NCBI RefSeq assembly: GCF_008327825.1
Contig: NZ_AP019827.1
Location: forward strand, 496,001-560,000
DNA from: Leptotrichia shahii
Lineage (GTDB): Bacteria; Fusobacteriota; Fusobacteriia; Fusobacteriales; Leptotrichiaceae
DNA length: 64,000 bases
Direction: 5' to 3'
The position numbers and the translations under genes were made by a program. A model generated the notes under the pieces. It was given only the letters and a program-made list of their open reading frames with translations. It was not told where the DNA came from and did not search any database. The first letter of the stretch is position 1. Each line of letters starts with the position of its first letter. This document shows, piece by piece, positions 1-64,000 of the stretch.

Positions 1-2
1 TT

Positions 3-941
3 TTGGGAACTTCAGTTGCAAGACCTTTGATTTCCAAGGCATTGGTAGATGTAGCTCATAAGGAAGGGGCGGCATATATTTGTCATGGATGTACTGGAAA
101 GGGGAATGACCAAGTTAGATTTGAAACTGGTGTATTTTCATTAGATCCGACATTAAAAATAATTGCACCTTGGAGAATTTGGGATATTTCTTCAAGAGAA
201 GATGCCATTGACTATGCACAAAAAAAAGGTATAAAAATAAGTGTAACAAAGGAAAAAATTTATTCAAGAGATCAAAATTTATGGCATATCTCACATGAAG
301 GTGGAGATATTGAAAATCTTGAAAATGAGCATAAGGAAGATGTTGTATATATGATGATAACTCCTCCTGAAAAAGCCCCAGATAAGCCAACTTATGTGGA
401 TATTACATTTGAACAAGGCTGGCCTGTAAAAGTAGATGGCGAAGCTCTAGAGCCTGTGGAATTATTGAGAAAATTAAATAAAGTTGCTGGAGAAAATGGT
501 GTTGGAGTAATTGACATTGTAGAAAACAGACTAGTTGGAATGAAATCAAGAGGGATTTACGAAACTCCAGGTGGAACATTGCTAATGGAAGCATTAAAGG
601 AATTAGAAACTTTGATTCTTGATAAAGATACTTTTGAATTTAAAAAATTAGTATCACAAAAATATGCGAGTATCGCATATTCAGGACAATGGTTTACACC
701 ACTTAGGGAAGGGCTTGATGCATTTGTAGATGAAACTTCTAAAAATGTGACTGGTACAATAAAATTAAAATTGTATAAGGGAAGCATAAAAATTGCTGGA
801 AGATTTACTGATTTTGCATTGTATGATGAAGAGATTTCTTCATTTGGTGCGAGTGAATTGTATAGTCATAAGGATGCAGAAGGATTCATTAAATTATTCT
901 CACTTCCAAATAGAATTAGATCTTATAAAAAACATAAATAA
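3..941 (+). CDS. argG: argininosuccinate synthase, C-terminal part (5' end outside window)
   Basis: Joins citrulline and aspartate using ATP to give argininosuccinate, the penultimate step of arginine synthesis, in the cytosol. About 312 residues are visible. The first ones ([14 protein letters not shown]) match the interior of ArgG, so the TTG at position 3 is not a start and roughly the first 90 residues lie left of the window. Family signatures seen include [15 protein letters not shown] near the front and the block [13 protein letters not shown]. The rest follows the usual ArgG C-terminus to its natural stop. A strong hairpin terminator follows at once, so argG ends its transcript. I am confident of the family; nothing can be said about its upstream neighbour. 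Confidence 0.96.
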
Positions 942-950
942 ATTTTTTTT

Positions 951-992
951 AAGAATTTCTAGAATTAGAAAATTTTAGGAATTCTTTTTTTG
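951..992 (+). terminator. rho-independent terminator of argG
   Basis: A 16-base arm (951-966) pairs completely, counting a few G-U pairs, with 971-986 around the four-base loop AGAA. A run of T follows from 987. It sits 10 bases after the argG stop. Confidence 0.85.
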
Positions 993-1130
993 TACTTTTT
1001 ATTTTTCCAAGAAAATCAATTTATTTTTTCAATTTTATTATAGAAAAATTATTTTAAAACTATAACTTTTAGGGTTTTGCTATAACTAAAATTTATTACA
1101 AATAAAAATAAAAAAGTATAGTTAAAAATT

Positions 1131-1158
1131 TTACAAAATGAATTTTTTGTAGTACAAT
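1131..1158 (+). promoter_or_regulatory. possible promoter for metF-pdxK
   Basis: TTACAA and TACAAT are spaced 16 bases apart. It would give a leader of about 200 bases before metF. The match is only fair in such AT-rich DNA. Confidence 0.35.
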
Positions 1159-1365
1159 ATAAAAGAATTGATAATACAAATGTTACTTTTTATTTAAATA
1201 GCAACTTTATTATAAAATTTTATTTTTCAAAAGTATAATTTTTTTATTAAAAATTTTTGTTGTGAAATTGAATAAAAATAGAAAACATAAAATTGAAAAA
1301 GAGTGTATTAATAGAATTTTGTAAACTTTTAAAAATAATAAAAATAATTTAAATTGGGAAGATTT

Positions 1366-2241
1366 ATGAGAATAAAAGATTTATTTGAGAAAAAGAAGCA
1401 TTTAATTTCCTTTGAAATTTTTCCGCCAAATAAGAATTTTTCTGTGGAAAAATTAAAGGATGTAACAGATGAATTGGTACAATATAAGCCTGATTTTATT
1501 AGTGTTACTTATGGTGCAGGTGGAAAGACTAAAGGTGGGACTATTGAAATGGCTTCACATATTAAAAATAATTTGAAGACGGAAGTGTTGGCTCATTTGA
1601 CTTGCGTTGGAAGTAAAAAAAGTGAAATTAATGATTATTTGCAGGAGGCTAAAAAATGCAATATCAAAAATATTTTGGCACTTCGTGGAGATGTTCCGCA
1701 AGGGGAAACAGAAGATATTTATAATAAAGGGGATTATAAATATGCTTCAGAGTTAATTAGTGACTTGAGAAAAAATAGTGAATTTAATGATTTGTCAATT
1801 GGGGGCGCATTTTATCCTGAAACTCATTATGAAAATAATGATTTGGTTGACTTATTTCACTTAAAGAATAAAGTTGAAGCTGGTACTGACTTTTTGGCTT
1901 CACAAATGTTCTTTGACAATGATGTTTTTATAAAATTTAAGGAACAGGCTGAAAAATTGGATATAAAAGTTCCACTAATTGCAGGAATCATGCCAGTTAC
2001 AAATGCGAAACAGATAAAAAGAATTATAGAATTGTCAAAATGCTCTGTACCTGAAAAACTGGATAAGTTATTGGAAAAATATGGAGATAATCCAGAATCT
2101 ATGAAAAAAGCGGGAATAATGTATGCAAGTGAGCAAATTATAGAATTACTGGCTTACGGAATTAGAGGAATTCACATTTATACGATGAATAAACCTGAAA
2201 TTGCTAAAGAAATTATGAAAAATATTGAATTTGCAAGATAA
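1366..2241 (+). CDS. metF: 5,10-methylenetetrahydrofolate reductase
   Basis: Reduces methylene-THF to methyl-THF, the methyl donor for methionine synthesis; a cytosolic flavoenzyme. The protein begins MRIKDLFEKKK and has the family blocks SFEIFPPN (early), SVTYGAGG, HLTCVG, LALRGD and the C-terminal GIRGIHIYTMN. About 291 residues is a normal length for MetF. An upstream in-frame TTG at 1354 exists, but it is itself part of the weak GGGAAG purine stretch that precedes the ATG at 1366, so I take 1366. It is followed after 57 bases by a pyridoxine kinase gene, probably in one transcript ending in the terminator at 3152-3200. Confidence in function is high; the exact start is less sure. Confidence 0.93.
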   Translation: MRIKDLFEKKKHLISFEIFPPNKNFSVEKLKDVTDELVQYKPDFISVTYGAGGKTKGGTIEMASHIKNNLKTEVLAHLTCVGSKKSEINDYLQEAKKCNIKNILALRGDVPQGETEDIYNKGDYKYASELISDLRKNSEFNDLSIGGAFYPETHYENNDLVDLFHLKNKVEAGTDFLASQMFFDNDVFIKFKEQAEKLDIKVPLIAGIMPVTNAKQIKRIIELSKCSVPEKLDKLLEKYGDNPESMKKAGIMYASEQIIELLAYGIRGIHIYTMNKPEIAKEIMKNIEFAR

Positions 2242-2298
2242 ATTTAATAAAAAATTTATCAAACATAACAATTAGGATGCAAAGTAGGAGGTAACGTT

Positions 2299-3111
2299 AT
2301 GTCTATAAAAAAAGTTTTAACAATTGCAGGATCTGATACAAGTGGAGGAGCTGGAATACAAGCGGATTTGAAGACTTTTCAAGAAAGAGGAGTTTATGGG
2401 ATGAATGCCCTTACAGTTATTGTTACCATGGATCCAAGAAATAGATGGGCACATAAGGTTTTTCCAATTGAAGTGAGTGTTATTAAAGAGCAAATTGATA
2501 CTGTTATAAATGGAATTGGAGTAGATGCATTAAAAACTGGAATGCTTCCAACAGTGGAAATTATCGAATATGTGGGATCTGTTTTAAAGAATTTGAAAAA
2601 TCCGATTGTTATTGATCCTGTCATGGTTTGTAAAGTAACTAGCGGATCGACTAAAAATCTTTTTCCAGAAAATGTAGATGCAATGAAAAAGTATTTGCTA
2701 CCTTATGCAACTGTCGTTACTCCAAATCTATTTGAAGCAGCAGAGCTAGCTGGAATGGAAAGAATAGATACAATTGAAGAAGCAAAGAAAGCAGCTAAAA
2801 AAATATGTGATTTGGGTGCTAAAAATGTTGTAATCAAAGGAAGAAAGTTTTTTGCAGGAGATAAATCTGTAGATATTCTATACGATGGGAATAATTTTGA
2901 ATTTTTTGAATCTGAAAAAATAGATACAGAATGGAATCATGGGGCAGGATGTACATTTTCGGCTTCAATAACCGCAGAAATTGCCAAAGGAGCGACAGTA
3001 TCTCAGGCAGTTGCCACAACTAAAAAATTAATAGCCGAAGCCTTGAAGCAATCTTTTAAATTAAATGATTATACTGGACCATTAAACCATAAGGCATTTG
3101 CATTAAAATAA
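2299..3111 (+). CDS. pdxK: pyridoxine/pyridoxal kinase of the ThiD-like PdxK family
   Basis: Phosphorylates vitamin B6 vitamers with ATP, and possibly hydroxymethylpyrimidine as well, in B6 salvage. This 270-residue protein has the ribokinase-superfamily features of the family: TIAGSDTSGGAGIQADLKTF at the N-terminus, DALKTGMLPT, VIDPVMV, and near the C-terminus WNHGAGCTFSA, with the catalytic Asp position replaced by the HGAGC context typical of this group. The motif TVIVTMDPRNRW resembles Bacillus subtilis PdxK more than true ThiD, so I favour B6 kinase over thiamine synthesis. A strong AGGAGG site precedes the ATG. No thiamine genes or TPP riboswitch are nearby, which agrees with this reading. 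Confidence 0.85.
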   Translation: MSIKKVLTIAGSDTSGGAGIQADLKTFQERGVYGMNALTVIVTMDPRNRWAHKVFPIEVSVIKEQIDTVINGIGVDALKTGMLPTVEIIEYVGSVLKNLKNPIVIDPVMVCKVTSGSTKNLFPENVDAMKKYLLPYATVVTPNLFEAAELAGMERIDTIEEAKKAAKKICDLGAKNVVIKGRKFFAGDKSVDILYDGNNFEFFESEKIDTEWNHGAGCTFSASITAEIAKGATVSQAVATTKKLIAEALKQSFKLNDYTGPLNHKAFALK

Positions 3112-3151
3112 TATTTTGAAGTATAAAAAACTAAAGGATAAAAATAATTTG

Positions 3152-3200
3152 GAGAAAATTTATTGTAATTGGATTTTACAGTTAGTTTTCTCTTTTTTTA
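3152..3200 (+). terminator. terminator after pdxK
   Basis: GAGAAAA (3152-3158) pairs with TTTTCTC (3186-3192). An inner TGTAA/TTACA helix stacks above an internal loop, and a run of seven T follows. Confidence 0.7.
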
Positions 3201-3229
3201 TTTATCTTAAAATTTTAAATGTTTTCTTG

Positions 3230-3314
3230 TAATACTATTTCAGAACTGATTATAAATTCTTTTGAAAGGGGTCAAGGCCTCTTGTTAGTATTTTTAAACG
3301 AGATTTAGTATAGG
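3230..3314. repeat. hairpin repeat with CAAGGGGTC-type core
   Basis: Core copy at 3265-3288 (AAAGGGGTCAAGGCCTCTTG, two mismatches in the palindrome). It is flanked by inverted arms: the left arm starts TAATACTATTTC, and the reverse complement of the right arm starts CTATACTAAATCTCG. It belongs to the same family as the elements at 19255, 28701 and elsewhere. Confidence 0.65.
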
Positions 3315-3324
3315 AACTTTATTT

Positions 3325-3353
3325 TTGATAATTTTTTCAAAATATAGTATAAT
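3325..3353 (+). promoter_or_regulatory. sigma-70 type promoter for cysteine desulfurase-thiI
   Basis: TTGATA, a 17-base spacer, then TATAAT. The leader to the start codon is about 185 bases. Confidence 0.7.
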
Positions 3354-3542
3354 GTAAAAGTAAATCAAATATTGAATAAAATTAGGAAATAATATAATTT
3401 TTTATGAAATAAAAAAACAAAAAATTATAAAAGTAAAGACTATGAAAATTAAGGACTTTTAGCGAAAAATAATAGAATTTGTGTTAATTGGAGTTTTAGA
3501 CTTTTATAAATGATGATTGATAAAAATTGATAAGGAGGAAAA

Positions 3543-4691
3543 ATGATTTATTTAGATAATTCTGCTAGCACAAAGCCGTATAAAGAAGTTATAGATGTGC
3601 TAGTTCAGACAATGGAGGAAAATTATGCAAATGCTGATGCGATTCATGATTTTTCTCATAAAATTCTTTTAAAAGTAAAAAGAGCGAAAAAAATTGTGGC
3701 TGATTATCTAAAGGTGGAAGCTGACAGAATTTTCTTCACGGCAGGTGGTGGAGATGGAAATAATCTTTTGCTGCAAGGGATTATTAATGCAAATTCTCGT
3801 GTAAAAAAGCATCTAATTACGACAAAGATTGAGCATCCATCTGTATATGAGATATTTAGACATTATGAAAATGCTGGTTTTGAAGTTGATTATCTGGATG
3901 TTGACAGGGATGGATTTGTAAATTTGCAGCAATTGGAGAATATGATTCGCAAAGATACAATACTAGTTTCTGTGGGTGCTGTAAATAGTGAAACAGGGGC
4001 AATTCAGGATTTGGAGAAGATTTCTAAGATTATTCGGGATAAAAATAGAGATACGTATTTTCATACTGATTTTGTGCAAGGATTTGGATGTACAAATATA
4101 AAATTTGATAAAATTCCTGTGGATGCAATAACGGTAAGTGGGCATAAAATTCATGCACCAAAGGGAATCGGGGCAATTTATGTAAACAAACGTGTTAAAA
4201 TTACTAATGTAGTTTTTGGTTCAAATGCGGAAAATGGAATTGTAATGAGAACGATGCCGACAGAATTGATTCTAGCATTTGCAAAGGCTGTGAAAATTTT
4301 GGAAAAAGAAGATAAAAAGGAAATGGAACATTCTCAAAAGATAAAAAAAATGCTTGCAGATAAAATATGTGAAGAAATTACCGATGTTAAGTTAAATTCT
4401 TTGCTTGATTTGCAAAAATCAAGTCCAAAAGTTCTGAACATCTCTTTTAGAGGGACAAAGGGCGAAGTGCTGACACATTTTTTAGGAATGTATCAAATTT
4501 ATGTTTCCACAGGCTCGGCTTGTTCTTCTAAAAAAGGGAATAGCAGAATACTTGAAGTTATGGGACTTACCCAATCGGAACTTGATGGGGCGATAAGATT
4601 CAGTTTTTCAAGTGAAAATACAGAAGAGCAAATTGATGAAGTTGTAAAAAGGCTGAAGGAAAGTGTAGAAAGAATTAGGAAAATGAAGTAA
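3543..4691 (+). CDS. cysteine desulfurase (NifS/IscS family), likely dedicated to ThiI
   Basis: A PLP enzyme that removes sulfur from cysteine as an enzyme-bound persulfide. The 382-residue protein starts MIYLDNSASTKPY, carries the PLP lysine in VSGHKIHAPKG (K202) and the persulfide cysteine in STGSACSSKKG (C327). The cofactor loop reads TAGGGDGNN rather than the usual SGGTEANN. The gene lies 27 bases before thiI, an arrangement known in Gram-positive bacteria where the partner enzyme (NifZ in Bacillus) feeds sulfur to ThiI for 4-thiouridine in tRNA. No iron-sulfur scaffold genes are adjacent, which supports the tRNA role. AAGGAGG precedes the ATG. Confidence 0.92.
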   Translation: MIYLDNSASTKPYKEVIDVLVQTMEENYANADAIHDFSHKILLKVKRAKKIVADYLKVEADRIFFTAGGGDGNNLLLQGIINANSRVKKHLITTKIEHPSVYEIFRHYENAGFEVDYLDVDRDGFVNLQQLENMIRKDTILVSVGAVNSETGAIQDLEKISKIIRDKNRDTYFHTDFVQGFGCTNIKFDKIPVDAITVSGHKIHAPKGIGAIYVNKRVKITNVVFGSNAENGIVMRTMPTELILAFAKAVKILEKEDKKEMEHSQKIKKMLADKICEEITDVKLNSLLDLQKSSPKVLNISFRGTKGEVLTHFLGMYQIYVSTGSACSSKKGNSRILEVMGLTQSELDGAIRFSFSSENTEEQIDEVVKRLKESVERIRKMK

Positions 4692-4718
4692 AATTTATAA
4701 AATATAGGAAGGAAAAAA

Positions 4719-5909
4719 ATGAACAATTATACTGACAAAAATTTATTAAATGCGGTGGGACTTTCTTATGGGGAGTTATCGCTAAAGGGGAAAAATAGAG
4801 GACAGTTTGAAAAAAAATTGCGAAATAAAATTAATAAAGTGTTAAAAGGATTTGATTACCAATTATTTGATGACTTGTCAAAATTATATGTTTTAATAAA
4901 TCCTGAAAACTTAGAGGAAATAACGGATAAATTAAAAAAAGTTTTTGGAATAGTTGGGCTTAATCAGTCAGCAAAAGTTGAAAGAAATGATGAATTTATT
5001 AAGGAAAAGGTGTTGGAATTTTCAAATTATGCTTATGAACAGGGGGCTAGGACATTTAAAATAAAAGTTAATAGAAGCAACAAGGGATTTGAGAAGAAGT
5101 CTATGGATTATGCACGTGAATTGGGAGCTTATGTACTTGTAAACAGTCGTTTTGAAAAGGTTAAGATGAAGGATCCTGATGTTATGATAAATGTTGATAT
5201 TAGAAAAAATGTTTATATTTATACAGATAGAATAAAAACTTATGGCGGGCTTCCACTTGGGTCGACTGGAAAAGGGCTTGTGCTTTTATCTGGAGGAATA
5301 GACAGCCCTGTTGCTTCTTTTATGATGGCCAAAAGAGGAATGCGTCTGAATTTTGTAACATTCCATAGTTTTCCGTTTACAAGTCAGCAGGCTCTTGAAA
5401 AGGTGAAGGAACTGACAGATATTTTGTCACTTTATGTTGGGAAAACAAGACTTTATTCACTAAATATACTAAAAATTCAGGAAGCAATAAATACACAGAC
5501 AAAAAAAGATCTGGCTACAATTTTAACAAGACGTGTTATGATGCGTCTGGCTGAAAGGATATCAAATACTATGCAATATCAGGCTTTAATTACGGGAGAA
5601 AGCCTTGGACAAGTTGCTTCTCAAACAATGGGAGGACTTACTTGTACAAATGCCTCAGTAGAAAAACTACCAGTATTTAGACCGCTTATTGGAATGGATA
5701 AAACAGAAATAATAGAAATTGCAAAGGAAATAGAAACCTATGAAAAATCTATTGAGCCTTATGAGGATTCATGTGTAATTTTTGCACCAAAACATCCAGT
5801 TACAAATCCTAAGTTGGAGGATGTGCTGGCTGAAGAGGCAAAAATTGAAAATTATAATGAAATTATGGATGAAATTTTTGAAAAAAGGGAATATTTTAAT
5901 TTTGGATAG
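4719..5909 (+). CDS. thiI: tRNA 4-thiouridine synthase ThiI, form without rhodanese domain
   Basis: Adenylates U8 of tRNA and replaces its oxygen with sulfur. The order is an N-terminal ferredoxin-like region, a THUMP RNA-binding region (about residues 60-170) and a PP-loop ATPase with SGGIDS at residues 191-196. At 396 residues it stops after the ATPase domain and lacks the C-terminal rhodanese domain of the E. coli protein, so the persulfide must come directly from a desulfurase, presumably the upstream gene product. It has a good AGGAAGG site and the two genes are almost certainly cotranscribed. Thiamine synthesis genes are absent here, so the tRNA role is the safer call. Confidence 0.94.
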   Translation: MNNYTDKNLLNAVGLSYGELSLKGKNRGQFEKKLRNKINKVLKGFDYQLFDDLSKLYVLINPENLEEITDKLKKVFGIVGLNQSAKVERNDEFIKEKVLEFSNYAYEQGARTFKIKVNRSNKGFEKKSMDYARELGAYVLVNSRFEKVKMKDPDVMINVDIRKNVYIYTDRIKTYGGLPLGSTGKGLVLLSGGIDSPVASFMMAKRGMRLNFVTFHSFPFTSQQALEKVKELTDILSLYVGKTRLYSLNILKIQEAINTQTKKDLATILTRRVMMRLAERISNTMQYQALITGESLGQVASQTMGGLTCTNASVEKLPVFRPLIGMDKTEIIEIAKEIETYEKSIEPYEDSCVIFAPKHPVTNPKLEDVLAEEAKIENYNEIMDEIFEKREYFNFG

Positions 5910-6059
5910 AAATTACAATAGAGTTATTTTCAGTTTAGATAATCGTAAAAATAAAAAAAATTAGAAAATTTAATAATAAAGAATAAAAGTTGTTGCGTTA
6001 TAAGAAGTTTGCTGATTTTTATAAATAATTATTTAAAAAAAATAATAGTGGAGAAATTT

Positions 6060-7661
6060 ATGAAAGAAAAAAAAGACTTAAAAGTAAAGAAGGAAAAAAA
6101 AGAAGTAGGATTGGAAAAAAGAATTGCTGAGATTAAAAAGATAATTTATTTAATATATAGAAATTATCGAGATGGAGAAACTCAAATACTTGCTATTTCT
6201 CTGACTTATTATTCACTTCTTGCAATTTTTCCTGTAGTTGCCCTTATATTGGGAATTACAAAGGGATTTGGGATGGATAAGATATTTATTCAGAAATTTT
6301 TTGAGTTATGGCCTGGAAATAATAGCTTTTTAAAAGTAATTGTGGATATAGCTCAAAGGCTGCTTTTATCAACTGAAAGCAGTATATTAACTGGAGTTGG
6401 GATTGTAATTTTAATTTATTCTGCGGTAAAAGTGCTTATAATGCTTGAAAATTCATTTAATAAAATATGGAAAATAAATAAAAAAAGATCGCTTACAAGA
6501 AGAATAGTTGACTATGTTGCAATTATATTTTTAGGACCGATATTTTTTGTTTTATTATCAGCATTAAATTCAGTTGCAGTTGAAGAAATGGTAAAAAAAT
6601 TTCCAAATAATGTTATTTTAACAAATTTATTTATTGGATTTTTTGGGCCTGCGACTTATATCATTTTATTTAGTTATTTATTTTACATTATTCCAAATAC
6701 AAATGTAAAAGTTAAACCAGCAATTTTTGCAGGAATTGTTACAACTGGACTTACTTTTGGATGGAAATTGCTATTTTTACTATTGCAATCTTCAATTACA
6801 AAATATAACATAATTTATGGAAGTCTTGCATTAATTCCAATTTTTCTAATTTGGGTGCAGTATGTCTGGGTGACAATTTTACTTGGGGCTCAAATAGCCT
6901 TTTCAATACAAACTTCAGATGAATTTTTGTATAATGAAAAAATTGAGATGCCGATAAAGGTAAAAAGGGAAGCGGGAATACTGATTTTGTCGTTGATTAT
7001 TAAGAATTTTGTAGAAAAAAAAGAAGCCTTTACATATCAGAAATTAACTGACAGGCTTGGAATGGAAGTATTTTTTATAAAAGAAGTGCTTTCTGATCTT
7101 GAAAAAATGGGATTTATAAATGAAGTATTCTATGACAAAAATTCAGATAGCCAATATCAAGTTGCCTATAGTCCCGAAGCTATAACAATTAGAGAATTTA
7201 TGAAAAAATTTGATACTAAAAATATTGAACATTATGAAAATATTTTTGATAATTTAAATGAAGAAGATCGTAAATTACTTGAAAAAATAAGAGAAAAACT
7301 GGCAATGAAAAAAATTGAAAATCCAGAAAACGAGAACGTAAGTAAAAATGAAAGTGAAAATGGGCTTTCAAAGCAGAAATCGCCACTTTCAGAAGCAGGA
7401 TATACTGAAAATTTAGAATATCCTATGAAATCAAGAAAACCAGAAGAATTAAAAATAGATTTTCAAATTTCAAAAGAATCAAAGCAAAAGGATGAAAATA
7501 TTCAAACAAAAAATTTGCAGGAAACTGTGAAAAAAGAAATAATAAATTTTGAAAATGAAGAGCAGAAAATCGAAGAAGAATTGGATGAAGTAAAATTAGA
7601 AAATTCTGAAAATAATGGAAAAAAGGTTAGATATGAAGATGGGACTTGGAAATTTTTCTAA
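6060..7661 (+). CDS. YihY/BrkB family inner-membrane protein with long cytosolic tail
   Basis: A family of polytopic membrane proteins once called RNase BN; their function is unsettled. About 533 residues. An N-terminal Lys-rich stretch is followed by six or so hydrophobic segments (roughly residues 45-280), including LAISLTYYSLLAIFPVVALILG and YGSLALIPIFLIWVQYVWVTILLGAQIAF, which are diagnostic of the family. A winged-helix-like segment follows (about 300-370), then a charged low-complexity tail rich in Glu, Lys and Asn. I chose the ATG at 6060, preceded by GTGGAG; an in-frame TTG at 6009 has no ribosome site and would add an implausible N-terminus. The next gene, rmuC, starts 36 bases later. 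Confidence 0.85.
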   Translation: MKEKKDLKVKKEKKEVGLEKRIAEIKKIIYLIYRNYRDGETQILAISLTYYSLLAIFPVVALILGITKGFGMDKIFIQKFFELWPGNNSFLKVIVDIAQRLLLSTESSILTGVGIVILIYSAVKVLIMLENSFNKIWKINKKRSLTRRIVDYVAIIFLGPIFFVLLSALNSVAVEEMVKKFPNNVILTNLFIGFFGPATYIILFSYLFYIIPNTNVKVKPAIFAGIVTTGLTFGWKLLFLLLQSSITKYNIIYGSLALIPIFLIWVQYVWVTILLGAQIAFSIQTSDEFLYNEKIEMPIKVKREAGILILSLIIKNFVEKKEAFTYQKLTDRLGMEVFFIKEVLSDLEKMGFINEVFYDKNSDSQYQVAYSPEAITIREFMKKFDTKNIEHYENIFDNLNEEDRKLLEKIREKLAMKKIENPENENVSKNESENGLSKQKSPLSEAGYTENLEYPMKSRKPEELKIDFQISKESKQKDENIQTKNLQETVKKEIINFENEEQKIEEELDEVKLENSENNGKKVRYEDGTWKFF

Positions 7662-7697
7662 TGGCATATAAATAACTAAAAAAAGGAGAAATAGGAA

Positions 7698-9077
7698 ATG
7701 ATGCTGATAATATTGGCGATTATTATAAATATTGCTATAATGGCTATAATAATTATTTTTTTTATTAAAAAAAATAATGAGAATTTAGAAAAATTAATGT
7801 CAAGTCAGATTAGCGAAAATAATCGAAAATTTGATGAAATTGAAAAATCAATAAATTTAGGTACGAAAAATAGCTTACTTGAAGGAACAGGTAATATTAG
7901 GATACTTTTGGCGGAAAATAATGAAAAATTGCTTTTGAGATTTAATGAGCTTGGGCAAAATATAAATGGAACGATAAATATGAATAATCAGCTTTTGTCT
8001 AAAAATCATACAGAAAATAGTCAACTTTTGACTGAGAGTATGAATAATGCTATTCAAAAGCTGTCAATGGGGTTGAGTGAAAATAATACAGTGCTAACTG
8101 GAGTTATGACCGAAAATAATAATCAGTTGATAAAAAATATAAACGAAAATTTTGAAAAATTAAATCAAAAGATGGAAAATAGACTTGACTTTATGAATAT
8201 AAAAGTGGAAGAGCGTTTGTCGAAGGGATTTGAAGAAACAACAAAAACTTTTGGAAATGTTTTGGAGCGACTTAGTAAAATTGATGAGGCACAGAAAAAA
8301 ATTGAAGCATTGTCAAGCAACGTTGTTTCACTTCAAGATGTTCTTACTGACAAAAAAAGTCGGGGCATATTTGGAGAAGTTCAGCTTTATCAAATTTTAG
8401 CATCAGTTTTTGGAGAAAAAAACGATAAACTTTATCAGAAGCAATATAAACTTTCAAATGGAACAATAGTCGACTCAATTATTTTTACACCTGAACCATT
8501 GGGGAATATTACAGTTGATTCAAAATTTCCACTAGAAAATTATAGAAAAATGTACAATAATGAATTATCGCAAATTGAACGGAAAAATGCAAGAAAAGAT
8601 TTTGTAAATGATCTAAAAAAACATATAGATGTAATTTCTTCAAAATATATAATAAAAAATGAAACAAGCGAACAGGCAGTACTATTTTTGCCTGCTGAAG
8701 CAATTTTTGCTGAAATAAATGCCTATCACACTGACATAATAGAACATGCCTACAAAAAAAATGTAAGAATAGCTTCACCTACAACATTAATATCAGTATT
8801 AACTGTAATTCAAGTAATAACCACAAATATGGAACGTGATAAATATGCTAGTGTTATCCAGCATGAACTTGAAAAATTAAATATTGAATTTGGAAGATAC
8901 CAAACTCGTTGGAACAGTCTTCAAAAGGATATTGAAAAAGTTTCCAAAGATGTAAAAGACATTACAACAACTTCAAATAAAATAAGCAAACGTTTTACAG
9001 AGATTTCAAATGTAAAATTTGATAAAAAATCAGATAATCTATTTAAAACTGTTCAAAGTCAAATTACTGAAAATTAA
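7698..9077 (+). CDS. rmuC: RmuC family DNA recombination protein
   Basis: RmuC proteins limit inversions at short inverted repeats and carry a PD-(D/E)XK-like nuclease fold. This 459-residue protein has an N-terminal transmembrane helix (residues 2-24), a long Asn/Glu-rich coiled region (about 25-210) and the conserved RmuC domain (about 215-420) with KKSRGIFGEVQL, DSIIFTPEP, VDSKFPLENY and FLPAEAIFAEI. ASPTTLISVLTVI near residue 360 is also typical. It probably shares a transcript with the YihY gene. The many hairpin repeats in this genome are the kind of DNA RmuC is reported to act on, but that link is only suggestive. Confidence 0.92.
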   Translation: MMLIILAIIINIAIMAIIIIFFIKKNNENLEKLMSSQISENNRKFDEIEKSINLGTKNSLLEGTGNIRILLAENNEKLLLRFNELGQNINGTINMNNQLLSKNHTENSQLLTESMNNAIQKLSMGLSENNTVLTGVMTENNNQLIKNINENFEKLNQKMENRLDFMNIKVEERLSKGFEETTKTFGNVLERLSKIDEAQKKIEALSSNVVSLQDVLTDKKSRGIFGEVQLYQILASVFGEKNDKLYQKQYKLSNGTIVDSIIFTPEPLGNITVDSKFPLENYRKMYNNELSQIERKNARKDFVNDLKKHIDVISSKYIIKNETSEQAVLFLPAEAIFAEINAYHTDIIEHAYKKNVRIASPTTLISVLTVIQVITTNMERDKYASVIQHELEKLNIEFGRYQTRWNSLQKDIEKVSKDVKDITTTSNKISKRFTEISNVKFDKKSDNLFKTVQSQITEN

Positions 9078-9085
9078 ATTAAACC

Positions 9086-9185
9086 TGTTCGATAACTATA
9101 CAAACTTAGAATTTAATAAAATAAATATCTTGAAGCAAGGGGGTCTTGTCCCCTTGTATAGATAAAAAACTTAGGTTATCGAACA
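9086..9185. repeat. 100-bp hairpin element with perfect 11-bp terminal inverted repeats
   Basis: TGTTCGATAAC (9086-9096) is exactly inverted at 9175-9185. The centre (9136-9156) holds the palindromic core CAAGGGGGTCTTGTCCCCTTG. A truncated relative lies at 26485-26540 and shares the right-hand flank AAAAAACTTAGGTTATC. Confidence 0.8.
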
Positions 9186-9276
9186 TATCTATTAAGTAGA
9201 ATGTTTGTTTTATCAAATAATAAAAAATTTTAAATTAAAAAATTGTAATAATTAAAATTTATAAATTTTTAAATAA

Positions 9277-9416
9277 AAATAGCAGGCGATTATAAAAATA
9301 AAAGTGATCAAAATAAATAACAGCGACATTTATAATCTCAAAAATTCAAGATTTTTTGTCAGATATTGAAAAAATAATAAAGTTAAAAATTCAAGAATGC
9401 TGTGTTTATTGAAATT
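9277..9416. repeat. hairpin repeat, tandem copy 1, degenerate core
   Basis: Starts around AGCAGGCGATTATAAAAATA and ends TGTGTTTATTGAAATTTT. The 20-base core position (9339-9358) reads CAAAAATTCAAGATTTTTTG, an A/T-decayed version of the G/C core. It aligns along its length with the next copy at 9438. Confidence 0.6.
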
Positions 9417-9437
9417 TTATAATTTAAAAAATAGTTA

Positions 9438-9597
9438 AAAAAACAGTAGGCAACTGTAAAAATAAAAGCTATAAATATTGAATAAAGGCAGTATTTATAA
9501 TTGCAAGGGGTCAAGACCCCTTGTCAGAGAGTGGAGAAAAACAAGAGATTAAAACATTAAAAAATACTGTATTTACTGAAATTTTTAAACTTTTACA
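9438..9597. repeat. hairpin repeat, tandem copy 2, perfect core
   Basis: The core CAAGGGGTCAAGACCCCTTG lies at 9504-9523. The left arm (CAACTGTAAAAATAAAAGC then GCAGTATTTAT) is repeated inverted at the right end (ATACTGTATTT then ACTTTTACAAATG). A half copy of the arm is seen at about 34789-34860. Confidence 0.65.
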
Positions 9598-9635
9598 AAT
9601 GACTATAAAAAAACAGAAAAAGGAGAAAATTTAAG

Positions 9636-10712
9636 ATGTTAAAAAATGGAATAATATTCGGGAAATTTTATCCACTCCACATTGGACATGTTGATTTTAT
9701 ACAGCAAGCAAGCGGTTTTGTGGAAAATCTATATGTTGTTGTCTGTAGTGATGATGACAGGGATAAAAAACTTTTTGAAGAGTCAAGGATGAAAAAAATG
9801 CCGACTGTAAAGGATCGACTTAGATTTGTAGAAAAAACATTCAAACATCAAAAAAATATAAAAATCTTACATTTGGCGGAAGATGGAATTCCGTTTTATC
9901 CAAATGGCTGGAAATTATGGAGTGAAAGAGTACAGAAAACTCTTTTAAAAAATAATATAAAAGTAGATATAATTTTTACAAATGAAACTCAAGATATAGA
10001 AAATTACAAAAATAATTTTTTAACATTGCCAAGTTTTGAAAATACATTTGATAAAAATTTAGAAATTCAAATGATAGATACAAATAGAAATAATTTTCAT
10101 ATAAGTGCAACAGAAATAAGAAAAAATCCTTATAAAAATTGGTTTTTCATTCCAAAATACGTAAGAGAATTTTTTGTCCTAAAAGTGGCAATAATAGGTT
10201 CACAACATTCAGGAAAGACTAATTTAACTCATAAATTAGCAAATTATTACAACACAACCTATGTAAAAGAATATAAAAAAGAATATGTAAAAGAGGAACT
10301 GCAAAATAATGTAGATAATCTTCAATATGATGATTATAGCAATATAGCCTATGAACATAATAGAAGAATAATGGATTCTGTAAAAAATGCAGAAAAATTA
10401 AGTTTTATTGATACAGATTTTTATTCTTTGCAATCTTTTTCAATTTTTGAAACAGGAGAAAAACAGCCCGTGGTGGAGGATTTTATAAGACATACAAATT
10501 TTGATATATTATTATATATAAAAAAAAGAGCTGATGAAACTAATCCAGGTAAATTTCAAGATTTTGAGTACGATAAAATATTACAAAATTTATTAAAAGA
10601 AAATAATCAAAAATATATTGAATTACCGCATAGCTCAAATAAAAGTCTTACAGAAAATTATATAAAAAGTATTCAAATAATAAATAATTATTTAGAAAGT
10701 CAGGAAACTTAG
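9636..10712 (+). CDS. nadR: NadR-like bifunctional NMN adenylyltransferase / ribosylnicotinamide kinase
   Basis: Salvages nicotinamide riboside: the kinase domain makes NMN and the adenylyltransferase domain makes NAD. The N-terminal nucleotidyltransferase domain shows GKFYPLHIGH (HIGH at residues 15-18) and ISATEIR (156-162). The C-terminal kinase domain shows the P-loop GSQHSGKT (188-195). At 358 residues it lacks the N-terminal helix-turn-helix of enterobacterial NadR, so it should not be a repressor. AAAGGAG precedes the ATG. It stands alone between a repeat-rich gap and the rRNA operon; NAD kinase is about 51 kb away in this window. Confidence 0.9.
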   Translation: MLKNGIIFGKFYPLHIGHVDFIQQASGFVENLYVVVCSDDDRDKKLFEESRMKKMPTVKDRLRFVEKTFKHQKNIKILHLAEDGIPFYPNGWKLWSERVQKTLLKNNIKVDIIFTNETQDIENYKNNFLTLPSFENTFDKNLEIQMIDTNRNNFHISATEIRKNPYKNWFFIPKYVREFFVLKVAIIGSQHSGKTNLTHKLANYYNTTYVKEYKKEYVKEELQNNVDNLQYDDYSNIAYEHNRRIMDSVKNAEKLSFIDTDFYSLQSFSIFETGEKQPVVEDFIRHTNFDILLYIKKRADETNPGKFQDFEYDKILQNLLKENNQKYIELPHSSNKSLTENYIKSIQIINNYLESQET

Positions 10713-10723
10713 AAAATTTCCTG
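10701..10723 (+). terminator. weak hairpin at the end of nadR
   Basis: CAGGAAA (10701-10707) pairs with TTTCCTG (10717-10723) and overlaps the stop codon. Only a short interrupted T run follows, so termination is uncertain. Confidence 0.35.
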
Positions 10724-10823
10724 AAATCCTTTTAATATCGAGTAAAAATAGAATAATATAAGGGAAATAAATATCGGAAATTAAAAAAAATTAGCAAAAT
10801 CAAAAAAAAATTGAAAAAAGTAG

Positions 10824-10852
10824 TTGACAAAGAATTACTTTTATGATAAGAT
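10824..10852 (+). promoter_or_regulatory. rRNA operon promoter
   Basis: Consensus TTGACA, exactly 17 bases, then TAAGAT, preceded by an A-rich upstream stretch. The leader to 16S is about 140 bases. Confidence 0.88.
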
Positions 10853-10980
10853 ATATCCTGTCGATACGAAAATGTATCATGGACAATAGAGATATAAATA
10901 GTATGAAGAAGCAATAAAGTGTAAGAAAAACAAGTCAAGAATCTTGAAAGAGATCACGTCAAGACTAAAAGGTGAAAATT

Positions 10981-10994
10981 AAGATATATGAAGA
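10981..10994 (+). other. 5' arm of 16S processing stem
   Basis: AAGATATATGAAGA pairs with TCTTCACATATCTT at 12533-12546 downstream of 16S, with one G-U pair. It encloses the whole 16S gene, as expected of an RNase III precursor stem. Confidence 0.7.
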
Positions 10995-10999
10995 TATAT

Positions 11000-12510
<1,511 letters not shown>

Positions 12511-12532
12511 CTAAGGAGCATCACGCACTGCT

Positions 12533-12546
12533 TCTTCACATATCTT
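12533..12546 (+). other. 3' arm of 16S processing stem
   Basis: Partner of 10981-10994. It ends just before tRNA-Ile. Confidence 0.65.
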
Positions 12547-12548
12547 GT

Positions 12549-12625
<77 letters not shown>

Positions 12626-12636
12626 TAAGAAGTCTT

Positions 12637-12712
12637 GGGGATATAGCTCAGTTGGGAGAGCGCTGCCCTTGCAAGGCAGAGGTCAGCGGTTCGAACCCGC
12701 TTATCTCCACCA
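12637..12712 (+). tRNA. tRNA-Ala (anticodon UGC)
   Basis: Acceptor arms GGGGATA/TATCTCC, anticodon loop CTTGCAA, discriminator A, CCA encoded. It is the second spacer tRNA, 11 bases after tRNA-Ile. Confidence 0.96.
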
Positions 12713-12722
12713 ATTATTGTTT

Positions 12723-12753
12723 AGGACAATGGGAAATGAATAGTAGGTAAAAG
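12723..12753 (+). other. 5' arm of 23S processing stem
   Basis: About 30 bases, AGGACAATGGGAAATGAATA onward. They pair with 15679-15711 with few mismatches and enclose 23S as an RNase III-type precursor stem. Confidence 0.75.
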
Positions 12754-12786
12754 ATTACAATAAACTGGAGTAAAAGTTATTCTGGA

Positions 12787-15676
<2,890 letters not shown>

Positions 15677-15678
15677 GT

Positions 15679-15711
15679 CTTTTGCCTTTACTATTTATTT
15701 CTCATTGTCTT
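15679..15711 (+). other. 3' arm of 23S processing stem
   Basis: CTTTTGCCTTTACTATTTAT and what follows to CATTGTCTT. It is the partner of 12723-12753. Confidence 0.75.
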
Positions 15712-15730
15712 AATCGGCAGTACTTTTGTT

Positions 15731-15846
15731 AGTTTGGTGATCATAGCGACAGGGATACACCCGGTTACATTCCGAACCCGGCAGTTAAGCCTGTCTTCGC
15801 CTAAAATACTTGGATTCGTCCCGGGAAGATAGGCAGTCGCCAAACT
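15731..15846 (+). rRNA. rrf: 5S ribosomal RNA
   Basis: Helix I AGTTTGGTGA/TCGCCAAACT closes the molecule. The loop sequences CATAGCGACAGGGATACACC and TTCCGAACCCGGCAGTTAAG are typical. Length is about 116 bases. Confidence 0.94.
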
Positions 15847-15861
15847 TTTTTCAATATGTGT

Positions 15862-15938
15862 GTCTCCGTAGCTCAGCTGGTTAGAGCATCTGACTGTTAA
15901 TCAGAGGGCCGCTGGTTCGAGTCCAGCCGGGGACGCCA
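15862..15938 (+). tRNA. tRNA-Asn (anticodon GUU)
   Basis: Acceptor arms GTCTCCG/CGGGGAC, anticodon loop CTGTTAA, T arm GCTGG TTCGAGT CCAGC, discriminator G, CCA encoded. Last gene of the rRNA operon. Confidence 0.96.
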
Positions 15939-15980
15939 TTTTTTTTTGCAAAATTAAATTTATTTCCCTTACCTGAATTT

Positions 15981-16000
15981 CTCCTAAGTGGAGTTTTTTT
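15981..16000 (+). terminator. probable rRNA operon terminator
   Basis: Short stem CTCC/GGAG with loop TAAGT, followed by seven T. The stem is weak, but the location fits. Confidence 0.5.
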
Positions 16001-16036
16001 ATTTATTATTTAGTATTAAATAAATATTATAGATTT

Positions 16037-16054
16037 GTGTAATATATATTACAC
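16037..16054. promoter_or_regulatory. perfect 18-bp palindrome, likely operator
   Basis: GTGTAATATATATTACAC is its own reverse complement. It covers the -35 region of the promoter at 16072-16080, which drives the three-gene operon beginning at 16156. The regulator is unknown. The half-site TGTAA resembles several regulator families, but I could not match a known consensus exactly. Confidence 0.6.
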
Positions 16055-16071
16055 TTTTTTTTGTTATTTTA

Positions 16072-16080
16072 TGTTATAAT
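16072..16080 (+). promoter_or_regulatory. extended -10 promoter of the 16156-19153 operon
   Basis: TGTTATAAT: TATAAT with an upstream TGn. There is no good -35, which is where the palindrome 16037-16054 sits. Confidence 0.6.
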
Positions 16081-16155
16081 TTCTTTATAATAAAATTATT
16101 TTAGAATCAAATTAAAAAGTAGAGATTTTTTATATTTAAAATTTAGGAGAATAGT

Positions 16156-17382
16156 ATGTTTAATTTAGATGATACACTTTATGAGATTATAGAAAAATAT
16201 CCTGAAGCTTTGGATTTTTTTATTGCAAATGGGTTTGAGCAACTTAAAAATAAGCAAATGCTTGAGATTATGGGGAAAAATATTAAGTTACGAATGGCGC
16301 TTATGTCTAAAAAAATTAATCAGGAATTGTTTATTGAGAAACTGGAGACTTTTTTGAAAAAGGATGCGGATATTGATGTTTCGCTAGATGAAAGTAAGGC
16401 TGATGAGAATAGTGACTTAATAATCGAGGGAGTATTGCCTTGTCCTATTAGAATACCACTTTTAGAAGGGATTAAGGAGTGGGTAAATGAGCAGAATGAA
16501 AAAAATGACTATACTATTTCGTATACTTTGAAATCAGCAAATTTAGGACTTGACTGGGTTGTAGAAAAAGTTAAGACAGGAAATCCTGATAAAGTTTCGG
16601 ACGTGCTTCTTTCGGCTGGATTTGAATTATTTTTTGATAAGAATTTGATGGGACAATATATGGAAAATGGTATTTTTGAAACACACCTTGAAAGTATGAA
16701 TAAAGATTTTTGTAACGAAACTATTGACTTGCGAGATCCTAAAAAGCGTTACGCAATAATGGGAGTTGTACCAGCAATATTTTTAATAAACAAGACTTCT
16801 TTAGGTGACAGAAAAGTACCAGAAACTTGGGCAGACTTATTAAATGAAGAATTTGAAGATTCAGTTGCATTACCAATGGCTGATTTGGACTTGTTTAATG
16901 CCCTTCTTGCAAATCTTTACAAAGATTTCGGAATGGAAGGAATACATAAATTGGCACGTTCATATAAAAAGAGCTTGCACCCTGCTCAAATGGTAAAAGC
17001 TAGAACTCGAACGCCAGAAGCCCCTGCTGTCAGTATTATTCCATATTTCTTTTCACAAATGATTGACGGAACAGGAGATTTGGAAGCTGTATGGCCAAAA
17101 GATGGAGCTTTGCTAAGTCCAATATTTATGATTACAAAAAAATCTAAGGCAGATAAAATCAAGCCATTTATGGATTTATTTATGTCAAATGAAATTGGAA
17201 CAATTTTTTCTGCAAACGGAAAATTCCCATCAACAAATCCTAATGTGGATAATCATTTAGAAGAACATCAGAATTTTAAATGGATTGGCTGGGACTACAT
17301 TTATAGCCATGATATTGGGAAAATTATTCGTGAATGTGAAGAAGAATTTAATAATGATGTACAAAAAAGTTTTACAGAATAA
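16156..17382 (+). CDS. leaderless binding-protein-like protein with DUF1858-like N-terminus
   Basis: 408 residues. Residues 1-70 form a small helical domain resembling DUF1858 (MFNLDDTLYEIIEKYPEALDFFIANG). From about 95 onward the protein looks like an ABC solute-binding protein of the iron-type family (LPCPIRIPLLEGIKEWV, VVPAIFLINKTSLG, PETWADLLNEEFEDSVALP, SPIFMITKKSKADKIKPFMDLF). There is no signal peptide or lipobox, so the protein should be cytosolic, which is odd for a binding protein. It opens an operon with a HypB-like GTPase (28 bases on) and an ABC-type ATPase. TAGGAG precedes the ATG. The function is unknown; handling of a metal or metallocofactor is my inference from the partners. 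Confidence 0.75.
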   Translation: MFNLDDTLYEIIEKYPEALDFFIANGFEQLKNKQMLEIMGKNIKLRMALMSKKINQELFIEKLETFLKKDADIDVSLDESKADENSDLIIEGVLPCPIRIPLLEGIKEWVNEQNEKNDYTISYTLKSANLGLDWVVEKVKTGNPDKVSDVLLSAGFELFFDKNLMGQYMENGIFETHLESMNKDFCNETIDLRDPKKRYAIMGVVPAIFLINKTSLGDRKVPETWADLLNEEFEDSVALPMADLDLFNALLANLYKDFGMEGIHKLARSYKKSLHPAQMVKARTRTPEAPAVSIIPYFFSQMIDGTGDLEAVWPKDGALLSPIFMITKKSKADKIKPFMDLFMSNEIGTIFSANGKFPSTNPNVDNHLEEHQNFKWIGWDYIYSHDIGKIIRECEEEFNNDVQKSFTE

Positions 17383-17409
17383 TTTTTAAACAAAAAAAGG
17401 AGAAAAATT

Positions 17410-18102
17410 ATGAATTTGATAATATTTTCAGGCCCACCATCATCAGGAAAAACAAGCGTTATCCTAAAAACAGTAGAATCCTTGAAATCACAAGGAATGT
17501 CAGTGGGAGTAGTAAAATTTGACTGTCTTTATACAGATGACGATAAATTATATGCAAAGGCAGGAATTCCAGTAAAAAAAGGAATTTCAGGAGCTTTATG
17601 TCCAGACCATTTCTTCGTGTCAAATATTGAGGAAGTCGTGCAATGGGGAAACAGCCTTGGGCTTTCAATATTAATTACTGAATCAGCAGGACTTTGCAAT
17701 AGATGTTCACCATATATCAAGGACATCAAGGGAGTCTGTGTAATCGACAATTTATCAGGAATTAATACGCCTAAAAAGATTGGACCATTATTAAAAGCAG
17801 CTGATATTGTGATTATTACCAAAGGAGATATTGTTTCACAAGCTGAACGTGAAGTTTTTGCCTCACGTGTGAACTCCGTAAATCCAAAAGCTGTAACGAT
17901 GCATGTTAATGGGCTTACTGGTCAGGGAGCGTACGAATTAAGTACACTTCTTTATGAGAAAGAACTGGAAATAGACAGCGTTCAGGGAATGGAACTTAGA
18001 TTTCCAATGCCATCGGCACTTTGCTCTTACTGCTTAGGAGAGAAGAGAATCGGTGAAAAATATCAGATGGGTAATGTCCGAAAAATGAATTTACAGCAAT
18101 AA
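17410..18102 (+). CDS. HypB/CobW-like P-loop GTPase with two CxxC pairs
   Basis: 230 residues. Walker A GPPSSGKTS lies at residues 7-15. ESAGLCNRCSPYI follows at about 94-106, with a cysteine pair where HypB-type proteins have a Cys motif. A G4-like TKGD comes next, then HVNGLTGQGAYEL resembling the HypB C-terminal switch. A second pair, CSYC, lies near residue 205. The fold and order match SIMIBI-class GTPases such as HypB and UreG, which insert nickel into enzymes. No hydrogenase or urease genes are nearby. The four cysteines could bind a metal. It is the middle gene of the trio, with good AAGGAG and spacing of 27 and 34 bases to its neighbours. The name is uncertain; GTP-binding protein is safe. 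Confidence 0.75.
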   Translation: MNLIIFSGPPSSGKTSVILKTVESLKSQGMSVGVVKFDCLYTDDDKLYAKAGIPVKKGISGALCPDHFFVSNIEEVVQWGNSLGLSILITESAGLCNRCSPYIKDIKGVCVIDNLSGINTPKKIGPLLKAADIVIITKGDIVSQAEREVFASRVNSVNPKAVTMHVNGLTGQGAYELSTLLYEKELEIDSVQGMELRFPMPSALCSYCLGEKRIGEKYQMGNVRKMNLQQ

Positions 18103-18136
18103 AAAAATAGATAAAAATAATAAAAAAGGAAAAAAT

Positions 18137-19153
18137 ATGAAAAATAACGATTTAATAAATAAATTGACTATTAGTGAACTTAGCAATAAATATCCCTTTG
18201 CAGAAAACTTTTTTACTGAAAACCACTTACCTGTGGAAACTTTTCAGGATAAGACATTTCACGAGTTCATCGTAACTTTTGCAGAAGATAAAATCGAAGA
18301 CTTTGCACTGGATGTGGAAAAAATTGAAGAAAGTCTTGTTGACTACATTGAACAGATGAAACTTTTTTTGGGAATGGAAGAGGAAAATTCAATTGATCTG
18401 CTTACAATCCTTGCTGGACAGGATAAATCAGGAAATAAAGAGGGATTTGAAAGGCTCGACATTCATAAATCAGAAATTATTTCCATTGTAGGACCTACAG
18501 GCTCTGGAAAATCAAGACTTCTTGCCGACATCGAATGGACTGCCCAGAAAGACACTCCAACACAGCGTCAAATCCTTATAAACGGTGAACTTCCAGACAA
18601 AAAATGGCGTTATTCCTCAAACAACAAATTAGTCGCACAACTATCACAAAATATGAATTTTGTTATGGATTTATCGGTAAAGGAATTTCTAGAACTGCAT
18701 GCACAAAGCCGAATGATTGAAGACATTGACGAAACTGTGGAAAAAATCATTACCGCCGCAAACAATCTGGCTGGAGAGCAATTTGACTTAACTACTGCAA
18801 TCACAGCCCTAAGTGGTGGACAATCCCGTGCTTTAATGATTGCCGACACAGCCATTTTAAGCTCATCTCCAATTGTCCTAATCGACGAAATTGAAAATGC
18901 AGGAATTGACAGGAAAAAAGCCTTGGAATTACTTGTTTCATCTGACAAAATTGTATTAATGGCAACACATGACCCAACATTAGCATTGATAGCAGATAAA
19001 CGAATTATAATAAAGAATGGTGGAATTAGTAAAATTATTACGACAAGCCCTGAAGAAAAGAAAATTTTGAAAAAACTGGATGAAATGGATGATGTTATTC
19101 AGAAGATGAGAAGTGATTTGAGAAAAGGGGAAGTTTTGAGAAATGATTTTTAA
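18137..19153 (+). CDS. ABC-type ATPase with DUF1858-like N-terminal extension
   Basis: 338 residues. The N-terminal 75 residues (ISELSNKYPFAENFFTENHL) resemble the helical domain of the first gene's product. An ABC nucleotide-binding domain follows: Walker A GPTGSGKS at 119-126, signature LSGGQ at 225-229, Walker B IVLIDEIENAG with D250/E251, and the switch His in ATHDP at 278. There are no membrane segments, and no permease gene is in the operon. The ATPase therefore probably acts on soluble partners rather than in membrane transport. Its shared N-terminal module with the first protein suggests the two bind each other or a common partner. It ends the operon; the convergent gene downstream is separated by a palindromic repeat. 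Confidence 0.8.
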   Translation: MKNNDLINKLTISELSNKYPFAENFFTENHLPVETFQDKTFHEFIVTFAEDKIEDFALDVEKIEESLVDYIEQMKLFLGMEEENSIDLLTILAGQDKSGNKEGFERLDIHKSEIISIVGPTGSGKSRLLADIEWTAQKDTPTQRQILINGELPDKKWRYSSNNKLVAQLSQNMNFVMDLSVKEFLELHAQSRMIEDIDETVEKIITAANNLAGEQFDLTTAITALSGGQSRALMIADTAILSSSPIVLIDEIENAGIDRKKALELLVSSDKIVLMATHDPTLALIADKRIIIKNGGISKIITTSPEEKKILKKLDEMDDVIQKMRSDLRKGEVLRNDF

Positions 19154-19225
19154 TTAAAAAATTTGTTTTTGAAAATTATTAATGAAACTAAATTAAGGAA
19201 ATTTATATTATTTCTCGTTTGAGTA

Positions 19226-19312
19226 GAATAAGGGATTAGTTATAAATTTTTTCGCAAGGGGTCTTGACCCCTTGTTAAGATAAAGAATATTAAGTTGTTG
19301 AATAATCCTATT
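19226..19312. repeat. hairpin repeat with perfect GGGGTCTTGACCCC core
   Basis: The core CAAGGGGTCTTGACCCCTTG (19255-19274) lies between two convergent genes. The arms around GGGATTAGTTATAAA on the left and TTGTTGAATAATCC on the right are inverted relatives. It may also work as a bidirectional terminator, although no T run follows the core. Confidence 0.6.
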
Positions 19313-19339
19313 GTTATTTTCAATTTATATTTTAAAAAT

Positions 19340-20104
19340 TTAAATTTTTTTGCCCACAATATAAAATCTATGAATTCTTCCTTCCACTACTCCATTTGCC
19401 TCAATTATTTCCTGTATCTTATACAAATTGTCAAGATGGCTTTCGACTGAAAAATTTGGAAATTCCCATTCAATAATTTTTGCAAACCATACAAGAGCTC
19501 CTGTATCAAAAAACTTTATTGGTTGAAATGTTTCTCCACTTTCTAATATTTCAAATTCTTGTTCAGAAATTTCTTGCTGTTTAATATTAAGATAATGCTC
19601 AGAGTATGGTAAATCTTTATATTCAGGCAGTAATATTTCAACAAGTTCCCTATCATTTTCTGCCCCTACTTGCTGTGTAATAAAAATTCCATTTTTTTTT
19701 AAAACTCTTTTTAATTCTGCAACATTATAAGCCCCATGACGATTGGTAATTATGTCAAAATATTCATTTTCAAAAGGGAGTTTTTCATCTCCATCCGCTT
19801 TTTTAAAATCTATTCCCAGTGGCAGCAATACTTTTTTACATAGTTCAACATTTGGCTGATAACCTTCAGTTGCGGATGTATTATGTTTTGGATGGTTTAA
19901 TGAAAGTAAAAATTCTCCACCACCTGTTTCCATATCCAGCAATTTCATGTCATTTTTTAAATACTTGTTTATGACTGTTCTAAAATCCCAAGGTAAATTT
20001 TCTTCTTCTGAATAACGTCCATAAATATGAGAAAAATCCCAGCCTTGTATGTGTGCCATTTTTTCTTCTTTCAGCCACTCTTTTTTTAATTTCTTTTTAT
20101 CCAT
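19340..20104 (-). CDS. class I SAM-dependent methyltransferase
   Basis: 254 residues. Motif I is LLDMETGGGEFLLSL (about 55-69), with acidic motif II near ATEGYQPN, LPFENEYFDIITNRHGAYNVAELKRVLKKNGIFITQQVG as motifs IV-VI, and a C-terminal domain with GRIHRFYIVGKK. The layout resembles RlmA- or UbiE-like small-molecule or rRNA methyltransferases, but the substrate cannot be read from sequence. It is the last gene of a leftward group of three, 22 bases after the YoaK-like gene, with an AAAGGA site. It overlaps nothing on the other strand. Confidence 0.8.
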   Translation of the reverse strand: MDKKKLKKEWLKEEKMAHIQGWDFSHIYGRYSEEENLPWDFRTVINKYLKNDMKLLDMETGGGEFLLSLNHPKHNTSATEGYQPNVELCKKVLLPLGIDFKKADGDEKLPFENEYFDIITNRHGAYNVAELKRVLKKNGIFITQQVGAENDRELVEILLPEYKDLPYSEHYLNIKQQEISEQEFEILESGETFQPIKFFDTGALVWFAKIIEWEFPNFSVESHLDNLYKIQEIIEANGVVEGRIHRFYIVGKKI

Positions 20105-20126
20105 AAATATCCTTTCAATGGCTTTC

Positions 20127-20816
20127 CTAAATAGTTTCCTTAAACATTATTATAAATACAAAAATTAGTAAAATACAACAAATTAATAGAGAAATTATCC
20201 CATAAATATTTACTAAAATTACACAAAGTAATGATCCAATAAGGAAAAATCCGTCTAAACCTAAATATATCCAAAAACTTTGTAAATGTGATCGGTCTTT
20301 AGTTTTGATGTATTTAACTAAATTGTCCATTCCGCTTCGCAGATTTCCTGTACACATTGTAGTAGCTCCTGCGAGACCTCTAATTTTTCTGAAGCCTTGA
20401 TATTGAATTGCGGCAATGAAGGACATGATTATATTTATTATGATATTCCAGTTTCCACTTGGAACAAAAGAAATAAAAAACATTATTATAATTTGGTAGA
20501 TTATTACAATTTGCTGCCATCTAAAAATTTTATGTTTTTCAAATCTTGTTTTGATAAGTTCAGTGAATAATATTCCAAGTGCAAAAAATAAAATTGGCAT
20601 AAAGTAATTAAAGGATTTCGCCCATTCTCTTTTTCCTAAATTTATTGCAAGATAGACAATATTTCCAGTTTGTGCATTAGCAAGCACTTTTCCACGTGTA
20701 ATAAATGTGTATGCATCCATAAATCCTCCGACCATGCACAGCATCATTCCTAATCGAAATGTTTCTGGAGGATATTCTTCTCCATTAAATAAAATTTTTT
20801 TTATTTTTTTACTCAT
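20127..20816 (-). CDS. YoaK/DUF1275 family membrane protein
   Basis: 229 residues with about six hydrophobic segments. Family features are GFMDAYTFITRGKVLANAQTGNIV near the N-terminus and ATTMCTGNLRSG in the middle. The role of the family is not established; some members are described as transporters. It lies between an orphan response regulator (45 bases upstream) and a methyltransferase, probably in one transcript, so its expression may follow that regulator. AAAGGA precedes the ATG. Confidence 0.85.
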   Translation of the reverse strand: MSKKIKKILFNGEEYPPETFRLGMMLCMVGGFMDAYTFITRGKVLANAQTGNIVYLAINLGKREWAKSFNYFMPILFFALGILFTELIKTRFEKHKIFRWQQIVIIYQIIIMFFISFVPSGNWNIIINIIMSFIAAIQYQGFRKIRGLAGATTMCTGNLRSGMDNLVKYIKTKDRSHLQSFWIYLGLDGFFLIGSLLCVILVNIYGIISLLICCILLIFVFIIMFKETI

Positions 20817-20861
20817 TAAAAAACTAATCCTTTCTTTTCTTTTTCTTCTTCAAATTAATTA

Positions 20862-21551
20862 TTATTTTTCTAAAATATCAAATTTATATCCAACGCCCCA
20901 AATTGTCTTAATATTCCATTTTTTATGCTCGTAGTTATCCAACTTTGCACGAAGCCTCTTTATATGCGTATCAACAGTACGGCTTTCTCCAAAATAGTCA
21001 AATCCCCAAATTAAGTCTAATAAATTTTCTCTTGTAAAAACTTTATTTTGATTTGTTGAAAGAGTCCATAAAATTTCAATTTCTTTTTTAGTCAGTGAAA
21101 TTATCTCATCATTTACTTTTACGGTAAAATTGTTTAAATCAATTTCAAGATTGTCAAAAGTAAAGATTTTTTCACTTTCATCATTTTTAGGCATTATTCT
21201 ACGTAAAATTGCATTTATTCTGGCAATTATTTCTCCTGGCGAGAATGGTTTTACAATATAGTCATCTGCCCCAATTTCAAGCCCCATTATTTTTTCATAA
21301 TCTTCTCCACGTGCTGTAATCATTATAATTGGAACATTTGAAAATTTTCTCGTTTCACGGCATACATCAAATCCATCTTTTTTTGGCATCATCACATCCA
21401 GCAAAATTATATCAAATTTATTTTCCTCAATTTCTTTTAATGCTGCTTCTCCATCAAAAACAGCACTTACAGTAAAATTATTTTTTTTGCAGTATTCTGA
21501 AAGTATTGATACAATTTGCTTATTATCATCTGCAATCAGTACTTTATACAT
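20862..21551 (-). CDS. OmpR-family response regulator, no kinase adjacent
   Basis: 229 residues. The N-terminal receiver has D8/D9, phospho-acceptor D52 (LLDVMMPKKDG), T79 and K101 (VKPFSPGE). The C-terminal winged helix includes ESRTVDTHIKRLRAKL and IWGVGYKF. The longer reading frame adds seven residues, but GAGG lies five bases before the ATG at 21551, so I start there. Two-component regulators usually sit next to their histidine kinase; none is visible within this window. It heads the leftward group with the YoaK-like protein and methyltransferase. The divergent unknown membrane protein gene at 21894 could share its control region. Confidence 0.92.
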   Translation of the reverse strand: MYKVLIADDNKQIVSILSEYCKKNNFTVSAVFDGEAALKEIEENKFDIILLDVMMPKKDGFDVCRETRKFSNVPIIMITARGEDYEKIMGLEIGADDYIVKPFSPGEIIARINAILRRIMPKNDESEKIFTFDNLEIDLNNFTVKVNDEIISLTKKEIEILWTLSTNQNKVFTRENLLDLIWGFDYFGESRTVDTHIKRLRAKLDNYEHKKWNIKTIWGVGYKFDILEK

Positions 21552-21893
21552 ATTTTCCTCGCTTCTTTTCAAAATTAATATAATAAAATTTTATCATAAA
21601 TTTCTTAAAATATAAACATTAATTTTTATGTTATAGTAAAACTGATTCAAAACTGAACTCAAAGACTATGACTATTTTACTTAAATCTTAAGTTTGGATA
21701 ATCTTTAATAGTTTAATTTTGAATGGGTTCAAGTGTATGTTTAAATATTCAATTTCTTTAAAAATTAAGTTAAAAAAATAATTGAATAAAATATTTCAGT
21801 ATTTGGACTAGACTTGAACCAGTCTTTTTTATATAATATAAAAAATAAAAAAGGAAAGATGATAAAACTAAAAAAGGAGAAAAGAAGAAAAGA
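21552..21893. other. divergent intergenic region between response regulator and unknown membrane protein
   Basis: 342 bases. It contains a dispersed repeat (21633-21735) and a possible 12-codon leader frame (21859-21897). No larger gene. Confidence 0.6.
21633..21735 (-). repeat. dispersed repeat, copy 1 (inverted relative to 30997)
   Basis: The reverse complement reads ACTTGAACCCATTCAAAATT and ends CAGTTTTACTATA. It matches 30997-31098 along its whole length at roughly 80 percent by eye, including the shared block GTAAAATAGTCATAG. Confidence 0.75.
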
Positions 21894-21897
21894 ATGA
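21859..21897 (+). CDS. possible 12-residue basic leader peptide
   Basis: The ATG has AAGGAAAG just upstream. It encodes MIKLKKEKRRKE and stops with TGA overlapping the ATG of the next gene (ATGA). The next gene's own ribosome site is about 14 bases from its ATG, unusually far, so translational coupling through this frame is plausible. It could be chance. Confidence 0.3.
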   Translation: MIKLKKEKRRKE

Positions 21898-23399
21898 AAG
21901 AAATTATAAAAGTTTTAAAAATTTTATATAAAGTCATAGTTTCTTATATTATTTCTACAAAAGTTAAACTTATGCGTAATGGAAATAAGTATCTGCAAAA
22001 TGATATTCATTTGAAAAAGTTTAAGTTTGAAATGTTAAAAAAATTGGAAGAACAAATAAAAGATTTGAAAAAGGAATGTGAAAAAAATAAGACTAAAAAA
22101 AATTTAAAAAATCTTTATCATAAGCGAAAAAAATATTTGAAAATAAAAAATAATCAAATTAAAATAATGGATTTTTCCCAATTCTTTTTTGAAATTGCAG
22201 TTTATACAATGTTAATATTGACTTCTTTAAATATTGCTTGGCAAATTAAGGTTTTGAATTATCATATTTATTTATTAATTTTTGTGAGTTGGATAACATT
22301 TGTCATAGTTTGGATAAGTTTGGTTTTCATAAGATGGGCAAGTTTATTTTTTGTGCAAATGACGAAAAAATTTTATATTGGAGCTTTTTATTTGCATATA
22401 AAATGGAACAAAATAATAGTTGGAATAATTTTGTTGGGTTTAGCAAATCTTACTTTTCAGAATTATACAAAAAAACTTTTGGAAAAAAATCAGAGTTTTT
22501 TAATTTTGGAAAGCGATGATGTGGATGATACGAATTTATTAAAAAATTCAACTATTGAAATTTTGAACGAAAATTATCACTTTAAATGGTCGGTTGATAA
22601 AAATGGGAAAATTATTGATTCGAGAAATAAAATAGAAGGAAATTATAGAGTTGAAAATTTGTTAATCAAGGAAAATAGCAGTCTTATGCTTTATTATGAA
22701 AAAAATAAAAATAATTTTGAAGAAGAAAATGGAAATTTGAAATCTCAAAAGGGCGAATATATTGATTTAAAAAATAATGTTGTGAAAATTTTTTCAAAAA
22801 ATAAAATTTACAGCGGAAATATTGTTTCAGGAAGACTTATAAAATTATCAAATGGAATTTATTTACCACTAAATAGTAGTTACCGATATTATCAGAAAAA
22901 GAAAGGAAAAGAAATTTTTATTGTGGATAAAAAATTGAAAACTAAAAAGCAGATTAATTATGTGATGTTTTTAATTTCTGTAATTTTTATGTTACTTTTG
23001 ACTTTAAAAGATAGATATTTTGACTTGGAATTTATCACAAAAGAAAAAATTATGTATAAAATTTTACAAAGTGAAAAAAAGTATTCTTTTGAAATAAGAA
23101 AACTTGTGCTTTCAATATTAAAAATAATCCGGATGGCAACTGCAATTTATATTCCTGTGCAAGTTTATTTGCTAAGAAATATCGTTTTTAGCCTTTTTTT
23201 GGAAAAAAGTTTGTACAAAATCAACAAAAACATAAATTTATTATTTTCATTATTATTTTCACAAACTTTTCTTTTGACAATTTTAATATTTTATGGCTTG
23301 AGAAAACTTTATAAAATTTTGAGGGTTATTGCAAAAATAATTTATGAAGAAGGAAGCAATGATCTGAAAAATTTGATAGAAAATGAGAAAAATAAATAA
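21894..23399 (+). CDS. unknown Lys-rich membrane protein
   Basis: 501 residues, not recognised. What can be seen: a basic N-terminus with one hydrophobic stretch (about 5-22), a charged coiled stretch (about 45-95), three to four membrane segments (about 100-200), a hydrophilic domain of some 170 residues rich in Asn, Lys and Tyr (about 205-365), then membrane segments near 370-385, 420-450 and 455-480. The topology suggests a soluble domain between two membrane bundles, as in sensors or permease-like proteins, but no motif supports either. The ATG is overlapped by a possible leader peptide. It lies divergent from an orphan response regulator and 113 bases before hisS, which has its own promoter. 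Confidence 0.6.
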   Translation: MKEIIKVLKILYKVIVSYIISTKVKLMRNGNKYLQNDIHLKKFKFEMLKKLEEQIKDLKKECEKNKTKKNLKNLYHKRKKYLKIKNNQIKIMDFSQFFFEIAVYTMLILTSLNIAWQIKVLNYHIYLLIFVSWITFVIVWISLVFIRWASLFFVQMTKKFYIGAFYLHIKWNKIIVGIILLGLANLTFQNYTKKLLEKNQSFLILESDDVDDTNLLKNSTIEILNENYHFKWSVDKNGKIIDSRNKIEGNYRVENLLIKENSSLMLYYEKNKNNFEEENGNLKSQKGEYIDLKNNVVKIFSKNKIYSGNIVSGRLIKLSNGIYLPLNSSYRYYQKKKGKEIFIVDKKLKTKKQINYVMFLISVIFMLLLTLKDRYFDLEFITKEKIMYKILQSEKKYSFEIRKLVLSILKIIRMATAIYIPVQVYLLRNIVFSLFLEKSLYKINKNINLLFSLLFSQTFLLTILIFYGLRKLYKILRVIAKIIYEEGSNDLKNLIENEKNK

Positions 23400-23455
23400 A
23401 ATAAATAAAATAAATTAAACAATAAAATCCCGCATCTTAAAATCTTTAGCCAATT

Positions 23456-23465
23456 GTGGTATAAT
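23456..23465 (+). promoter_or_regulatory. extended -10 promoter of hisS
   Basis: GTGGTATAAT: perfect TATAAT with TGG directly before it; the -35 is poor. The leader is about 48 bases, too short for a T-box. Confidence 0.6.
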
Positions 23466-23512
23466 AATCTATAAAATAAAATTGACGATATTAATTAAGA
23501 AAGGAAAAAAAT

Positions 23513-24748
23513 ATGATAACCGCCTTAAAAGGAATGAAAGATAGATATTCTGACGATGTGAAAAAATACGATGCGATTGTAGATGCTTCAAAAAAAGTTT
23601 TTGGAAAATATGGATTTGAGCGAATAATTACGCCGATTTTGGAAGAAACGGAGCTTTTTAGAAGAGGTGTTGGAGATGAAACTGATGTTGTTTCAAAAGA
23701 AATGTATGATTTTAAGGATAAGGGAGAAAGAGATGTTACAATGCGTCCAGAAGGGACTGCGGGAGTTGTAAGAGCATATCTTGAAGCTGGATTTCATAAG
23801 TCTTCTCCAATAGTGAAATGGTTTTACAATGGTCCAATGTACAGATACGAAGCACCGCAAAAAGGTAGAATGAGAGAATTTCATCAAACTGGAGTGGAAA
23901 TGTTTGGTGTGAGAAGTGCCTATTTAGATGCAGAAATTATTAAAATGGGTTGCGATTTTCTTGAGGAGCTAGGAATTACTGGACTGGTTGTGGAAATTAA
24001 CAGTTTGGGGAATGTTGAGTCGAGAAAAAAATATATTGAGGATTTGAAAAAATTTATGTTTGAAAGACTTGATAAATTGAGTGAAGATTCGCAAAAAAGA
24101 TACGAGAAAAATCCTTTGAGAGCTTTGGATTCTAAGGATAAAGGCGACCAGGAAGAGTTTAAAGATGCACCAAAACTTTACGACTATTTGGATGAAGAAA
24201 GTAAAAAATATTTTGAAGATACTAAAAAATATTTGGAATTGTTGGGCGTAAATTATGTCGTGAATGATAAATTAGTTAGAGGGCTTGATTATTATTCAGA
24301 CACGGTTTTTGAAATTAAATCGAATAAATTGGGGTCGCAAGCGACAGTTCTAGCGGGTGGACGATATGACAGATTGCTTGAAATATTAGGAAATGCGAAA
24401 GTTCCTGGAATTGGATTTGCCGCTGGAATGGAAAGAATTGCGATGTTAATGGACGATTCTATAATTTCTGAAAATGAAGAAAAAGTTTATGTAATTTATT
24501 TCGATGACACAAAAGAATATTTTGTGAAAACGGTAAATAAACTTAGAAAAAATGGTATTAAAGTAAATTTTGACTACAATGCAAAAAGTTTTGGAGCACA
24601 AATGAAAAAGGCAAACCGTGAAAATGCTGAATATGTGTTGATTTTAGGGGAAGAAGAACGAGATGAAAATGTGATCACGGTTAAGAAGTTTAGCACTGGA
24701 GAGCAGAAAAAATATAGTTTCGAGGAAGTTTTGGAAATTTTGAAATAA
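23513..24748 (+). CDS. hisS: histidyl-tRNA synthetase
   Basis: Charges tRNA-His. 411 residues, normal for class II HisRS. Motifs in order: LKGMKD start, GFERIITPILEETELF (motif 1), VTMRPEGTAGVVRAY, FYNGPMYRYEAPQKGRMREFHQTGVE (motif 2), LVRGLDYYSDTVFEI, AGGRYDRL and GIGFAAGMERIAML (motif 3). The C-terminal anticodon-binding domain runs from about 325. AAAGGA precedes the ATG. In many Firmicutes aspS directly follows hisS; here a DUF554 gene and a toxin-antitoxin-like cassette are placed between them. Confidence 0.97.
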   Translation: MITALKGMKDRYSDDVKKYDAIVDASKKVFGKYGFERIITPILEETELFRRGVGDETDVVSKEMYDFKDKGERDVTMRPEGTAGVVRAYLEAGFHKSSPIVKWFYNGPMYRYEAPQKGRMREFHQTGVEMFGVRSAYLDAEIIKMGCDFLEELGITGLVVEINSLGNVESRKKYIEDLKKFMFERLDKLSEDSQKRYEKNPLRALDSKDKGDQEEFKDAPKLYDYLDEESKKYFEDTKKYLELLGVNYVVNDKLVRGLDYYSDTVFEIKSNKLGSQATVLAGGRYDRLLEILGNAKVPGIGFAAGMERIAMLMDDSIISENEEKVYVIYFDDTKEYFVKTVNKLRKNGIKVNFDYNAKSFGAQMKKANRENAEYVLILGEEERDENVITVKKFSTGEQKKYSFEEVLEILK

Positions 24749-24799
24749 TTTTAAAATAGGAATTTTGAGATTTTAAAAATTTTTGAATGAGGTGATTTT

Positions 24800-25510
24800 T
24801 TGGGAAATTTGGTAAATTGCGCTGCAATTATTCTTGGAAGCTTAATTGGATTTTTTATCGGTCACAAGTTTAAAGAAGATATGAAAAATATAGTTATGGA
24901 ATGTGCTGGGCTGTTTATAGTAATTGTCGGTGTGAAAAGTACGATAAATTCAAAGCGTGATATCATTGTTTTGATTTATTTGATAATTGGTTCGATAATT
25001 GGTCAAATTATTGATATTGATTTGAAATTAAAAAATTTTGGACTATTTTTAGAGAAAAAATTTAGTTCAGGTAAAAAAAATTCAGAAAAGAATTTTAAAA
25101 ATGGTGAAAATGAAAAAGGTTTTGCAAAAGGATTTTCAACTACTACAATTTTATTTTGCACAGGAGCAATGTCAATTGTTGGATCGATAAATAGTGGACT
25201 CACTGGAGATAATACAACTTTGAATATAAAAGCGATTTTAGATGGAATAATTTCGATTGTAATAACATCGCTTTACGGAATTGGAGTGGCATTTTCGGCA
25301 ATTTCAGTATTTATTTATCAAGGATTTTTCTATCTTTTTGCCAATTATCTAAAACCATATTTGACTGAAAATACGATTTCAGGCATAAATTTTCTTGGTG
25401 GAATAATGGTCATGGCGATTGGAATAAATCTTCTGTTTAAAAAAGAAATCAAAATTGCAAATATGTTACCAGCTTTGTTTATTCCGATTGTTGTAGAGAT
25501 TTTTATGTAA
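24800..25510 (+). CDS. DUF554 family membrane protein
   Basis: 236 residues with several hydrophobic segments and a Lys/Asn-rich loop around residues 80-110. It begins [21 protein letters not shown] and contains [20 protein letters not shown], both characteristic of the DUF554 (YdfK-like) family, whose function is not established. The start is a TTG at 24800, well placed 7 bases after GAGGTGA; no ATG is in frame nearby before conserved sequence. It follows hisS by 51 bases and is followed 31 bases later by the DUF3990 gene. Confidence 0.85.
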
Positions 25511-25541
25511 TTTTTTTATTAAATTGACAGAAAGGGGAAAA

Positions 25542-26021
25542 ATGAAATTATATCATGGTAGTAATATTGGGGTGGAAAAACCTAAAATTCTTCAAAATAA
25601 TAGATTTTTAGATTTTGGAAACGGTTTTTACTTAACTTCTGATTTTGAACAGGCGAGTAAGTGGGCAAAATTAATAACAAAACGAAGAAAAACAGGAAGT
25701 CCTATTGTTTCAGTTTTTGAAATTGAAAAAGTTAATTTAGAAAATTTAAAAGTTTTGAAGTTTAAATATGCAAATGAAGAGTGGTTAAAATATATTTCTA
25801 AAAATAGAACAAGTAAAATATTTGATGAAGATTTAGATATTGTGATTGGAGCAGTGGCAAATGACACAACAATGCCAGTTTTAAACTTATATTTAAATGG
25901 GATATATGATGAAAAAGAAGCGTTGAAAAGATTATTGCCACAGAAACTGAAAGACCAATATGCATTTAAGACAGAAAAGGCTTTGGAAAAATTGAAGTTT
26001 GTGGAGTTGATGCGAGTATGA
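25542..26021 (+). CDS. DUF3990 family protein, putative ADP-ribosyltransferase-like toxin
   Basis: 159 residues. YHGSN near the start (residues 4-8), then [18 protein letters not shown] (about 24-43) and [14 protein letters not shown] further on. These fit the DUF3990 family, whose HG...Y layout recalls ADP-ribosyltransferase folds. Such genes are often paired with DUF3791 genes, as here. I start at the ATG at 25542 (GGGG four bases upstream), not the TTG at 25524. The stop overlaps the next ATG by four bases (ATGA). Toxin activity is an inference from family and context; nothing in the window proves it. Confidence 0.72.
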
Positions 26022-26278
26022 ATATGAAAGAAATATTTTCGGATGTTTTGGCAAATTATGATAGTGAAGTTATAAAACTTATTTCAGAAAAATATGGATT
26101 TAGTGAAATGGAATCAATGAGAAAATTTTTGTATTCAGAAACTTATGAAATGCTTTCAGATTTTGAATTGGAAATGTGGGAATTTAGTCCATTAGTAATT
26201 TTAGATATGTGGGAAAATGAGAAAATTACTGGAGATCCTAGAAATTCTGTGTATATAAGAGGTGAGAGCGGTGTCTAA
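26018..26278 (+). CDS. small acidic protein in DUF3990/DUF3791 cassette
   Basis: 86 residues, acidic. Notable sequence: [54 protein letters not shown] have the impression that small proteins with this FSPL...DMWENE...G pattern recur beside DUF3990 genes, but cannot name a family. It overlaps the upstream gene by four bases and the downstream gene by eight bases, so the three are translated as a unit. The likely role is an immunity or antitoxin component; that is inference only. Confidence 0.65.
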
Positions 26279-26480
26279 AAAAATGAAGTTTTTTGTGTAT
26301 TTGCTGGAAAAATATGCAGAATGGAAAAATGAGAATGCAAAAAATATTTTAGAAAAATGGGATAAATTTTTGGTAACTGAAAAAATATTTGATATGTATG
26401 AAATGTATCATATAGAAGCGATAGAAAATGCGTTTGAAGATATTGAACTGATTTGTGCTGAAAAAGAGGCATTGGATTGA
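26271..26480 (+). CDS. DUF3791 family small protein, putative antitoxin
   Basis: About 69 residues: helical and acidic, with FFVYLLEKYAEWKNENAKNILEKW near the start and FDMYEMYHIEAIENAFEDIE near the end, which match the short DUF3791 family. The GTG at 26271 is favoured because AGAGGTG lies six bases upstream, inside the previous gene's end. GTG at 26262 and ATG at 26283 are alternatives. It closes the cassette; a truncated hairpin repeat begins five bases after its stop. Confidence 0.65.
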   Translation: MSKKMKFFVYLLEKYAEWKNENAKNILEKWDKFLVTEKIFDMYEMYHIEAIENAFEDIELICAEKEALD

Positions 26481-26484
26481 AAAT

Positions 26485-26540
26485 GCAAAAAGATTTGACT
26501 CTTTGTAGAAATAAAAAACTTAGGTTATCAAATATATCTT
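26485..26540. repeat. truncated hairpin repeat
   Basis: Decayed core CAAAAAGATTTGACTCTTTG (26486-26505), followed by AAAAAACTTAGGTTATCAAATATAT, which matches the right flank of the element at 9086-9185. The left arm is missing where the DUF3791 gene ends. Confidence 0.6.
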
Positions 26541-26588
26541 ATAAAAAAAATTAAAATATAAAATCATTAAATAGAGAAAGGACAAAAA

Positions 26589-28370
26589 ATGTATAGAAAC
26601 TATAAATTAAACGAGTTAAGAATGGAAAATATTGGCGAAGAAGTAACTTTGTCGGGATGGATTTCTAAAGTTAGGGATTTGGGGCACTTTGTGTTTATTG
26701 ATTTGAGGGATAGATATGGGATTACTCAGATTTTGTTGAATGAGGAAGTTTCTGGGAGTGAACTTTTTGAGGAAGCTAGAAAGTATAAAAATGAATGGGT
26801 TTTGAAGGTTACTGGAGTTGTGGCTGAGAGAAGTAGTAAAAATAAAAATATTCCGACTGGGGATATTGAGATTGAAGCTAAAAAAATTGAAGTTTTAAGC
26901 CGAGCGAAACAGTTACCGTTTGAAATTAGTGAAACTGGGAATCTTAGTGAAAATATGAGATTGACTTATAGATATTTGGATATTAGAAGACCTAAAATGT
27001 TGAATAATATTATTAAAAGAAACGATATGCTGTTTTCGATTAGAAAATTTATGAATAAAAATGGATTTTTGGATGTCGATACTCCGATTTTGGCAAAAGC
27101 GACACCTGAAGGAGCGAGAGATTTTATCGTACCAAGCAGAACTAACAAAGGTGATTTTTATGCATTGCCACAATCACCACAATTGTTTAAGCAAATACTT
27201 ATGGTTTCTGGAATTGACAAATATTATCAATTGGCAAAATGTTTTAGAGATGAAGATTTGAGAGCAGACAGACAGCCTGAATTTACTCAATTGGATGTGG
27301 AAATGTCATTTGTTGAGCAGGAAGATGTGATTTCAATGGCTGAAGAATTGACAAAGACAGTATTTAAAGATGTTACAGGGATTGAAATTACTGAAAAATT
27401 TTTAAGAATGAGCTACGATGATGCGATGAATTTTTATGGTTCAGATAAGCCAGATTTGAGATTTGATATGAAATTGATTGATTTGTCAGAAGAAACTGCT
27501 GATTGTGGATTTGGCGTTTTTGAAAATGCATTGAAAGATGGTGGAAATGTGAAAGCGATTGTTGCACCAAATGCGGAAAAATTCTCTAGAAAATACATTA
27601 AAGACTTGGAAGATTATGTGAAAACATACTTTAAAGCAAAAGGTTTAGCGTATATTAAAGTGAATGAAAATGGAGAAATAAATTCTCCAATTGCGAAATT
27701 CTTCTCAGAAGAAAAATTGACACAAATTATTGAAAAATTGGGAATCAAAAATAATGAAGTTGCGTTAATCTTGGCTGATAAATATAAAGTTGTGCATGAT
27801 GGATTGGGAGCGTTGAGATTGAAATTGGGAGAAGAGTTAGAATTAATTGACAAAAATGCGTTTAAATTCTTATGGGTAGTTGATTTTCCTATGTTTGAAT
27901 GGAGTGAAGAAGAAAATAGATATAAAGCACAACACCATCCATTTACTTCGATTAAAGAAGAAGATAGAAAATATCTTGATACGAATGAACTTGCAAAAAT
28001 TAAGACAGATTCATACGATATTGTCTTAAATGGTTATGAAATCGGCGGAGGAAGTATCAGAATTCACGATGAAGATTTACAAGCGAAAGTTTTTGAAAAA
28101 TTAGGATTCAGTCAAGAAGAATTGGAAGATAAATTTGGATTCTTCTTGGAAGTGTTGAAATACGGAGTTCCGCCACATGGAGGACTTGCTTATGGAATTG
28201 ACAGATGGCTTATGGCAATGTTGAAGGAAGACTCGATAAAAGAAGTAATTCCATTCCCTAAAACTAATAAGGGGCAAGACTTGATGATTGGAGCACCTGC
28301 GGGAATTGAAGAACAAGTTCTTGAAGATGATTTGAGATTGAAATTGCTGGAAGTTGAAAAAGAAGATTAG
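26589..28370 (+). CDS. aspS: aspartyl-tRNA synthetase
   Basis: Charges tRNA-Asp; 593 residues, the usual bacterial length with the extra GAD domain. The N-terminal OB fold contains [26 protein letters not shown]. Class II motifs follow: [50 protein letters not shown] (motif 2), GAD insertion about 290-420, and [15 protein letters not shown] (motif 3). AAAGGAC precedes the ATG. It is separated from hisS by the DUF554 gene and the DUF3990/DUF3791 cassette. No Gln/Asn amidation genes are in view to judge discrimination. Confidence 0.97.
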
Positions 28371-28385
28371 TAATTAAAAAATTAG

Positions 28386-28405
28386 CAAGGGATATTGACC
28401 CCTTG
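28386..28405. repeat. solo copy of palindromic core
   Basis: CAAGGGATATTGACCCCTTG lies 16 bases after the aspS stop, without obvious long arms. Confidence 0.6.
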
Positions 28406-28441
28406 TCAAAAAATGTAAAAAATAAAGGAGAAGTATCCAAA

Positions 28442-28657
28442 ATGATTTTAATATTCGGAACAAAAAGAAAATTTAAAAATTTAGGAGCATTGGAAAACTG
28501 CCATTGCTCAAGATGTAATAACACATCTGACTGGAATTTTATGGAATATCGTGACTGGTTTACTTTGTTTTGGATACCAGTTTTTCCGATAAGCGGTAGA
28601 AAAGAATATCTGGAATGTCCGATTTGTCGTCAAGTTTATGATGTGCCAAAGGATTAG
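28442..28657 (+). CDS. zinc-ribbon small protein
   Basis: 71 residues. Two cysteine pairs, CSRC (about residues 23-26) and CPIC (about 59-62), frame an aromatic segment (FTLFWIPVFPISGRKEY), the pattern of the zinc-ribbon family proteins found in Firmicutes and Fusobacteria. One zinc is expected per protein; the function is unknown. ATG 28442 has AGGAG 11 bases upstream. An in-frame TTG at 28403 falls within the hairpin repeat core and is rejected. Confidence 0.75.
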   Translation: MILIFGTKRKFKNLGALENCHCSRCNNTSDWNFMEYRDWFTLFWIPVFPISGRKEYLECPICRQVYDVPKD

Positions 28658-28700
28658 TTATTTGAATTAATGAGTATTAGAAGATATTTTTTTGGGTTTT

Positions 28701-28819
28701 ATACTATTTCCCGTTAAAATAATAGATTTATTATAACTTCTATTATGCAAGGGGTCAAGACCACTTGTCAGGAAATAAATAAAATATAATTTCTATTTTT
28801 CAAATGGGATTTAGTATTA
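28701..28819. repeat. 119-bp hairpin element with long arms and core
   Basis: The core CAAGGGGTCAAGACCACTTG is at 28748-28767. The left arm starts ATACTATTTCCCGTTAAAAT and the reverse complement of the right arm starts AATACTAAATCCCATTTGAA. The arms pair over about 40 bases. It is the clearest full member of the family. Confidence 0.78.
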
Positions 28820-28841
28820 GATTAAAAGTGTGAGGAAATAA

Positions 28842-29825
28842 ATGATTTATTTTATTGGCGGGAAAAAGCAGAGGGAATTTAAGTATTTTGAGATTTTGGA
28901 AAAAATACGGAAGGAAAATATGAGGATTAGTGAGAGTTTTTTCGATGTGGATTTAAAGGAAAATGAGAAGTTTCTGGAAAAAATAAATATTAATTCCATA
29001 TTTTCAAGTCAGGAACTGGTTGTGTTGAAAAGAGCGGAAAAGCTCAAAAATATTGAGGAAATTTTGAAATACATAGCAAATCTTGAGATAGTAAATAAGG
29101 AAATTGTTATTGATTATGACAAGGAAGATGGGAAATTTGGGGCAAAGTTAAAAAGGTTGCTAGATGAGCTGGGAAAAAATAAGAAAATGAAAGTCTTTTT
29201 GTTCCAAAAGGAGACAGAAGAGGAAATACGGGCCTATGTTATAGATGAACTGGAAATAAACGGCAGGGATCTGGCATTGCTTTTGGAGATGATTGGGAAT
29301 AATCCGTTTAAAGTTAGAAATGAAGTAGCAAAAATTAAGACTTTTCTGAATGGAGAAAAGTTTGATATTGAAAAAATAAAAAATGTTGTGTCGGTTGAAA
29401 AGGAATATCAAATTTATGAGATGACACGGAATATATTGTTGAATAATCCAGCAGATGTAATGAGATATTTGGAGCAGAAGAAAGAATATATGGGAATTTT
29501 GTATTCTCTTTACAGTGAACTTGAAACGATGTATAAAATAAGTTCATTGAAAAAACGAGGAAGAAAATTTAGTAAAAATTATAATACTTTCAAAATGGAA
29601 TTTGAAGAGATAAAGGAAATTTTTAAATCCAATAACCGAATTCCAAATTCTTATGTGATTTTTAAAAAGCTGGAACTTGAGCAAAATTATACAAATTTAA
29701 ATTTAAAAAAATTAGTTTTTAGATGCTGGGAAATTGAAAGAGAGATAAAGACTGGTAAAATAGAGATGGAAACAGGGGTTGAAATGTTAATTATGGAAAT
29801 TTGCTCATTATTTAGAAAAAAATAA
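28842..29825 (+). CDS. holA: DNA polymerase III delta subunit
   Basis: Clamp-loader subunit that opens the sliding clamp. 327 residues. It starts MIYFIGG, with the LEKIRKEN region and the domain order of HolA: an N-terminal AAA+-like region without a working Walker A, EIRAYVIDELEINGRDLALLLEMIGNNPFKVRNEVAKIKTF (about 129-168), YQIYEMTRNILLNN (about 189) and a C-terminal collar domain. Divergent in sequence, as is usual for delta. GTGAGG precedes the ATG. The upstream gap is the hairpin element 28701-28819, so holA probably has its own weak promoter or is read from upstream. Confidence 0.85.
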   Translation: MIYFIGGKKQREFKYFEILEKIRKENMRISESFFDVDLKENEKFLEKININSIFSSQELVVLKRAEKLKNIEEILKYIANLEIVNKEIVIDYDKEDGKFGAKLKRLLDELGKNKKMKVFLFQKETEEEIRAYVIDELEINGRDLALLLEMIGNNPFKVRNEVAKIKTFLNGEKFDIEKIKNVVSVEKEYQIYEMTRNILLNNPADVMRYLEQKKEYMGILYSLYSELETMYKISSLKKRGRKFSKNYNTFKMEFEEIKEIFKSNNRIPNSYVIFKKLELEQNYTNLNLKKLVFRCWEIEREIKTGKIEMETGVEMLIMEICSLFRKK

Positions 29826-30011
29826 TTTGAGAAATCGTAAAATATGAATAAATATAAACATTGAACCAAGATGTTTAAATAATTGATTTATAATTAGATT
29901 GCTTAAAAACTACTTTAACTGCAACTCTATGAAAAGTATGATAGAATCTCAGCAAAAAATTAAAGAATACGAATAAAATTTAAAAGCAAACAGAAAAGAG
30001 GTGTATTTCTA

Positions 30012-30164
30012 ATGGGAATATTAAAAAAAATATGGGATATGCTGCCAGAAGGACGTCCGATTTGTGTGCCAAAACCTGAGGCTTGGGGAGTAAAACAGGA
30101 GGAAGAGAAGGAAACTGACAAAGATTTAAAGAAGAAAGATGATGTGGAAAAAGTAAAGAAATAA
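30012..30164 (+). CDS. 50-residue hypothetical protein
   Basis: Encodes MGILKKIWDMLPEGRPICVP followed by KPEAWGVKQ and a highly charged Lys/Glu/Asp tail ending DDVEKVKK. AGAGGTG lies seven bases before the ATG and a terminator follows about 57 bases after the stop, so it looks like a real small gene. The N-terminal half is amphipathic with a single Cys; no family was recognised. Confidence 0.6.
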   Translation: MGILKKIWDMLPEGRPICVPKPEAWGVKQEEEKETDKDLKKKDDVEKVKK

Positions 30165-30220
30165 AACTTATTGTGAAATTAAGTTTTAATATAAACTGAT
30201 TATTGTTAGAAAATAACGAA

Positions 30221-30254
30221 AGAGGGTGCATTTAGACGCTCTCTCTTTTATTTT
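30221..30254 (+). terminator. terminator after the 50-residue protein gene
   Basis: AGAGGGTG (30221-30228) pairs with CGCTCTCT (30237-30244) with two G-U pairs. The loop is CATTTAGA and T-rich DNA follows. Confidence 0.65.
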
Positions 30255-30266
30255 ATAGGAATTTTT

Positions 30267-30292
30267 AAAATCCCATTTAAAAAATAGAAATA
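30267..30292. repeat. solo arm of hairpin repeat
   Basis: AAATCCCATTTAAAAAATAG matches the right arm (reverse complement) of the element at 28701-28819. No core is nearby. It lies just upstream of the TetR gene promoter. Confidence 0.5.
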
Positions 30293-30311
30293 AAAAAATT
30301 TTTGAACAAAC

Positions 30312-30340
30312 TTGACATTGATAAGATTTAATTGTATAAT
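30312..30340 (+). promoter_or_regulatory. consensus promoter of tetR-like gene
   Basis: TTGACA, 17 bases, TATAAT: both boxes are perfect. It overlaps the longest open frame, ruling out the start at 30332. Confidence 0.88.
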
Positions 30341-30382
30341 CTTTACAGTGATAATATAATAAAAGTTAAGGGGAATTTAAAT

Positions 30383-30985
30383 ATGGAAAAATCTAAAAAA
30401 AGCTACCATCATGGAAATTTACGAGAAGAATTGATTGAAAAAGGGATAGAGGTGATAAATGAAGCAGGAGAAGAAAAATTATCTCTAAGAAAAGTGGCTA
30501 AAATGTGTGGAGTAAGTAATGCGGCGCCGTACACATATTTTAAGAAAAAAAGTGATTTGCTTTACGCAATGAGTGATTATATCTGGGGAATATTGGCGGC
30601 GGAACTTGATAAGACAAGAAAAAAATATGAAAATCAAGAGGATTTATTGGTAAAATTAGGAAAAACATACGTTATGTTTTTTTGTGCGAATCACAGGTAC
30701 TATTATTTTATGATTTCAAGAAAAAATATGAAAATAGATTTATTCTCAAAGTTTTCAAAAATAGAAAATAATAATGAAAAAGCCTTTAGCATATTAAAAA
30801 TTGAGGCCACGAAAATACTTGAAAAAATTGGAGTAACAAATCAGGCTATACAAGATAAAATTTTGGCAATGTGGGCGTTAGTGCAAGGACTGACAACAAT
30901 AATGATTACAAATGATATAAAGTATTCTGAAAGCTGGGAAGAAAAAATAGAGGAGATAATAAAATCAGTTTGTATAGCAAAGTAA
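30383..30985 (+). CDS. TetR/AcrR family transcriptional regulator
   Basis: 200 residues. The N-terminal helix-turn-helix includes LSLRKVAKMCGVSNAAPYTYFKKKSDLL, preceded by SYHHGNLREELIEKG, a signature of one TetR subgroup. The C-terminal ligand domain is about 70-200. The ATG at 30383 has AAGGGG upstream and lies after a perfect promoter. It precedes two flavodoxin-fold genes by about 220 bases containing a dispersed repeat, and probably regulates itself and them in response to a small molecule or oxidant; that target is inferred from position. Confidence 0.9.
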   Translation: MEKSKKSYHHGNLREELIEKGIEVINEAGEEKLSLRKVAKMCGVSNAAPYTYFKKKSDLLYAMSDYIWGILAAELDKTRKKYENQEDLLVKLGKTYVMFFCANHRYYYFMISRKNMKIDLFSKFSKIENNNEKAFSILKIEATKILEKIGVTNQAIQDKILAMWALVQGLTTIMITNDIKYSESWEEKIEEIIKSVCIAK

Positions 30986-30996
30986 TTTTAAAATAT

Positions 30997-31182
30997 ACTC
31001 GAACCCATTTAAAACATAACTATTAAAAATTATATAAATTTAGGGTTTGAGTAAAATAGTCATAGCTTTTGAGTTCGCTTTAAGGCAGTTTTACTATAGA
31101 ATTTAACAGTTGCTAGTTACTATATGGGTTTGAATCTTAAATTTGGTTAATATTTAGCAGTTAGATTTTAAATAGATTTAAT
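30997..31182. repeat. dispersed imperfect palindrome, copy 2
   Basis: The first part (30997-31098) matches the inverted copy at 21633-21735. The segment 31132-31182 is an inverted version of 30999-31045, so the whole forms a long imperfect hairpin, as in MITE-like elements. Confidence 0.65.
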
Positions 31183-31204
31183 ATATTTATAGAAGGTGAG
31201 AAAT

Positions 31205-31744
31205 ATGGAATTAATTATACACGATTTAGATAATGGAAAATTGGAAAATTTAAAGTGGAAAATTGAAAAAAAGGAAAAAATTACAGATAAAATAAAAGAG
31301 AGCATAAATCAAAAAAAAATAATAGATGATGAAGACATATCTATAATTTGTGATAATAATAGAATTAAAAGCTGCATGGGATGTTTTGAATGCTGGATTA
31401 AAACTCCAGGGAAATGTAAAATTAGGGATGGATATGAAAATTTAGCAAAATTATATTCAAAAGCAGACAAAGTTGTGATTATAAGTCAATGTGTCTATGG
31501 TTCTTATAGTCCGTTTGTAAAAAATGTGCTAGATAGGACAATTCCATATTTATTGCCATTTTTTAAATTTAAAAATAAAGAAATGCACCATATTACACGG
31601 AATAAAACGAAATTTGACTTAAATGTATATTTTTATGGAAAAAATTTGTCACAAAATGAAAAGATAGCCGCTAAAGAAATAGTAAAGGCTAATAGCGTGA
31701 ATTTAGATGTAAAAACTTTTAAGGTTTCTTTTTTAGAAGATTAG
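31205..31744 (+). CDS. flavodoxin-fold NAD(P)H-dependent reductase with Cys cluster
   Basis: 179 residues. It carries SCMGCFECWIKTPGKCKIRD (about residues 57-76), the cysteine pattern of iron-sulfur flavoproteins and related NADPH-FMN reductases, then ADKVVIISQCVYGSYSPFVKNVLDR, a flavodoxin-fold segment. The classic N-terminal GSPR loop is missing, because the first 45 residues are divergent. I chose ATG 31205 (AGAAGGTGAG upstream) rather than 31196. It ends 14 bases before a second flavodoxin-like gene and follows a TetR gene. The electron acceptor is unknown. Confidence 0.75.
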   Translation: MELIIHDLDNGKLENLKWKIEKKEKITDKIKESINQKKIIDDEDISIICDNNRIKSCMGCFECWIKTPGKCKIRDGYENLAKLYSKADKVVIISQCVYGSYSPFVKNVLDRTIPYLLPFFKFKNKEMHHITRNKTKFDLNVYFYGKNLSQNEKIAAKEIVKANSVNLDVKTFKVSFLED

Positions 31745-31758
31745 GAGAATGATGAAAT

Positions 31759-32388
31759 ATGAAAATTAGTATAATAAATGGAAGTCCAAAAGCGGGCAAA
31801 AGTAATTCTGAAATATTAGGAAATTATCTTTTATCCTTGCTTAAAGATAATGGAATAAGAAAATATTATTCAATTTCTGTTAGATTAGATGATAAAATTA
31901 AAAATGAAATTTATAATAGTGATGTTTTAATATTTCTTTTTCCATTATATGTTGATGGTATTCCATCTAATTTATTAAAGTTGCTTGTAGAATTTGAAAA
32001 GAAAAAAGTTATAAAATATGGAACTAAAATTTATTGCATTGTGAATAATGGATTTTATGAAGGGAAACAAAATCAGTTGGCAATTTTGCAGATAAAAAAT
32101 TGGTGTGAAAAGGTTAAGGCGAGATGGGGGCAAGGAATTGGTGTAGGTGCAGGAGAATTGTTGCCATATTTGAAAAAATATCCATTGGGGCAAGGACCGC
32201 TAAAAAATTTAGGTAAAGTGTTAGATAAATTTTCTGCTAATATTCTAACTTTAAAAAGTGATGAGGATATTTATATAAATCCAAACTGGCTAAGAAGTTT
32301 ATATTTTTTCCAAGGCTCAATTTCGTGGATTTTAAAAGGTAGAAAAAATAATTTGCGAGTAAGGGAACTTTTTAGAAAAAGTAATTAA
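31759..32388 (+). CDS. flavodoxin-fold NAD(P)H reductase-like protein
   Basis: 209 residues. The N-terminal IINGSPKAGKSNSE is the phosphate-binding loop for FMN in NADPH-dependent FMN reductases. LIFLFPLYVDGIPSNLLKLL is the second flavin contact and the middle strands follow the family. The C-terminal 60 residues are less typical. It is coupled with the preceding flavodoxin-fold gene (AGGAG inside a 14-base gap). Together they may form a redox pair controlled by the TetR protein. A bidirectional terminator follows. Confidence 0.75.
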   Translation: MKISIINGSPKAGKSNSEILGNYLLSLLKDNGIRKYYSISVRLDDKIKNEIYNSDVLIFLFPLYVDGIPSNLLKLLVEFEKKKVIKYGTKIYCIVNNGFYEGKQNQLAILQIKNWCEKVKARWGQGIGVGAGELLPYLKKYPLGQGPLKNLGKVLDKFSANILTLKSDEDIYINPNWLRSLYFFQGSISWILKGRKNNLRVRELFRKSN

Positions 32389-32400
32389 AATAGTATAATA

Positions 32401-32435
32401 AAAAAGACTATCTTGGAATATTGCGATAGTCTTTT
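32401..32435. terminator. bidirectional terminator
   Basis: AAAAGACTATC (32402-32412) pairs with GATAGTCTTTT (32424-32434). T runs on both strands serve the flavoprotein operon and rpsT. Confidence 0.8.
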
Positions 32436-32487
32436 GCTTTTGTTAATCTTAAAAAAATTTTTTTAAAATCAATCAGTGGCAAAAAAA

Positions 32488-32754
32488 TTAATTTGCCAAT
32501 GAATTAACTTTTAATGTTAATCTAGATTTTTTTCTTGATGCAGTGTTTTTCTTTAAAACACCTTTTGTTACAGCTTTATCTAATTCTTTATATGCTACGC
32601 TTAATGCTGATTTAGCTTCGTCGACATTTTTAGCTTCAACAGCGGCAAGCACTTTTTTAACGAAAGTTTTAGTTCTGCTTCTAATAGCTTGATTTCTAGC
32701 TGCATTTCTTTCACCAATAAAAACTCTTTTTTTAGATGCTTTTGAGTGTGCCAT
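32488..32754 (-). CDS. rpsT: 30S ribosomal protein S20
   Basis: 88 residues, the normal size of S20: MAHSKASKKRVFIGERNAAR start, repeated basic helices and KKNTASRKKSRLTLKVN at the end. It binds 16S rRNA early in 30S assembly. GAAAGGAG precedes the ATG. It is a single gene on the minus strand, divergent from gpmI, with its own promoter at 32829-32857. Confidence 0.96.
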   Translation of the reverse strand: MAHSKASKKRVFIGERNAARNQAIRSRTKTFVKKVLAAVEAKNVDEAKSALSVAYKELDKAVTKGVLKKNTASRKKSRLTLKVNSLAN

Positions 32755-32828
32755 TTATGCTTCTCCTTTCAATGATTTACTTAATATAATATAATTGACA
32801 TAAACTTAAAATATGTAAATTACACAAT

Positions 32829-32857
32829 ATATTATCATTTTTTTCAATAAAAATCAA
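32829..32857 (-). promoter_or_regulatory. rpsT promoter
   Basis: On the minus strand TTGATT, 17 bases, TAATAT. The leader is about 75 bases. Confidence 0.55.
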
Positions 32858-32927
32858 GTCGTTTTCAATTATATGTATAATTTTTTTTAAAAGATAGTGA
32901 TTTATTTAATTTTTTATTTTAAATTCC

Positions 32928-32956
32928 TTGATAAATTTAAAAAAAATCTGTATAAT
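32928..32956 (+). promoter_or_regulatory. gpmI promoter
   Basis: TTGATA, 17 bases, TATAAT. The leader to the chosen start is about 40 bases. Confidence 0.82.
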
Positions 32957-33001
32957 AGATATAGCAAAGAAGTTATTTAAAAAATGGAAGGAAGAATGAT
33001 T

Positions 33002-34537
33002 ATGAAAAAAAGACCAGTAGTTTTAATAATTTTGGATGGATGGGGAATGAACCATCATGAAAATCAAGTTGATGGAGTGAAGTTGGCTCATCCAATCAAC
33101 TTTAATAATTATCTTAAAGAGTACCCTCACACTGAATTGAGAGCGGATGGGGAATTTGTTGGATTACCTGAAGGACAGTTTGGTAATTCGGAAGTTGGAC
33201 ATACAAATATTGGTGCTGGAAGAGTAGTTTATCAAATGCTACCAAAAATTTCTAAAGCAATTAAAGAAGGTACAATTTTAGAAAATGAAGTATTGTCAAA
33301 TATTATAGAAACTACAAAAGCAAACGGGAAGGCTTTGCATATTACAGGATTGACTTCTGATGGTGGAGTTCATTGTCACATTGATCATTTAATCGGATTA
33401 GTTGATATGGCTAAGAAAAAAGGAGTAACAGAAGTTTATGTTCACGCAATTATGGATGGAAGAGATACTGCTCCTGAAAGCGGAGTAGAATATTTGGCAC
33501 AATTGCAAAAAGCGTTGGATGAACTTGGAGTTGGAAAAATTGCAACAGTTATGGGAAGATACTATGCAATGGATAGAGATAACAACTGGGACAGAGTAGA
33601 ACTTGCGTATGATGCCTTAACTTCTGGAGAAGGGAACTTGGCAGCAACTGCCGACGAAGCGATTAGAAATTCTTATGCAGAAGGAATTACAGATGAATTT
33701 GTAAAACCTGTTAAAATTGGTTCAAAAGACAATGGATTGATTAAAGATGGCGATGGTGTAATTTTTGCAAACTTTAGACCAGATAGAGCCAGACAATTGA
33801 CTAGAACATTTGTTGATCCTGAATTTAATGGATTTACAAGAAAAGTTTATCCTAAAGTGAACTTCGCTACAATGGCTCAATATGATGCGACATTTACTTC
33901 ACCAGTGGCATTCCCGCCTGAAACAATTGTAAATGGATTTGGAGAAATCGTATCAAAAGCTGGATTGACTCAAGTAAGAACTGCAGAAACTGAAAAATAT
34001 GCACATGTTACATTCTTCTTCAACGGAGGAAAAGAAGAACCTTATCCAGGAGAAATCAGATTACTTTCGGACTCACCAAAAGTTGCAACTTATGACTTAC
34101 AACCTGAAATGAGTGCTTACAAAGTAAAAGACAGATTAATCGAAGAATTAAATACTGGAAAAGTAGATACAGTTATACTAAACTTTGCAAATCCTGATAT
34201 GGTTGGACATACGGGAAACGTGGGGGCTGTAATTGCAGCTTGTCAAGCGGTAGATAACTGTACAGGACAAATTGTTAATAAAGTATTGGAACTTGATGGT
34301 GCAGTATTAATTACAGCAGATCATGGAAATGCTGACTTATTAGTAAATCCTGAAACTGGAGAACCTCATACAGCACATACTGTAAACCCAGTTCCATTTA
34401 TTTTCATTACAAATGATATGAAAGATGCGAAATTAAGAACAGATGGAAAATTAGCTGATATCACTCCAACAATGTTAGATTTATTAGGATTAGAAAAACC
34501 AGCTGAAATGGATGGAAGCACTTTAATAGTAAAATAA
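33002..34537 (+). CDS. gpmI: 2,3-bisphosphoglycerate-independent phosphoglycerate mutase
   Basis: Interconverts 3- and 2-phosphoglycerate in glycolysis through a phosphoserine; needs manganese. 511 residues, the usual size. VVLIILDGWG holds the first metal Asp, GQFGNSEVGHTNIGAGR holds the catalytic Ser (S63), MDGRDTAPESG and FRPDRARQLTR are substrate sites, and NFANPDMVGHTGN and TADHGNAD give the remaining metal ligands. Of three in-frame ATGs (32984, 32996, 33002) I choose 33002, because GGAAGGAAG lies just upstream and the protein then starts MKKRPVVL as in the family. It ends with its own terminator. Confidence 0.96.
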   Translation: MKKRPVVLIILDGWGMNHHENQVDGVKLAHPINFNNYLKEYPHTELRADGEFVGLPEGQFGNSEVGHTNIGAGRVVYQMLPKISKAIKEGTILENEVLSNIIETTKANGKALHITGLTSDGGVHCHIDHLIGLVDMAKKKGVTEVYVHAIMDGRDTAPESGVEYLAQLQKALDELGVGKIATVMGRYYAMDRDNNWDRVELAYDALTSGEGNLAATADEAIRNSYAEGITDEFVKPVKIGSKDNGLIKDGDGVIFANFRPDRARQLTRTFVDPEFNGFTRKVYPKVNFATMAQYDATFTSPVAFPPETIVNGFGEIVSKAGLTQVRTAETEKYAHVTFFFNGGKEEPYPGEIRLLSDSPKVATYDLQPEMSAYKVKDRLIEELNTGKVDTVILNFANPDMVGHTGNVGAVIAACQAVDNCTGQIVNKVLELDGAVLITADHGNADLLVNPETGEPHTAHTVNPVPFIFITNDMKDAKLRTDGKLADITPTMLDLLGLEKPAEMDGSTLIVK

Positions 34538-34564
34538 TTTCAATTAAATAACTTTTAATCTAGG

Positions 34565-34599
34565 AATCTCTCTAATAAAATATTTAGAGAGATTTTTTA
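34565..34599 (+). terminator. gpmI terminator
   Basis: AATCTCTCTAA (34565-34575) pairs with TTAGAGAGATT (34584-34594), followed by T5. Confidence 0.85.
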
Positions 34600-34668
34600 T
34601 TATAAATCTAATGAAAAAGTAATGTAATTAATAAATAGGAGTTAAGAATTAGTTTGTAAATAAATGTA

Positions 34669-34697
34669 TTGTAATGAAAATAAAAAAATGATATAAT
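34669..34697 (+). promoter_or_regulatory. adhesin gene promoter
   Basis: TTGTAA, 17 bases, TATAAT. Confidence 0.7.
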
Positions 34698-34788
34698 GTA
34701 ACAAATTCATATTTGAAAGTATACCTAAACTATTCTTAAGTTATATTAATAGCGATTTATAGGATATAAGAATTAGTTAGAATTCTTA

Positions 34789-34860
34789 ACAGCAGACTAT
34801 AGGCAATTGTAAAAGTAGTAAGGCGAAAACTCAATAAATAGAGTATTTTATCTGAAATAT
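34789..34860. repeat. half copy of hairpin repeat in adhesin leader
   Basis: GGCAATTGTAAAAGTAGTAA and the following GAGTATTTTA resemble the left arm of the element at 9438-9597. No G/C core is present. Confidence 0.4.
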
Positions 34861-34983
34861 TAGAATTTCATTGTAAAAATGCTGCAGAAAAATGGTAAAA
34901 ATTAGTACTGTAAAAGTATTATAATTATTAGAAATATTAGATTTTTATAAATAGCTAATGAGTAAAAAATAAAAGGAGAGATG

Positions 34984-37900
34984 ATGAGCAACAATTTAAG
35001 ACAAGCAAAAAAAGATTTAAAAGCATTTGCTAAAAGGGCAAAGGATGTAAAATATACAGAATCATTACTGTTCTCATACTTAATAACAGGAATGATAACT
35101 TTTTCAATTGGTTTAAATACATCTTCAAATGTCCTTTATGAGCGAATGAATAAAGAGCTGGTAATGTCAGCAGATAAGACACGTACTGCAATTAAGAAAA
35201 AGAAAAAAGCGAATGAAGAAGCAGTAGAAGAATTAAATTTAGAATTAGTTCAATTAATGGAACAAGGAGATCAAGTTGTAAAATCTCCATGGAGTTCGTG
35301 GCAATTTGGTGCAAATACCTTTATATCAAGCAGCAATGGTACTTACAAAGGAAGAGGGGATAAAGCTGAAAAATATTTATTTAATGGTATTTATAACCGT
35401 GGGAACTGGTCGGAAACTGGAATTTTATCAAACAGAAGAAAAAGCTATATGACGTCTTCACCTGGTAATTCGACAATAGGAAAGCAGTCTTATGGACTAG
35501 CTTCATTGTTACACGTTCAAGAGCCTGAAGTGGAAATTCAGATAATGGCAAACGTACGTCCAAAATCAGTATTTAAAGAGGAAATCGCAATAAATCCTCA
35601 AATTGACATGCCAAGGGAAGTTGTACGTCCGAATATTAATTTGAACGTAACTTCACCAATAACAGCCCCTACAATTATACTTCCTACTCTAAATCCTGTG
35701 ACAATTGAAGTACCGAATCCACAGGAGCCCGCTACACCAGCTACAGTAACTGCTCCAAGTATTAGTATGAATTTGTCAGCACCAACAATAGCTGTAAATA
35801 TTACACCGCCATCACTAAGTATGAATGTAACAGCACCGACTCCAACTGTAAATACATTAACAATTATTCCTCCAGATATTTCAGAAGTTAGTGCAATTAG
35901 TGTTACTAAACCTACTGCTCCAAGTGTTACACCACCAAATCCGACAGCTAATCCTATAGTTTTTAGTATTCCACAATTGGAATCGTATGGAAATACCATA
36001 ACAGCTGACAATACAATGAATTCTAATAAAAATTTACTTGATCCTAGTTACAGGTTAAGTAAAGCAGCCTCTGGTCATCATAAAGCTATTGGAGAATATA
36101 TGACTAACAGTGGTTATTTTTATTCAGGTGAAAATACAGAGATGCATGTTGATATAACGAAACAAAGGGCAATAACATTAGATCCTGGTCTTCCTCAAAT
36201 TAAAGGAGGAGGTCATAATCCTAATTATTCATTTGAAAATAAAGGTAAAATATATTTAGAAGTAATGGAAGTTGCAGGAATTGAAGTACAGCCAGATACA
36301 TGGAATAATCCGCAAGTTACCGGCATAAATGGTTCGACAGGTCTTATAAGCGGGAATAAATCATTACAAGTGGCTCTTTTGTTTACAGACGAAGGAACAG
36401 GAAGCAGTACTACAAATAAACATACATTAAGAAATGAAGGAGAAATAAGTTTAAGTGGAAATATTTCAGCAGGATTTGCAACTAGTGATTTCAAGAGCGG
36501 TGTAAGCGTGAGTACTATAGCAATTAATAATGGGAATGTAAATATTAGTGGAGATAATAGTCACGGTATGGTTGTTTCAAAAACAACAAATGCTTTAGGA
36601 CCTGATTCAAGTTTTGTGAATAATGGAACAATTAAGGTTACTGGAAACGATTCGGGTGGTATGACAGTACTTGGTAAAATCCAAGGTGGAGCTACTAATA
36701 ATGGAATAATTACGATAGCTGCTAAAAATTCGTTTGGACTTTATTCACAAGTAGACTCTAATGTGAAAAATGCTGTAAATGGAAATATTAATATTGAAAA
36801 TGGCTCTAAAGGAAGTATGGGTATAAGAGTTGGAAATGCTTCAGCAACAAATATGAAAAATGAAGGTACGATTACTATTAACAGTACAGATGGTAAAAAT
36901 ATTGGAGTTTATTCAAGTTCAGCAAAGTTTGTTAATGAAGGTAAAATTAAAGTAAATGGAGCAAATGAAAATATTGGAATGTACTTTAACGGAACGACTG
37001 GAACTACAGGAAATCAAGGAACAATAACAGTTGCGGGAAATAAAGTATATGGTGTAATCTTAAATAATGCGACATTTGAGAATGAAAAAAAGATAGAAGT
37101 AACATCAGATGGTACTGACTCTATTGGGTTATATCTTTCAAACGGATCTGCTGCAACAAATAAAAATGGTGCAACTATTTCAAATGCTGCATATCATGCT
37201 GTTGTACAAAATACAGGAACATTTACAAACGCTGGAGTTGTATCTGTTGAAGCAGGTGGAAAAGTAGGCTTATATTCAGAAAATGGAACATTTACAAATG
37301 CAAGTAATGGAGAAATAAAATCTAGTAATGGTGGAATTGCAATATTTACTAGCGGCTCTACTGGAACTGTTGAAGGTACAGTTACAGTTGGAGATTCAGG
37401 AACTAGCACTGGAATCGGAGTATATTCAGATGGACCTACTACAAGTACTACTTTTCAGGGTAATGCAGTGTTAAGTTTGGGAGAAAGAACAGTTGGACTT
37501 TATTCATCTAAGGCTAGTAATTTTGGAACAGCTTTCACGATAACAAATCTTAGTACTTCGATTGGTAAAAAATCTGTGTTCGCTTACTTTGGAAATACTG
37601 GGAATACAGCAGATGATACTGTAGATATAACAAACACTACGTTACAAAATTTAACTGTTTCAAGTATGGGTGAAAATTCAGCTGTATTTTATGGTGCGAA
37701 AAATACGACTATAAATATTGATGGAAATATAACAGCTGACAGTACGAAATTTTCTAATATTAATGATTCAGCACAATTTTTAGTGTCTGATGATGGAAAA
37801 GTTAATATTAATTCATCAAAAATCTTGACTTCTGGATTTAAAACGACAATTTCAGGATTAAATGGAGCTGTTGTAACAAATGATGGAAAACTTATATTAT

Positions 37901-40900
37901 CAGGAAAAGACGGGGCTATAGGAATTTATTCCAATGCTTCAAAAGTGACAAATAATAATATAATATCAACTGCAAATAACAGTTCGATCGCAATTTATGG
38001 AAAAGAAAGTTCAACATTGACAAATAGTGGTACTGGGAAAATAACAACTTCTGGAACTTCATCAGTTGGAATACTGGCAAATAGCAGTATAGTAAGTAAT
38101 GCTACTGGTGGAGAAATAACAACTTCTGGAACAGGATCAGCGGGAATTTATGGAATAACAAATTCGACAATTGAAAATTCTGGAAATATAACTACAGAAG
38201 AAACAGGATCAGCAGGAATTTATGCGGATAACAGTGATGTTACAAATGAAACAACAGGGAAAATAACTTCTAAAAAAGGAAGTTCAGCAGGAATTTATTC
38301 AACATCTACATCTGCAAAAAATGTTAAAAATAAAGGAACTATAGAAGTTGGAGTGGCAGGTTCTACTGAAACTCAAAATGTTGGAATTTATGCAGAAGGT
38401 AATCAGAATGTAGAAAATGATGGAAACATAAATATTCATATAGGCAATTCGATTGGTGTCTATGGTAAGGGTGCTAATGTTGCAATTGAAAATAAGAAAA
38501 AAATAACTTCAGATGCTTTGGCTTCAGATGCGATAGGAATAATGTCAGAAAAAGCAAAAGTAACTAATTTCGCAGGTTCTGAAATAAAATTACAAGGGAA
38601 AAAATCAGTTGGAATTTATGGTAAGGAATCTGAAATCGAAAATAGCGGAGATATTTTACTTACTGATACAACAGCTGCTTCGGCTTCAGTTGGAATTTTG
38701 GCAAATAAAGGAAGTGCTACAAATAAAGGAAATATAGAAATGAACGGTGGAGCTTCTGCTGGAATGCTAGGGTTAAATGGAGCAACTATTTCAAATGATG
38801 CTGCAACTGGAAAAATTACAATAACTGGAGATAAGTCAGCAGGAATCTATGTAGAAAATTCATCGCCTTCAAATGCAGGAACTATAAGTGTTGAAAGTAA
38901 TAAATCAGCAGGAATCTTTGCAAAAATTTCAGATGCTGCTTCAAGAACTATTACGAATACAGGAAAGATTGAGTTAAAAGGAACAGGTAAGACAAAATCA
39001 GCAGGAATGTATGTAGAAATTGAAAGTACAGCGGCAGGAACTACAACATTGCAAAATGAAAAGGATATAATTGTTGGGCAAGAAGAGTCAGCTGCTATGT
39101 ATTTAAAAAATAACGCTGGAGAAGGTGCAGGAACTGTAATAAATGAAACTCCAAACGGAAAAATTGACTTGGATGTTAAGAGTACAGTTGGAATTTTTGT
39201 TGATAAAGCTAAAGGAAAAAATAAAAATATAATAAATGTAAAAAAAGAAAATTCAGCAGGAATGTATGGAAGCAATGACTCCAACATAACTAATGAAAAA
39301 ACAATAAATGTTTCACATGAAAATTCAGCAGGAATGTATGCTTCAGATTCAAATGCAACAAATACAGCTGATGGAACAATAACATTGACGGGATCTGCTG
39401 GAGCGACTAGCGGTTCGGCAGCAATGTATGGAAAATTAACAAGTTCATCCAAAAAAGATTATTCAATCTTAAATGAAGGAATAATAAATCTGACAAATGT
39501 TATTAAGAATGTTGGAATATATGGTGAATCTGTAAGTGGAGCACCTAAAAAATTGACATTACAGAATAATAAGGAAATAAATATTGCTGCTGGAAGTCCA
39601 CAATCAGTTGGAATATTCGCTTCAAATGATGCTAATAATAATGCAGATAAAATAGAAGCTATTAATAGTGCCACTGGAACAATAACAGTAAATTCAGAAG
39701 AATCAATTGGAATTTCAGCTGTAAAAAGTACGGTTAACAATAGTGGAACAATTACTATGAATGATAAAAAGTCGGCAGGAATTTATGGTAAGTCTGGATC
39801 GGAAGTAACTAATAATAATAAAATAGAAATTAAAGAAGAGCAATCTGCAGGAATTTACCTTGAAAACAGTAATGCAGTAAATGCAGCGGCAGGAACTATT
39901 GATGTGTATAAAGGTGCTTCGGCAGGAATTTATGGTAAATTTACAAAAGATGCAACAGAAAATAATACAATAGAAAATAGTGGAACAATTACTTTAAAAG
40001 ATACCGCTGGACAAGTAAAAAGTGCAGGAATTTATGGAGAGCTAGAAGCAGCTGCGTCTAAAACATTAACTATAGAAAATAAAAATATAATAGATGTCAG
40101 CATGAAAGAATCAGTTGGAATATTTGCTAAAAATGCTACTGGCAGCAGAGGGAATTTAACTGCAGATAATACAGGAGAAATCAAAGTAAATTCTGAAAAA
40201 TCAGTTGGAATGCTTTCAGATAATTCAGTAATAAACAATAAAAATAAAATAACAGTAAATAATAAAGAAGCCGTTGGAATGTATGGGAAAAATGGTTCAG
40301 AAATAAAGAACCATAAAGGTGCAACAATAGAAATATTGTCAACTGGAGAGAGTGCGATAGGAATTTACGCTACAGGTAAAAATACCACTACATCGAACAT
40401 TACTGAAGGTGTAAATGAGGGAACTGTTACTGTAAAAGGTAAAAAGGGAACAGGAATGCTTGCAACTGATAAAGCTAAAATAACAAATAACAGAGAGATA
40501 ACAGGAACAGCGGAATCAGTAATTGGAATGTACGGCGTTGATGATGAAACAGCAGTTATAAATGCAAAAAATGCTACTATAAAATTGACTGGTGAAAAGT
40601 CAACAGGAATATTCTCAAAAGATGATGCAACAGCAGAAAATTCAGGGACTATAAATTTAACCTCTTCTTCTAAAAATTCAGTTGGAATGTTTGGTTCGGC
40701 AAGTGCCGCTGGTAAGAAAATCACCCTGACAAATACAGCAGATGGTGTAATTAATGTAGAATCTGAAAGCTCTACAGGAATGTTTACAAAAAATAATGGT
40801 AATTTGGCTGATTCAACTATAAAAAATGAAGGAACAATAAATTTAAAACAAAAAAGCACAGTTGGAATTTATACTCCAAAATCTAATATAACAAAAGTCG

Positions 40901-43900
40901 GAACAATAATATTAAATGATGATGCAGATTCTTCAGTAGCTGTTTATCTAAAAGATGAGGCAACAGTAACTGACACAACTACAGGAACAATTAATCTAGG
41001 CACAAAAAATCAAAACAGAGTTGCATACTATATCAAAGGGACAAGTGCTTCAGATACAGGAAAAATTAATGGAGCAAATATTGGAAACATAAGTGGATAT
41101 GGAGTTGGAGTTTATCTTGATGGAGGAATATTGAATTCAAGCACATCAAAATTAGACTACACTACTGGTTCTAATACTGGTAATGGAATAATCGGACTTC
41201 TTATGAAGGGTGCAACTGCCGATATTTCAGGTTATAACCAAGGAATAAAAGTAGGAAACTCTGTATTAGGTGGATCAAATGATTTTTATGCAATAGGAAT
41301 TTATACTGATGGGCAAGGATCATCTGGAAGCCCTAAGGCAATATCAACATCAATAACTGCAGGAGCAAATGGAGTTGGATTATTTGCTGAAAATAGCAGC
41401 CATATTAAATATGCAGGAACTATGAATATAGGAGATAACACAACAGCTGGAACTGGTATTTATATTGGAAATGGTGGAGATGGAACCAAAGCTTCAACAG
41501 TAACAATTGATAGTGGTGCGGATATTAAACTGAACGGAGTAAATGGAGTTGGAGCAATAGTTACTACTAATGCAACTGTTAATTTTGAAACTGGAGCGAA
41601 AATTCAATTTGGCGGTGATGGAGTAGGTATATTTGGACAAAAAGGTGCTGTTATTAATGATAATGGTGGAACATTGGTTACTAATGGACACTCTGTAGAA
41701 AGAACAAGGGTTACTGAAGGAAGTTCTGTAACTTCAAGTGATTTGACAGTTGCACTTGGAAATGCACTAGATACAGGAAATATACTTTCTCACGTTATAA
41801 ATGGAGAGGCTATTTTACAAACAGGAGTTACAGTTGAGGCAAAATCAGCAACTAAGAATATTATTGGACTTATGGCAGATGGAAATAGCAATCCTGCGTT
41901 AACTTGGGTTGGAACTGCTGGATATGATGCTGAAAATAAAGGAAAATTAGATTTGTCAAATGCTCAGACAAGTACGGCTATGTACCTTGATTCAGCAAGA
42001 GGGCTTAATTCAAAAGATATTCTTGTAGGAAATAAATCAACTGGAATCTATGGAATTTATAAAAACACAACTGCAGGCTATATTGGAGCACCTGCTGGAT
42101 TTAAAAATGAAGGTATAATTACAACGACTGCTGGTTCTAAAATAACAATTGGAGATGAATCTTCTGCTATTTACTCAATTGGATTTGATAAAGTTGAAAA
42201 TAATGGAAGTATAGCTGGTGGAGATAAATCAGTTGGAATTTATGCAAAAAATACAGCTGCAAGCAGTAAGAATATAGATGTGGTAAATACAGGAGATATT
42301 ACGTTAGGAAAAGGTTCAGCTGGAATTTACATTGCGCCAGAAACTGCAAATGCTTCCAATGCGACAGTTGTAAATAGCGGAAATATCACGGTTGGGGATT
42401 CTACATTGGATGCAAGTGGAAATGTTGAATCTACTTCAGTTGGAATATTTGTAAGAAATAAAACAAATTTGACAACTACTGGAGATGTAACAGTTGGAAA
42501 TAAAGGATTTGCATTGTATGGAAATGATTCGACATTGACTGTAAACGGCGGAAATTATAACTTTGCAAATAATGGAAGTTTGGCATATTTGGAAAATAAT
42601 GCTATGTTAAATTATAATAATGCTGGAACATTGACAACTTCTTCAGAACCAATGTTATACATTATTAACAGTAAGGCACAAATGAATAATAATGATATTA
42701 TTGTATCTTCAAAAGGAACTGGAATTTATATGACAGGAACATCTGCTTTTGGTGGATGGAATAATATGATATTAAATAATGGTTCTACAGGAATTTATGT
42801 GGATAATTCAAATGCTGCAATAGATGGTAAGAAAATAACAGGTACATCTGACAAGGCAAAAGGAATTGTTTCAATAAATTCAAATGTTATGAATAAAGCA
42901 GATATGGAGTTCTCTAGTGATGATTCAATTGGAATTTTCTCACAAAATAAATCAGGTGTGGCAAAATCAATTTTAAATAATGGAAATATTGATATTACTG
43001 GAAAACGTTCAATTGCAGCGTATTTGGAAGGAACATCGGATCAGACATTTGAAAACAGTGGAACGATAAATGTGGATAGAACTGCAACGTCTGTTAAGAA
43101 TGATTCTACTGTCGGAATTTACGCACAAAATGGATCGACAATTAATATTAAAAACAGTGGAACAATAAATGTTGGAGAGGCTTCATTTGGAGTTTATTCG
43201 CTTAGTGAAAATGGAAATGTGGAAACTGCAGGAAGTTCTATAATCAATGTTGCAGATAAGGCTATTGGTGTGTATAAAAAAGGAGGAAGTGTTAATCTAG
43301 GCGGAACAGTCAATGTTGCAAATCATATTGCAGCAGATGCTAATAGTGAGCCTGTTGGAGTTTATGGAACAAGTGGAGTTACAATTAATGATACGACAGC
43401 AAACTTTACTGTAGGAGATAAATCTTACGGTGTAATTTTGTCAAATCCAGGAATGAGCAGAACAAATGTTTACTCAAATTCTGCTTCATCAAATGTAACT
43501 TTAGGAAAAGAGGCGACTTTCATTTATGCAGAAGGAGCGTCAAGAGTTACAAATAACGCAGCAATTACATCTGGAACAAATGGGAAAATTATCGCAATTT
43601 ATGGAAAAGATGGTGCAAATATTGTAAATAACGGAATGATTGACTTGTCACAAGGGCTTGGAAATCAAGGTATTCTTGTTACAGGGGCATCTAATGCAGT
43701 AAATAGAGGAGTAATAAAAGTTGGAAAAACAGACAAGACAGATCCTGACAATATTATTTACGGAATTGGAATGGCAGCTGTAGGTGGAGCAAGTATTTCA
43801 AATGAGAGAGATATCCATGTTAGAGGAAACTTAAGTATCGGAATGTATGGAGATGATAGAGGAACAATATTAAGAAACTCTGGAAATATCTATTTAGATC

Positions 43901-45900
43901 CGTCAAGTGCGACAGCTTCTGATAAAGTTCAGACAATGATGGGAGTATTTGTAAATAACGGAGCAAAATTTGTAAACACAGGAAATATTACCACAACTGG
44001 CTCTTATCACGGAAATGACAATATTCAGGGACTTGTAGGAGTTGCTGTATTAAATGGAAGTACACTTGAAAATTATGGGAAAATTGATATTGATGCAGAT
44101 AGCAGCTACGGTGTTTTAATTAAAGGGACTTCAAGTAATAAATCTATAATTAAGAACTATGGAGAAATTAACATAAGTGGATTGAAGTCTTATGGAGTTA
44201 GATATGATGCAGATTCTCAAGGAGTATCTGGAGATTTGCCAGTTGGAACAGCCGCTACTCCTGTAAATGTATTGCCATCCTTGAGTTCAGGAACTGGAAC
44301 AATAACTTCTGCAAATGGAGCGAAAGACTACTATGCACCAACAGATCCAAGTAAAACTCTAGGTGGAGTGGGAATTGTTCAATTGCCAAATGGACGGCTT
44401 GCAATTCAGAGAAACGGTGTAACATTGGATGATAGCCAAGTTCAAACAATAGATTATGCTACTCCTCAGACAAACTACGCTTTTTCGAACTTTGGAGTTT
44501 ATGTAGATACATTAGGAAGAACACGTCCAATTAATGTAAATGGAGCAAATTCTATCGGAATTAACAGTGATCTTTTAATTGGAACAGAATTTTCAGTGCT
44601 TACAAATGCTAAAGATGTAATTATTGGAAAACAAATACTGCAGCCGTTCTTGAATCAAATAAATGCTGGAATATTTAACTTTACTCCATATTCTGCTTCA
44701 TTAACTTGGATGGCAACGCCTGAAGTTGATCCGTCTACACAGCAGATTACACGTGTGCTTATGACAAAGATTCCTTATACAGCCTTTGTTTCAACAACTT
44801 CAAACGAATTTAACTTTACTGACGGATTAGAGCAAAGATACGATGTAAACAGTTTGGACTCAAGAGAAAAAGGACTATTTAATAAATTAAATACTATTGG
44901 AAATAGTGAAGAAGCATTATTGGCCCAATCAATTGATGAAATGATGGGACATCAGTATGGGAACGTACAGCAAAGAATCTTTGAAACAGGTAATTTATTA
45001 AATAAAGAATTTGGATACTTAAGAAATGAATGGGATACAAAATCAAAAAATTCAAATAAGATAAAAGCGTTTGGAATGAAAGGCGAATATAAGACAGATA
45101 CAGCTGGAATAATTGATTATAAAAATAAATCCTATGGATTTGCATATTTGAATGAAAATGAAACTATAAAACTTGGAGAGTCAGCAGGATGGTATGCAGG
45201 AGCTGTTAGAAACAAATTTGACTTTAGCGATATAGGTGGTTCAAAGGAAGAGCAGAATATCGTAAAAGCAGGTATATTTAAGTCAATGCCGCTTGGAAAA
45301 GATCATAACAACAACTTGAACTGGACTGTTTCAGCAGAAGGATTTGTAGGAACTGGTGAAATGAAGAGAAAATTCCTTGTTGTTGATGATATATTTGAAG
45401 CAAAATCTGAATATCATTCATACGGGTTTGGATTAAAAAATGAGCTTAGAAAAAATATTAGAACAAGTGAGCGAACAAGCATTTCTCCATACGGAAGCCT
45501 AAAATTTGAATATGGAAGATTTGACGGAATAAAAGAAGATACAGGACAAATGCGTTTAGAAATAAAAGCAAATGATTATTATTCAATAAAACCAGAAATT
45601 GGAGTAGAATTCAAATATCAGCAGCCAATGGCAGTAAAAACAAATTTTGTCGCCAAATTAGGACTTGCTTATGAAAATGAGCTAGGAAAAGTTGGAGATG
45701 TAAACAATCAAGGAAGAGTCCGTTATACAACTGCAGGATGGTTTGACATAAGAGGTGAAAAGGATGACAGACGTGGAAACGGAAAAGCTGACTTAAACCT
45801 TGGAATTGAAAACACAAGATTTGGTGTAACAGTAAATGCAGGTTATGATACAAAAGGCGAAAATGTAAGAGGTGGAATTGGATTTAGAGTAATTTACTAA
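34984..45900 (+). CDS. giant type V autotransporter adhesin
   Basis: 3638 residues. It starts MSNNLRQAKKDLKAFAKRAK, the N-terminal domain typical of fusobacterial autotransporters, with a hydrophobic export segment at about 26-48 and a KSPWSSWQFGAN motif at about 100-111. A Pro/Thr/Ile-rich stretch follows (about 205-330). About 2600 residues of short repeats come next (roughly 470-3070), in which units like SAGIYG, SVGIFA or GIYSEN recur every 20-30 residues between N/T/G-rich strands, as expected of a parallel beta-helix passenger. The last 300 or so residues form the outer-membrane beta-barrel and end with Tyr (GGIGFRVIY). A role in adhesion or coaggregation, as for RadD and Fap2 of Fusobacterium, is inferred. 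AGGAG fits ATG 34984 better than 34981. Confidence 0.93.
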   Translation: MSNNLRQAKKDLKAFAKRAKDVKYTESLLFSYLITGMITFSIGLNTSSNVLYERMNKELVMSADKTRTAIKKKKKANEEAVEELNLELVQLMEQGDQVVKSPWSSWQFGANTFISSSNGTYKGRGDKAEKYLFNGIYNRGNWSETGILSNRRKSYMTSSPGNSTIGKQSYGLASLLHVQEPEVEIQIMANVRPKSVFKEEIAINPQIDMPREVVRPNINLNVTSPITAPTIILPTLNPVTIEVPNPQEPATPATVTAPSISMNLSAPTIAVNITPPSLSMNVTAPTPTVNTLTIIPPDISEVSAISVTKPTAPSVTPPNPTANPIVFSIPQLESYGNTITADNTMNSNKNLLDPSYRLSKAASGHHKAIGEYMTNSGYFYSGENTEMHVDITKQRAITLDPGLPQIKGGGHNPNYSFENKGKIYLEVMEVAGIEVQPDTWNNPQVTGINGSTGLISGNKSLQVALLFTDEGTGSSTTNKHTLRNEGEISLSGNISAGFATSDFKSGVSVSTIAINNGNVNISGDNSHGMVVSKTTNALGPDSSFVNNGTIKVTGNDSGGMTVLGKIQGGATNNGIITIAAKNSFGLYSQVDSNVKNAVNGNINIENGSKGSMGIRVGNASATNMKNEGTITINSTDGKNIGVYSSSAKFVNEGKIKVNGANENIGMYFNGTTGTTGNQGTITVAGNKVYGVILNNATFENEKKIEVTSDGTDSIGLYLSNGSAATNKNGATISNAAYHAVVQNTGTFTNAGVVSVEAGGKVGLYSENGTFTNASNGEIKSSNGGIAIFTSGSTGTVEGTVTVGDSGTSTGIGVYSDGPTTSTTFQGNAVLSLGERTVGLYSSKASNFGTAFTITNLSTSIGKKSVFAYFGNTGNTADDTVDITNTTLQNLTVSSMGENSAVFYGAKNTTINIDGNITADSTKFSNINDSAQFLVSDDGKVNINSSKILTSGFKTTISGLNGAVVTNDGKLILSGKDGAIGIYSNASKVTNNNIISTANNSSIAIYGKESSTLTNSGTGKITTSGTSSVGILANSSIVSNATGGEITTSGTGSAGIYGITNSTIENSGNITTEETGSAGIYADNSDVTNETTGKITSKKGSSAGIYSTSTSAKNVKNKGTIEVGVAGSTETQNVGIYAEGNQNVENDGNINIHIGNSIGVYGKGANVAIENKKKITSDALASDAIGIMSEKAKVTNFAGSEIKLQGKKSVGIYGKESEIENSGDILLTDTTAASASVGILANKGSATNKGNIEMNGGASAGMLGLNGATISNDAATGKITITGDKSAGIYVENSSPSNAGTISVESNKSAGIFAKISDAASRTITNTGKIELKGTGKTKSAGMYVEIESTAAGTTTLQNEKDIIVGQEESAAMYLKNNAGEGAGTVINETPNGKIDLDVKSTVGIFVDKAKGKNKNIINVKKENSAGMYGSNDSNITNEKTINVSHENSAGMYASDSNATNTADGTITLTGSAGATSGSAAMYGKLTSSSKKDYSILNEGIINLTNVIKNVGIYGESVSGAPKKLTLQNNKEINIAAGSPQSVGIFASNDANNNADKIEAINSATGTITVNSEESIGISAVKSTVNNSGTITMNDKKSAGIYGKSGSEVTNNNKIEIKEEQSAGIYLENSNAVNAAAGTIDVYKGASAGIYGKFTKDATENNTIENSGTITLKDTAGQVKSAGIYGELEAAASKTLTIENKNIIDVSMKESVGIFAKNATGSRGNLTADNTGEIKVNSEKSVGMLSDNSVINNKNKITVNNKEAVGMYGKNGSEIKNHKGATIEILSTGESAIGIYATGKNTTTSNITEGVNEGTVTVKGKKGTGMLATDKAKITNNREITGTAESVIGMYGVDDETAVINAKNATIKLTGEKSTGIFSKDDATAENSGTINLTSSSKNSVGMFGSASAAGKKITLTNTADGVINVESESSTGMFTKNNGNLADSTIKNEGTINLKQKSTVGIYTPKSNITKVGTIILNDDADSSVAVYLKDEATVTDTTTGTINLGTKNQNRVAYYIKGTSASDTGKINGANIGNISGYGVGVYLDGGILNSSTSKLDYTTGSNTGNGIIGLLMKGATADISGYNQGIKVGNSVLGGSNDFYAIGIYTDGQGSSGSPKAISTSITAGANGVGLFAENSSHIKYAGTMNIGDNTTAGTGIYIGNGGDGTKASTVTIDSGADIKLNGVNGVGAIVTTNATVNFETGAKIQFGGDGVGIFGQKGAVINDNGGTLVTNGHSVERTRVTEGSSVTSSDLTVALGNALDTGNILSHVINGEAILQTGVTVEAKSATKNIIGLMADGNSNPALTWVGTAGYDAENKGKLDLSNAQTSTAMYLDSARGLNSKDILVGNKSTGIYGIYKNTTAGYIGAPAGFKNEGIITTTAGSKITIGDESSAIYSIGFDKVENNGSIAGGDKSVGIYAKNTAASSKNIDVVNTGDITLGKGSAGIYIAPETANASNATVVNSGNITVGDSTLDASGNVESTSVGIFVRNKTNLTTTGDVTVGNKGFALYGNDSTLTVNGGNYNFANNGSLAYLENNAMLNYNNAGTLTTSSEPMLYIINSKAQMNNNDIIVSSKGTGIYMTGTSAFGGWNNMILNNGSTGIYVDNSNAAIDGKKITGTSDKAKGIVSINSNVMNKADMEFSSDDSIGIFSQNKSGVAKSILNNGNIDITGKRSIAAYLEGTSDQTFENSGTINVDRTATSVKNDSTVGIYAQNGSTINIKNSGTINVGEASFGVYSLSENGNVETAGSSIINVADKAIGVYKKGGSVNLGGTVNVANHIAADANSEPVGVYGTSGVTINDTTANFTVGDKSYGVILSNPGMSRTNVYSNSASSNVTLGKEATFIYAEGASRVTNNAAITSGTNGKIIAIYGKDGANIVNNGMIDLSQGLGNQGILVTGASNAVNRGVIKVGKTDKTDPDNIIYGIGMAAVGGASISNERDIHVRGNLSIGMYGDDRGTILRNSGNIYLDPSSATASDKVQTMMGVFVNNGAKFVNTGNITTTGSYHGNDNIQGLVGVAVLNGSTLENYGKIDIDADSSYGVLIKGTSSNKSIIKNYGEINISGLKSYGVRYDADSQGVSGDLPVGTAATPVNVLPSLSSGTGTITSANGAKDYYAPTDPSKTLGGVGIVQLPNGRLAIQRNGVTLDDSQVQTIDYATPQTNYAFSNFGVYVDTLGRTRPINVNGANSIGINSDLLIGTEFSVLTNAKDVIIGKQILQPFLNQINAGIFNFTPYSASLTWMATPEVDPSTQQITRVLMTKIPYTAFVSTTSNEFNFTDGLEQRYDVNSLDSREKGLFNKLNTIGNSEEALLAQSIDEMMGHQYGNVQQRIFETGNLLNKEFGYLRNEWDTKSKNSNKIKAFGMKGEYKTDTAGIIDYKNKSYGFAYLNENETIKLGESAGWYAGAVRNKFDFSDIGGSKEEQNIVKAGIFKSMPLGKDHNNNLNWTVSAEGFVGTGEMKRKFLVVDDIFEAKSEYHSYGFGLKNELRKNIRTSERTSISPYGSLKFEYGRFDGIKEDTGQMRLEIKANDYYSIKPEIGVEFKYQQPMAVKTNFVAKLGLAYENELGKVGDVNNQGRVRYTTAGWFDIRGEKDDRRGNGKADLNLGIENTRFGVTVNAGYDTKGENVRGGIGFRVIY

Positions 45901-46007
45901 TTTTAATTATCATACCTTATCTAAGGGAAATATGAAGTTGATGCATAATTAAAAATAGGCTTATAAAAAAGCTTTAAAATTTTCTTAGTAATCGGAGGTT
46001 TATTAAA

Positions 46008-49000
46008 ATGACAGAAGAGGAAATGATAGAGAATCTTGTTGAATCAGCTAAAAAAGAGCATATTCGCAATGAGATTCGAGATCTTTTGAATGATAAGATA
46101 AAAGAGGCTGTAAATATTCATAAAAAGGATTTAAAATATATTAGTAACCTTGAAATGGAAGAATTTATGGAAAAAGATGAATTCTTGGAAAGCGGAGCAG
46201 GAAAATTATTGATTAAATATTTTAAATATATGTATAATAATTTTCCTGATGAATTAAGTTACCAATTTTCAAATTTTCCATTAAAATACAAAATATATAA
46301 AATTTTGGACTTTTCTTGTGAGTTTGTAAAAAGGGATTTTGAGAGTAATTTTGAAATAAAAAATAAAGAACATTTTTGGAATAACTGTAAATATTTTTTT
46401 AAATATTTTCAAGATTTGACAGATGAGTATATTAGAAGTTACGATTCATATTCAAATAATTTTTTGATAAAATTAGGAATTTTAATAATTGTTAAAAATA
46501 TTGAAACAGTAAATATGGGAGGAAATGAGAATAGAGATGAAATAAAAATACTGGATAATATTTTTATAAACTATATTGCAAATAAAATTAATGAAAATGG
46601 AATGACCATAATGTTTGAAAGATATTTGGATGATGGAAATTTTAATAAATATTTTCAAAATATGGAAATGCTAAATATTGGGAAAACAAGAAAATATCTG
46701 GAAAAGAAATTTTTTGAGATTATAATAGAAAACCAAAAGATTTCAAGCATTGTTAATGAAGGCATAAAATTGTTCATTATGTTTTCAAATATAGAATTTT
46801 CTTCTACAGTTAATAATAATTACTGTCGTAATAAATTATTTGAGAAAATAATGGAAAATTTTAAAAAATATGATTTTTCTCAAGGACAGAAAATCTATCT
46901 TCTTGTGAATTACGGAATTAATATTATTTTTGAAAATTTTGAAGATTCTAAAGCAATGTATAGCTTGTTTCAGGATACAATAAAAGAAGACTTGGAAAAT
47001 ACAAAGAAAATTTTAGATTATAATTTAAATGAGAAAAAACTAAGATATTCATTTTTACTACATTTTCTTATAAGAGAGAATTTAATTGATGAAAATGAAA
47101 AAAATAAATTTATAAAAAAATCTGAAAATATAATAATTGGAAATTTGAAGGAAATATTTGAGATGAAAGCCTGGGAATGGTATCCAGCAAAGTTTAGAAA
47201 CTTGGATTTTTTGAAGGAAGAAGACATTAATTGGGAAAATATTTTTGTAAATTGCTTGGGAAGTAAATCGACAGTTATCTTAGCAAAAAAAGACAAAATA
47301 ATACTTTCACTTTTTAAATATTCAAATATGTATAAAAAAGTTTTTCAATTTTTGACAAATTGTATAAAAAAAGTAAATTTATTTAAGAATCTTTTTACAA
47401 AATATGGAATACTTTATGGAATAAGTGATTTGGAATCCATAATGGATGAATTGTGGAATTATGGATTCCCAATCAGCTTTATAAATGAAAAATATTTTGA
47501 GTATATTGAAAAAACAGGTTTTAATGGTGAAAATAATAACATTTGGATTAAATTTTTACATAAGCATAAGAAAGAATTGTACGAAAGTTTTGAAAATGAT
47601 AAAATATCGAATGAGAACATAGAGAATTACGTGAAAATTTTATATTCAAAAGATAATGGATTTGATTATGCAAAATTAGCTGGATTGCTAGTAAATGCAG
47701 AAAGACATTTGAAAAATGAGATTGAGGAAATCTTGAGAAATAAAATGGATAAAAAAGGAGTAAGAGATAAATTAGAAAAAATTGCTGAAGATAAAAATAG
47801 CGATGCAGAATATATTGCTCAAAAATTAATAAAATACTGGAATAATATAAAGGCACAGGAAGAAATAGAAAATCTGGGAGATTTAAAGAAAATTATTGAA
47901 TATGCAGATAGCCTGTGTCTTGAAAAGCATGAAGAAAATGCAATATTTAATACGGAAGTTGACTATAATTCAGTACGGATAAGAGATAGCAGCCAAAGAA
48001 TGCCATCTAAATTAATTAAATATTATATTTCAGAATATATATTATCAAAAGATATAAAAAGCATGGAAATATGTAATAAAATTGAAGAAATATCACAAAG
48101 AGAAGATCTCAGAAGATTTATTGAAAAAATATTTGAAAGATGGAAAGTACATAAATTTAATCCAAAATATAAAAACATTTTTGTACCCTTAATAAGGACA
48201 GCAAGTTTGGAACAAATATCTGAAATGATTGGTGTGGTTGACATGCTTGTAAGCGAGTATAATAAAGTTACAGTTGCAGCTTATGGAATAAGAGTTCTGA
48301 CATTGCGAAGAGAAGTTAAGGAAGTGGGTGTGCTCTTAAATGGATTTAGCTTAAATTATAAGGATAAAAGAATAAGAGTTGCGGCTGATGAAGCGTTGGA
48401 AATAATTGCAGAAAGAGAAGGACTTTCACGAGATGAATTAAATGATATTTTAGTTCCTGATTTTGGTTTTGAGATGGATAGATCAAAAGTTTTTGAGTAT
48501 GGTGAAAAGAGAATAAAAGCAATACTTAATATTAAAGAAGAACCTCAAAGAATTATTCTTTACGATAAAAATAATAAAGTAATGAAGTCATTTCCAAGAA
48601 TAAATAAAAAAAAGAATGGTGTATACGTTATTCTTGAAAAACATAAAAAAGAAATAAAATACATAAAAAAGCAATTAAGAGGAATATCGTTAGTGCAGAA
48701 GGATAATCTATTAAAAGCTCTTTTTACCCAAAGAAAATGGACAGCAAAAAAATGGAATGAAATTTTTATTAAAAATCCAATTATGCAAAAATTTGCAATA
48801 TTTCTTGTTTGGAAAGAAATAGATGATAAAAATAAAATAATAAATACATTTAAATACACAGAAAATGGAGCTTTTGAAACAATTGATGAAAAAAAATATG
48901 AAATAAACAAAGATAATTACATAAACCTTTTATATCTTCCTCAAATTTCCAATAATGGACAGAAATATTGGAAAAAATACTTCAAAGATAATAAATTACA

Positions 49001-49427
49001 TCAGCCTATAAATCAATTAAATATGACAATATACAAATTAACAGAAGAAAAACAGGAAAAAATAGAAATTTTAGATTATAATAATAAAAAGTTTTTTGCA
49101 AAGGAATTACGTAAGCAAAATTTGAAATTAAATTTTGAAATGAATTCTGAAAATGATGGAATGATATATGGAAATCATTATTATGATGAAAATACAGATA
49201 TAACAGCTGTTATTTTAACAAGTTCATTTTTTCCAAGAGAATATTCAAAAATGATACAAATAGAAAAAATATTTTTTTTTAAAGGAAATACATCAATTCA
49301 GTATAAAAATATTTTAAAAAATCAGAATATAAAATTTTTAAAATTAAAAGATGTTCCAGATCGTATAATAAGTTTGGCATGTTATATGGCTGAAATTTTA
49401 TTAGGCAATGAAAAAGAAAAAAATTAG
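46008..49427 (+). CDS. DUF4132 family protein (MolR/YehI-like)
   Basis: 1139 residues with no signal peptide or membrane segment, so cytosolic. The first 600 residues are helical and Asn/Lys/Glu-rich and are not recognised. Residues about 640-840 look like HEAT-type helical repeats (VAAYGIRVLTLRREVKEV, IRVAADEALEIIAEREG). The part from LVPDFGFEMD (about 823) through FAIFLVWKEI (about 931) and beyond matches the C-terminal domain of DUF4132 proteins such as E. coli MolR and YehI, whose roles are poorly known. GGAGG precedes the ATG, 107 bases after the adhesin. No functional link to the adhesin is evident. Confidence 0.7.
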   Translation: MTEEEMIENLVESAKKEHIRNEIRDLLNDKIKEAVNIHKKDLKYISNLEMEEFMEKDEFLESGAGKLLIKYFKYMYNNFPDELSYQFSNFPLKYKIYKILDFSCEFVKRDFESNFEIKNKEHFWNNCKYFFKYFQDLTDEYIRSYDSYSNNFLIKLGILIIVKNIETVNMGGNENRDEIKILDNIFINYIANKINENGMTIMFERYLDDGNFNKYFQNMEMLNIGKTRKYLEKKFFEIIIENQKISSIVNEGIKLFIMFSNIEFSSTVNNNYCRNKLFEKIMENFKKYDFSQGQKIYLLVNYGINIIFENFEDSKAMYSLFQDTIKEDLENTKKILDYNLNEKKLRYSFLLHFLIRENLIDENEKNKFIKKSENIIIGNLKEIFEMKAWEWYPAKFRNLDFLKEEDINWENIFVNCLGSKSTVILAKKDKIILSLFKYSNMYKKVFQFLTNCIKKVNLFKNLFTKYGILYGISDLESIMDELWNYGFPISFINEKYFEYIEKTGFNGENNNIWIKFLHKHKKELYESFENDKISNENIENYVKILYSKDNGFDYAKLAGLLVNAERHLKNEIEEILRNKMDKKGVRDKLEKIAEDKNSDAEYIAQKLIKYWNNIKAQEEIENLGDLKKIIEYADSLCLEKHEENAIFNTEVDYNSVRIRDSSQRMPSKLIKYYISEYILSKDIKSMEICNKIEEISQREDLRRFIEKIFERWKVHKFNPKYKNIFVPLIRTASLEQISEMIGVVDMLVSEYNKVTVAAYGIRVLTLRREVKEVGVLLNGFSLNYKDKRIRVAADEALEIIAEREGLSRDELNDILVPDFGFEMDRSKVFEYGEKRIKAILNIKEEPQRIILYDKNNKVMKSFPRINKKKNGVYVILEKHKKEIKYIKKQLRGISLVQKDNLLKALFTQRKWTAKKWNEIFIKNPIMQKFAIFLVWKEIDDKNKIINTFKYTENGAFETIDEKKYEINKDNYINLLYLPQISNNGQKYWKKYFKDNKLHQPINQLNMTIYKLTEEKQEKIEILDYNNKKFFAKELRKQNLKLNFEMNSENDGMIYGNHYYDENTDITAVILTSSFFPREYSKMIQIEKIFFFKGNTSIQYKNILKNQNIKFLKLKDVPDRIISLACYMAEILLGNEKEKN

Positions 49428-49469
49428 AATTGTAAAAAATATAAAGATAAAAGATTAAGGAGAGTAAAA

Positions 49470-50027
49470 TTGAGTAGTAAAAAAAAGGTAATGTTATTTT
49501 TAGGGGCAGTTTCATTAATTGCTTTCGGGAATTATCGACAATTTGTAGAAAGTCATAAGGGAAAAACTGCGACAGAAGGAAAGGTTAGTGAAAAAGCCAC
49601 TTCATCGGTAGATAAAAATTCAAAAGAAGATAAAACAAGTGAAAAGGCAACTTCATCTAAAGGCGAAGCATCTAAACAAGGAAAAACTGGCGAAAAGTCA
49701 ACATCATCAGTAAATAACGAAAACAAGGCAAAGTCTGAAAATAAAGAGCCGATGCCAGAAGCGAAATCTGCTCCACAGATAGATAAACCAGCAAGTAATA
49801 CACCGCCAAAGACTTCAAATGAAAAAGAAAGTAAAAAGCCTGAGAATAATCAAAAGAAAAAAGATAATGTTGAAAAGTCTAAAAGTCAAAGTTCAAAAAA
49901 AACAAAGCAAAACGAAGAGGGAGAATTAAAAATTGATAAAAATAAAGAGGTTGAAAATCAGTATAAACTGAATATGTCAAAAGAAGGAAAAACAAGCGAA
50001 AAAGCCACTTCATCAAATGGGAAATAG
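49470..50027 (+). CDS. membrane-anchored low-complexity repeat protein
   Basis: 185 residues. One N-terminal hydrophobic helix (residues 7-20, no lipobox Cys) is followed by a hydrophilic Lys/Ser/Glu tail. Four copies of K-[TV]-[SG]-E-K-[AS]-T-S-S lie at residues 38-46, 55-63, 72-80 and 174-182. The start is TTG, five bases after AAGGAGAG. The tail should be outside the cytoplasm. It ends only 10 bases before an apbE-like gene, which in other bacteria attaches FMN to Thr of secreted proteins. The repeats could be modification targets, although they do not match the known flavinylation motif closely. No family was recognised. Confidence 0.7.
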   Translation: MSSKKKVMLFLGAVSLIAFGNYRQFVESHKGKTATEGKVSEKATSSVDKNSKEDKTSEKATSSKGEASKQGKTGEKSTSSVNNENKAKSENKEPMPEAKSAPQIDKPASNTPPKTSNEKESKKPENNQKKKDNVEKSKSQSSKKTKQNEEGELKIDKNKEVENQYKLNMSKEGKTSEKATSSNGK

Positions 50028-50037
50028 GTAAAAAAAT

Positions 50038-51004
50038 ATGATGTATAAAGTTCAAGTGCGTTTTTTATTTCATTCAGATATAAAAATAAAAATACCTGAA
50101 ATTTATAATGATTCAATTTTTGATGATTTATTTGGAATATTGGAGGATGTAAATAGAAAATATAACTCCTACTCAGAAAATTCGTATATTGATAAGATTA
50201 ATAAAAATAGTGGGCATTTTGTAAAAGTGGATTTGCAAACCATTGAAATTTTGAGGAAAATTATTTATTTATCAAAAATTATTGGTGGAGAATACGACAT
50301 TACAATAATGCCTCTCATAAGGCTTTGGGGATTTTATAAACAAAATCCCGTTTTGCCGTGTTTTGAAGAAATAAAAAAGGCTAAAAAACTTATTGACTAT
50401 AAAAAGATTATCGTTGATAGGAAGAGAAGCCGTATAAAAATTGGGAAAAATCAGGAAATTATAACAGGTTCATTTATAAAGGCTTATGCGATTGAAAAAA
50501 TGGTTAATAGAATGCGAGAGATGGGAATAAAAGATGCTGTCGTAAATGCTGGAGGGAGCAGCATTATTGGCTATTGATGAGTGGGGAATCATCGCTGAGA
50601 ATCCTGAAGATGAAAAAGAGGTGTTAAGAAATGTAAATGGAATGCCTACTAGAATAACAAAATATAAGCACTCTGGAGATAAAGATAATGATTTGTTTGA
50701 AATAAAAATAAAAAATATGAGTTATTCAACTTCTAATCAAAAAAATACATATCTTATGATAAACAATGAAAAATATGGTCATATAATAAGTCCAAAAACT
50801 GGATTTCCATCTCAAAATAAGCAAGTTGGAGTAATTACAAAAAGTGCCTTTTTTGGAGATATTATTTCAACGGGGCTTTATAATCAGATTCCAGAAGGAT
50901 TTTATAAAATTATGGAAAGGTTATCTTGTGAAATGGAAATTTCAGGATTTTTAATTGATAAGTTTGGGAAAATACATTATTTTAATATGGAGAAACATTT
51001 TTAG
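50038..51004 (+). pseudogene. apbE: apbE-like FAD:protein FMN transferase split by +1 frameshift
   Basis: Two overlapping frames together give one ApbE-like protein of about 320 residues. The first (50038-50577) has YSENSYIDKIN, EYDITIMPLIRLWGF and VNAGGSS, then stops. The second continues with AIDEWGIIAENPED, SYSTSNQKN, YGHIISPKTGFP and FFGDIISTGLY. Skipping one base near 50563-50568 (in CATTATTGG) restores VNAGGSSILAIDEWGI. There is no signal peptide. The usual HIIDPKTG reads HIISPKTG, and DLGGIAKGYA reads TGSFIKAYA, so catalysis may already be weakened. It could be a real pseudogene, a sequencing error, or less likely recoding. It directly follows the repeat protein gene. Confidence 0.8.
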
Positions 51005-51114
51005 AGAAGATAAAGTTAATTAAGCAATAAAGAAAGATAAAAAAATGTTTTTTTAAAAATTTTTAAATTTTTCAAAATTATTAAAAAAATTTTAATGGAA
51101 GGGAGAAAAATAAA

Positions 51115-52788
51115 TTGGCAAAAGATGTTTTACATGAATTAAGGGATATAAATTCATTAAAATCAAGGAGAAATAATGTAGTATTGATTTTTCTGTGTTT
51201 CGTTGTGGGAATTTTTTCTGGAATTATTGTTGGAAGCTATACGTTAATATTAAAAAAAATGACAATTTTTAGAGAATTTTTTACTATAAATTTGGGATTT
51301 CCTAAAATAATTATCGGAGTAATAGTATTTATACTATTGGGACTGGCTATACAATTTATGCTTTCCAAATATCCATTAATTAGCGGAAGTGGAATTCCGC
51401 AAGTTAGCGGATTGCTTACAAAAAAAGTAAAATTTAAGTGGTTTGGAGAGTTAATTACAAAATTTGTAGGCGGGATATTGGCAATTGGGGCTGGAATGTC
51501 GATGGGACGTGAAGGGCCTTCGGTACATTTGGGCGCTTTGGTCGGGTCTGGAATAAAGGAACTTGCGAAGCGTTCAGAAGTTGAGGAAAAATATCTTGTA
51601 ACTTGTGGAGCAAGTGCCGGTATTTCTTCAACATTTAATGCTCCACTTGCAGGAGTTATATTTTCACTTGAGGAAATCCATAAATTCTTTTCTCCGCTGC
51701 TATTAATTTGTGTTATGGTGGCAAGCGGTACTTCTAATTTTGTTTCTAGAATGATTTTAGGTTCACATACGTCTTTTCAATACAATTTTATATTGCCAAA
51801 AGGTATTCCATATTATGTAATTGCACTTGTAACAGTCGTTTTCTGCATTGTAATTACAATCACAGGAAAGGCATTTAGCTATTTTTTGCTGCTTATTCAA
51901 AAATATTATAAGAAGATAAATTTGAACAGTTATGTAAAGATGTCAATATTTATGGTAATAGCGTATACTGTTGCTGTATTTTTTAGTGATGTTACAGGTG
52001 GTGGACATGAACTTATAGAGGAAATGTTTGGAAAAAATGTAATGTTAAAAACGATTGTTATAATTTTATTATTAAAATTCTTTTACACAATGCTTTGCTA
52101 TGCAACAAGCGCTCCAGGAGGAATCTTTCTTCCAATGCTTGTAATAGGGGCTTTGACAGGAAAAGTCTACGGTGAAGTGCTAAATCATTATTTTTCAATT
52201 CCAAATGAAATAATCGTGCATTTTATGTTGCTCGGAATGGCAGCTTATTTTACGGCAGTTGTGAGAGCTCCAATTACTGGAATTACGTTAATTTTGGAAA
52301 TGACAGGTAACTTTTCATATTTGTATATGCTAATAGTTGTTTGCACAATAACTTATATTTTTACAGAACTATTAAAAATGGAACCAATTTATGAAAGGCT
52401 TTATCTGAATATGTTTCAAAAGCAAATCTTGGAAGAAAAAAAAGATACTTACAAAATTCATAAGAATGATAACAGGTTGGAAATTCTGGAAAAATGGTGG
52501 AAAAATAAAAAATTTGGAATTGGCGTAAGACCAGATGTAAAGGATAAGATTGTAACACTTTTGATTCCAGTAGGAGCAAATTCTGAATTTGACAATAAAT
52601 TAGTAAAGGATCTTAAATTACCAGAAAATTTATTAATCGTAAGTGTTCGTAAGGCTGGAAAAGACAGCATTGCACGTGGGGATACGCCAATTCAAAGTGG
52701 AAATCAGCTTGTAATTATAACGGATTATGAAACTGCCCAAAAATATGCCGGAGAATTGCGGGAAAGAGGAATGAAGATTATTGAATAG
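51115..52788 (+). CDS. CLC-family chloride channel or Cl-/H+ antiporter with RCK-C domain
   Basis: 557 residues. Membrane region (about 22-430) with the three CLC filter motifs: GSGIPQ (91-96), GREGPSVH with gating E133, and NAPLAGVIFSLEEI, where E187 corresponds to the internal proton glutamate of E. coli ClC-ec1. Having both glutamates suggests an antiporter. A linker is followed by a C-terminal TrkA-C/RCK-C-like domain (about 480-557: IPVGANSEFDNKLVKDLKLP, IARGDTPIQSGNQLVIIT), which often binds a regulatory ligand. The TTG start at 51115 has AAGGGAG upstream; no ATG is in frame before conserved sequence. Confidence 0.9.
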   Translation: MAKDVLHELRDINSLKSRRNNVVLIFLCFVVGIFSGIIVGSYTLILKKMTIFREFFTINLGFPKIIIGVIVFILLGLAIQFMLSKYPLISGSGIPQVSGLLTKKVKFKWFGELITKFVGGILAIGAGMSMGREGPSVHLGALVGSGIKELAKRSEVEEKYLVTCGASAGISSTFNAPLAGVIFSLEEIHKFFSPLLLICVMVASGTSNFVSRMILGSHTSFQYNFILPKGIPYYVIALVTVVFCIVITITGKAFSYFLLLIQKYYKKINLNSYVKMSIFMVIAYTVAVFFSDVTGGGHELIEEMFGKNVMLKTIVIILLLKFFYTMLCYATSAPGGIFLPMLVIGALTGKVYGEVLNHYFSIPNEIIVHFMLLGMAAYFTAVVRAPITGITLILEMTGNFSYLYMLIVVCTITYIFTELLKMEPIYERLYLNMFQKQILEEKKDTYKIHKNDNRLEILEKWWKNKKFGIGVRPDVKDKIVTLLIPVGANSEFDNKLVKDLKLPENLLIVSVRKAGKDSIARGDTPIQSGNQLVIITDYETAQKYAGELRERGMKIIE

Positions 52789-52856
52789 TTTTAAGCAAGT
52801 GTTTTAAATATTTTACTTTGCCTAAAAAATGTAACAGTAGAAAAAAAATCAGCTTT

Positions 52857-52866
52857 GTGGTAAAAT
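52857..52866 (+). promoter_or_regulatory. extended -10 promoter of valS
   Basis: GTGGTAAAAT, with TGG directly before the -10. Similar to the hisS and PTS promoters; no clear -35. Confidence 0.45.
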
Positions 52867-52937
52867 ATGTACATAATTTGTAAAAAAATATAAATAAAAA
52901 TTTTAAAATTTAGGAATTTGAAATAGGAGGAAAAATA

Positions 52938-55583
52938 ATGCCAAGTGAACTGAATAAAGTTTATACACCAGCGGAAATAGAAGACAAATGGTATAAAATT
53001 TGGGAAGAAAAAGGATATTTTAATGCACAGCATAATAGCGAAAAACCAGGATATTCTATTGCCATTCCACCACCAAATGTAACTGGGATTTTGCATATGG
53101 GACATATGTTGAATAATGCGATTCAAGATGCAATTATTAGATATAAAAGAATGAGCGGGTTTGATACACTTTGGATTCCGGGAATGGATCATGCTGGGAT
53201 TGCAACTCAAAATAAAGTTGAAAGAATGTTGAAAGAAGAAGGGACTTCAAAGGAAGAAATCGGATATGATGAATTTTTAAGAAGAACTTGGGAATGGAAG
53301 GAAAAACATGGCGGACTAATTACAAAGCAGCTTAGAAAGCTGGGAGTTTCATTAGATTGGACAAGAGAGAGATTTACTATGGATGAAGGGCTTTCAGAAG
53401 CTGTAAAAGAAGTTTTTGTAAAACTTTATAATGACGGGCTTATTTATCGTGGAGAATATATTGTAAACTGGTGTCCGCATGATAAAACGGCTTTGGCTGA
53501 TGATGAAGTTAATCACATTGACAAAAAAGGAAAAATCTGGGAAATCAAATATAGAATTAAAGATACCGATGACTACGTTATTATTGCGACAACAAGACCT
53601 GAAACAATGTTAGGAGATACAGGGGTTGCAGTAAATCCAAACGATGACAGATACAAGCATTTAATTGGAAAGAAAGTTATTTTGCCGTTGATGAATAGGG
53701 AAATTCCAGTTGTTGCAGATGAATATGTGGATATGGAATTTGGAACTGGAGTAGTAAAAATGACACCTTCGCATGATCCTAACGACTTTGAAGTGGCAAA
53801 AAGAACTGGACTTGAATTTATAAATATTTTTACAGAGGATGCACATGTAAATTCAAATGGTGGAAAATACGAAGGATTGGAAAGATTTGCGGCTAGGAAA
53901 GCGATCTTGGCTGATTTAGAGGCTGAAGGACTGCTGGTTGGTACAAAAGAGCATAGTCATGCTGTGGGTCATTGTTATAGATGTGATTCGATTATTGAGC
54001 CAAGAGTTTCGACTCAATGGTTTGTAAAAATGGAACCTCTTGCGAAAAGAGCGTTGGAAGTTGTAAAAAATGGACAAATTCAAATTACTCCAAAAAGATG
54101 GGAAAAAGTTTATTACAACTGGCTTGAAAATATTAGAGACTGGACTATTTCTAGACAAATTTGGTGGGGACACAGAATTCCCGCATATTATGCTGAAGAC
54201 GGAACAGTTTTTGTAGCCAAAAGTTTGGAAGAGGCAGAAGCACAGGCACATGAAAAATTTGGAAAAGATGTTAATTTGACAGAAGAAACAGATGTGCTTG
54301 ATACTTGGTTTTCATCAGCATTGTGGCCATTTTCGACATTAGGCTGGCCAGATAAGACTCCAGATTTGGAAAAGTTCTTCCCAACAAATGCGTTAGTAAC
54401 AGGAGCGGACATTTTATTCTTCTGGGTAGCAAGAATGGTTATGATGAGCTTGTATATAAATGATGAAATTCCGTTTAGCTATGTATATCTGCATGGAATC
54501 ATAAGAGATGAAAAAGGCAGAAAAATGAGTAAATCTTTGGGAAATTCGCCTGATCCGCTTGATTTGATAGCAAAATACGGAGCAGATGCAATAAGATTTA
54601 GCTTTTTATACAATACTTCACAAGGGCAGGATATACATTTTTCAGAAAAACTGCTTGAAATGGGTTCAACTTTTGCAAATAAAGTCTGGAATGCATCAAG
54701 ATTTGTATTATCAAATTTAGAAGATTTTGATGTTTCAACAACTTCAGATAATTTAGAATTTAAACTTGAAGATAAATGGGTTTTATCAAAATTACAGACT
54801 GCTTCCAAATTAATTAATGAAAATATGGAAAAATATGAGCTAGATGCCGCTGCAAAATTAGCTTATGAATTTTTCCGTGGAGATTTCTGTGACTGGTATG
54901 TGGAAGTTGCCAAAACACGTGTTTATGGACAGGAAGGCAGTGATAAAGTTGTGGCACAATGGGTTTTAAGACATGTTCTTGATAAGGGGTTAAAAATGCT
55001 GCATCCATTTATGCCATTTATTACAGAGGAAATTTGGCAGAAATTACAAACTGGCGAAGAAACAATTATGTTATCAAATTTTCCAAAAGAGGAAAAAGAG
55101 TTTATAAATATTGATACTGAAAAGGAATTTGACTGTCTGAAGGAAATCATTTCGGCAATTAGAAATATTCGTGGAGAAGCAAATGTTTCGCCAGCTAAGA
55201 AAATTGAAGTTATTTTCAAAACGGTTGATGAAAATGCAAAAAATATTTTACAAAATAATGCTAAAATACTAGATAAATTGGCAAATGTTGAAAAATATAA
55301 ATTTGATGCCCAAATTCCAAAATTAGTAGGATTTAGGTTAGTTGACACAACTGAAATTTATGTGCCACTTGCTGATTTGATTGATTTAGATAAGGAAATT
55401 GAAAAATTAGAAAAAAGTATTGAAAAAGTACAAAAGGATTTGGACAGAACCTTAAATAAGTTGTCTAACGAAAATTTTGTTAAAAGGGCAAAACCTGAAG
55501 CTGTGGAAAAGGAAAAGAGAATTAAAGAAGAGCTTGAAAATAAAATTGCCAAACTGACAGAATCAATAAATTTATATAAATAA
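52938..55583 (+). CDS. valS: valyl-tRNA synthetase
   Basis: Charges tRNA-Val and edits mischarged threonine. 881 residues, normal length. Class I motifs: HMGH in PNVTGILHMGHML (about residues 52-56) and KMSKS in GRKMSKSLGNSPDPLD (about 530). The CP1 editing domain lies between (ATTRPETMLGDTGVAVNPND). DTWFSSALWPFSTLGWP is typical of ValRS. A C-terminal coiled-coil tRNA arm is seen in about 810-881 (LDKEIEKLEKSIEKVQKDLD). TAGGAGG precedes the ATG and a strong terminator follows. No T-box is seen in the 150-base upstream gap. Confidence 0.97.
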   Translation: MPSELNKVYTPAEIEDKWYKIWEEKGYFNAQHNSEKPGYSIAIPPPNVTGILHMGHMLNNAIQDAIIRYKRMSGFDTLWIPGMDHAGIATQNKVERMLKEEGTSKEEIGYDEFLRRTWEWKEKHGGLITKQLRKLGVSLDWTRERFTMDEGLSEAVKEVFVKLYNDGLIYRGEYIVNWCPHDKTALADDEVNHIDKKGKIWEIKYRIKDTDDYVIIATTRPETMLGDTGVAVNPNDDRYKHLIGKKVILPLMNREIPVVADEYVDMEFGTGVVKMTPSHDPNDFEVAKRTGLEFINIFTEDAHVNSNGGKYEGLERFAARKAILADLEAEGLLVGTKEHSHAVGHCYRCDSIIEPRVSTQWFVKMEPLAKRALEVVKNGQIQITPKRWEKVYYNWLENIRDWTISRQIWWGHRIPAYYAEDGTVFVAKSLEEAEAQAHEKFGKDVNLTEETDVLDTWFSSALWPFSTLGWPDKTPDLEKFFPTNALVTGADILFFWVARMVMMSLYINDEIPFSYVYLHGIIRDEKGRKMSKSLGNSPDPLDLIAKYGADAIRFSFLYNTSQGQDIHFSEKLLEMGSTFANKVWNASRFVLSNLEDFDVSTTSDNLEFKLEDKWVLSKLQTASKLINENMEKYELDAAAKLAYEFFRGDFCDWYVEVAKTRVYGQEGSDKVVAQWVLRHVLDKGLKMLHPFMPFITEEIWQKLQTGEETIMLSNFPKEEKEFINIDTEKEFDCLKEIISAIRNIRGEANVSPAKKIEVIFKTVDENAKNILQNNAKILDKLANVEKYKFDAQIPKLVGFRLVDTTEIYVPLADLIDLDKEIEKLEKSIEKVQKDLDRTLNKLSNENFVKRAKPEAVEKEKRIKEELENKIAKLTESINLYK

Positions 55584-55590
55584 TTTTTTT

Positions 55591-55621
55591 GGACAAGAGC
55601 ATTATTTTATGCTCTTGTTTT
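55591..55621 (+). terminator. valS terminator
   Basis: ACAAGAGCAT (55593-55602) pairs perfectly with ATGCTCTTGT (55609-55618), with loop TATTTT and T-rich DNA after. Confidence 0.88.
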
Positions 55622-55661
55622 AAAATTTATAAAATTTTTATGAAAATTATCATAAAAAAAG

Positions 55662-55689
55662 TTGCAAAATTAAAATTATGTTGTAAAAT
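55662..55689 (+). promoter_or_regulatory. possible promoter of lipoprotein pair
   Basis: TTGCAA, 16 bases, TAAAAT. Confidence 0.45.
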
Positions 55690-55693
55690 ATAT

Positions 55694-55719
55694 TAATACT
55701 AAATTCTATTTAAAAAATA
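55694..55719. repeat. solo arm of hairpin repeat
   Basis: TAATACTAAATTCTATTTAA and the following AAAATA closely match the outer arm of the element at 28701-28819. It lies between promoter and ribosome site of the first small lipoprotein gene. Confidence 0.5.
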
Positions 55720-55741
55720 AAAAAGTTTAAAGGGAGGAAAT

Positions 55742-55855
55742 ATGAAAAAGTTATTAGTATTAGTTTTGACGGCATTAGCTTTGAGTTCGTGTTTATCTGC
55801 AGGAATAGGAATAGGAACTGGAAGAATACACGGTGGAGTTGGAATGTACTTTTAA
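55742..55855 (+). CDS. 37-residue lipoprotein 1
   Basis: MKKLLVLVLTALALSSC is a signal peptide with lipobox LSSC, so Cys17 should be lipidated. The mature part is only 21 residues, Gly-rich (GIGIGTGRIHGGVGMYF). GGGAGG lies five bases before the ATG. A second lipoprotein gene of equal length follows after 18 bases. Tandem tiny lipoproteins recall entericidins of enterobacteria, but there is no sequence match and the function is unknown. Confidence 0.65.
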   Translation: MKKLLVLVLTALALSSCLSAGIGIGTGRIHGGVGMYF

Positions 55856-55873
55856 AGATTGGAGATTAAATTT

Positions 55874-55987
55874 ATGAAAAAAATATTTATTATAGCGATG
55901 GTTTTATTTGCTATTACTGCTTGTAGCAGTGCAGATGGAAAAGGGAAAAATTCAATTAATATTGGTGTTGGATTTTCGGGACTTTAA
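55874..55987 (+). CDS. 37-residue lipoprotein 2
   Basis: MKKIFIIAMVLFAITAC with lipobox ITAC (Cys17), then SSADGKGKNSINIGVGFSGL. Same length and layout as the gene before it, including a Gly-rich end with GVG, so the two look like old duplicates. TTGGAG precedes the ATG. It is followed 75 bases later by the nfeD-like gene. Confidence 0.65.
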   Translation: MKKIFIIAMVLFAITACSSADGKGKNSINIGVGFSGL

Positions 55988-56062
55988 AATTTTATAATCA
56001 AAATTTAAAAAATTGCATTTATTAGAATTTTAGAGGCTAAAGGAGAAAAAGGAGAGTTTAAA

Positions 56063-56491
56063 ATGGGAGCATTATTTTGGGCAATTCTATCAGGAATAAC
56101 AGCCATTTTGGAAATAATTATTCCAGGGCTTGTGACAATTTGGTTTGCACTTTCAGCTTTAATTGTAATGTTTCTTGCAAATTTTATTAAAGATTCATTG
56201 ATACAGTTTTTAATATTTGCTGTACTTTCGGTAATTTTCCTAATTTTTACACGTCCAGTTTTAAGAAGATACATTGAATTGCAAAGAAAGACAAACTTTG
56301 ATGCAAGTATGAAGGGAACAGATGTAAAAATTGAGAAAGTAGTGGATACTAAAAAGGCTGAAAAGGAATATGAAGTGAAGTTTAAAGGCTCTATTTGGAC
56401 TGGAATAAGTGAAGAAATATTATCAAGTGGAGAAATCGTGAAAATTAAAGGATTTAAAGGAAATAAAATAATTTTAGAAAAAAATAAGTAG
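56063..56491 (+). CDS. NfeD-like membrane protein
   Basis: 142 residues: two or three membrane helices (about 1-75) followed by a small OB-fold domain (about 85-142) containing MKGTDVKIEK and GEIVKIKGFKGNKIILEK, typical of short NfeD proteins. They partner with SPFH-domain proteins in membrane organisation. The SPFH gene follows after 31 bases, the standard gene pair. AAAAGGAGAG precedes the ATG. No serine-protease domain is present, so it is the short class. Confidence 0.9.
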   Translation: MGALFWAILSGITAILEIIIPGLVTIWFALSALIVMFLANFIKDSLIQFLIFAVLSVIFLIFTRPVLRRYIELQRKTNFDASMKGTDVKIEKVVDTKKAEKEYEVKFKGSIWTGISEEILSSGEIVKIKGFKGNKIILEKNK

Positions 56492-56522
56492 TTATAAAAA
56501 ATAAAAAATAGGAGGTAGAATT

Positions 56523-57431
56523 ATGTGGGCTTTACCAATAGTAGTAATTCTTATTGTAATTGCATTAATTTATATTTTAAAATCAATAAAGATCGTACCT
56601 GAATCACGTGTGCTTATTGTGGAAAAATTGGGAAAATATGACAGATCTTTAAGTTCGGGACTTAGTTTTCTGAATCCGTTTTTTGACAGAGTTGCAAGAA
56701 GCGTATCGCTAAAGGAACAAGTTGTTGACTTTCCACCTCAGCCAGTTATTACAAAGGATAATGCGACAATGCAAATTGATACAGTTGTTTATTTTCAAAT
56801 AACTGATCCAAAATTGTATACTTATGGAGTGGAAAGACCACTCTCAGCAATTGAAAATTTGACAGCTACAACATTGAGAAATATTATAGGAGATATGACA
56901 GTTGACCAGACATTGACTTCAAGAGATATTATTAATACAAAAATGAGACAGGAATTAGATGATGCGACAGACCCTTGGGGAATAAAGGTAAATCGTGTAG
57001 AATTAAAGAGTATTTTGCCACCAGCCGATATTCGTGTTGCAATGGAAAAGGAAATGAAAGCTGAACGTGAAAAAAGAGCAAATATTTTGGAAGCTCAAGC
57101 TAAAAGAGAAGCTGCAATATTGGTTGCTGAAGGAGAAAAACAGGCTGCTATTTTAAGAGCTGAAGCTAAAAAGGAACAACAGATAAAAGAAGCAGAAGGA
57201 GAAGCAGAAGCTATTTTATCTGTTCAAAGGGCAAAAGCAGAAGCATTGAGGCTATTAAATGAAGCTGCGCCAACAAAGGAAGTATTGTCATTAAGGGGAA
57301 TGGAAACTTTTGAAAAAGTGGCAGATGGGAAAGCAACAAAAATCATTATTCCAAGTGAATTGCAAAATTTGGCTGGAATGGTTACAGCAGTTTCAGAGCT
57401 TGTTAAAAAAGATAAGGATGTTGAAAAATAG
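56523..57431 (+). CDS. SPFH/Band-7 (stomatin-like, QmcA-type) protein
   Basis: 302 residues. N-terminal membrane helix (2-22), then the SPFH domain (about 25-190) with VPESRVLIVEKLGKYDRSLSSGLSFLNPF, DNATMQIDTVVYFQITDP and LRNIIGDMTVDQTLTSRD. An Ala/Glu/Lys-rich coiled coil follows (about 175-250), then a C-terminal segment with LRGMETFEKVADGKATKIIIPSEL. It forms large membrane assemblies together with NfeD. GGAGG lies six bases before the ATG. The next operon starts at a separate promoter. Confidence 0.94.
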   Translation: MWALPIVVILIVIALIYILKSIKIVPESRVLIVEKLGKYDRSLSSGLSFLNPFFDRVARSVSLKEQVVDFPPQPVITKDNATMQIDTVVYFQITDPKLYTYGVERPLSAIENLTATTLRNIIGDMTVDQTLTSRDIINTKMRQELDDATDPWGIKVNRVELKSILPPADIRVAMEKEMKAEREKRANILEAQAKREAAILVAEGEKQAAILRAEAKKEQQIKEAEGEAEAILSVQRAKAEALRLLNEAAPTKEVLSLRGMETFEKVADGKATKIIIPSELQNLAGMVTAVSELVKKDKDVEK

Positions 57432-57465
57432 GTTTTGTATGGGAAGTGTAATTTTTTTTACAGAC

Positions 57466-57493
57466 TTGAAAATCTAAAAAAATGTGGTACACT
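57466..57493 (+). promoter_or_regulatory. promoter of the mannose-family PTS operon
   Basis: TTGAAA, 16 bases, TACACT, with TGTGG directly before the -10. No clear operator or catabolite site was recognised. Confidence 0.55.
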
Positions 57494-57581
57494 TAAAGTA
57501 TAAGGCTGTTCATTTTTTAATTTTTAAAAAACTTTTTAAAGTGAATACATAAAAATATATTTCAATAGAAGGAGGTTTAAA

Positions 57582-58571
57582 ATGGTAGGAATTATCGTTG
57601 CAAGTCACGGTGAATTTGCCGCTGGTATAAAACAGTCAGCATCAATGATTCTGGGTGAAGCGGAATTACTTGAATCAGTCGTTTTTATGCCAAGTGAAGG
57701 TCCGGATGACTTATATAAAAAAATTCAAGATGCCATTGCAAAACTAGGAACAGAAGAAGTTCTATTTTTAGTTGATTTATGGGGAGGAAGTCCATTTAAT
57801 CAATCTAATCGTTTTTTTGAAGAGGATCCTGATAAGAGAGCGATTGTTGCGGGTCTTAACTTGCCAATGTTACTTGCGGCATTGTCAGAAAGAGAAGATC
57901 TTGACACAGCACATGAAGTAGCAAAAGCTATTGTTCCAGAAGGAAAAGATCAGGTTAGGGTGCGTCCTGAAGATTTACAGCCAAAAGAAGAAGCTCCAAA
58001 AGCTGCAGCACAAGATAATATGCCAAAAGGTGCAATTCCAGCAGGAACAGTTATTGGAGACGGAAAAATCAAATTTGTGCTAGCACGTATTGATACACGT
58101 TTACTACATGGACAAGTTGCGACAAGCTGGACAAAGGCAACTAATCCAAACAGAATAATCGTAGTTTCAGACACAGTTTCAAAAGATGAATTACGTAAAA
58201 AATTAATTGAACAGGCAGCACCTCCAGGGGTACGTGCACATGTTATTCCGCTTGATAAATTGGTGGAAGTTTCAAAAGACCCAAGATTTGGAAATACAAA
58301 AGCGTTATTATTATTTGAAAATCCTCAAGATGCACTTTATGTAATTGAAAGAGGTGTTGACATTAAAGAATTGAATGTAGGGTCAATGGCTCATTCTGTT
58401 GGAAAAGTTATGGTCAATAATGTACTTTCAATGGATCAAAATGATGTTGAAACTTACAAGAAACTTAGAGATTTAGGTGTACAATTTGATGTTAGAAAAG
58501 TTGCCGCTGATAAACGTGCAGACTTATTTAAATTAATTTCAGAAAAAGCAAATGAAGGATTAAAACTTTAA
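57582..58571 (+). CDS. manX: PTS mannose-family transporter, EIIAB
   Basis: Phosphorylates sugar during uptake using phosphate relayed from HPr. 329 residues: EIIA domain (1-125) with phospho-His H9 in IVASHGEFA, an Ala/Pro/Lys linker (about 132-158) and EIIB domain (about 162-329) with phospho-His H176 in RIDTRLLHGQVATSW. The fused AB form is typical of ManX. AGGAGG precedes the ATG. EIIC and EIID follow in order, 15 and 18 bases apart. The sugar could be mannose, glucose, fructose or an amino sugar; the sequence alone does not decide. Confidence 0.94.
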   Translation: MVGIIVASHGEFAAGIKQSASMILGEAELLESVVFMPSEGPDDLYKKIQDAIAKLGTEEVLFLVDLWGGSPFNQSNRFFEEDPDKRAIVAGLNLPMLLAALSEREDLDTAHEVAKAIVPEGKDQVRVRPEDLQPKEEAPKAAAQDNMPKGAIPAGTVIGDGKIKFVLARIDTRLLHGQVATSWTKATNPNRIIVVSDTVSKDELRKKLIEQAAPPGVRAHVIPLDKLVEVSKDPRFGNTKALLLFENPQDALYVIERGVDIKELNVGSMAHSVGKVMVNNVLSMDQNDVETYKKLRDLGVQFDVRKVAADKRADLFKLISEKANEGLKL

Positions 58572-58586
58572 TTTTAGGAGGATATT

Positions 58587-59411
58587 ATGGATTTTAATAT
58601 TTTAGCAATCATTTTAATATTAATTGTCGCATTTTTAGCAGGAATGGAAGGTATCCTTGATCAATTTCAATTCCATCAGCCAATTATTGCATGTTCATTA
58701 GTTGGTCTTGCGACAGGACACATGAAAGAATGTATTATGTTAGGTGGGGCATTGCAGTTAATGGCTCTAGGTTGGGCAAATGTAGGGGCAGCAGTTGCTC
58801 CAGATGCTGCACTTGCCTCAGTAGCTTCAGCAATTATTTTTGTTAAAGCAGGAAAATTTGATGCTGCAGGTCAAAATGTAGCAATTGGTACGGCAATTGC
58901 ACTTGCAACAGCTGGATTAGTTTTAACTATGGTTGTTCGTACTTTATCAGTAGTTATTGTTCACCAAGCTGACAGAGAAGCAGAAAAAGGTAATTTTAAA
59001 GGAGTAGAGTTCTGGCATATGGTAGCACTTGTATGTCAAGGATTACGTATCGCTATACCTGCTTTACTATTATTATTTATACCTTCTCACATTATTCAGC
59101 ACGCTCTTAATTCATTACCGAAATGGTTTACTGACGGAATGACTATCGGTGGTGGATTTGTAGTTGCAGTAGGGTATGCAATGGTTATTAACCTTATGGC
59201 AAACAAGGAAGTATGGCCTTTCTTCTTCCTAGGATTTGCAATTGCACCATTAAATGAACTTACACTAATTGCCACAGGAATTATAGGTGTATGTGCAGCT
59301 ATTATTTACTTAAATGTTACAAGTAATGGTGGCGGTGGTAACAATGGCGGAGGAAATGGAGGTTCATCAGCTTCAGGAGATCCACTAGGTGACATCTTAA
59401 ATGACTATTAA
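58587..59411 (+). CDS. manY: PTS mannose-family transporter, EIIC
   Basis: 274 residues with multiple membrane segments. Typical EIIC features are FLAGMEGILDQFQFHQPIIACSLVGLATG and MLGGALQLMALGWANVGAAVAPDAALASV. The last 30 residues are a Gly/Asn/Ser-rich tail (about 243-262) followed by DPLGDILNDY, as in many ManY proteins. With EIID it forms the sugar-conducting part. TTAGGAGG precedes the ATG. Confidence 0.94.
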   Translation: MDFNILAIILILIVAFLAGMEGILDQFQFHQPIIACSLVGLATGHMKECIMLGGALQLMALGWANVGAAVAPDAALASVASAIIFVKAGKFDAAGQNVAIGTAIALATAGLVLTMVVRTLSVVIVHQADREAEKGNFKGVEFWHMVALVCQGLRIAIPALLLLFIPSHIIQHALNSLPKWFTDGMTIGGGFVVAVGYAMVINLMANKEVWPFFFLGFAIAPLNELTLIATGIIGVCAAIIYLNVTSNGGGGNNGGGNGGSSASGDPLGDILNDY

Positions 59412-59429
59412 TCTAAGGAGGAATAAGAA

Positions 59430-60365
59430 ATGTCAGAAGACAGAATAAAATTATCAAATGATAAAATAAAACTATCAAAAGCTGATCGTCGTAGTGTAAT
59501 GCTTCGTTCTCAATTTTTACAAGGTTCTTGGAATTACGAACGTATGCAAAATGGAGGTTGGGCTTATTCATTAATTCCAGCATTGAAAAAATTATATCCA
59601 AATAAAGATGATGCAGCGGCAGCTTTAAAAAGACACTTGGAATTTTTTAACACACACCCATATATAGCTTCACCAATTTTAGGAGTAACTTTAGCGTTGG
59701 AAGAAGAAAGAGCTAACGGGGCGGCAATAGATGATGCGGCTATTCAAGGGGTAAAAGTAGGAATGATGGGACCGCTTGCGGGAATAGGAGATCCTGTGTT
59801 CTGGTTTACAATACGTCCAATTTTAGGAGCAATTGCAGCTTCTCTTGCAACAAGCGGTTCAGTTATTGCACCATTATTCTTTTTCATAATTTGGAATGTG
59901 ATTCGTATCGCTTTCTTATGGCACACTCAAGAGTTTGGTTATAAAAAAGGTTCAGAAATAACAAAGGATTTATCAGGTGGATTATTACAAACAATAACTA
60001 AAGGAGCATCTATTTTAGGTATGTTCATTATGGGTATTCTAGTTCAACGTTGGATTACAATTAAATTCCCAAGAGTTATATCAAGAGTTCCACTAGCTGA
60101 TGGAGCTTATATAAAATTTCCAAATGGCTCAGTAACTGGTCCTCAATTACAAAAAATTCTTACAGATTTTGGAAAAAAATTATCACTTTCAAATACTCAA
60201 ATAACAACTTTGCAAGATAACCTAGATAAATTAGTTCCAGGATTGGCAGCATTATTATTGACTTTCCTATGTATGTGGCTGCTTAAGAAAAAAGTCAGTC
60301 CAATCTTAATTATCTTTGGATTATTCCTAGTTGGAATTGTGGGACATGTAGTTGGAATATTTTAA
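59430..60365 (+). CDS. manZ: PTS mannose-family transporter, EIID
   Basis: 311 residues. A cytosolic N-terminal part contains LRSQFLQGSWNYERMQNGGWAYSLIPALKKLYP, and GVKVGMMGPLAGIGDPVFWFTIRPILGAI is diagnostic of EIID. C-terminal membrane helices are at about 270-311. An insertion around residues 205-265 (LADGAYIKFPNGSVTGPQLQ) is commonly present. AAGGAGG precedes the ATG. A strong terminator after it separates it from the DUF956 gene. Confidence 0.94.
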   Translation: MSEDRIKLSNDKIKLSKADRRSVMLRSQFLQGSWNYERMQNGGWAYSLIPALKKLYPNKDDAAAALKRHLEFFNTHPYIASPILGVTLALEEERANGAAIDDAAIQGVKVGMMGPLAGIGDPVFWFTIRPILGAIAASLATSGSVIAPLFFFIIWNVIRIAFLWHTQEFGYKKGSEITKDLSGGLLQTITKGASILGMFIMGILVQRWITIKFPRVISRVPLADGAYIKFPNGSVTGPQLQKILTDFGKKLSLSNTQITTLQDNLDKLVPGLAALLLTFLCMWLLKKKVSPILIIFGLFLVGIVGHVVGIF

Positions 60366-60418
60366 AAATATAAATTGTCAAAAATTTGATTTTATATAAT
60401 TAAAAGTTTATGTATAAG

Positions 60419-60450
60419 AAAAAAGTTGGAACTAAGAATCCAACTTTTTT
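60419..60450 (+). terminator. PTS operon terminator
   Basis: AAAAAAGTTGGA pairs perfectly with TCCAACTTTTTT, with loop ACTAAGAA. Some transcripts may read through to the DUF956 gene. Confidence 0.88.
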
Positions 60451-60496
60451 AATAATTTGTAATAAAAATTAAAAATGAAGAAATGAGGAAGTAAAA

Positions 60497-60874
60497 TTGG
60501 CTATTTCAATGAATACAAAAGTACTATTCACAACAAAGGCAAATTCCTTATCTGGAATGATTGGAAATAAAAATGGCGATGTGCTTGTGGGAGATAAGGC
60601 TTTTGAATTTTACAATTCAAGAAATCCTGAAGATTATATTCAAATTCCGTGGGATGAAATTGTGAGAGTAAGAGCGCAGTTGTTCTTTAAAGATAAGTAT
60701 ATTCGTGGATTTTTTATTGACACTAAAAGTACTGGCTCGTATAACTTTGTTGTAAAAAATGCGGGAAAAACGTTAAAAACAATGCGTGATTTTCTAGGAA
60801 ATGAAAAAATTGTGAGAAATAAACCTGTATTATCGTTAAAAAGGGTTTTTGAATGGTTTGGCAGAAAAAAATGA
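60497..60874 (+). CDS. manO: DUF956 family protein (ManO-like), PTS-associated
   Basis: 125 residues. MNTKVLFTTKANSLSGMIGNKNG, IQIPWDEIVRVRAQLFFK and RGFFIDTKS match DUF956 proteins, which are encoded beside mannose PTS operons and are thought to be regulatory. The start is TTG at 60497, eight bases after GAGGAAG; the first ATG is at residue 5. It lies after the PTS terminator, so it may be expressed at a lower, read-through level. Confidence 0.85.
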   Translation: MAISMNTKVLFTTKANSLSGMIGNKNGDVLVGDKAFEFYNSRNPEDYIQIPWDEIVRVRAQLFFKDKYIRGFFIDTKSTGSYNFVVKNAGKTLKTMRDFLGNEKIVRNKPVLSLKRVFEWFGRKK

Positions 60875-60892
60875 AAAAAAGATTTTAAAGTT

Positions 60893-60982
60893 TTGTTTAT
60901 ATTTTCTATCTTTTTAATCTTATTTAATATTTTTTCTGGTTATAGTATTTATAAAAAAGCATCGACTGAGGAATTACCTTAA
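60893..60982 (+). pseudogene. possible remnant of a small membrane or exported protein
   Basis: A TTG-initiated frame of 29 residues, LFIFSIFLILFNIFSGYSIY then KKASTEELP, looks like a membrane helix or signal peptide. It shares manO's frame just past its stop codon. There is no good ribosome site, and the ATG AAA AAA AGA upstream is out of frame. It may be a decayed gene start; doubtful. Confidence 0.25.
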
Positions 60983-61240
60983 ACGAAAGTGACATAAAAA
61001 ATGGGATAATTCAGTAGTTCCGAATAGTTTTGAAATATCTATATTTTAGAAAAAATTTTTTACAAAAAATATTAAAAGAATAGAAAATAGTAAGAATACT
61101 TTTTTGCAGAAAAACTTTGTTATTATAGATTTTCAAATAAAGATTATAAAAAAGACGAATGTTACTATTTTAATTAGCAAAGTTGCTTGATAATTTGTGG
61201 CATTTTAAATTTAATAGAAAATTTAAAAAAAAATTTTTAG

Positions 61241-61260
61241 CAAGGGATTTTATTCCCTTG
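61241..61260. repeat. palindromic core repeat, variant
   Basis: CAAGGGATTTTATTCCCTTG keeps the outer CAAGGGA/T-CCCTTG stem with an altered centre, followed by TTATTTTTG. Long arms are not obvious. Confidence 0.5.
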
Positions 61261-61329
61261 TTATTTTTGTAAACTATAAGTTACTAAGCAATTTATGAAG
61301 GATTTTTAAAAAAATATTTGTAAAATTTA

Positions 61330-61358
61330 TGGAAAAAACTTTTTAAAAATGATACAAT
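61330..61358 (+). promoter_or_regulatory. possible nadK promoter
   Basis: TGGAAA, 17 bases, TACAAT. The -35 box is weak. Confidence 0.35.
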
Positions 61359-61411
61359 ACTTTAAAAAGGAAAAGAATATTTTCAAATTTTATTTTTAAG
61401 AGGTATTTATT

Positions 61412-62242
61412 ATGGAAAAATTGGAAAATAGTAAGGTAAATAAAAAAAATAAAGTAGAAAAAGTTAGAATTATAAAAAGTGGATATGGAAATGAGGATTT
61501 GTTAAAGGATTTTTATAATTATTTGAAGGAAAGAAATATTCAAGAAGTTTTTGGTGTGGAACAGGCTGATCTTATAATTTCACTTGGTGGAGATGGGACA
61601 ATGCTTATTGCAGCAAAGGAGGCTATTAGAGGGAATATCCCTGTGCTTGCGATAAATATGGGATCCCTTGGATATCTCGCCGAAGTTAAGCCGCAAGAGG
61701 CTGTACAAATGATGCAGGATTATGAAAATGGAAATTATAAGACTGAGGAAAGATCATTTCTTAAAGTAAAGTATGAAGATAATGTTTTTTATGCGTTAAA
61801 TGAACTTGTAATTACAAAAGGTGGACATGAAGCTCATCTAATACAGGTTGAAGTTTATTCAAATGATGCTTTTGTAAATAAATATAGAGCTGATGGAATA
61901 ATAGTTGCGACTCCTACAGGTTCTACTGCCTACTCGCTTTCAGCTGGCGGTTCAATCGTTCATCCAGGGCTAAATGCTCTAACAATTACACCACTTGCTC
62001 CACAAAGTTTAACAGCACGTCCAATAATTGTAAATGGATGTGAAGTGCTTAGTTTTAAGGCGACTTCCAGAGACGATGCAGTTCATTTGAATATTGACGG
62101 AAATCAATGGTTTCAGATTAAAAAAGGAGACTTAATATCTGCAAGAATATCAAATAAAAAAGTTAAAATAATAAAACCTGTAAATAGCGATTACTACAGT
62201 ATTTTACGGCAAAAATTAAAATGGGGAGATTCTGTTTTATAA
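61412..62242 (+). CDS. nadK: NAD kinase
   Basis: Phosphorylates NAD to NADP. 276 residues. GGDGT lies at 59-63 (ISLGGDGTML), followed by NMGSLGYLAEV, the NE pair in YALNELVIT, and DGIIVATPTGSTAYSLSAGG, all conserved NadK sites. The first 20 residues are Lys-rich and not conserved. AGAGG lies nine bases before the ATG. recN follows after 233 bases that hold an inverted repeat; nadK-recN linkage is common in bacteria. Confidence 0.95.
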   Translation: MEKLENSKVNKKNKVEKVRIIKSGYGNEDLLKDFYNYLKERNIQEVFGVEQADLIISLGGDGTMLIAAKEAIRGNIPVLAINMGSLGYLAEVKPQEAVQMMQDYENGNYKTEERSFLKVKYEDNVFYALNELVITKGGHEAHLIQVEVYSNDAFVNKYRADGIIVATPTGSTAYSLSAGGSIVHPGLNALTITPLAPQSLTARPIIVNGCEVLSFKATSRDDAVHLNIDGNQWFQIKKGDLISARISNKKVKIIKPVNSDYYSILRQKLKWGDSVL

Positions 62243-62244
62243 TT

Positions 62245-62401
62245 AATAATATAAAAAAATAGAAACTATATCTTATTTATTTGGTAATAAGAAATTTTAT
62301 TCTTTTGATAAATAAAATAAATAAAGAATTTTAAAAAATTTACTATTAAAATGACAGATAGTATAAAAAATATTTTTACATCGTTTCTACTTTTTATTAT
62401 A
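62245..62401. repeat. imperfect inverted repeat between nadK and recN
   Basis: The left end TAATAATATAAAAAAATAGA then AACTAT is mirrored by a right end whose reverse complement reads ATAATAAAAAGTAGAAACGA. The arms are about 35 bases, so this may be another hairpin element. The high AT content lowers confidence. Confidence 0.4.
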
Positions 62402-62475
62402 CTTATAAGAATAGTATGCTGAACATAATAGTTTAAAGAAAGGCTTTGGAAAAATAAAATGGTGAAAGGGAAAAA

Positions 62476-64000
62476 ATGCTAAGGGAATTAAGATTAAATA
62501 ATTTAGCAATAATAAAAAATCTGGATTTGGAATTTAATGAAAAATTTATTGCAATGACTGGAGAAACAGGAGCAGGAAAATCAATTATCCTAAATGGAAT
62601 ATCGTTATTAATTGGTGAAAGAAGTCATACGGATATGATTAGAAATGGTGCGCAAAGCCTTTTTGCAGAAGGGGTTTTTGAGCTGAATGAAAATCAGAAG
62701 AAAAGACTGAATGAGCTTGGATTTGAAATTGAAGATGATGAACTCATTATAACACGGTATTTTGACAGAAATGCTAAATCTAAGATTACAGTAAATGGCT
62801 CAAGGATGACTTTATCGAGATTAAAGGAACTTATGGTGAATATTATTGATTTAGTTGGGCAGCATGAGCATCAATTTCTTTTAAATAGTGATTATCATTT
62901 ACATCTTTTAGATAGATTTTTAGATGATGAAGGGAAAATGCTTTTTAAAAAGATACGTGAAAATGTAAATAAAATAAAAAAATTAAATTTGCAAATAAGA
63001 AATATTGAAGAGGAAAAATCAAAAATTGCAGAAAAAAAAGATATTTTGGAATTTCAGCTTAATGAAATTAATAATCTTGAATTGAAGGAAAATGAAGATA
63101 ATGAGCTGGAAGAAGAATATAAAATATTATTCAATGCAGGGAAAATTAGCGAAAAGCTGGAGGAAACATCACAATTTCTGAAGGAAGGAGAATTTTCAAT
63201 TTTAACTGCACTTGGAAGAGCTAAAAGAAATTTAGAGCAGCTTTCAGATTTGTCAGAATCATATAGTGAGATTTATGAAAAAATTGAGTCTGTCTTGTAT
63301 GAAGTTGAAGAGATATCCTATTCTGTGGATAATTTTGTTGGAGATGTTGAAATTGATGATGGAAAGCTGGAAAAAATTGTGGAAAGAATTGATGATATAA
63401 ATAGGCTGAAATTAAAATACGGTTCAACAATTACTAAAATACTTGAGTTTAGGGATAAAATTGAGAAGGATTTGTCATTAGTTAATTTTGAAAATGAAGA
63501 GCTGGAAAATTTAAAAAATGAAAAAAGTGAACTTGTAAGCCAATATTTTCAAGATAGTGAAAAACTCGGCGAAATTCGTGCAAAGATTGCAGAAAATTTA
63601 CAGAATACAATTGATGTTCAGCTGGATGACTTAAATATGGAAAATGCAAAATTTAAAGTGGAAATTACAAAAACTCAGGAAATAACAGCTCATGGAACAG
63701 ATAATGCAGAATTTATGATTGCAACAAATGTGGGAGAAACATTTAAGCCACTTGCTAAAATAGCTTCAGGAGGGGAAATTTCACGTATAATGCTGGCTCT
63801 TAAAACTGTATTTTCAGTAGTTGATAATATTTCTGTGCTAATTTTTGATGAAATTGATACTGGGATTTCAGGTGAAACTGTGAGAAGAGTGGCGGAAAAA
63901 TTAAGAGAGCTTTCAAGAAATACTCAAATTATATGTGTAACACATTCTCCGCAAATTGCAGGAAAGGCACAGCAGCAATTTTTTATTAAGAAGGAAATAG
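62476..64000 (+). CDS. recN: DNA repair protein RecN, 3' end outside window
   Basis: SMC-like ATPase in double-strand break repair. 508 codons are visible and the frame is still open at the window edge; a full RecN is about 550-570 residues. MLRELRLNNLAIIKNLDLEF start, Walker A GETGAGKS at 29-36, LVGQHEHQFLL, a central coiled coil (about 155-335), ABC signature ASGGEISRIMLALK, Walker B VLIFDEIDTGISG and CVTHSPQIAG. AAAGGG lies seven bases before the ATG. Confidence 0.95.
   Translation, partial: MLRELRLNNLAIIKNLDLEFNEKFIAMTGETGAGKSIILNGISLLIGERSHTDMIRNGAQSLFAEGVFELNENQKKRLNELGFEIEDDELIITRYFDRNAKSKITVNGSRMTLSRLKELMVNIIDLVGQHEHQFLLNSDYHLHLLDRFLDDEGKMLFKKIRENVNKIKKLNLQIRNIEEEKSKIAEKKDILEFQLNEINNLELKENEDNELEEEYKILFNAGKISEKLEETSQFLKEGEFSILTALGRAKRNLEQLSDLSESYSEIYEKIESVLYEVEEISYSVDNFVGDVEIDDGKLEKIVERIDDINRLKLKYGSTITKILEFRDKIEKDLSLVNFENEELENLKNEKSELVSQYFQDSEKLGEIRAKIAENLQNTIDVQLDDLNMENAKFKVEITKTQEITAHGTDNAEFMIATNVGETFKPLAKIASGGEISRIMLALKTVFSVVDNISVLIFDEIDTGISGETVRRVAEKLRELSRNTQIICVTHSPQIAGKAQQQFFIKKEI

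Follow-up and report, generated by a model that had tools for sequence, protein, structure and literature searches.

The stretch of DNA analysed here, referred to as the window, comprises 64,000 nucleotides of Leptotrichia shahii (contig NZ_AP019827.1, positions 496,001 to 560,000). At 16156–19153 it carries three open reading frames, called the trio below, with intergenic gaps of 27 nt between genes 1 and 2 and 34 nt between genes 2 and 3 (Table 1). An earlier note on this DNA had described them as a binding protein lacking a signal peptide, a GTPase and an ABC ATPase, closely spaced, and all three are present as described. Inspection by eye of the ORF list of the window found no same-strand membrane gene adjoining the trio; a predicted membrane protein at 20127–20816 lies on the opposite strand.

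Table 1 Features of the trio locus (coordinates are those of the window)
Feature	Position	Strand	Remarks
Predicted operator GTGTAATATATATTACAC	16037..16054		18-bp perfect palindrome; for a CRP/FNR-family HcpR-like activator
Extended −10 box TGTTATAAT (TGT-TATAAT)	16072..16080	+	Poor −35
Gene 1, cytosolic solute-binding protein	16156..17382	+	408 aa; SBP_bac_6, ferric-binding-protein fold, N-terminal DUF1858
Gene 2, HypB/UreG-like G3E GTPase	17410..18102	+	230 aa; invariant CPDH (64–67), C96, C99, C205, C208
Gene 3, ABC ATPase	18137..19153	+	338 aa; DUF1858-like N-terminal domain

The gene 1 protein matches two Pfam families, SBP_bac_6 (PF13343, E 2.5e-81) and DUF1858 (PF08984, E 5.3e-16). Signal peptides were judged by hydropathy, as the highest 17-residue mean within the first 60 residues, and by this measure gene 1 has none: its maximum is 0.55, compared with 2.4–2.7 in three exported binding proteins encoded near related modules. 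The maximum stays at or below 0.91 in 57 aligned rows, N-terminal extensions having been removed from some of them, and among 104 untrimmed homologous ORFs a single one (L051) exceeds 1.6, within a 28-residue extension. By N-terminal hydropathy, gene 1 is thus not the exported binding protein of an ABC importer, and the export signal that would have spoken against a soluble system is not seen; the soluble character proposed earlier is supported. The binding domain has P5PA as its top structural and sequence-profile match, at an identity of only 17%, followed among the structural matches by ferric-binding proteins. Proteins that bind pyridoxal phosphate, sugar phosphates or polyamines are also among its nearest relatives of solved structure, so the ligand may not be a metal, and one of the top 50 structural matches is a two-component-system protein (6lkg). 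Ferric-binding proteins have a Tyr pair, which could not be placed in gene 1 from profile alignments, and iron is therefore only a candidate ligand.

Gene 2 contains a CobW/HypB/UreG domain (E 4.1e-11; PF02492, 43.2 bits against a cut-off of 20.7) and its six best Foldseek matches are HypB/UreG chains, so that both domain and fold place it in the HypB/UreG-like G3E GTPase superfamily. It falls below the equivalog cut-offs of hypB (TIGR00073, 41.8 bits against 121.2) and ureG (26.5 against 204.2). The two CxxC pairs noticed earlier, C96/C99 and C205/C208, are invariant in 48 aligned family members; the Cys-His of HypB aligns with the CPDH motif and the HypB Cys with AGLCxRC. Metal binding and GTP hydrolysis are putative activities of the protein, and what was observed is the invariance of these Cys and His residues. 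A gene for a zinc-ribbon protein adjoins the trio in 40 of 100 loci and is found in 13 of 60 Fusobacteriales genomes, all of them trio-bearing, in seven of which it lies apart from the trio; neither the window's genome nor any of the 13 sampled Leptotrichia genomes has it. Its likeness to HypA is below the Pfam cut-off (20.6 and 18.7 bits against 28.9; six zinc-ribbon queries, with one stray 33-residue fragment disregarded).

In gene 3 (ABC_tran, E 7.4e-16), the Walker A (GPTGSGKS), LSGGQ, Walker B and H-loop motifs are all there, as the earlier note had read them, and the Q-loop region is also intact. The same note assigned DUF1858-like N-terminal domains to both genes 1 and 3. The first is a Pfam match; the second is not detected by Pfam in the window's own protein, and appears only through homologues (5 of 15, best E 6.5e-5) and through a profile–profile match to the DUF1858 of gene 1 (probability 88%, E 2.9e-6).

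Among 84,980 species genomes scanned, 495 relatives were found. At 79 of the best 80 loci, genes 1, 2 and 3 follow one another directly, the remaining locus being cut by a contig end. Within the Fusobacteriales, the gene 2 GTPase is found in 34 of 60 genomes, and the trio is adjacent at all 31 loci examined from these 34. Absent-gene entries in the neighbourhood listing reflect overlapping-ORF filtering or contig ends and were recounted by tblastn. To judge from gene order, the trio is conserved as a unit in many anaerobes, far beyond the source strain, and the idea that it might be peculiar to that strain falls away. We found no description of it in the open-access literature.

Paralogous modules (classes II–IV, the trio being class I) retain the ATPase–GTPase pair, and the putative capture subunit is a cytosolic binding protein in classes I, II and IV and an Fe-S protein in class III. 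They adjoin FecCD/Peripla_BP_2 importers and a DUF364/DUF4213 “putative heavy-metal chelation” protein, and in one case an aldehyde ferredoxin oxidoreductase; a search within the taxonomic class of one class II genome reached only three genomes and yielded little. The earlier note had looked to a permease in the operon as evidence against its reading. Permeases do occur in classes II and IV, but in each of the 15 loci where one was in view the importer has an ATPase of its own. Beside class I no permease family recurs, if a mixed cluster of ABC transporters, variable in position, is left aside.

The principal new finding concerns regulation, namely an HcpR2-type operator upstream of the trio. 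The HcpR2 consensus is GTAACnnnnGTTAC (PMC1274295). At family level the exact site, GTAACN4GTTAC, is found upstream of the trio in 52 of 108 loci, compared with none for a control pattern and a mean of 0.025 for mononucleotide shuffles. The window carries a degenerate variant with one base changed per half, which is the sole GTGTAA-N6-TTACAC site in the L. shahii genome. If exact and variant operators (GTWRY-N4-RYWAC) are taken together, 83 of the 108 loci possess one (control 0) and 25 of the upstream regions have none of this generic form; as the generic form was defined after the variants had been seen, its count is descriptive and the spacing to the −10 box provides the independent test. 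In 74 of the 83, this box starts 28–31 bases away from the centre of the operator, shuffled flanks giving a mean of 10.8 and a maximum of 20. The spacing is the same in the window: counted from the operator centre, the first base of the −10 box is the 30th, placing the operator around −41.5, a class II activator position. This box does not figure among the promoters listed by a generic sigma-70 scan; it is the only promoter with convincing architecture, in line with the single promoter that had been supposed. The set of 108 excludes loci with less than 150 bp upstream, those in which the start of gene 1 could not be mapped, and five duplicates; it includes related species, so the loci are not independent. 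One of them (L203), with an exact operator, comes from the plasmid collection, a search of which returned a single record, a 2.1-Mb Fusobacterium vincentii replicon in which the stretch has no annotated feature.

The same operator is common to the trio and to hcp, which encodes the hybrid cluster protein: of 31 other exact HcpR2 sites in the same 1.65 Mb, 24 lie 75–125 bp before hcp. No exact site occurs in the 694 kb of class II, III and IV loci, so control by nitric oxide (NO) does not hold for the family as a whole; two GTTGY-type sites are seen there, both in class II loci (L196 and L209). Across the window's genome there are seven TGTAAY-N4-RTTACA sites (control 3), and because four of the six besides that of the trio are inside ORFs, we claim no wider regulon.

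An HcpR-like regulator is encoded in 32 of the 34 trio-bearing Fusobacteriales genomes, compared with 12 of the other 26 (three of these 12 weak). Operator type, activator spacing and the sharing of the site with hcp together place the trio operon in the defence against nitrosative stress; a nitric-oxide regulator appears to turn it on. In the L. shahii genome the HcpR-like regulator is encoded at C1:197321–197935 and hcp is absent, and the trio is therefore predicted to be an effector of that defence in its own right.

Could the trio nevertheless be a dedicated Hcp maturation factor that builds or inserts the Fe-S-O cluster? The shared operator is consistent with this. So is gene order, hcp adjoining the trio at 35 of 100 class I loci, with cases among Fusobacteriales, Tissierellia, Negativicutes and Cloacimonadota. 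Hcp and nickel CO dehydrogenase, an enzyme with known NTPase or nickel chaperones, are moreover members of a single family (PMC6344411). Gene content argues the other way: 19 of the 60 Fusobacteriales genomes have both, 15 the trio only, 16 Hcp only and 10 neither, showing no co-occurrence (Fisher p 0.79). With 15 of 34 trio genomes, the window's included, lacking Hcp, the trio is not always found with it, and we rejected Hcp as an obligatory partner. We give no weight to the 13 of 13 trio genomes with Hcp outside the Fusobacteriales: in the sampled phylum, 206 of 249 genomes possess some member of the Hcp/CODH family, PF03063 taking in CO dehydrogenases as well as Hcp. Maturation of Hcp is accordingly unlikely as the sole function.

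Genes 1 and 3 might instead serve an ABC importer with its permease gene at another locus of the genome. The intact motifs and Q-loop region of gene 3 and the permeases beside paralogous modules would suit such a role, which we regard as very improbable given a binding protein without a hydrophobic N-terminus, importers that come with their own ATPase and the lack of a recurrent permease neighbour in class I. Binding-protein folds can act as sensors, and gene 1 has the two-component-system match mentioned above; a switch in which it sensed a cytosolic metabolite and the two NTPases relayed or regulated, no metal being moved, is nonetheless quite unlikely in view of the invariant Cys/His set of the GTPase, the weakly HypA-like zinc ribbon and the metal-related neighbours of the paralogues. 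Distinctly improbable, too, is a pathway that deals with an organic cofactor or a non-metal anion required during nitrosative stress, such as PLP or some phosphorylated compound: P5PA, the best match of the binding domain, would favour it, but the low identity tells against it and the HypB-like partner would be left unexplained.

We consider that the trio is probably an undescribed system that handles or repairs metal centres under nitric-oxide stress, and the more specific description as a soluble, nucleotide-driven metal or metallocofactor machine within nitric-oxide defence seems to us evenly balanced between true and false. Cytosolic capture and delivery of a metal or metallocofactor is the best mechanism we can infer, from the HypB-like fold, the invariant Cys/His residues, the HypA-like zinc ribbon and the metal-importer neighbours of the paralogues. 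NO would act through the HcpR-like regulator to turn the operon on; the ferric-binding-protein-like gene 1 product would capture iron, or a complex of iron or another metal, in the cytosol, possibly as freed from NO-damaged centres; and the GTPase would take or gate the metal through its Cys/His site, assisted in many species by the zinc-ribbon protein. The ABC ATPase, perhaps docked on the binding protein via the paired DUF1858-like domains, would drive hand-over to client metalloproteins. Hcp is a candidate client where present; as 10 of the 13 sampled Leptotrichia genomes have no Hcp, the clients there would have to be other metalloenzymes. More tentatively, and with doubt outweighing confidence, the modules may form an undescribed class of soluble metal-relay machines using ATP and GTP, in which an ABC ATPase and a HypB-like GTPase work with interchangeable capture subunits. 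Such machines would be widespread in anaerobes, class I being NO-induced, salvaging or rebuilding damaged metal centres and replacing Hcp as the main HcpR target in Leptotrichia.

If this is true, energy-driven metal handling joins the nitrosative-stress defence of anaerobes, oral and gut bacteria included, and an ABC ATPase and a binding protein can cooperate in the cytosol without a membrane channel. NO also offers a first physiological condition in which this widely conserved operon, with its transporter-like products, can be studied.

Among HcpR targets in anaerobes, those chiefly described are Hcp and its ferredoxin-like partner. The trio resembles the HcpR regulon (hcp, frdX) in its predicted operator, in the regulator family and in the frequent adjacency of hcp, but the portions of PMC1274295 and PMC12915319 covered here do not list it among the members. 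Gene 1 shares the fold of FbpA, FutA and AfuA, the ferric-binding proteins of ABC importers, and differs in having DUF1858, no export signal and an adjacent ABC ATPase without a permease. The SufBCD system provides a precedent for a soluble ABC ATPase, SufC, acting in Fe-S assembly (PMC9164220), that is, on metal clusters and not in transport, as we propose for the trio, which has a binding protein and a GTPase in place of SufB and SufD. The likeness to HypB/UreG with HypA/UreE lies in the GTPase fold, in the positions of the HypB Cys-His and Cys and, in many species, in the weakly HypA-like zinc-ribbon partner; the trio is set apart from them by scores far under the hypB and ureG cut-offs, by the extra conserved cysteines of the two CxxC pairs, and by its constant ABC ATPase and binding protein.

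The sequences give good support to the reading of the trio as a conserved, soluble operon under an activator site of the HcpR type (HcpR being a CRP/FNR-family nitric-oxide regulator), and the regulator family and the motif together make a response to NO a strong prediction. The three open reading frames drawn in the earlier note were confirmed in position and are separated by gaps of 27 and 34 nt; all three have a start codon and a sequence resembling a ribosome-binding site. An extended −10 element is the sole promoter with convincing architecture; a good −35 is absent. The ORFs in two stretches that overlap or flank tRNA-Ile, tRNA-Ala and tRNA-Asn genes are probably non-genes, in surroundings that by eye resemble an rRNA operon.

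Features of the window (window positions; the window is C1:496001–560000) and of its genome G000 (positions on contig C1)
Feature	Position	Sequence or remark
ORFs, probable non-genes	12294–15310	
ORFs, probable non-genes	15569–15832	
tRNA-Asn gene, end	15938	
Putative operator	16037–16054	GTGTAATATATATTACAC
Extended −10	16072–16080	TGTTATAAT
Gene 1	16156–17382	SBP_bac_6 binding protein with DUF1858
Gene 2	17410–18102	GTPase
Gene 3	18137–19153	ABC ATPase
HcpR-like regulator homologue	C1:197321–197935	41% identical to L033 regulator
Exact HcpR2 motif, locus L221	G000:C1:1896133–1896148	TGTAACTTTGGTTACA

The supposition that the three genes belong together held when gene neighbourhoods were compared. 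The GTPase is present in 34 of 60 Fusobacteriales genomes, and in all 31 loci fetched from these 34 genes 1, 2 and 3 are adjacent and in the same order. Scanning 84,980 species genomes yielded 495 confirmed relatives, of which the best 80 were fetched. The genes are consecutive on one strand in 79 of these 80, the single exception (L071) stopping at a contig edge. GTPase identity in these 80 is ~78–85% outside the Leptotrichiaceae, and the hosts include Tissierellia, Peptostreptococcus, Lacrimispora, Pectinatus, Cloacimonadota and Fermentibacterota. Operons nearly identical to the window's are present in Leptotrichia records.

Further full-length relatives were seen among 249 sampled genomes from one phylum, and the neighbourhoods suggest four classes, class I being the window's kind. 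Class II (50–68% identity) combines a GTPase and an ATPase with, in most cases, a signal-less SBP_bac_6 protein (tested by Pfam in two, by BLAST in the remainder) and adjoins importers of FecCD/Peripla_BP_2, NitT/TauT-like or Opp-like type; class IV is one locus only, L197. A SAM methyltransferase is a recurrent neighbour of class II/IV modules (L183–L188, L190, L192–L197, L204–L214); beside class II there is also a DUF364/DUF4213 ‘putative heavy-metal chelation’ protein in L188 (another, judged by eye, in L214) and in one case (L211) a tungsten-type aldehyde ferredoxin oxidoreductase. A permease, recognised by Pfam, BLAST or eye, is in view in 15 class II/IV loci (L183, L188, L190, L192–L197, L204, L205, L207–L210), and each of the 15 has a separate ATPase gene with it, so the trio ATPase does not supply an engine that those importers lack. 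In class III (36–41% identity; 12 loci with gene lists: L170, L172–L174, L176, L182, L191, L198–L202) the binding protein is replaced by an Fe-S protein of ~220 residues with W-x-PPGKNCGLCG, downstream of the ATPase and GTPase (PF04060 tested in one); the class III GTPase occurs in 19 of the 249 genomes. In one genome (L183) two complete modules, each of a different class II subtype, lie 7 kb apart around a single FecCD-type importer, and near the L190 module lies an HTH protein that is ModE-like by eye (HTH_1 in Pfam).

The HcpR2 operator motif appears as GTAACnnnnGTTAC in an excerpt of Rodionov et al. 2005 (PMC1274295). Within 250 bp upstream of gene 1, the exact motif occurs in 52 of 108 loci (reversed pattern 0, shuffle mean 0.025), although these and the following operator counts are not independent events because the loci are related by descent. 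The remaining 1.65 Mb of these loci hold 31 more exact sites, 24 of them 75–125 bp before hcp, the hybrid cluster protein gene; none was found in the class II/IV loci (384 kb) or the class III loci (310 kb). The variant GTTGY-N4-RCAAC is present in 22 of the 56 loci that lack an exact site, 18 of these being 99–121 bp upstream (shuffle mean 0.005), and the generic GTWRY-N4-RYWAC, composed after the variants had been seen, in 83 of the 108 (control 0), leaving 25 with none. Spacing provides an independent test of the operator: 74 of the 83 loci have a TATAAT-like box, with no more than one mismatch, whose first base is 28–31 bases away from the centre of the operator, 57 of them at offset 30 alone, against a mean of 10.8 and a maximum of 20 for shuffled flanks. 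This spacing corresponds to −41.5, the position at which class II activators of the CRP/FNR type bind. The window's operator differs from HcpR2 by one base per half, has its box at offset 30 and is the only occurrence of GTGTAA-N6-TTACAC in the genome; related Leptotrichiaceae (L014, L016, L017, L037) carry the exact motif and other Leptotrichia (L005, L006, L009) intermediates. Elsewhere in the window's genome an exact motif (L221) lies ~300 bp upstream of genes that by eye encode a DtxR-like regulator and a metal-ABC binding protein; it may mark a second target or have arisen by chance.

On the same strand and within about 6 kb of the trio, hcp was found in 35 of 100 class I loci, many of which end early at contig edges; it lies on either side, in Fusobacteriales, Tissierellia, Pectinatus and Cloacimonadota. 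According to an excerpt of a C. difficile study (PMC12915319), NO leads HcpR to activate frdX-hcp, and these two are the only direct targets named. Near the trio there are 14 CRP/FNR-type regulator genes in 13 loci, and an Rrf2-family regulator in L102. In L033 a regulator gene adjoins the trio and hcp; homologues of this regulator occur in 32 of 34 trio genomes versus 12 of the 26 other genomes (E up to 1e-8; Fisher p 5e-5, the genomes being related and so non-independent), and in genome G035 it lies 2.3 kb downstream of the trio. The window's genome has such a homologue; a Prismane-family gene was not found there. Hcp may be a client of the trio, but not the sole one. In 40 of 100 class I loci the next gene after the three encodes a small zinc-ribbon protein weakly similar to HypA. 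This protein was found in 13 of 60 Fusobacteriales genomes, all 13 with the trio (Fisher p 2.5e-4) and 7 with the gene away from it, and not in the window's genome.

From folds, conserved residues and neighbours, we infer that the trio captures and delivers a metal or rebuilds metal centres. The gene 1 product is predicted (pLDDT 85.7) to share the fold of P5PA and the ferric-binding proteins, at 10–18% identity among the 50 best matches; over 57 aligned rows its PCP motif (C96) is invariant and H275 nearly so. The DUF1858-like N-termini claimed for proteins 1 and 3 stood in part: the domain is clear in gene 1, and for gene 3 the relationship comes from 5 of 15 homologues (best E 6.5e-5) and a match between the two N-terminal profiles (E 2.9e-6), the window's own gene 3 protein giving no match. 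Weak matches (best E 0.023) to ScdA_N, the N-terminal domain of RIC, a protein that repairs iron centres, were also obtained with two of the 15 domains from gene 1. In three Fusobacteriales loci (L027–L029) the ATPase is without the DUF1858-like domain and gene 1 keeps its own, so the domain is not essential.

The description of gene 2 as a HypB-like GTPase with two CxxC pairs proved sound: C96/C99 and C205/C208, together with C64-P-D-H67, are invariant in 48 members of all classes. Its CPDH and AGLCxRC align with a Cys-His and a Cys of HypB, residues that have a metal role. In the sequence-profile search repeated RecA chains score higher, over the first 60 residues only; over the full domain HypB and UreG are the nearest solved relatives, and they make up the top six structural matches of the predicted fold (model pLDDT 88.7). 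The trio GTPase falls below the curated cut-offs of both HypB and UreG.
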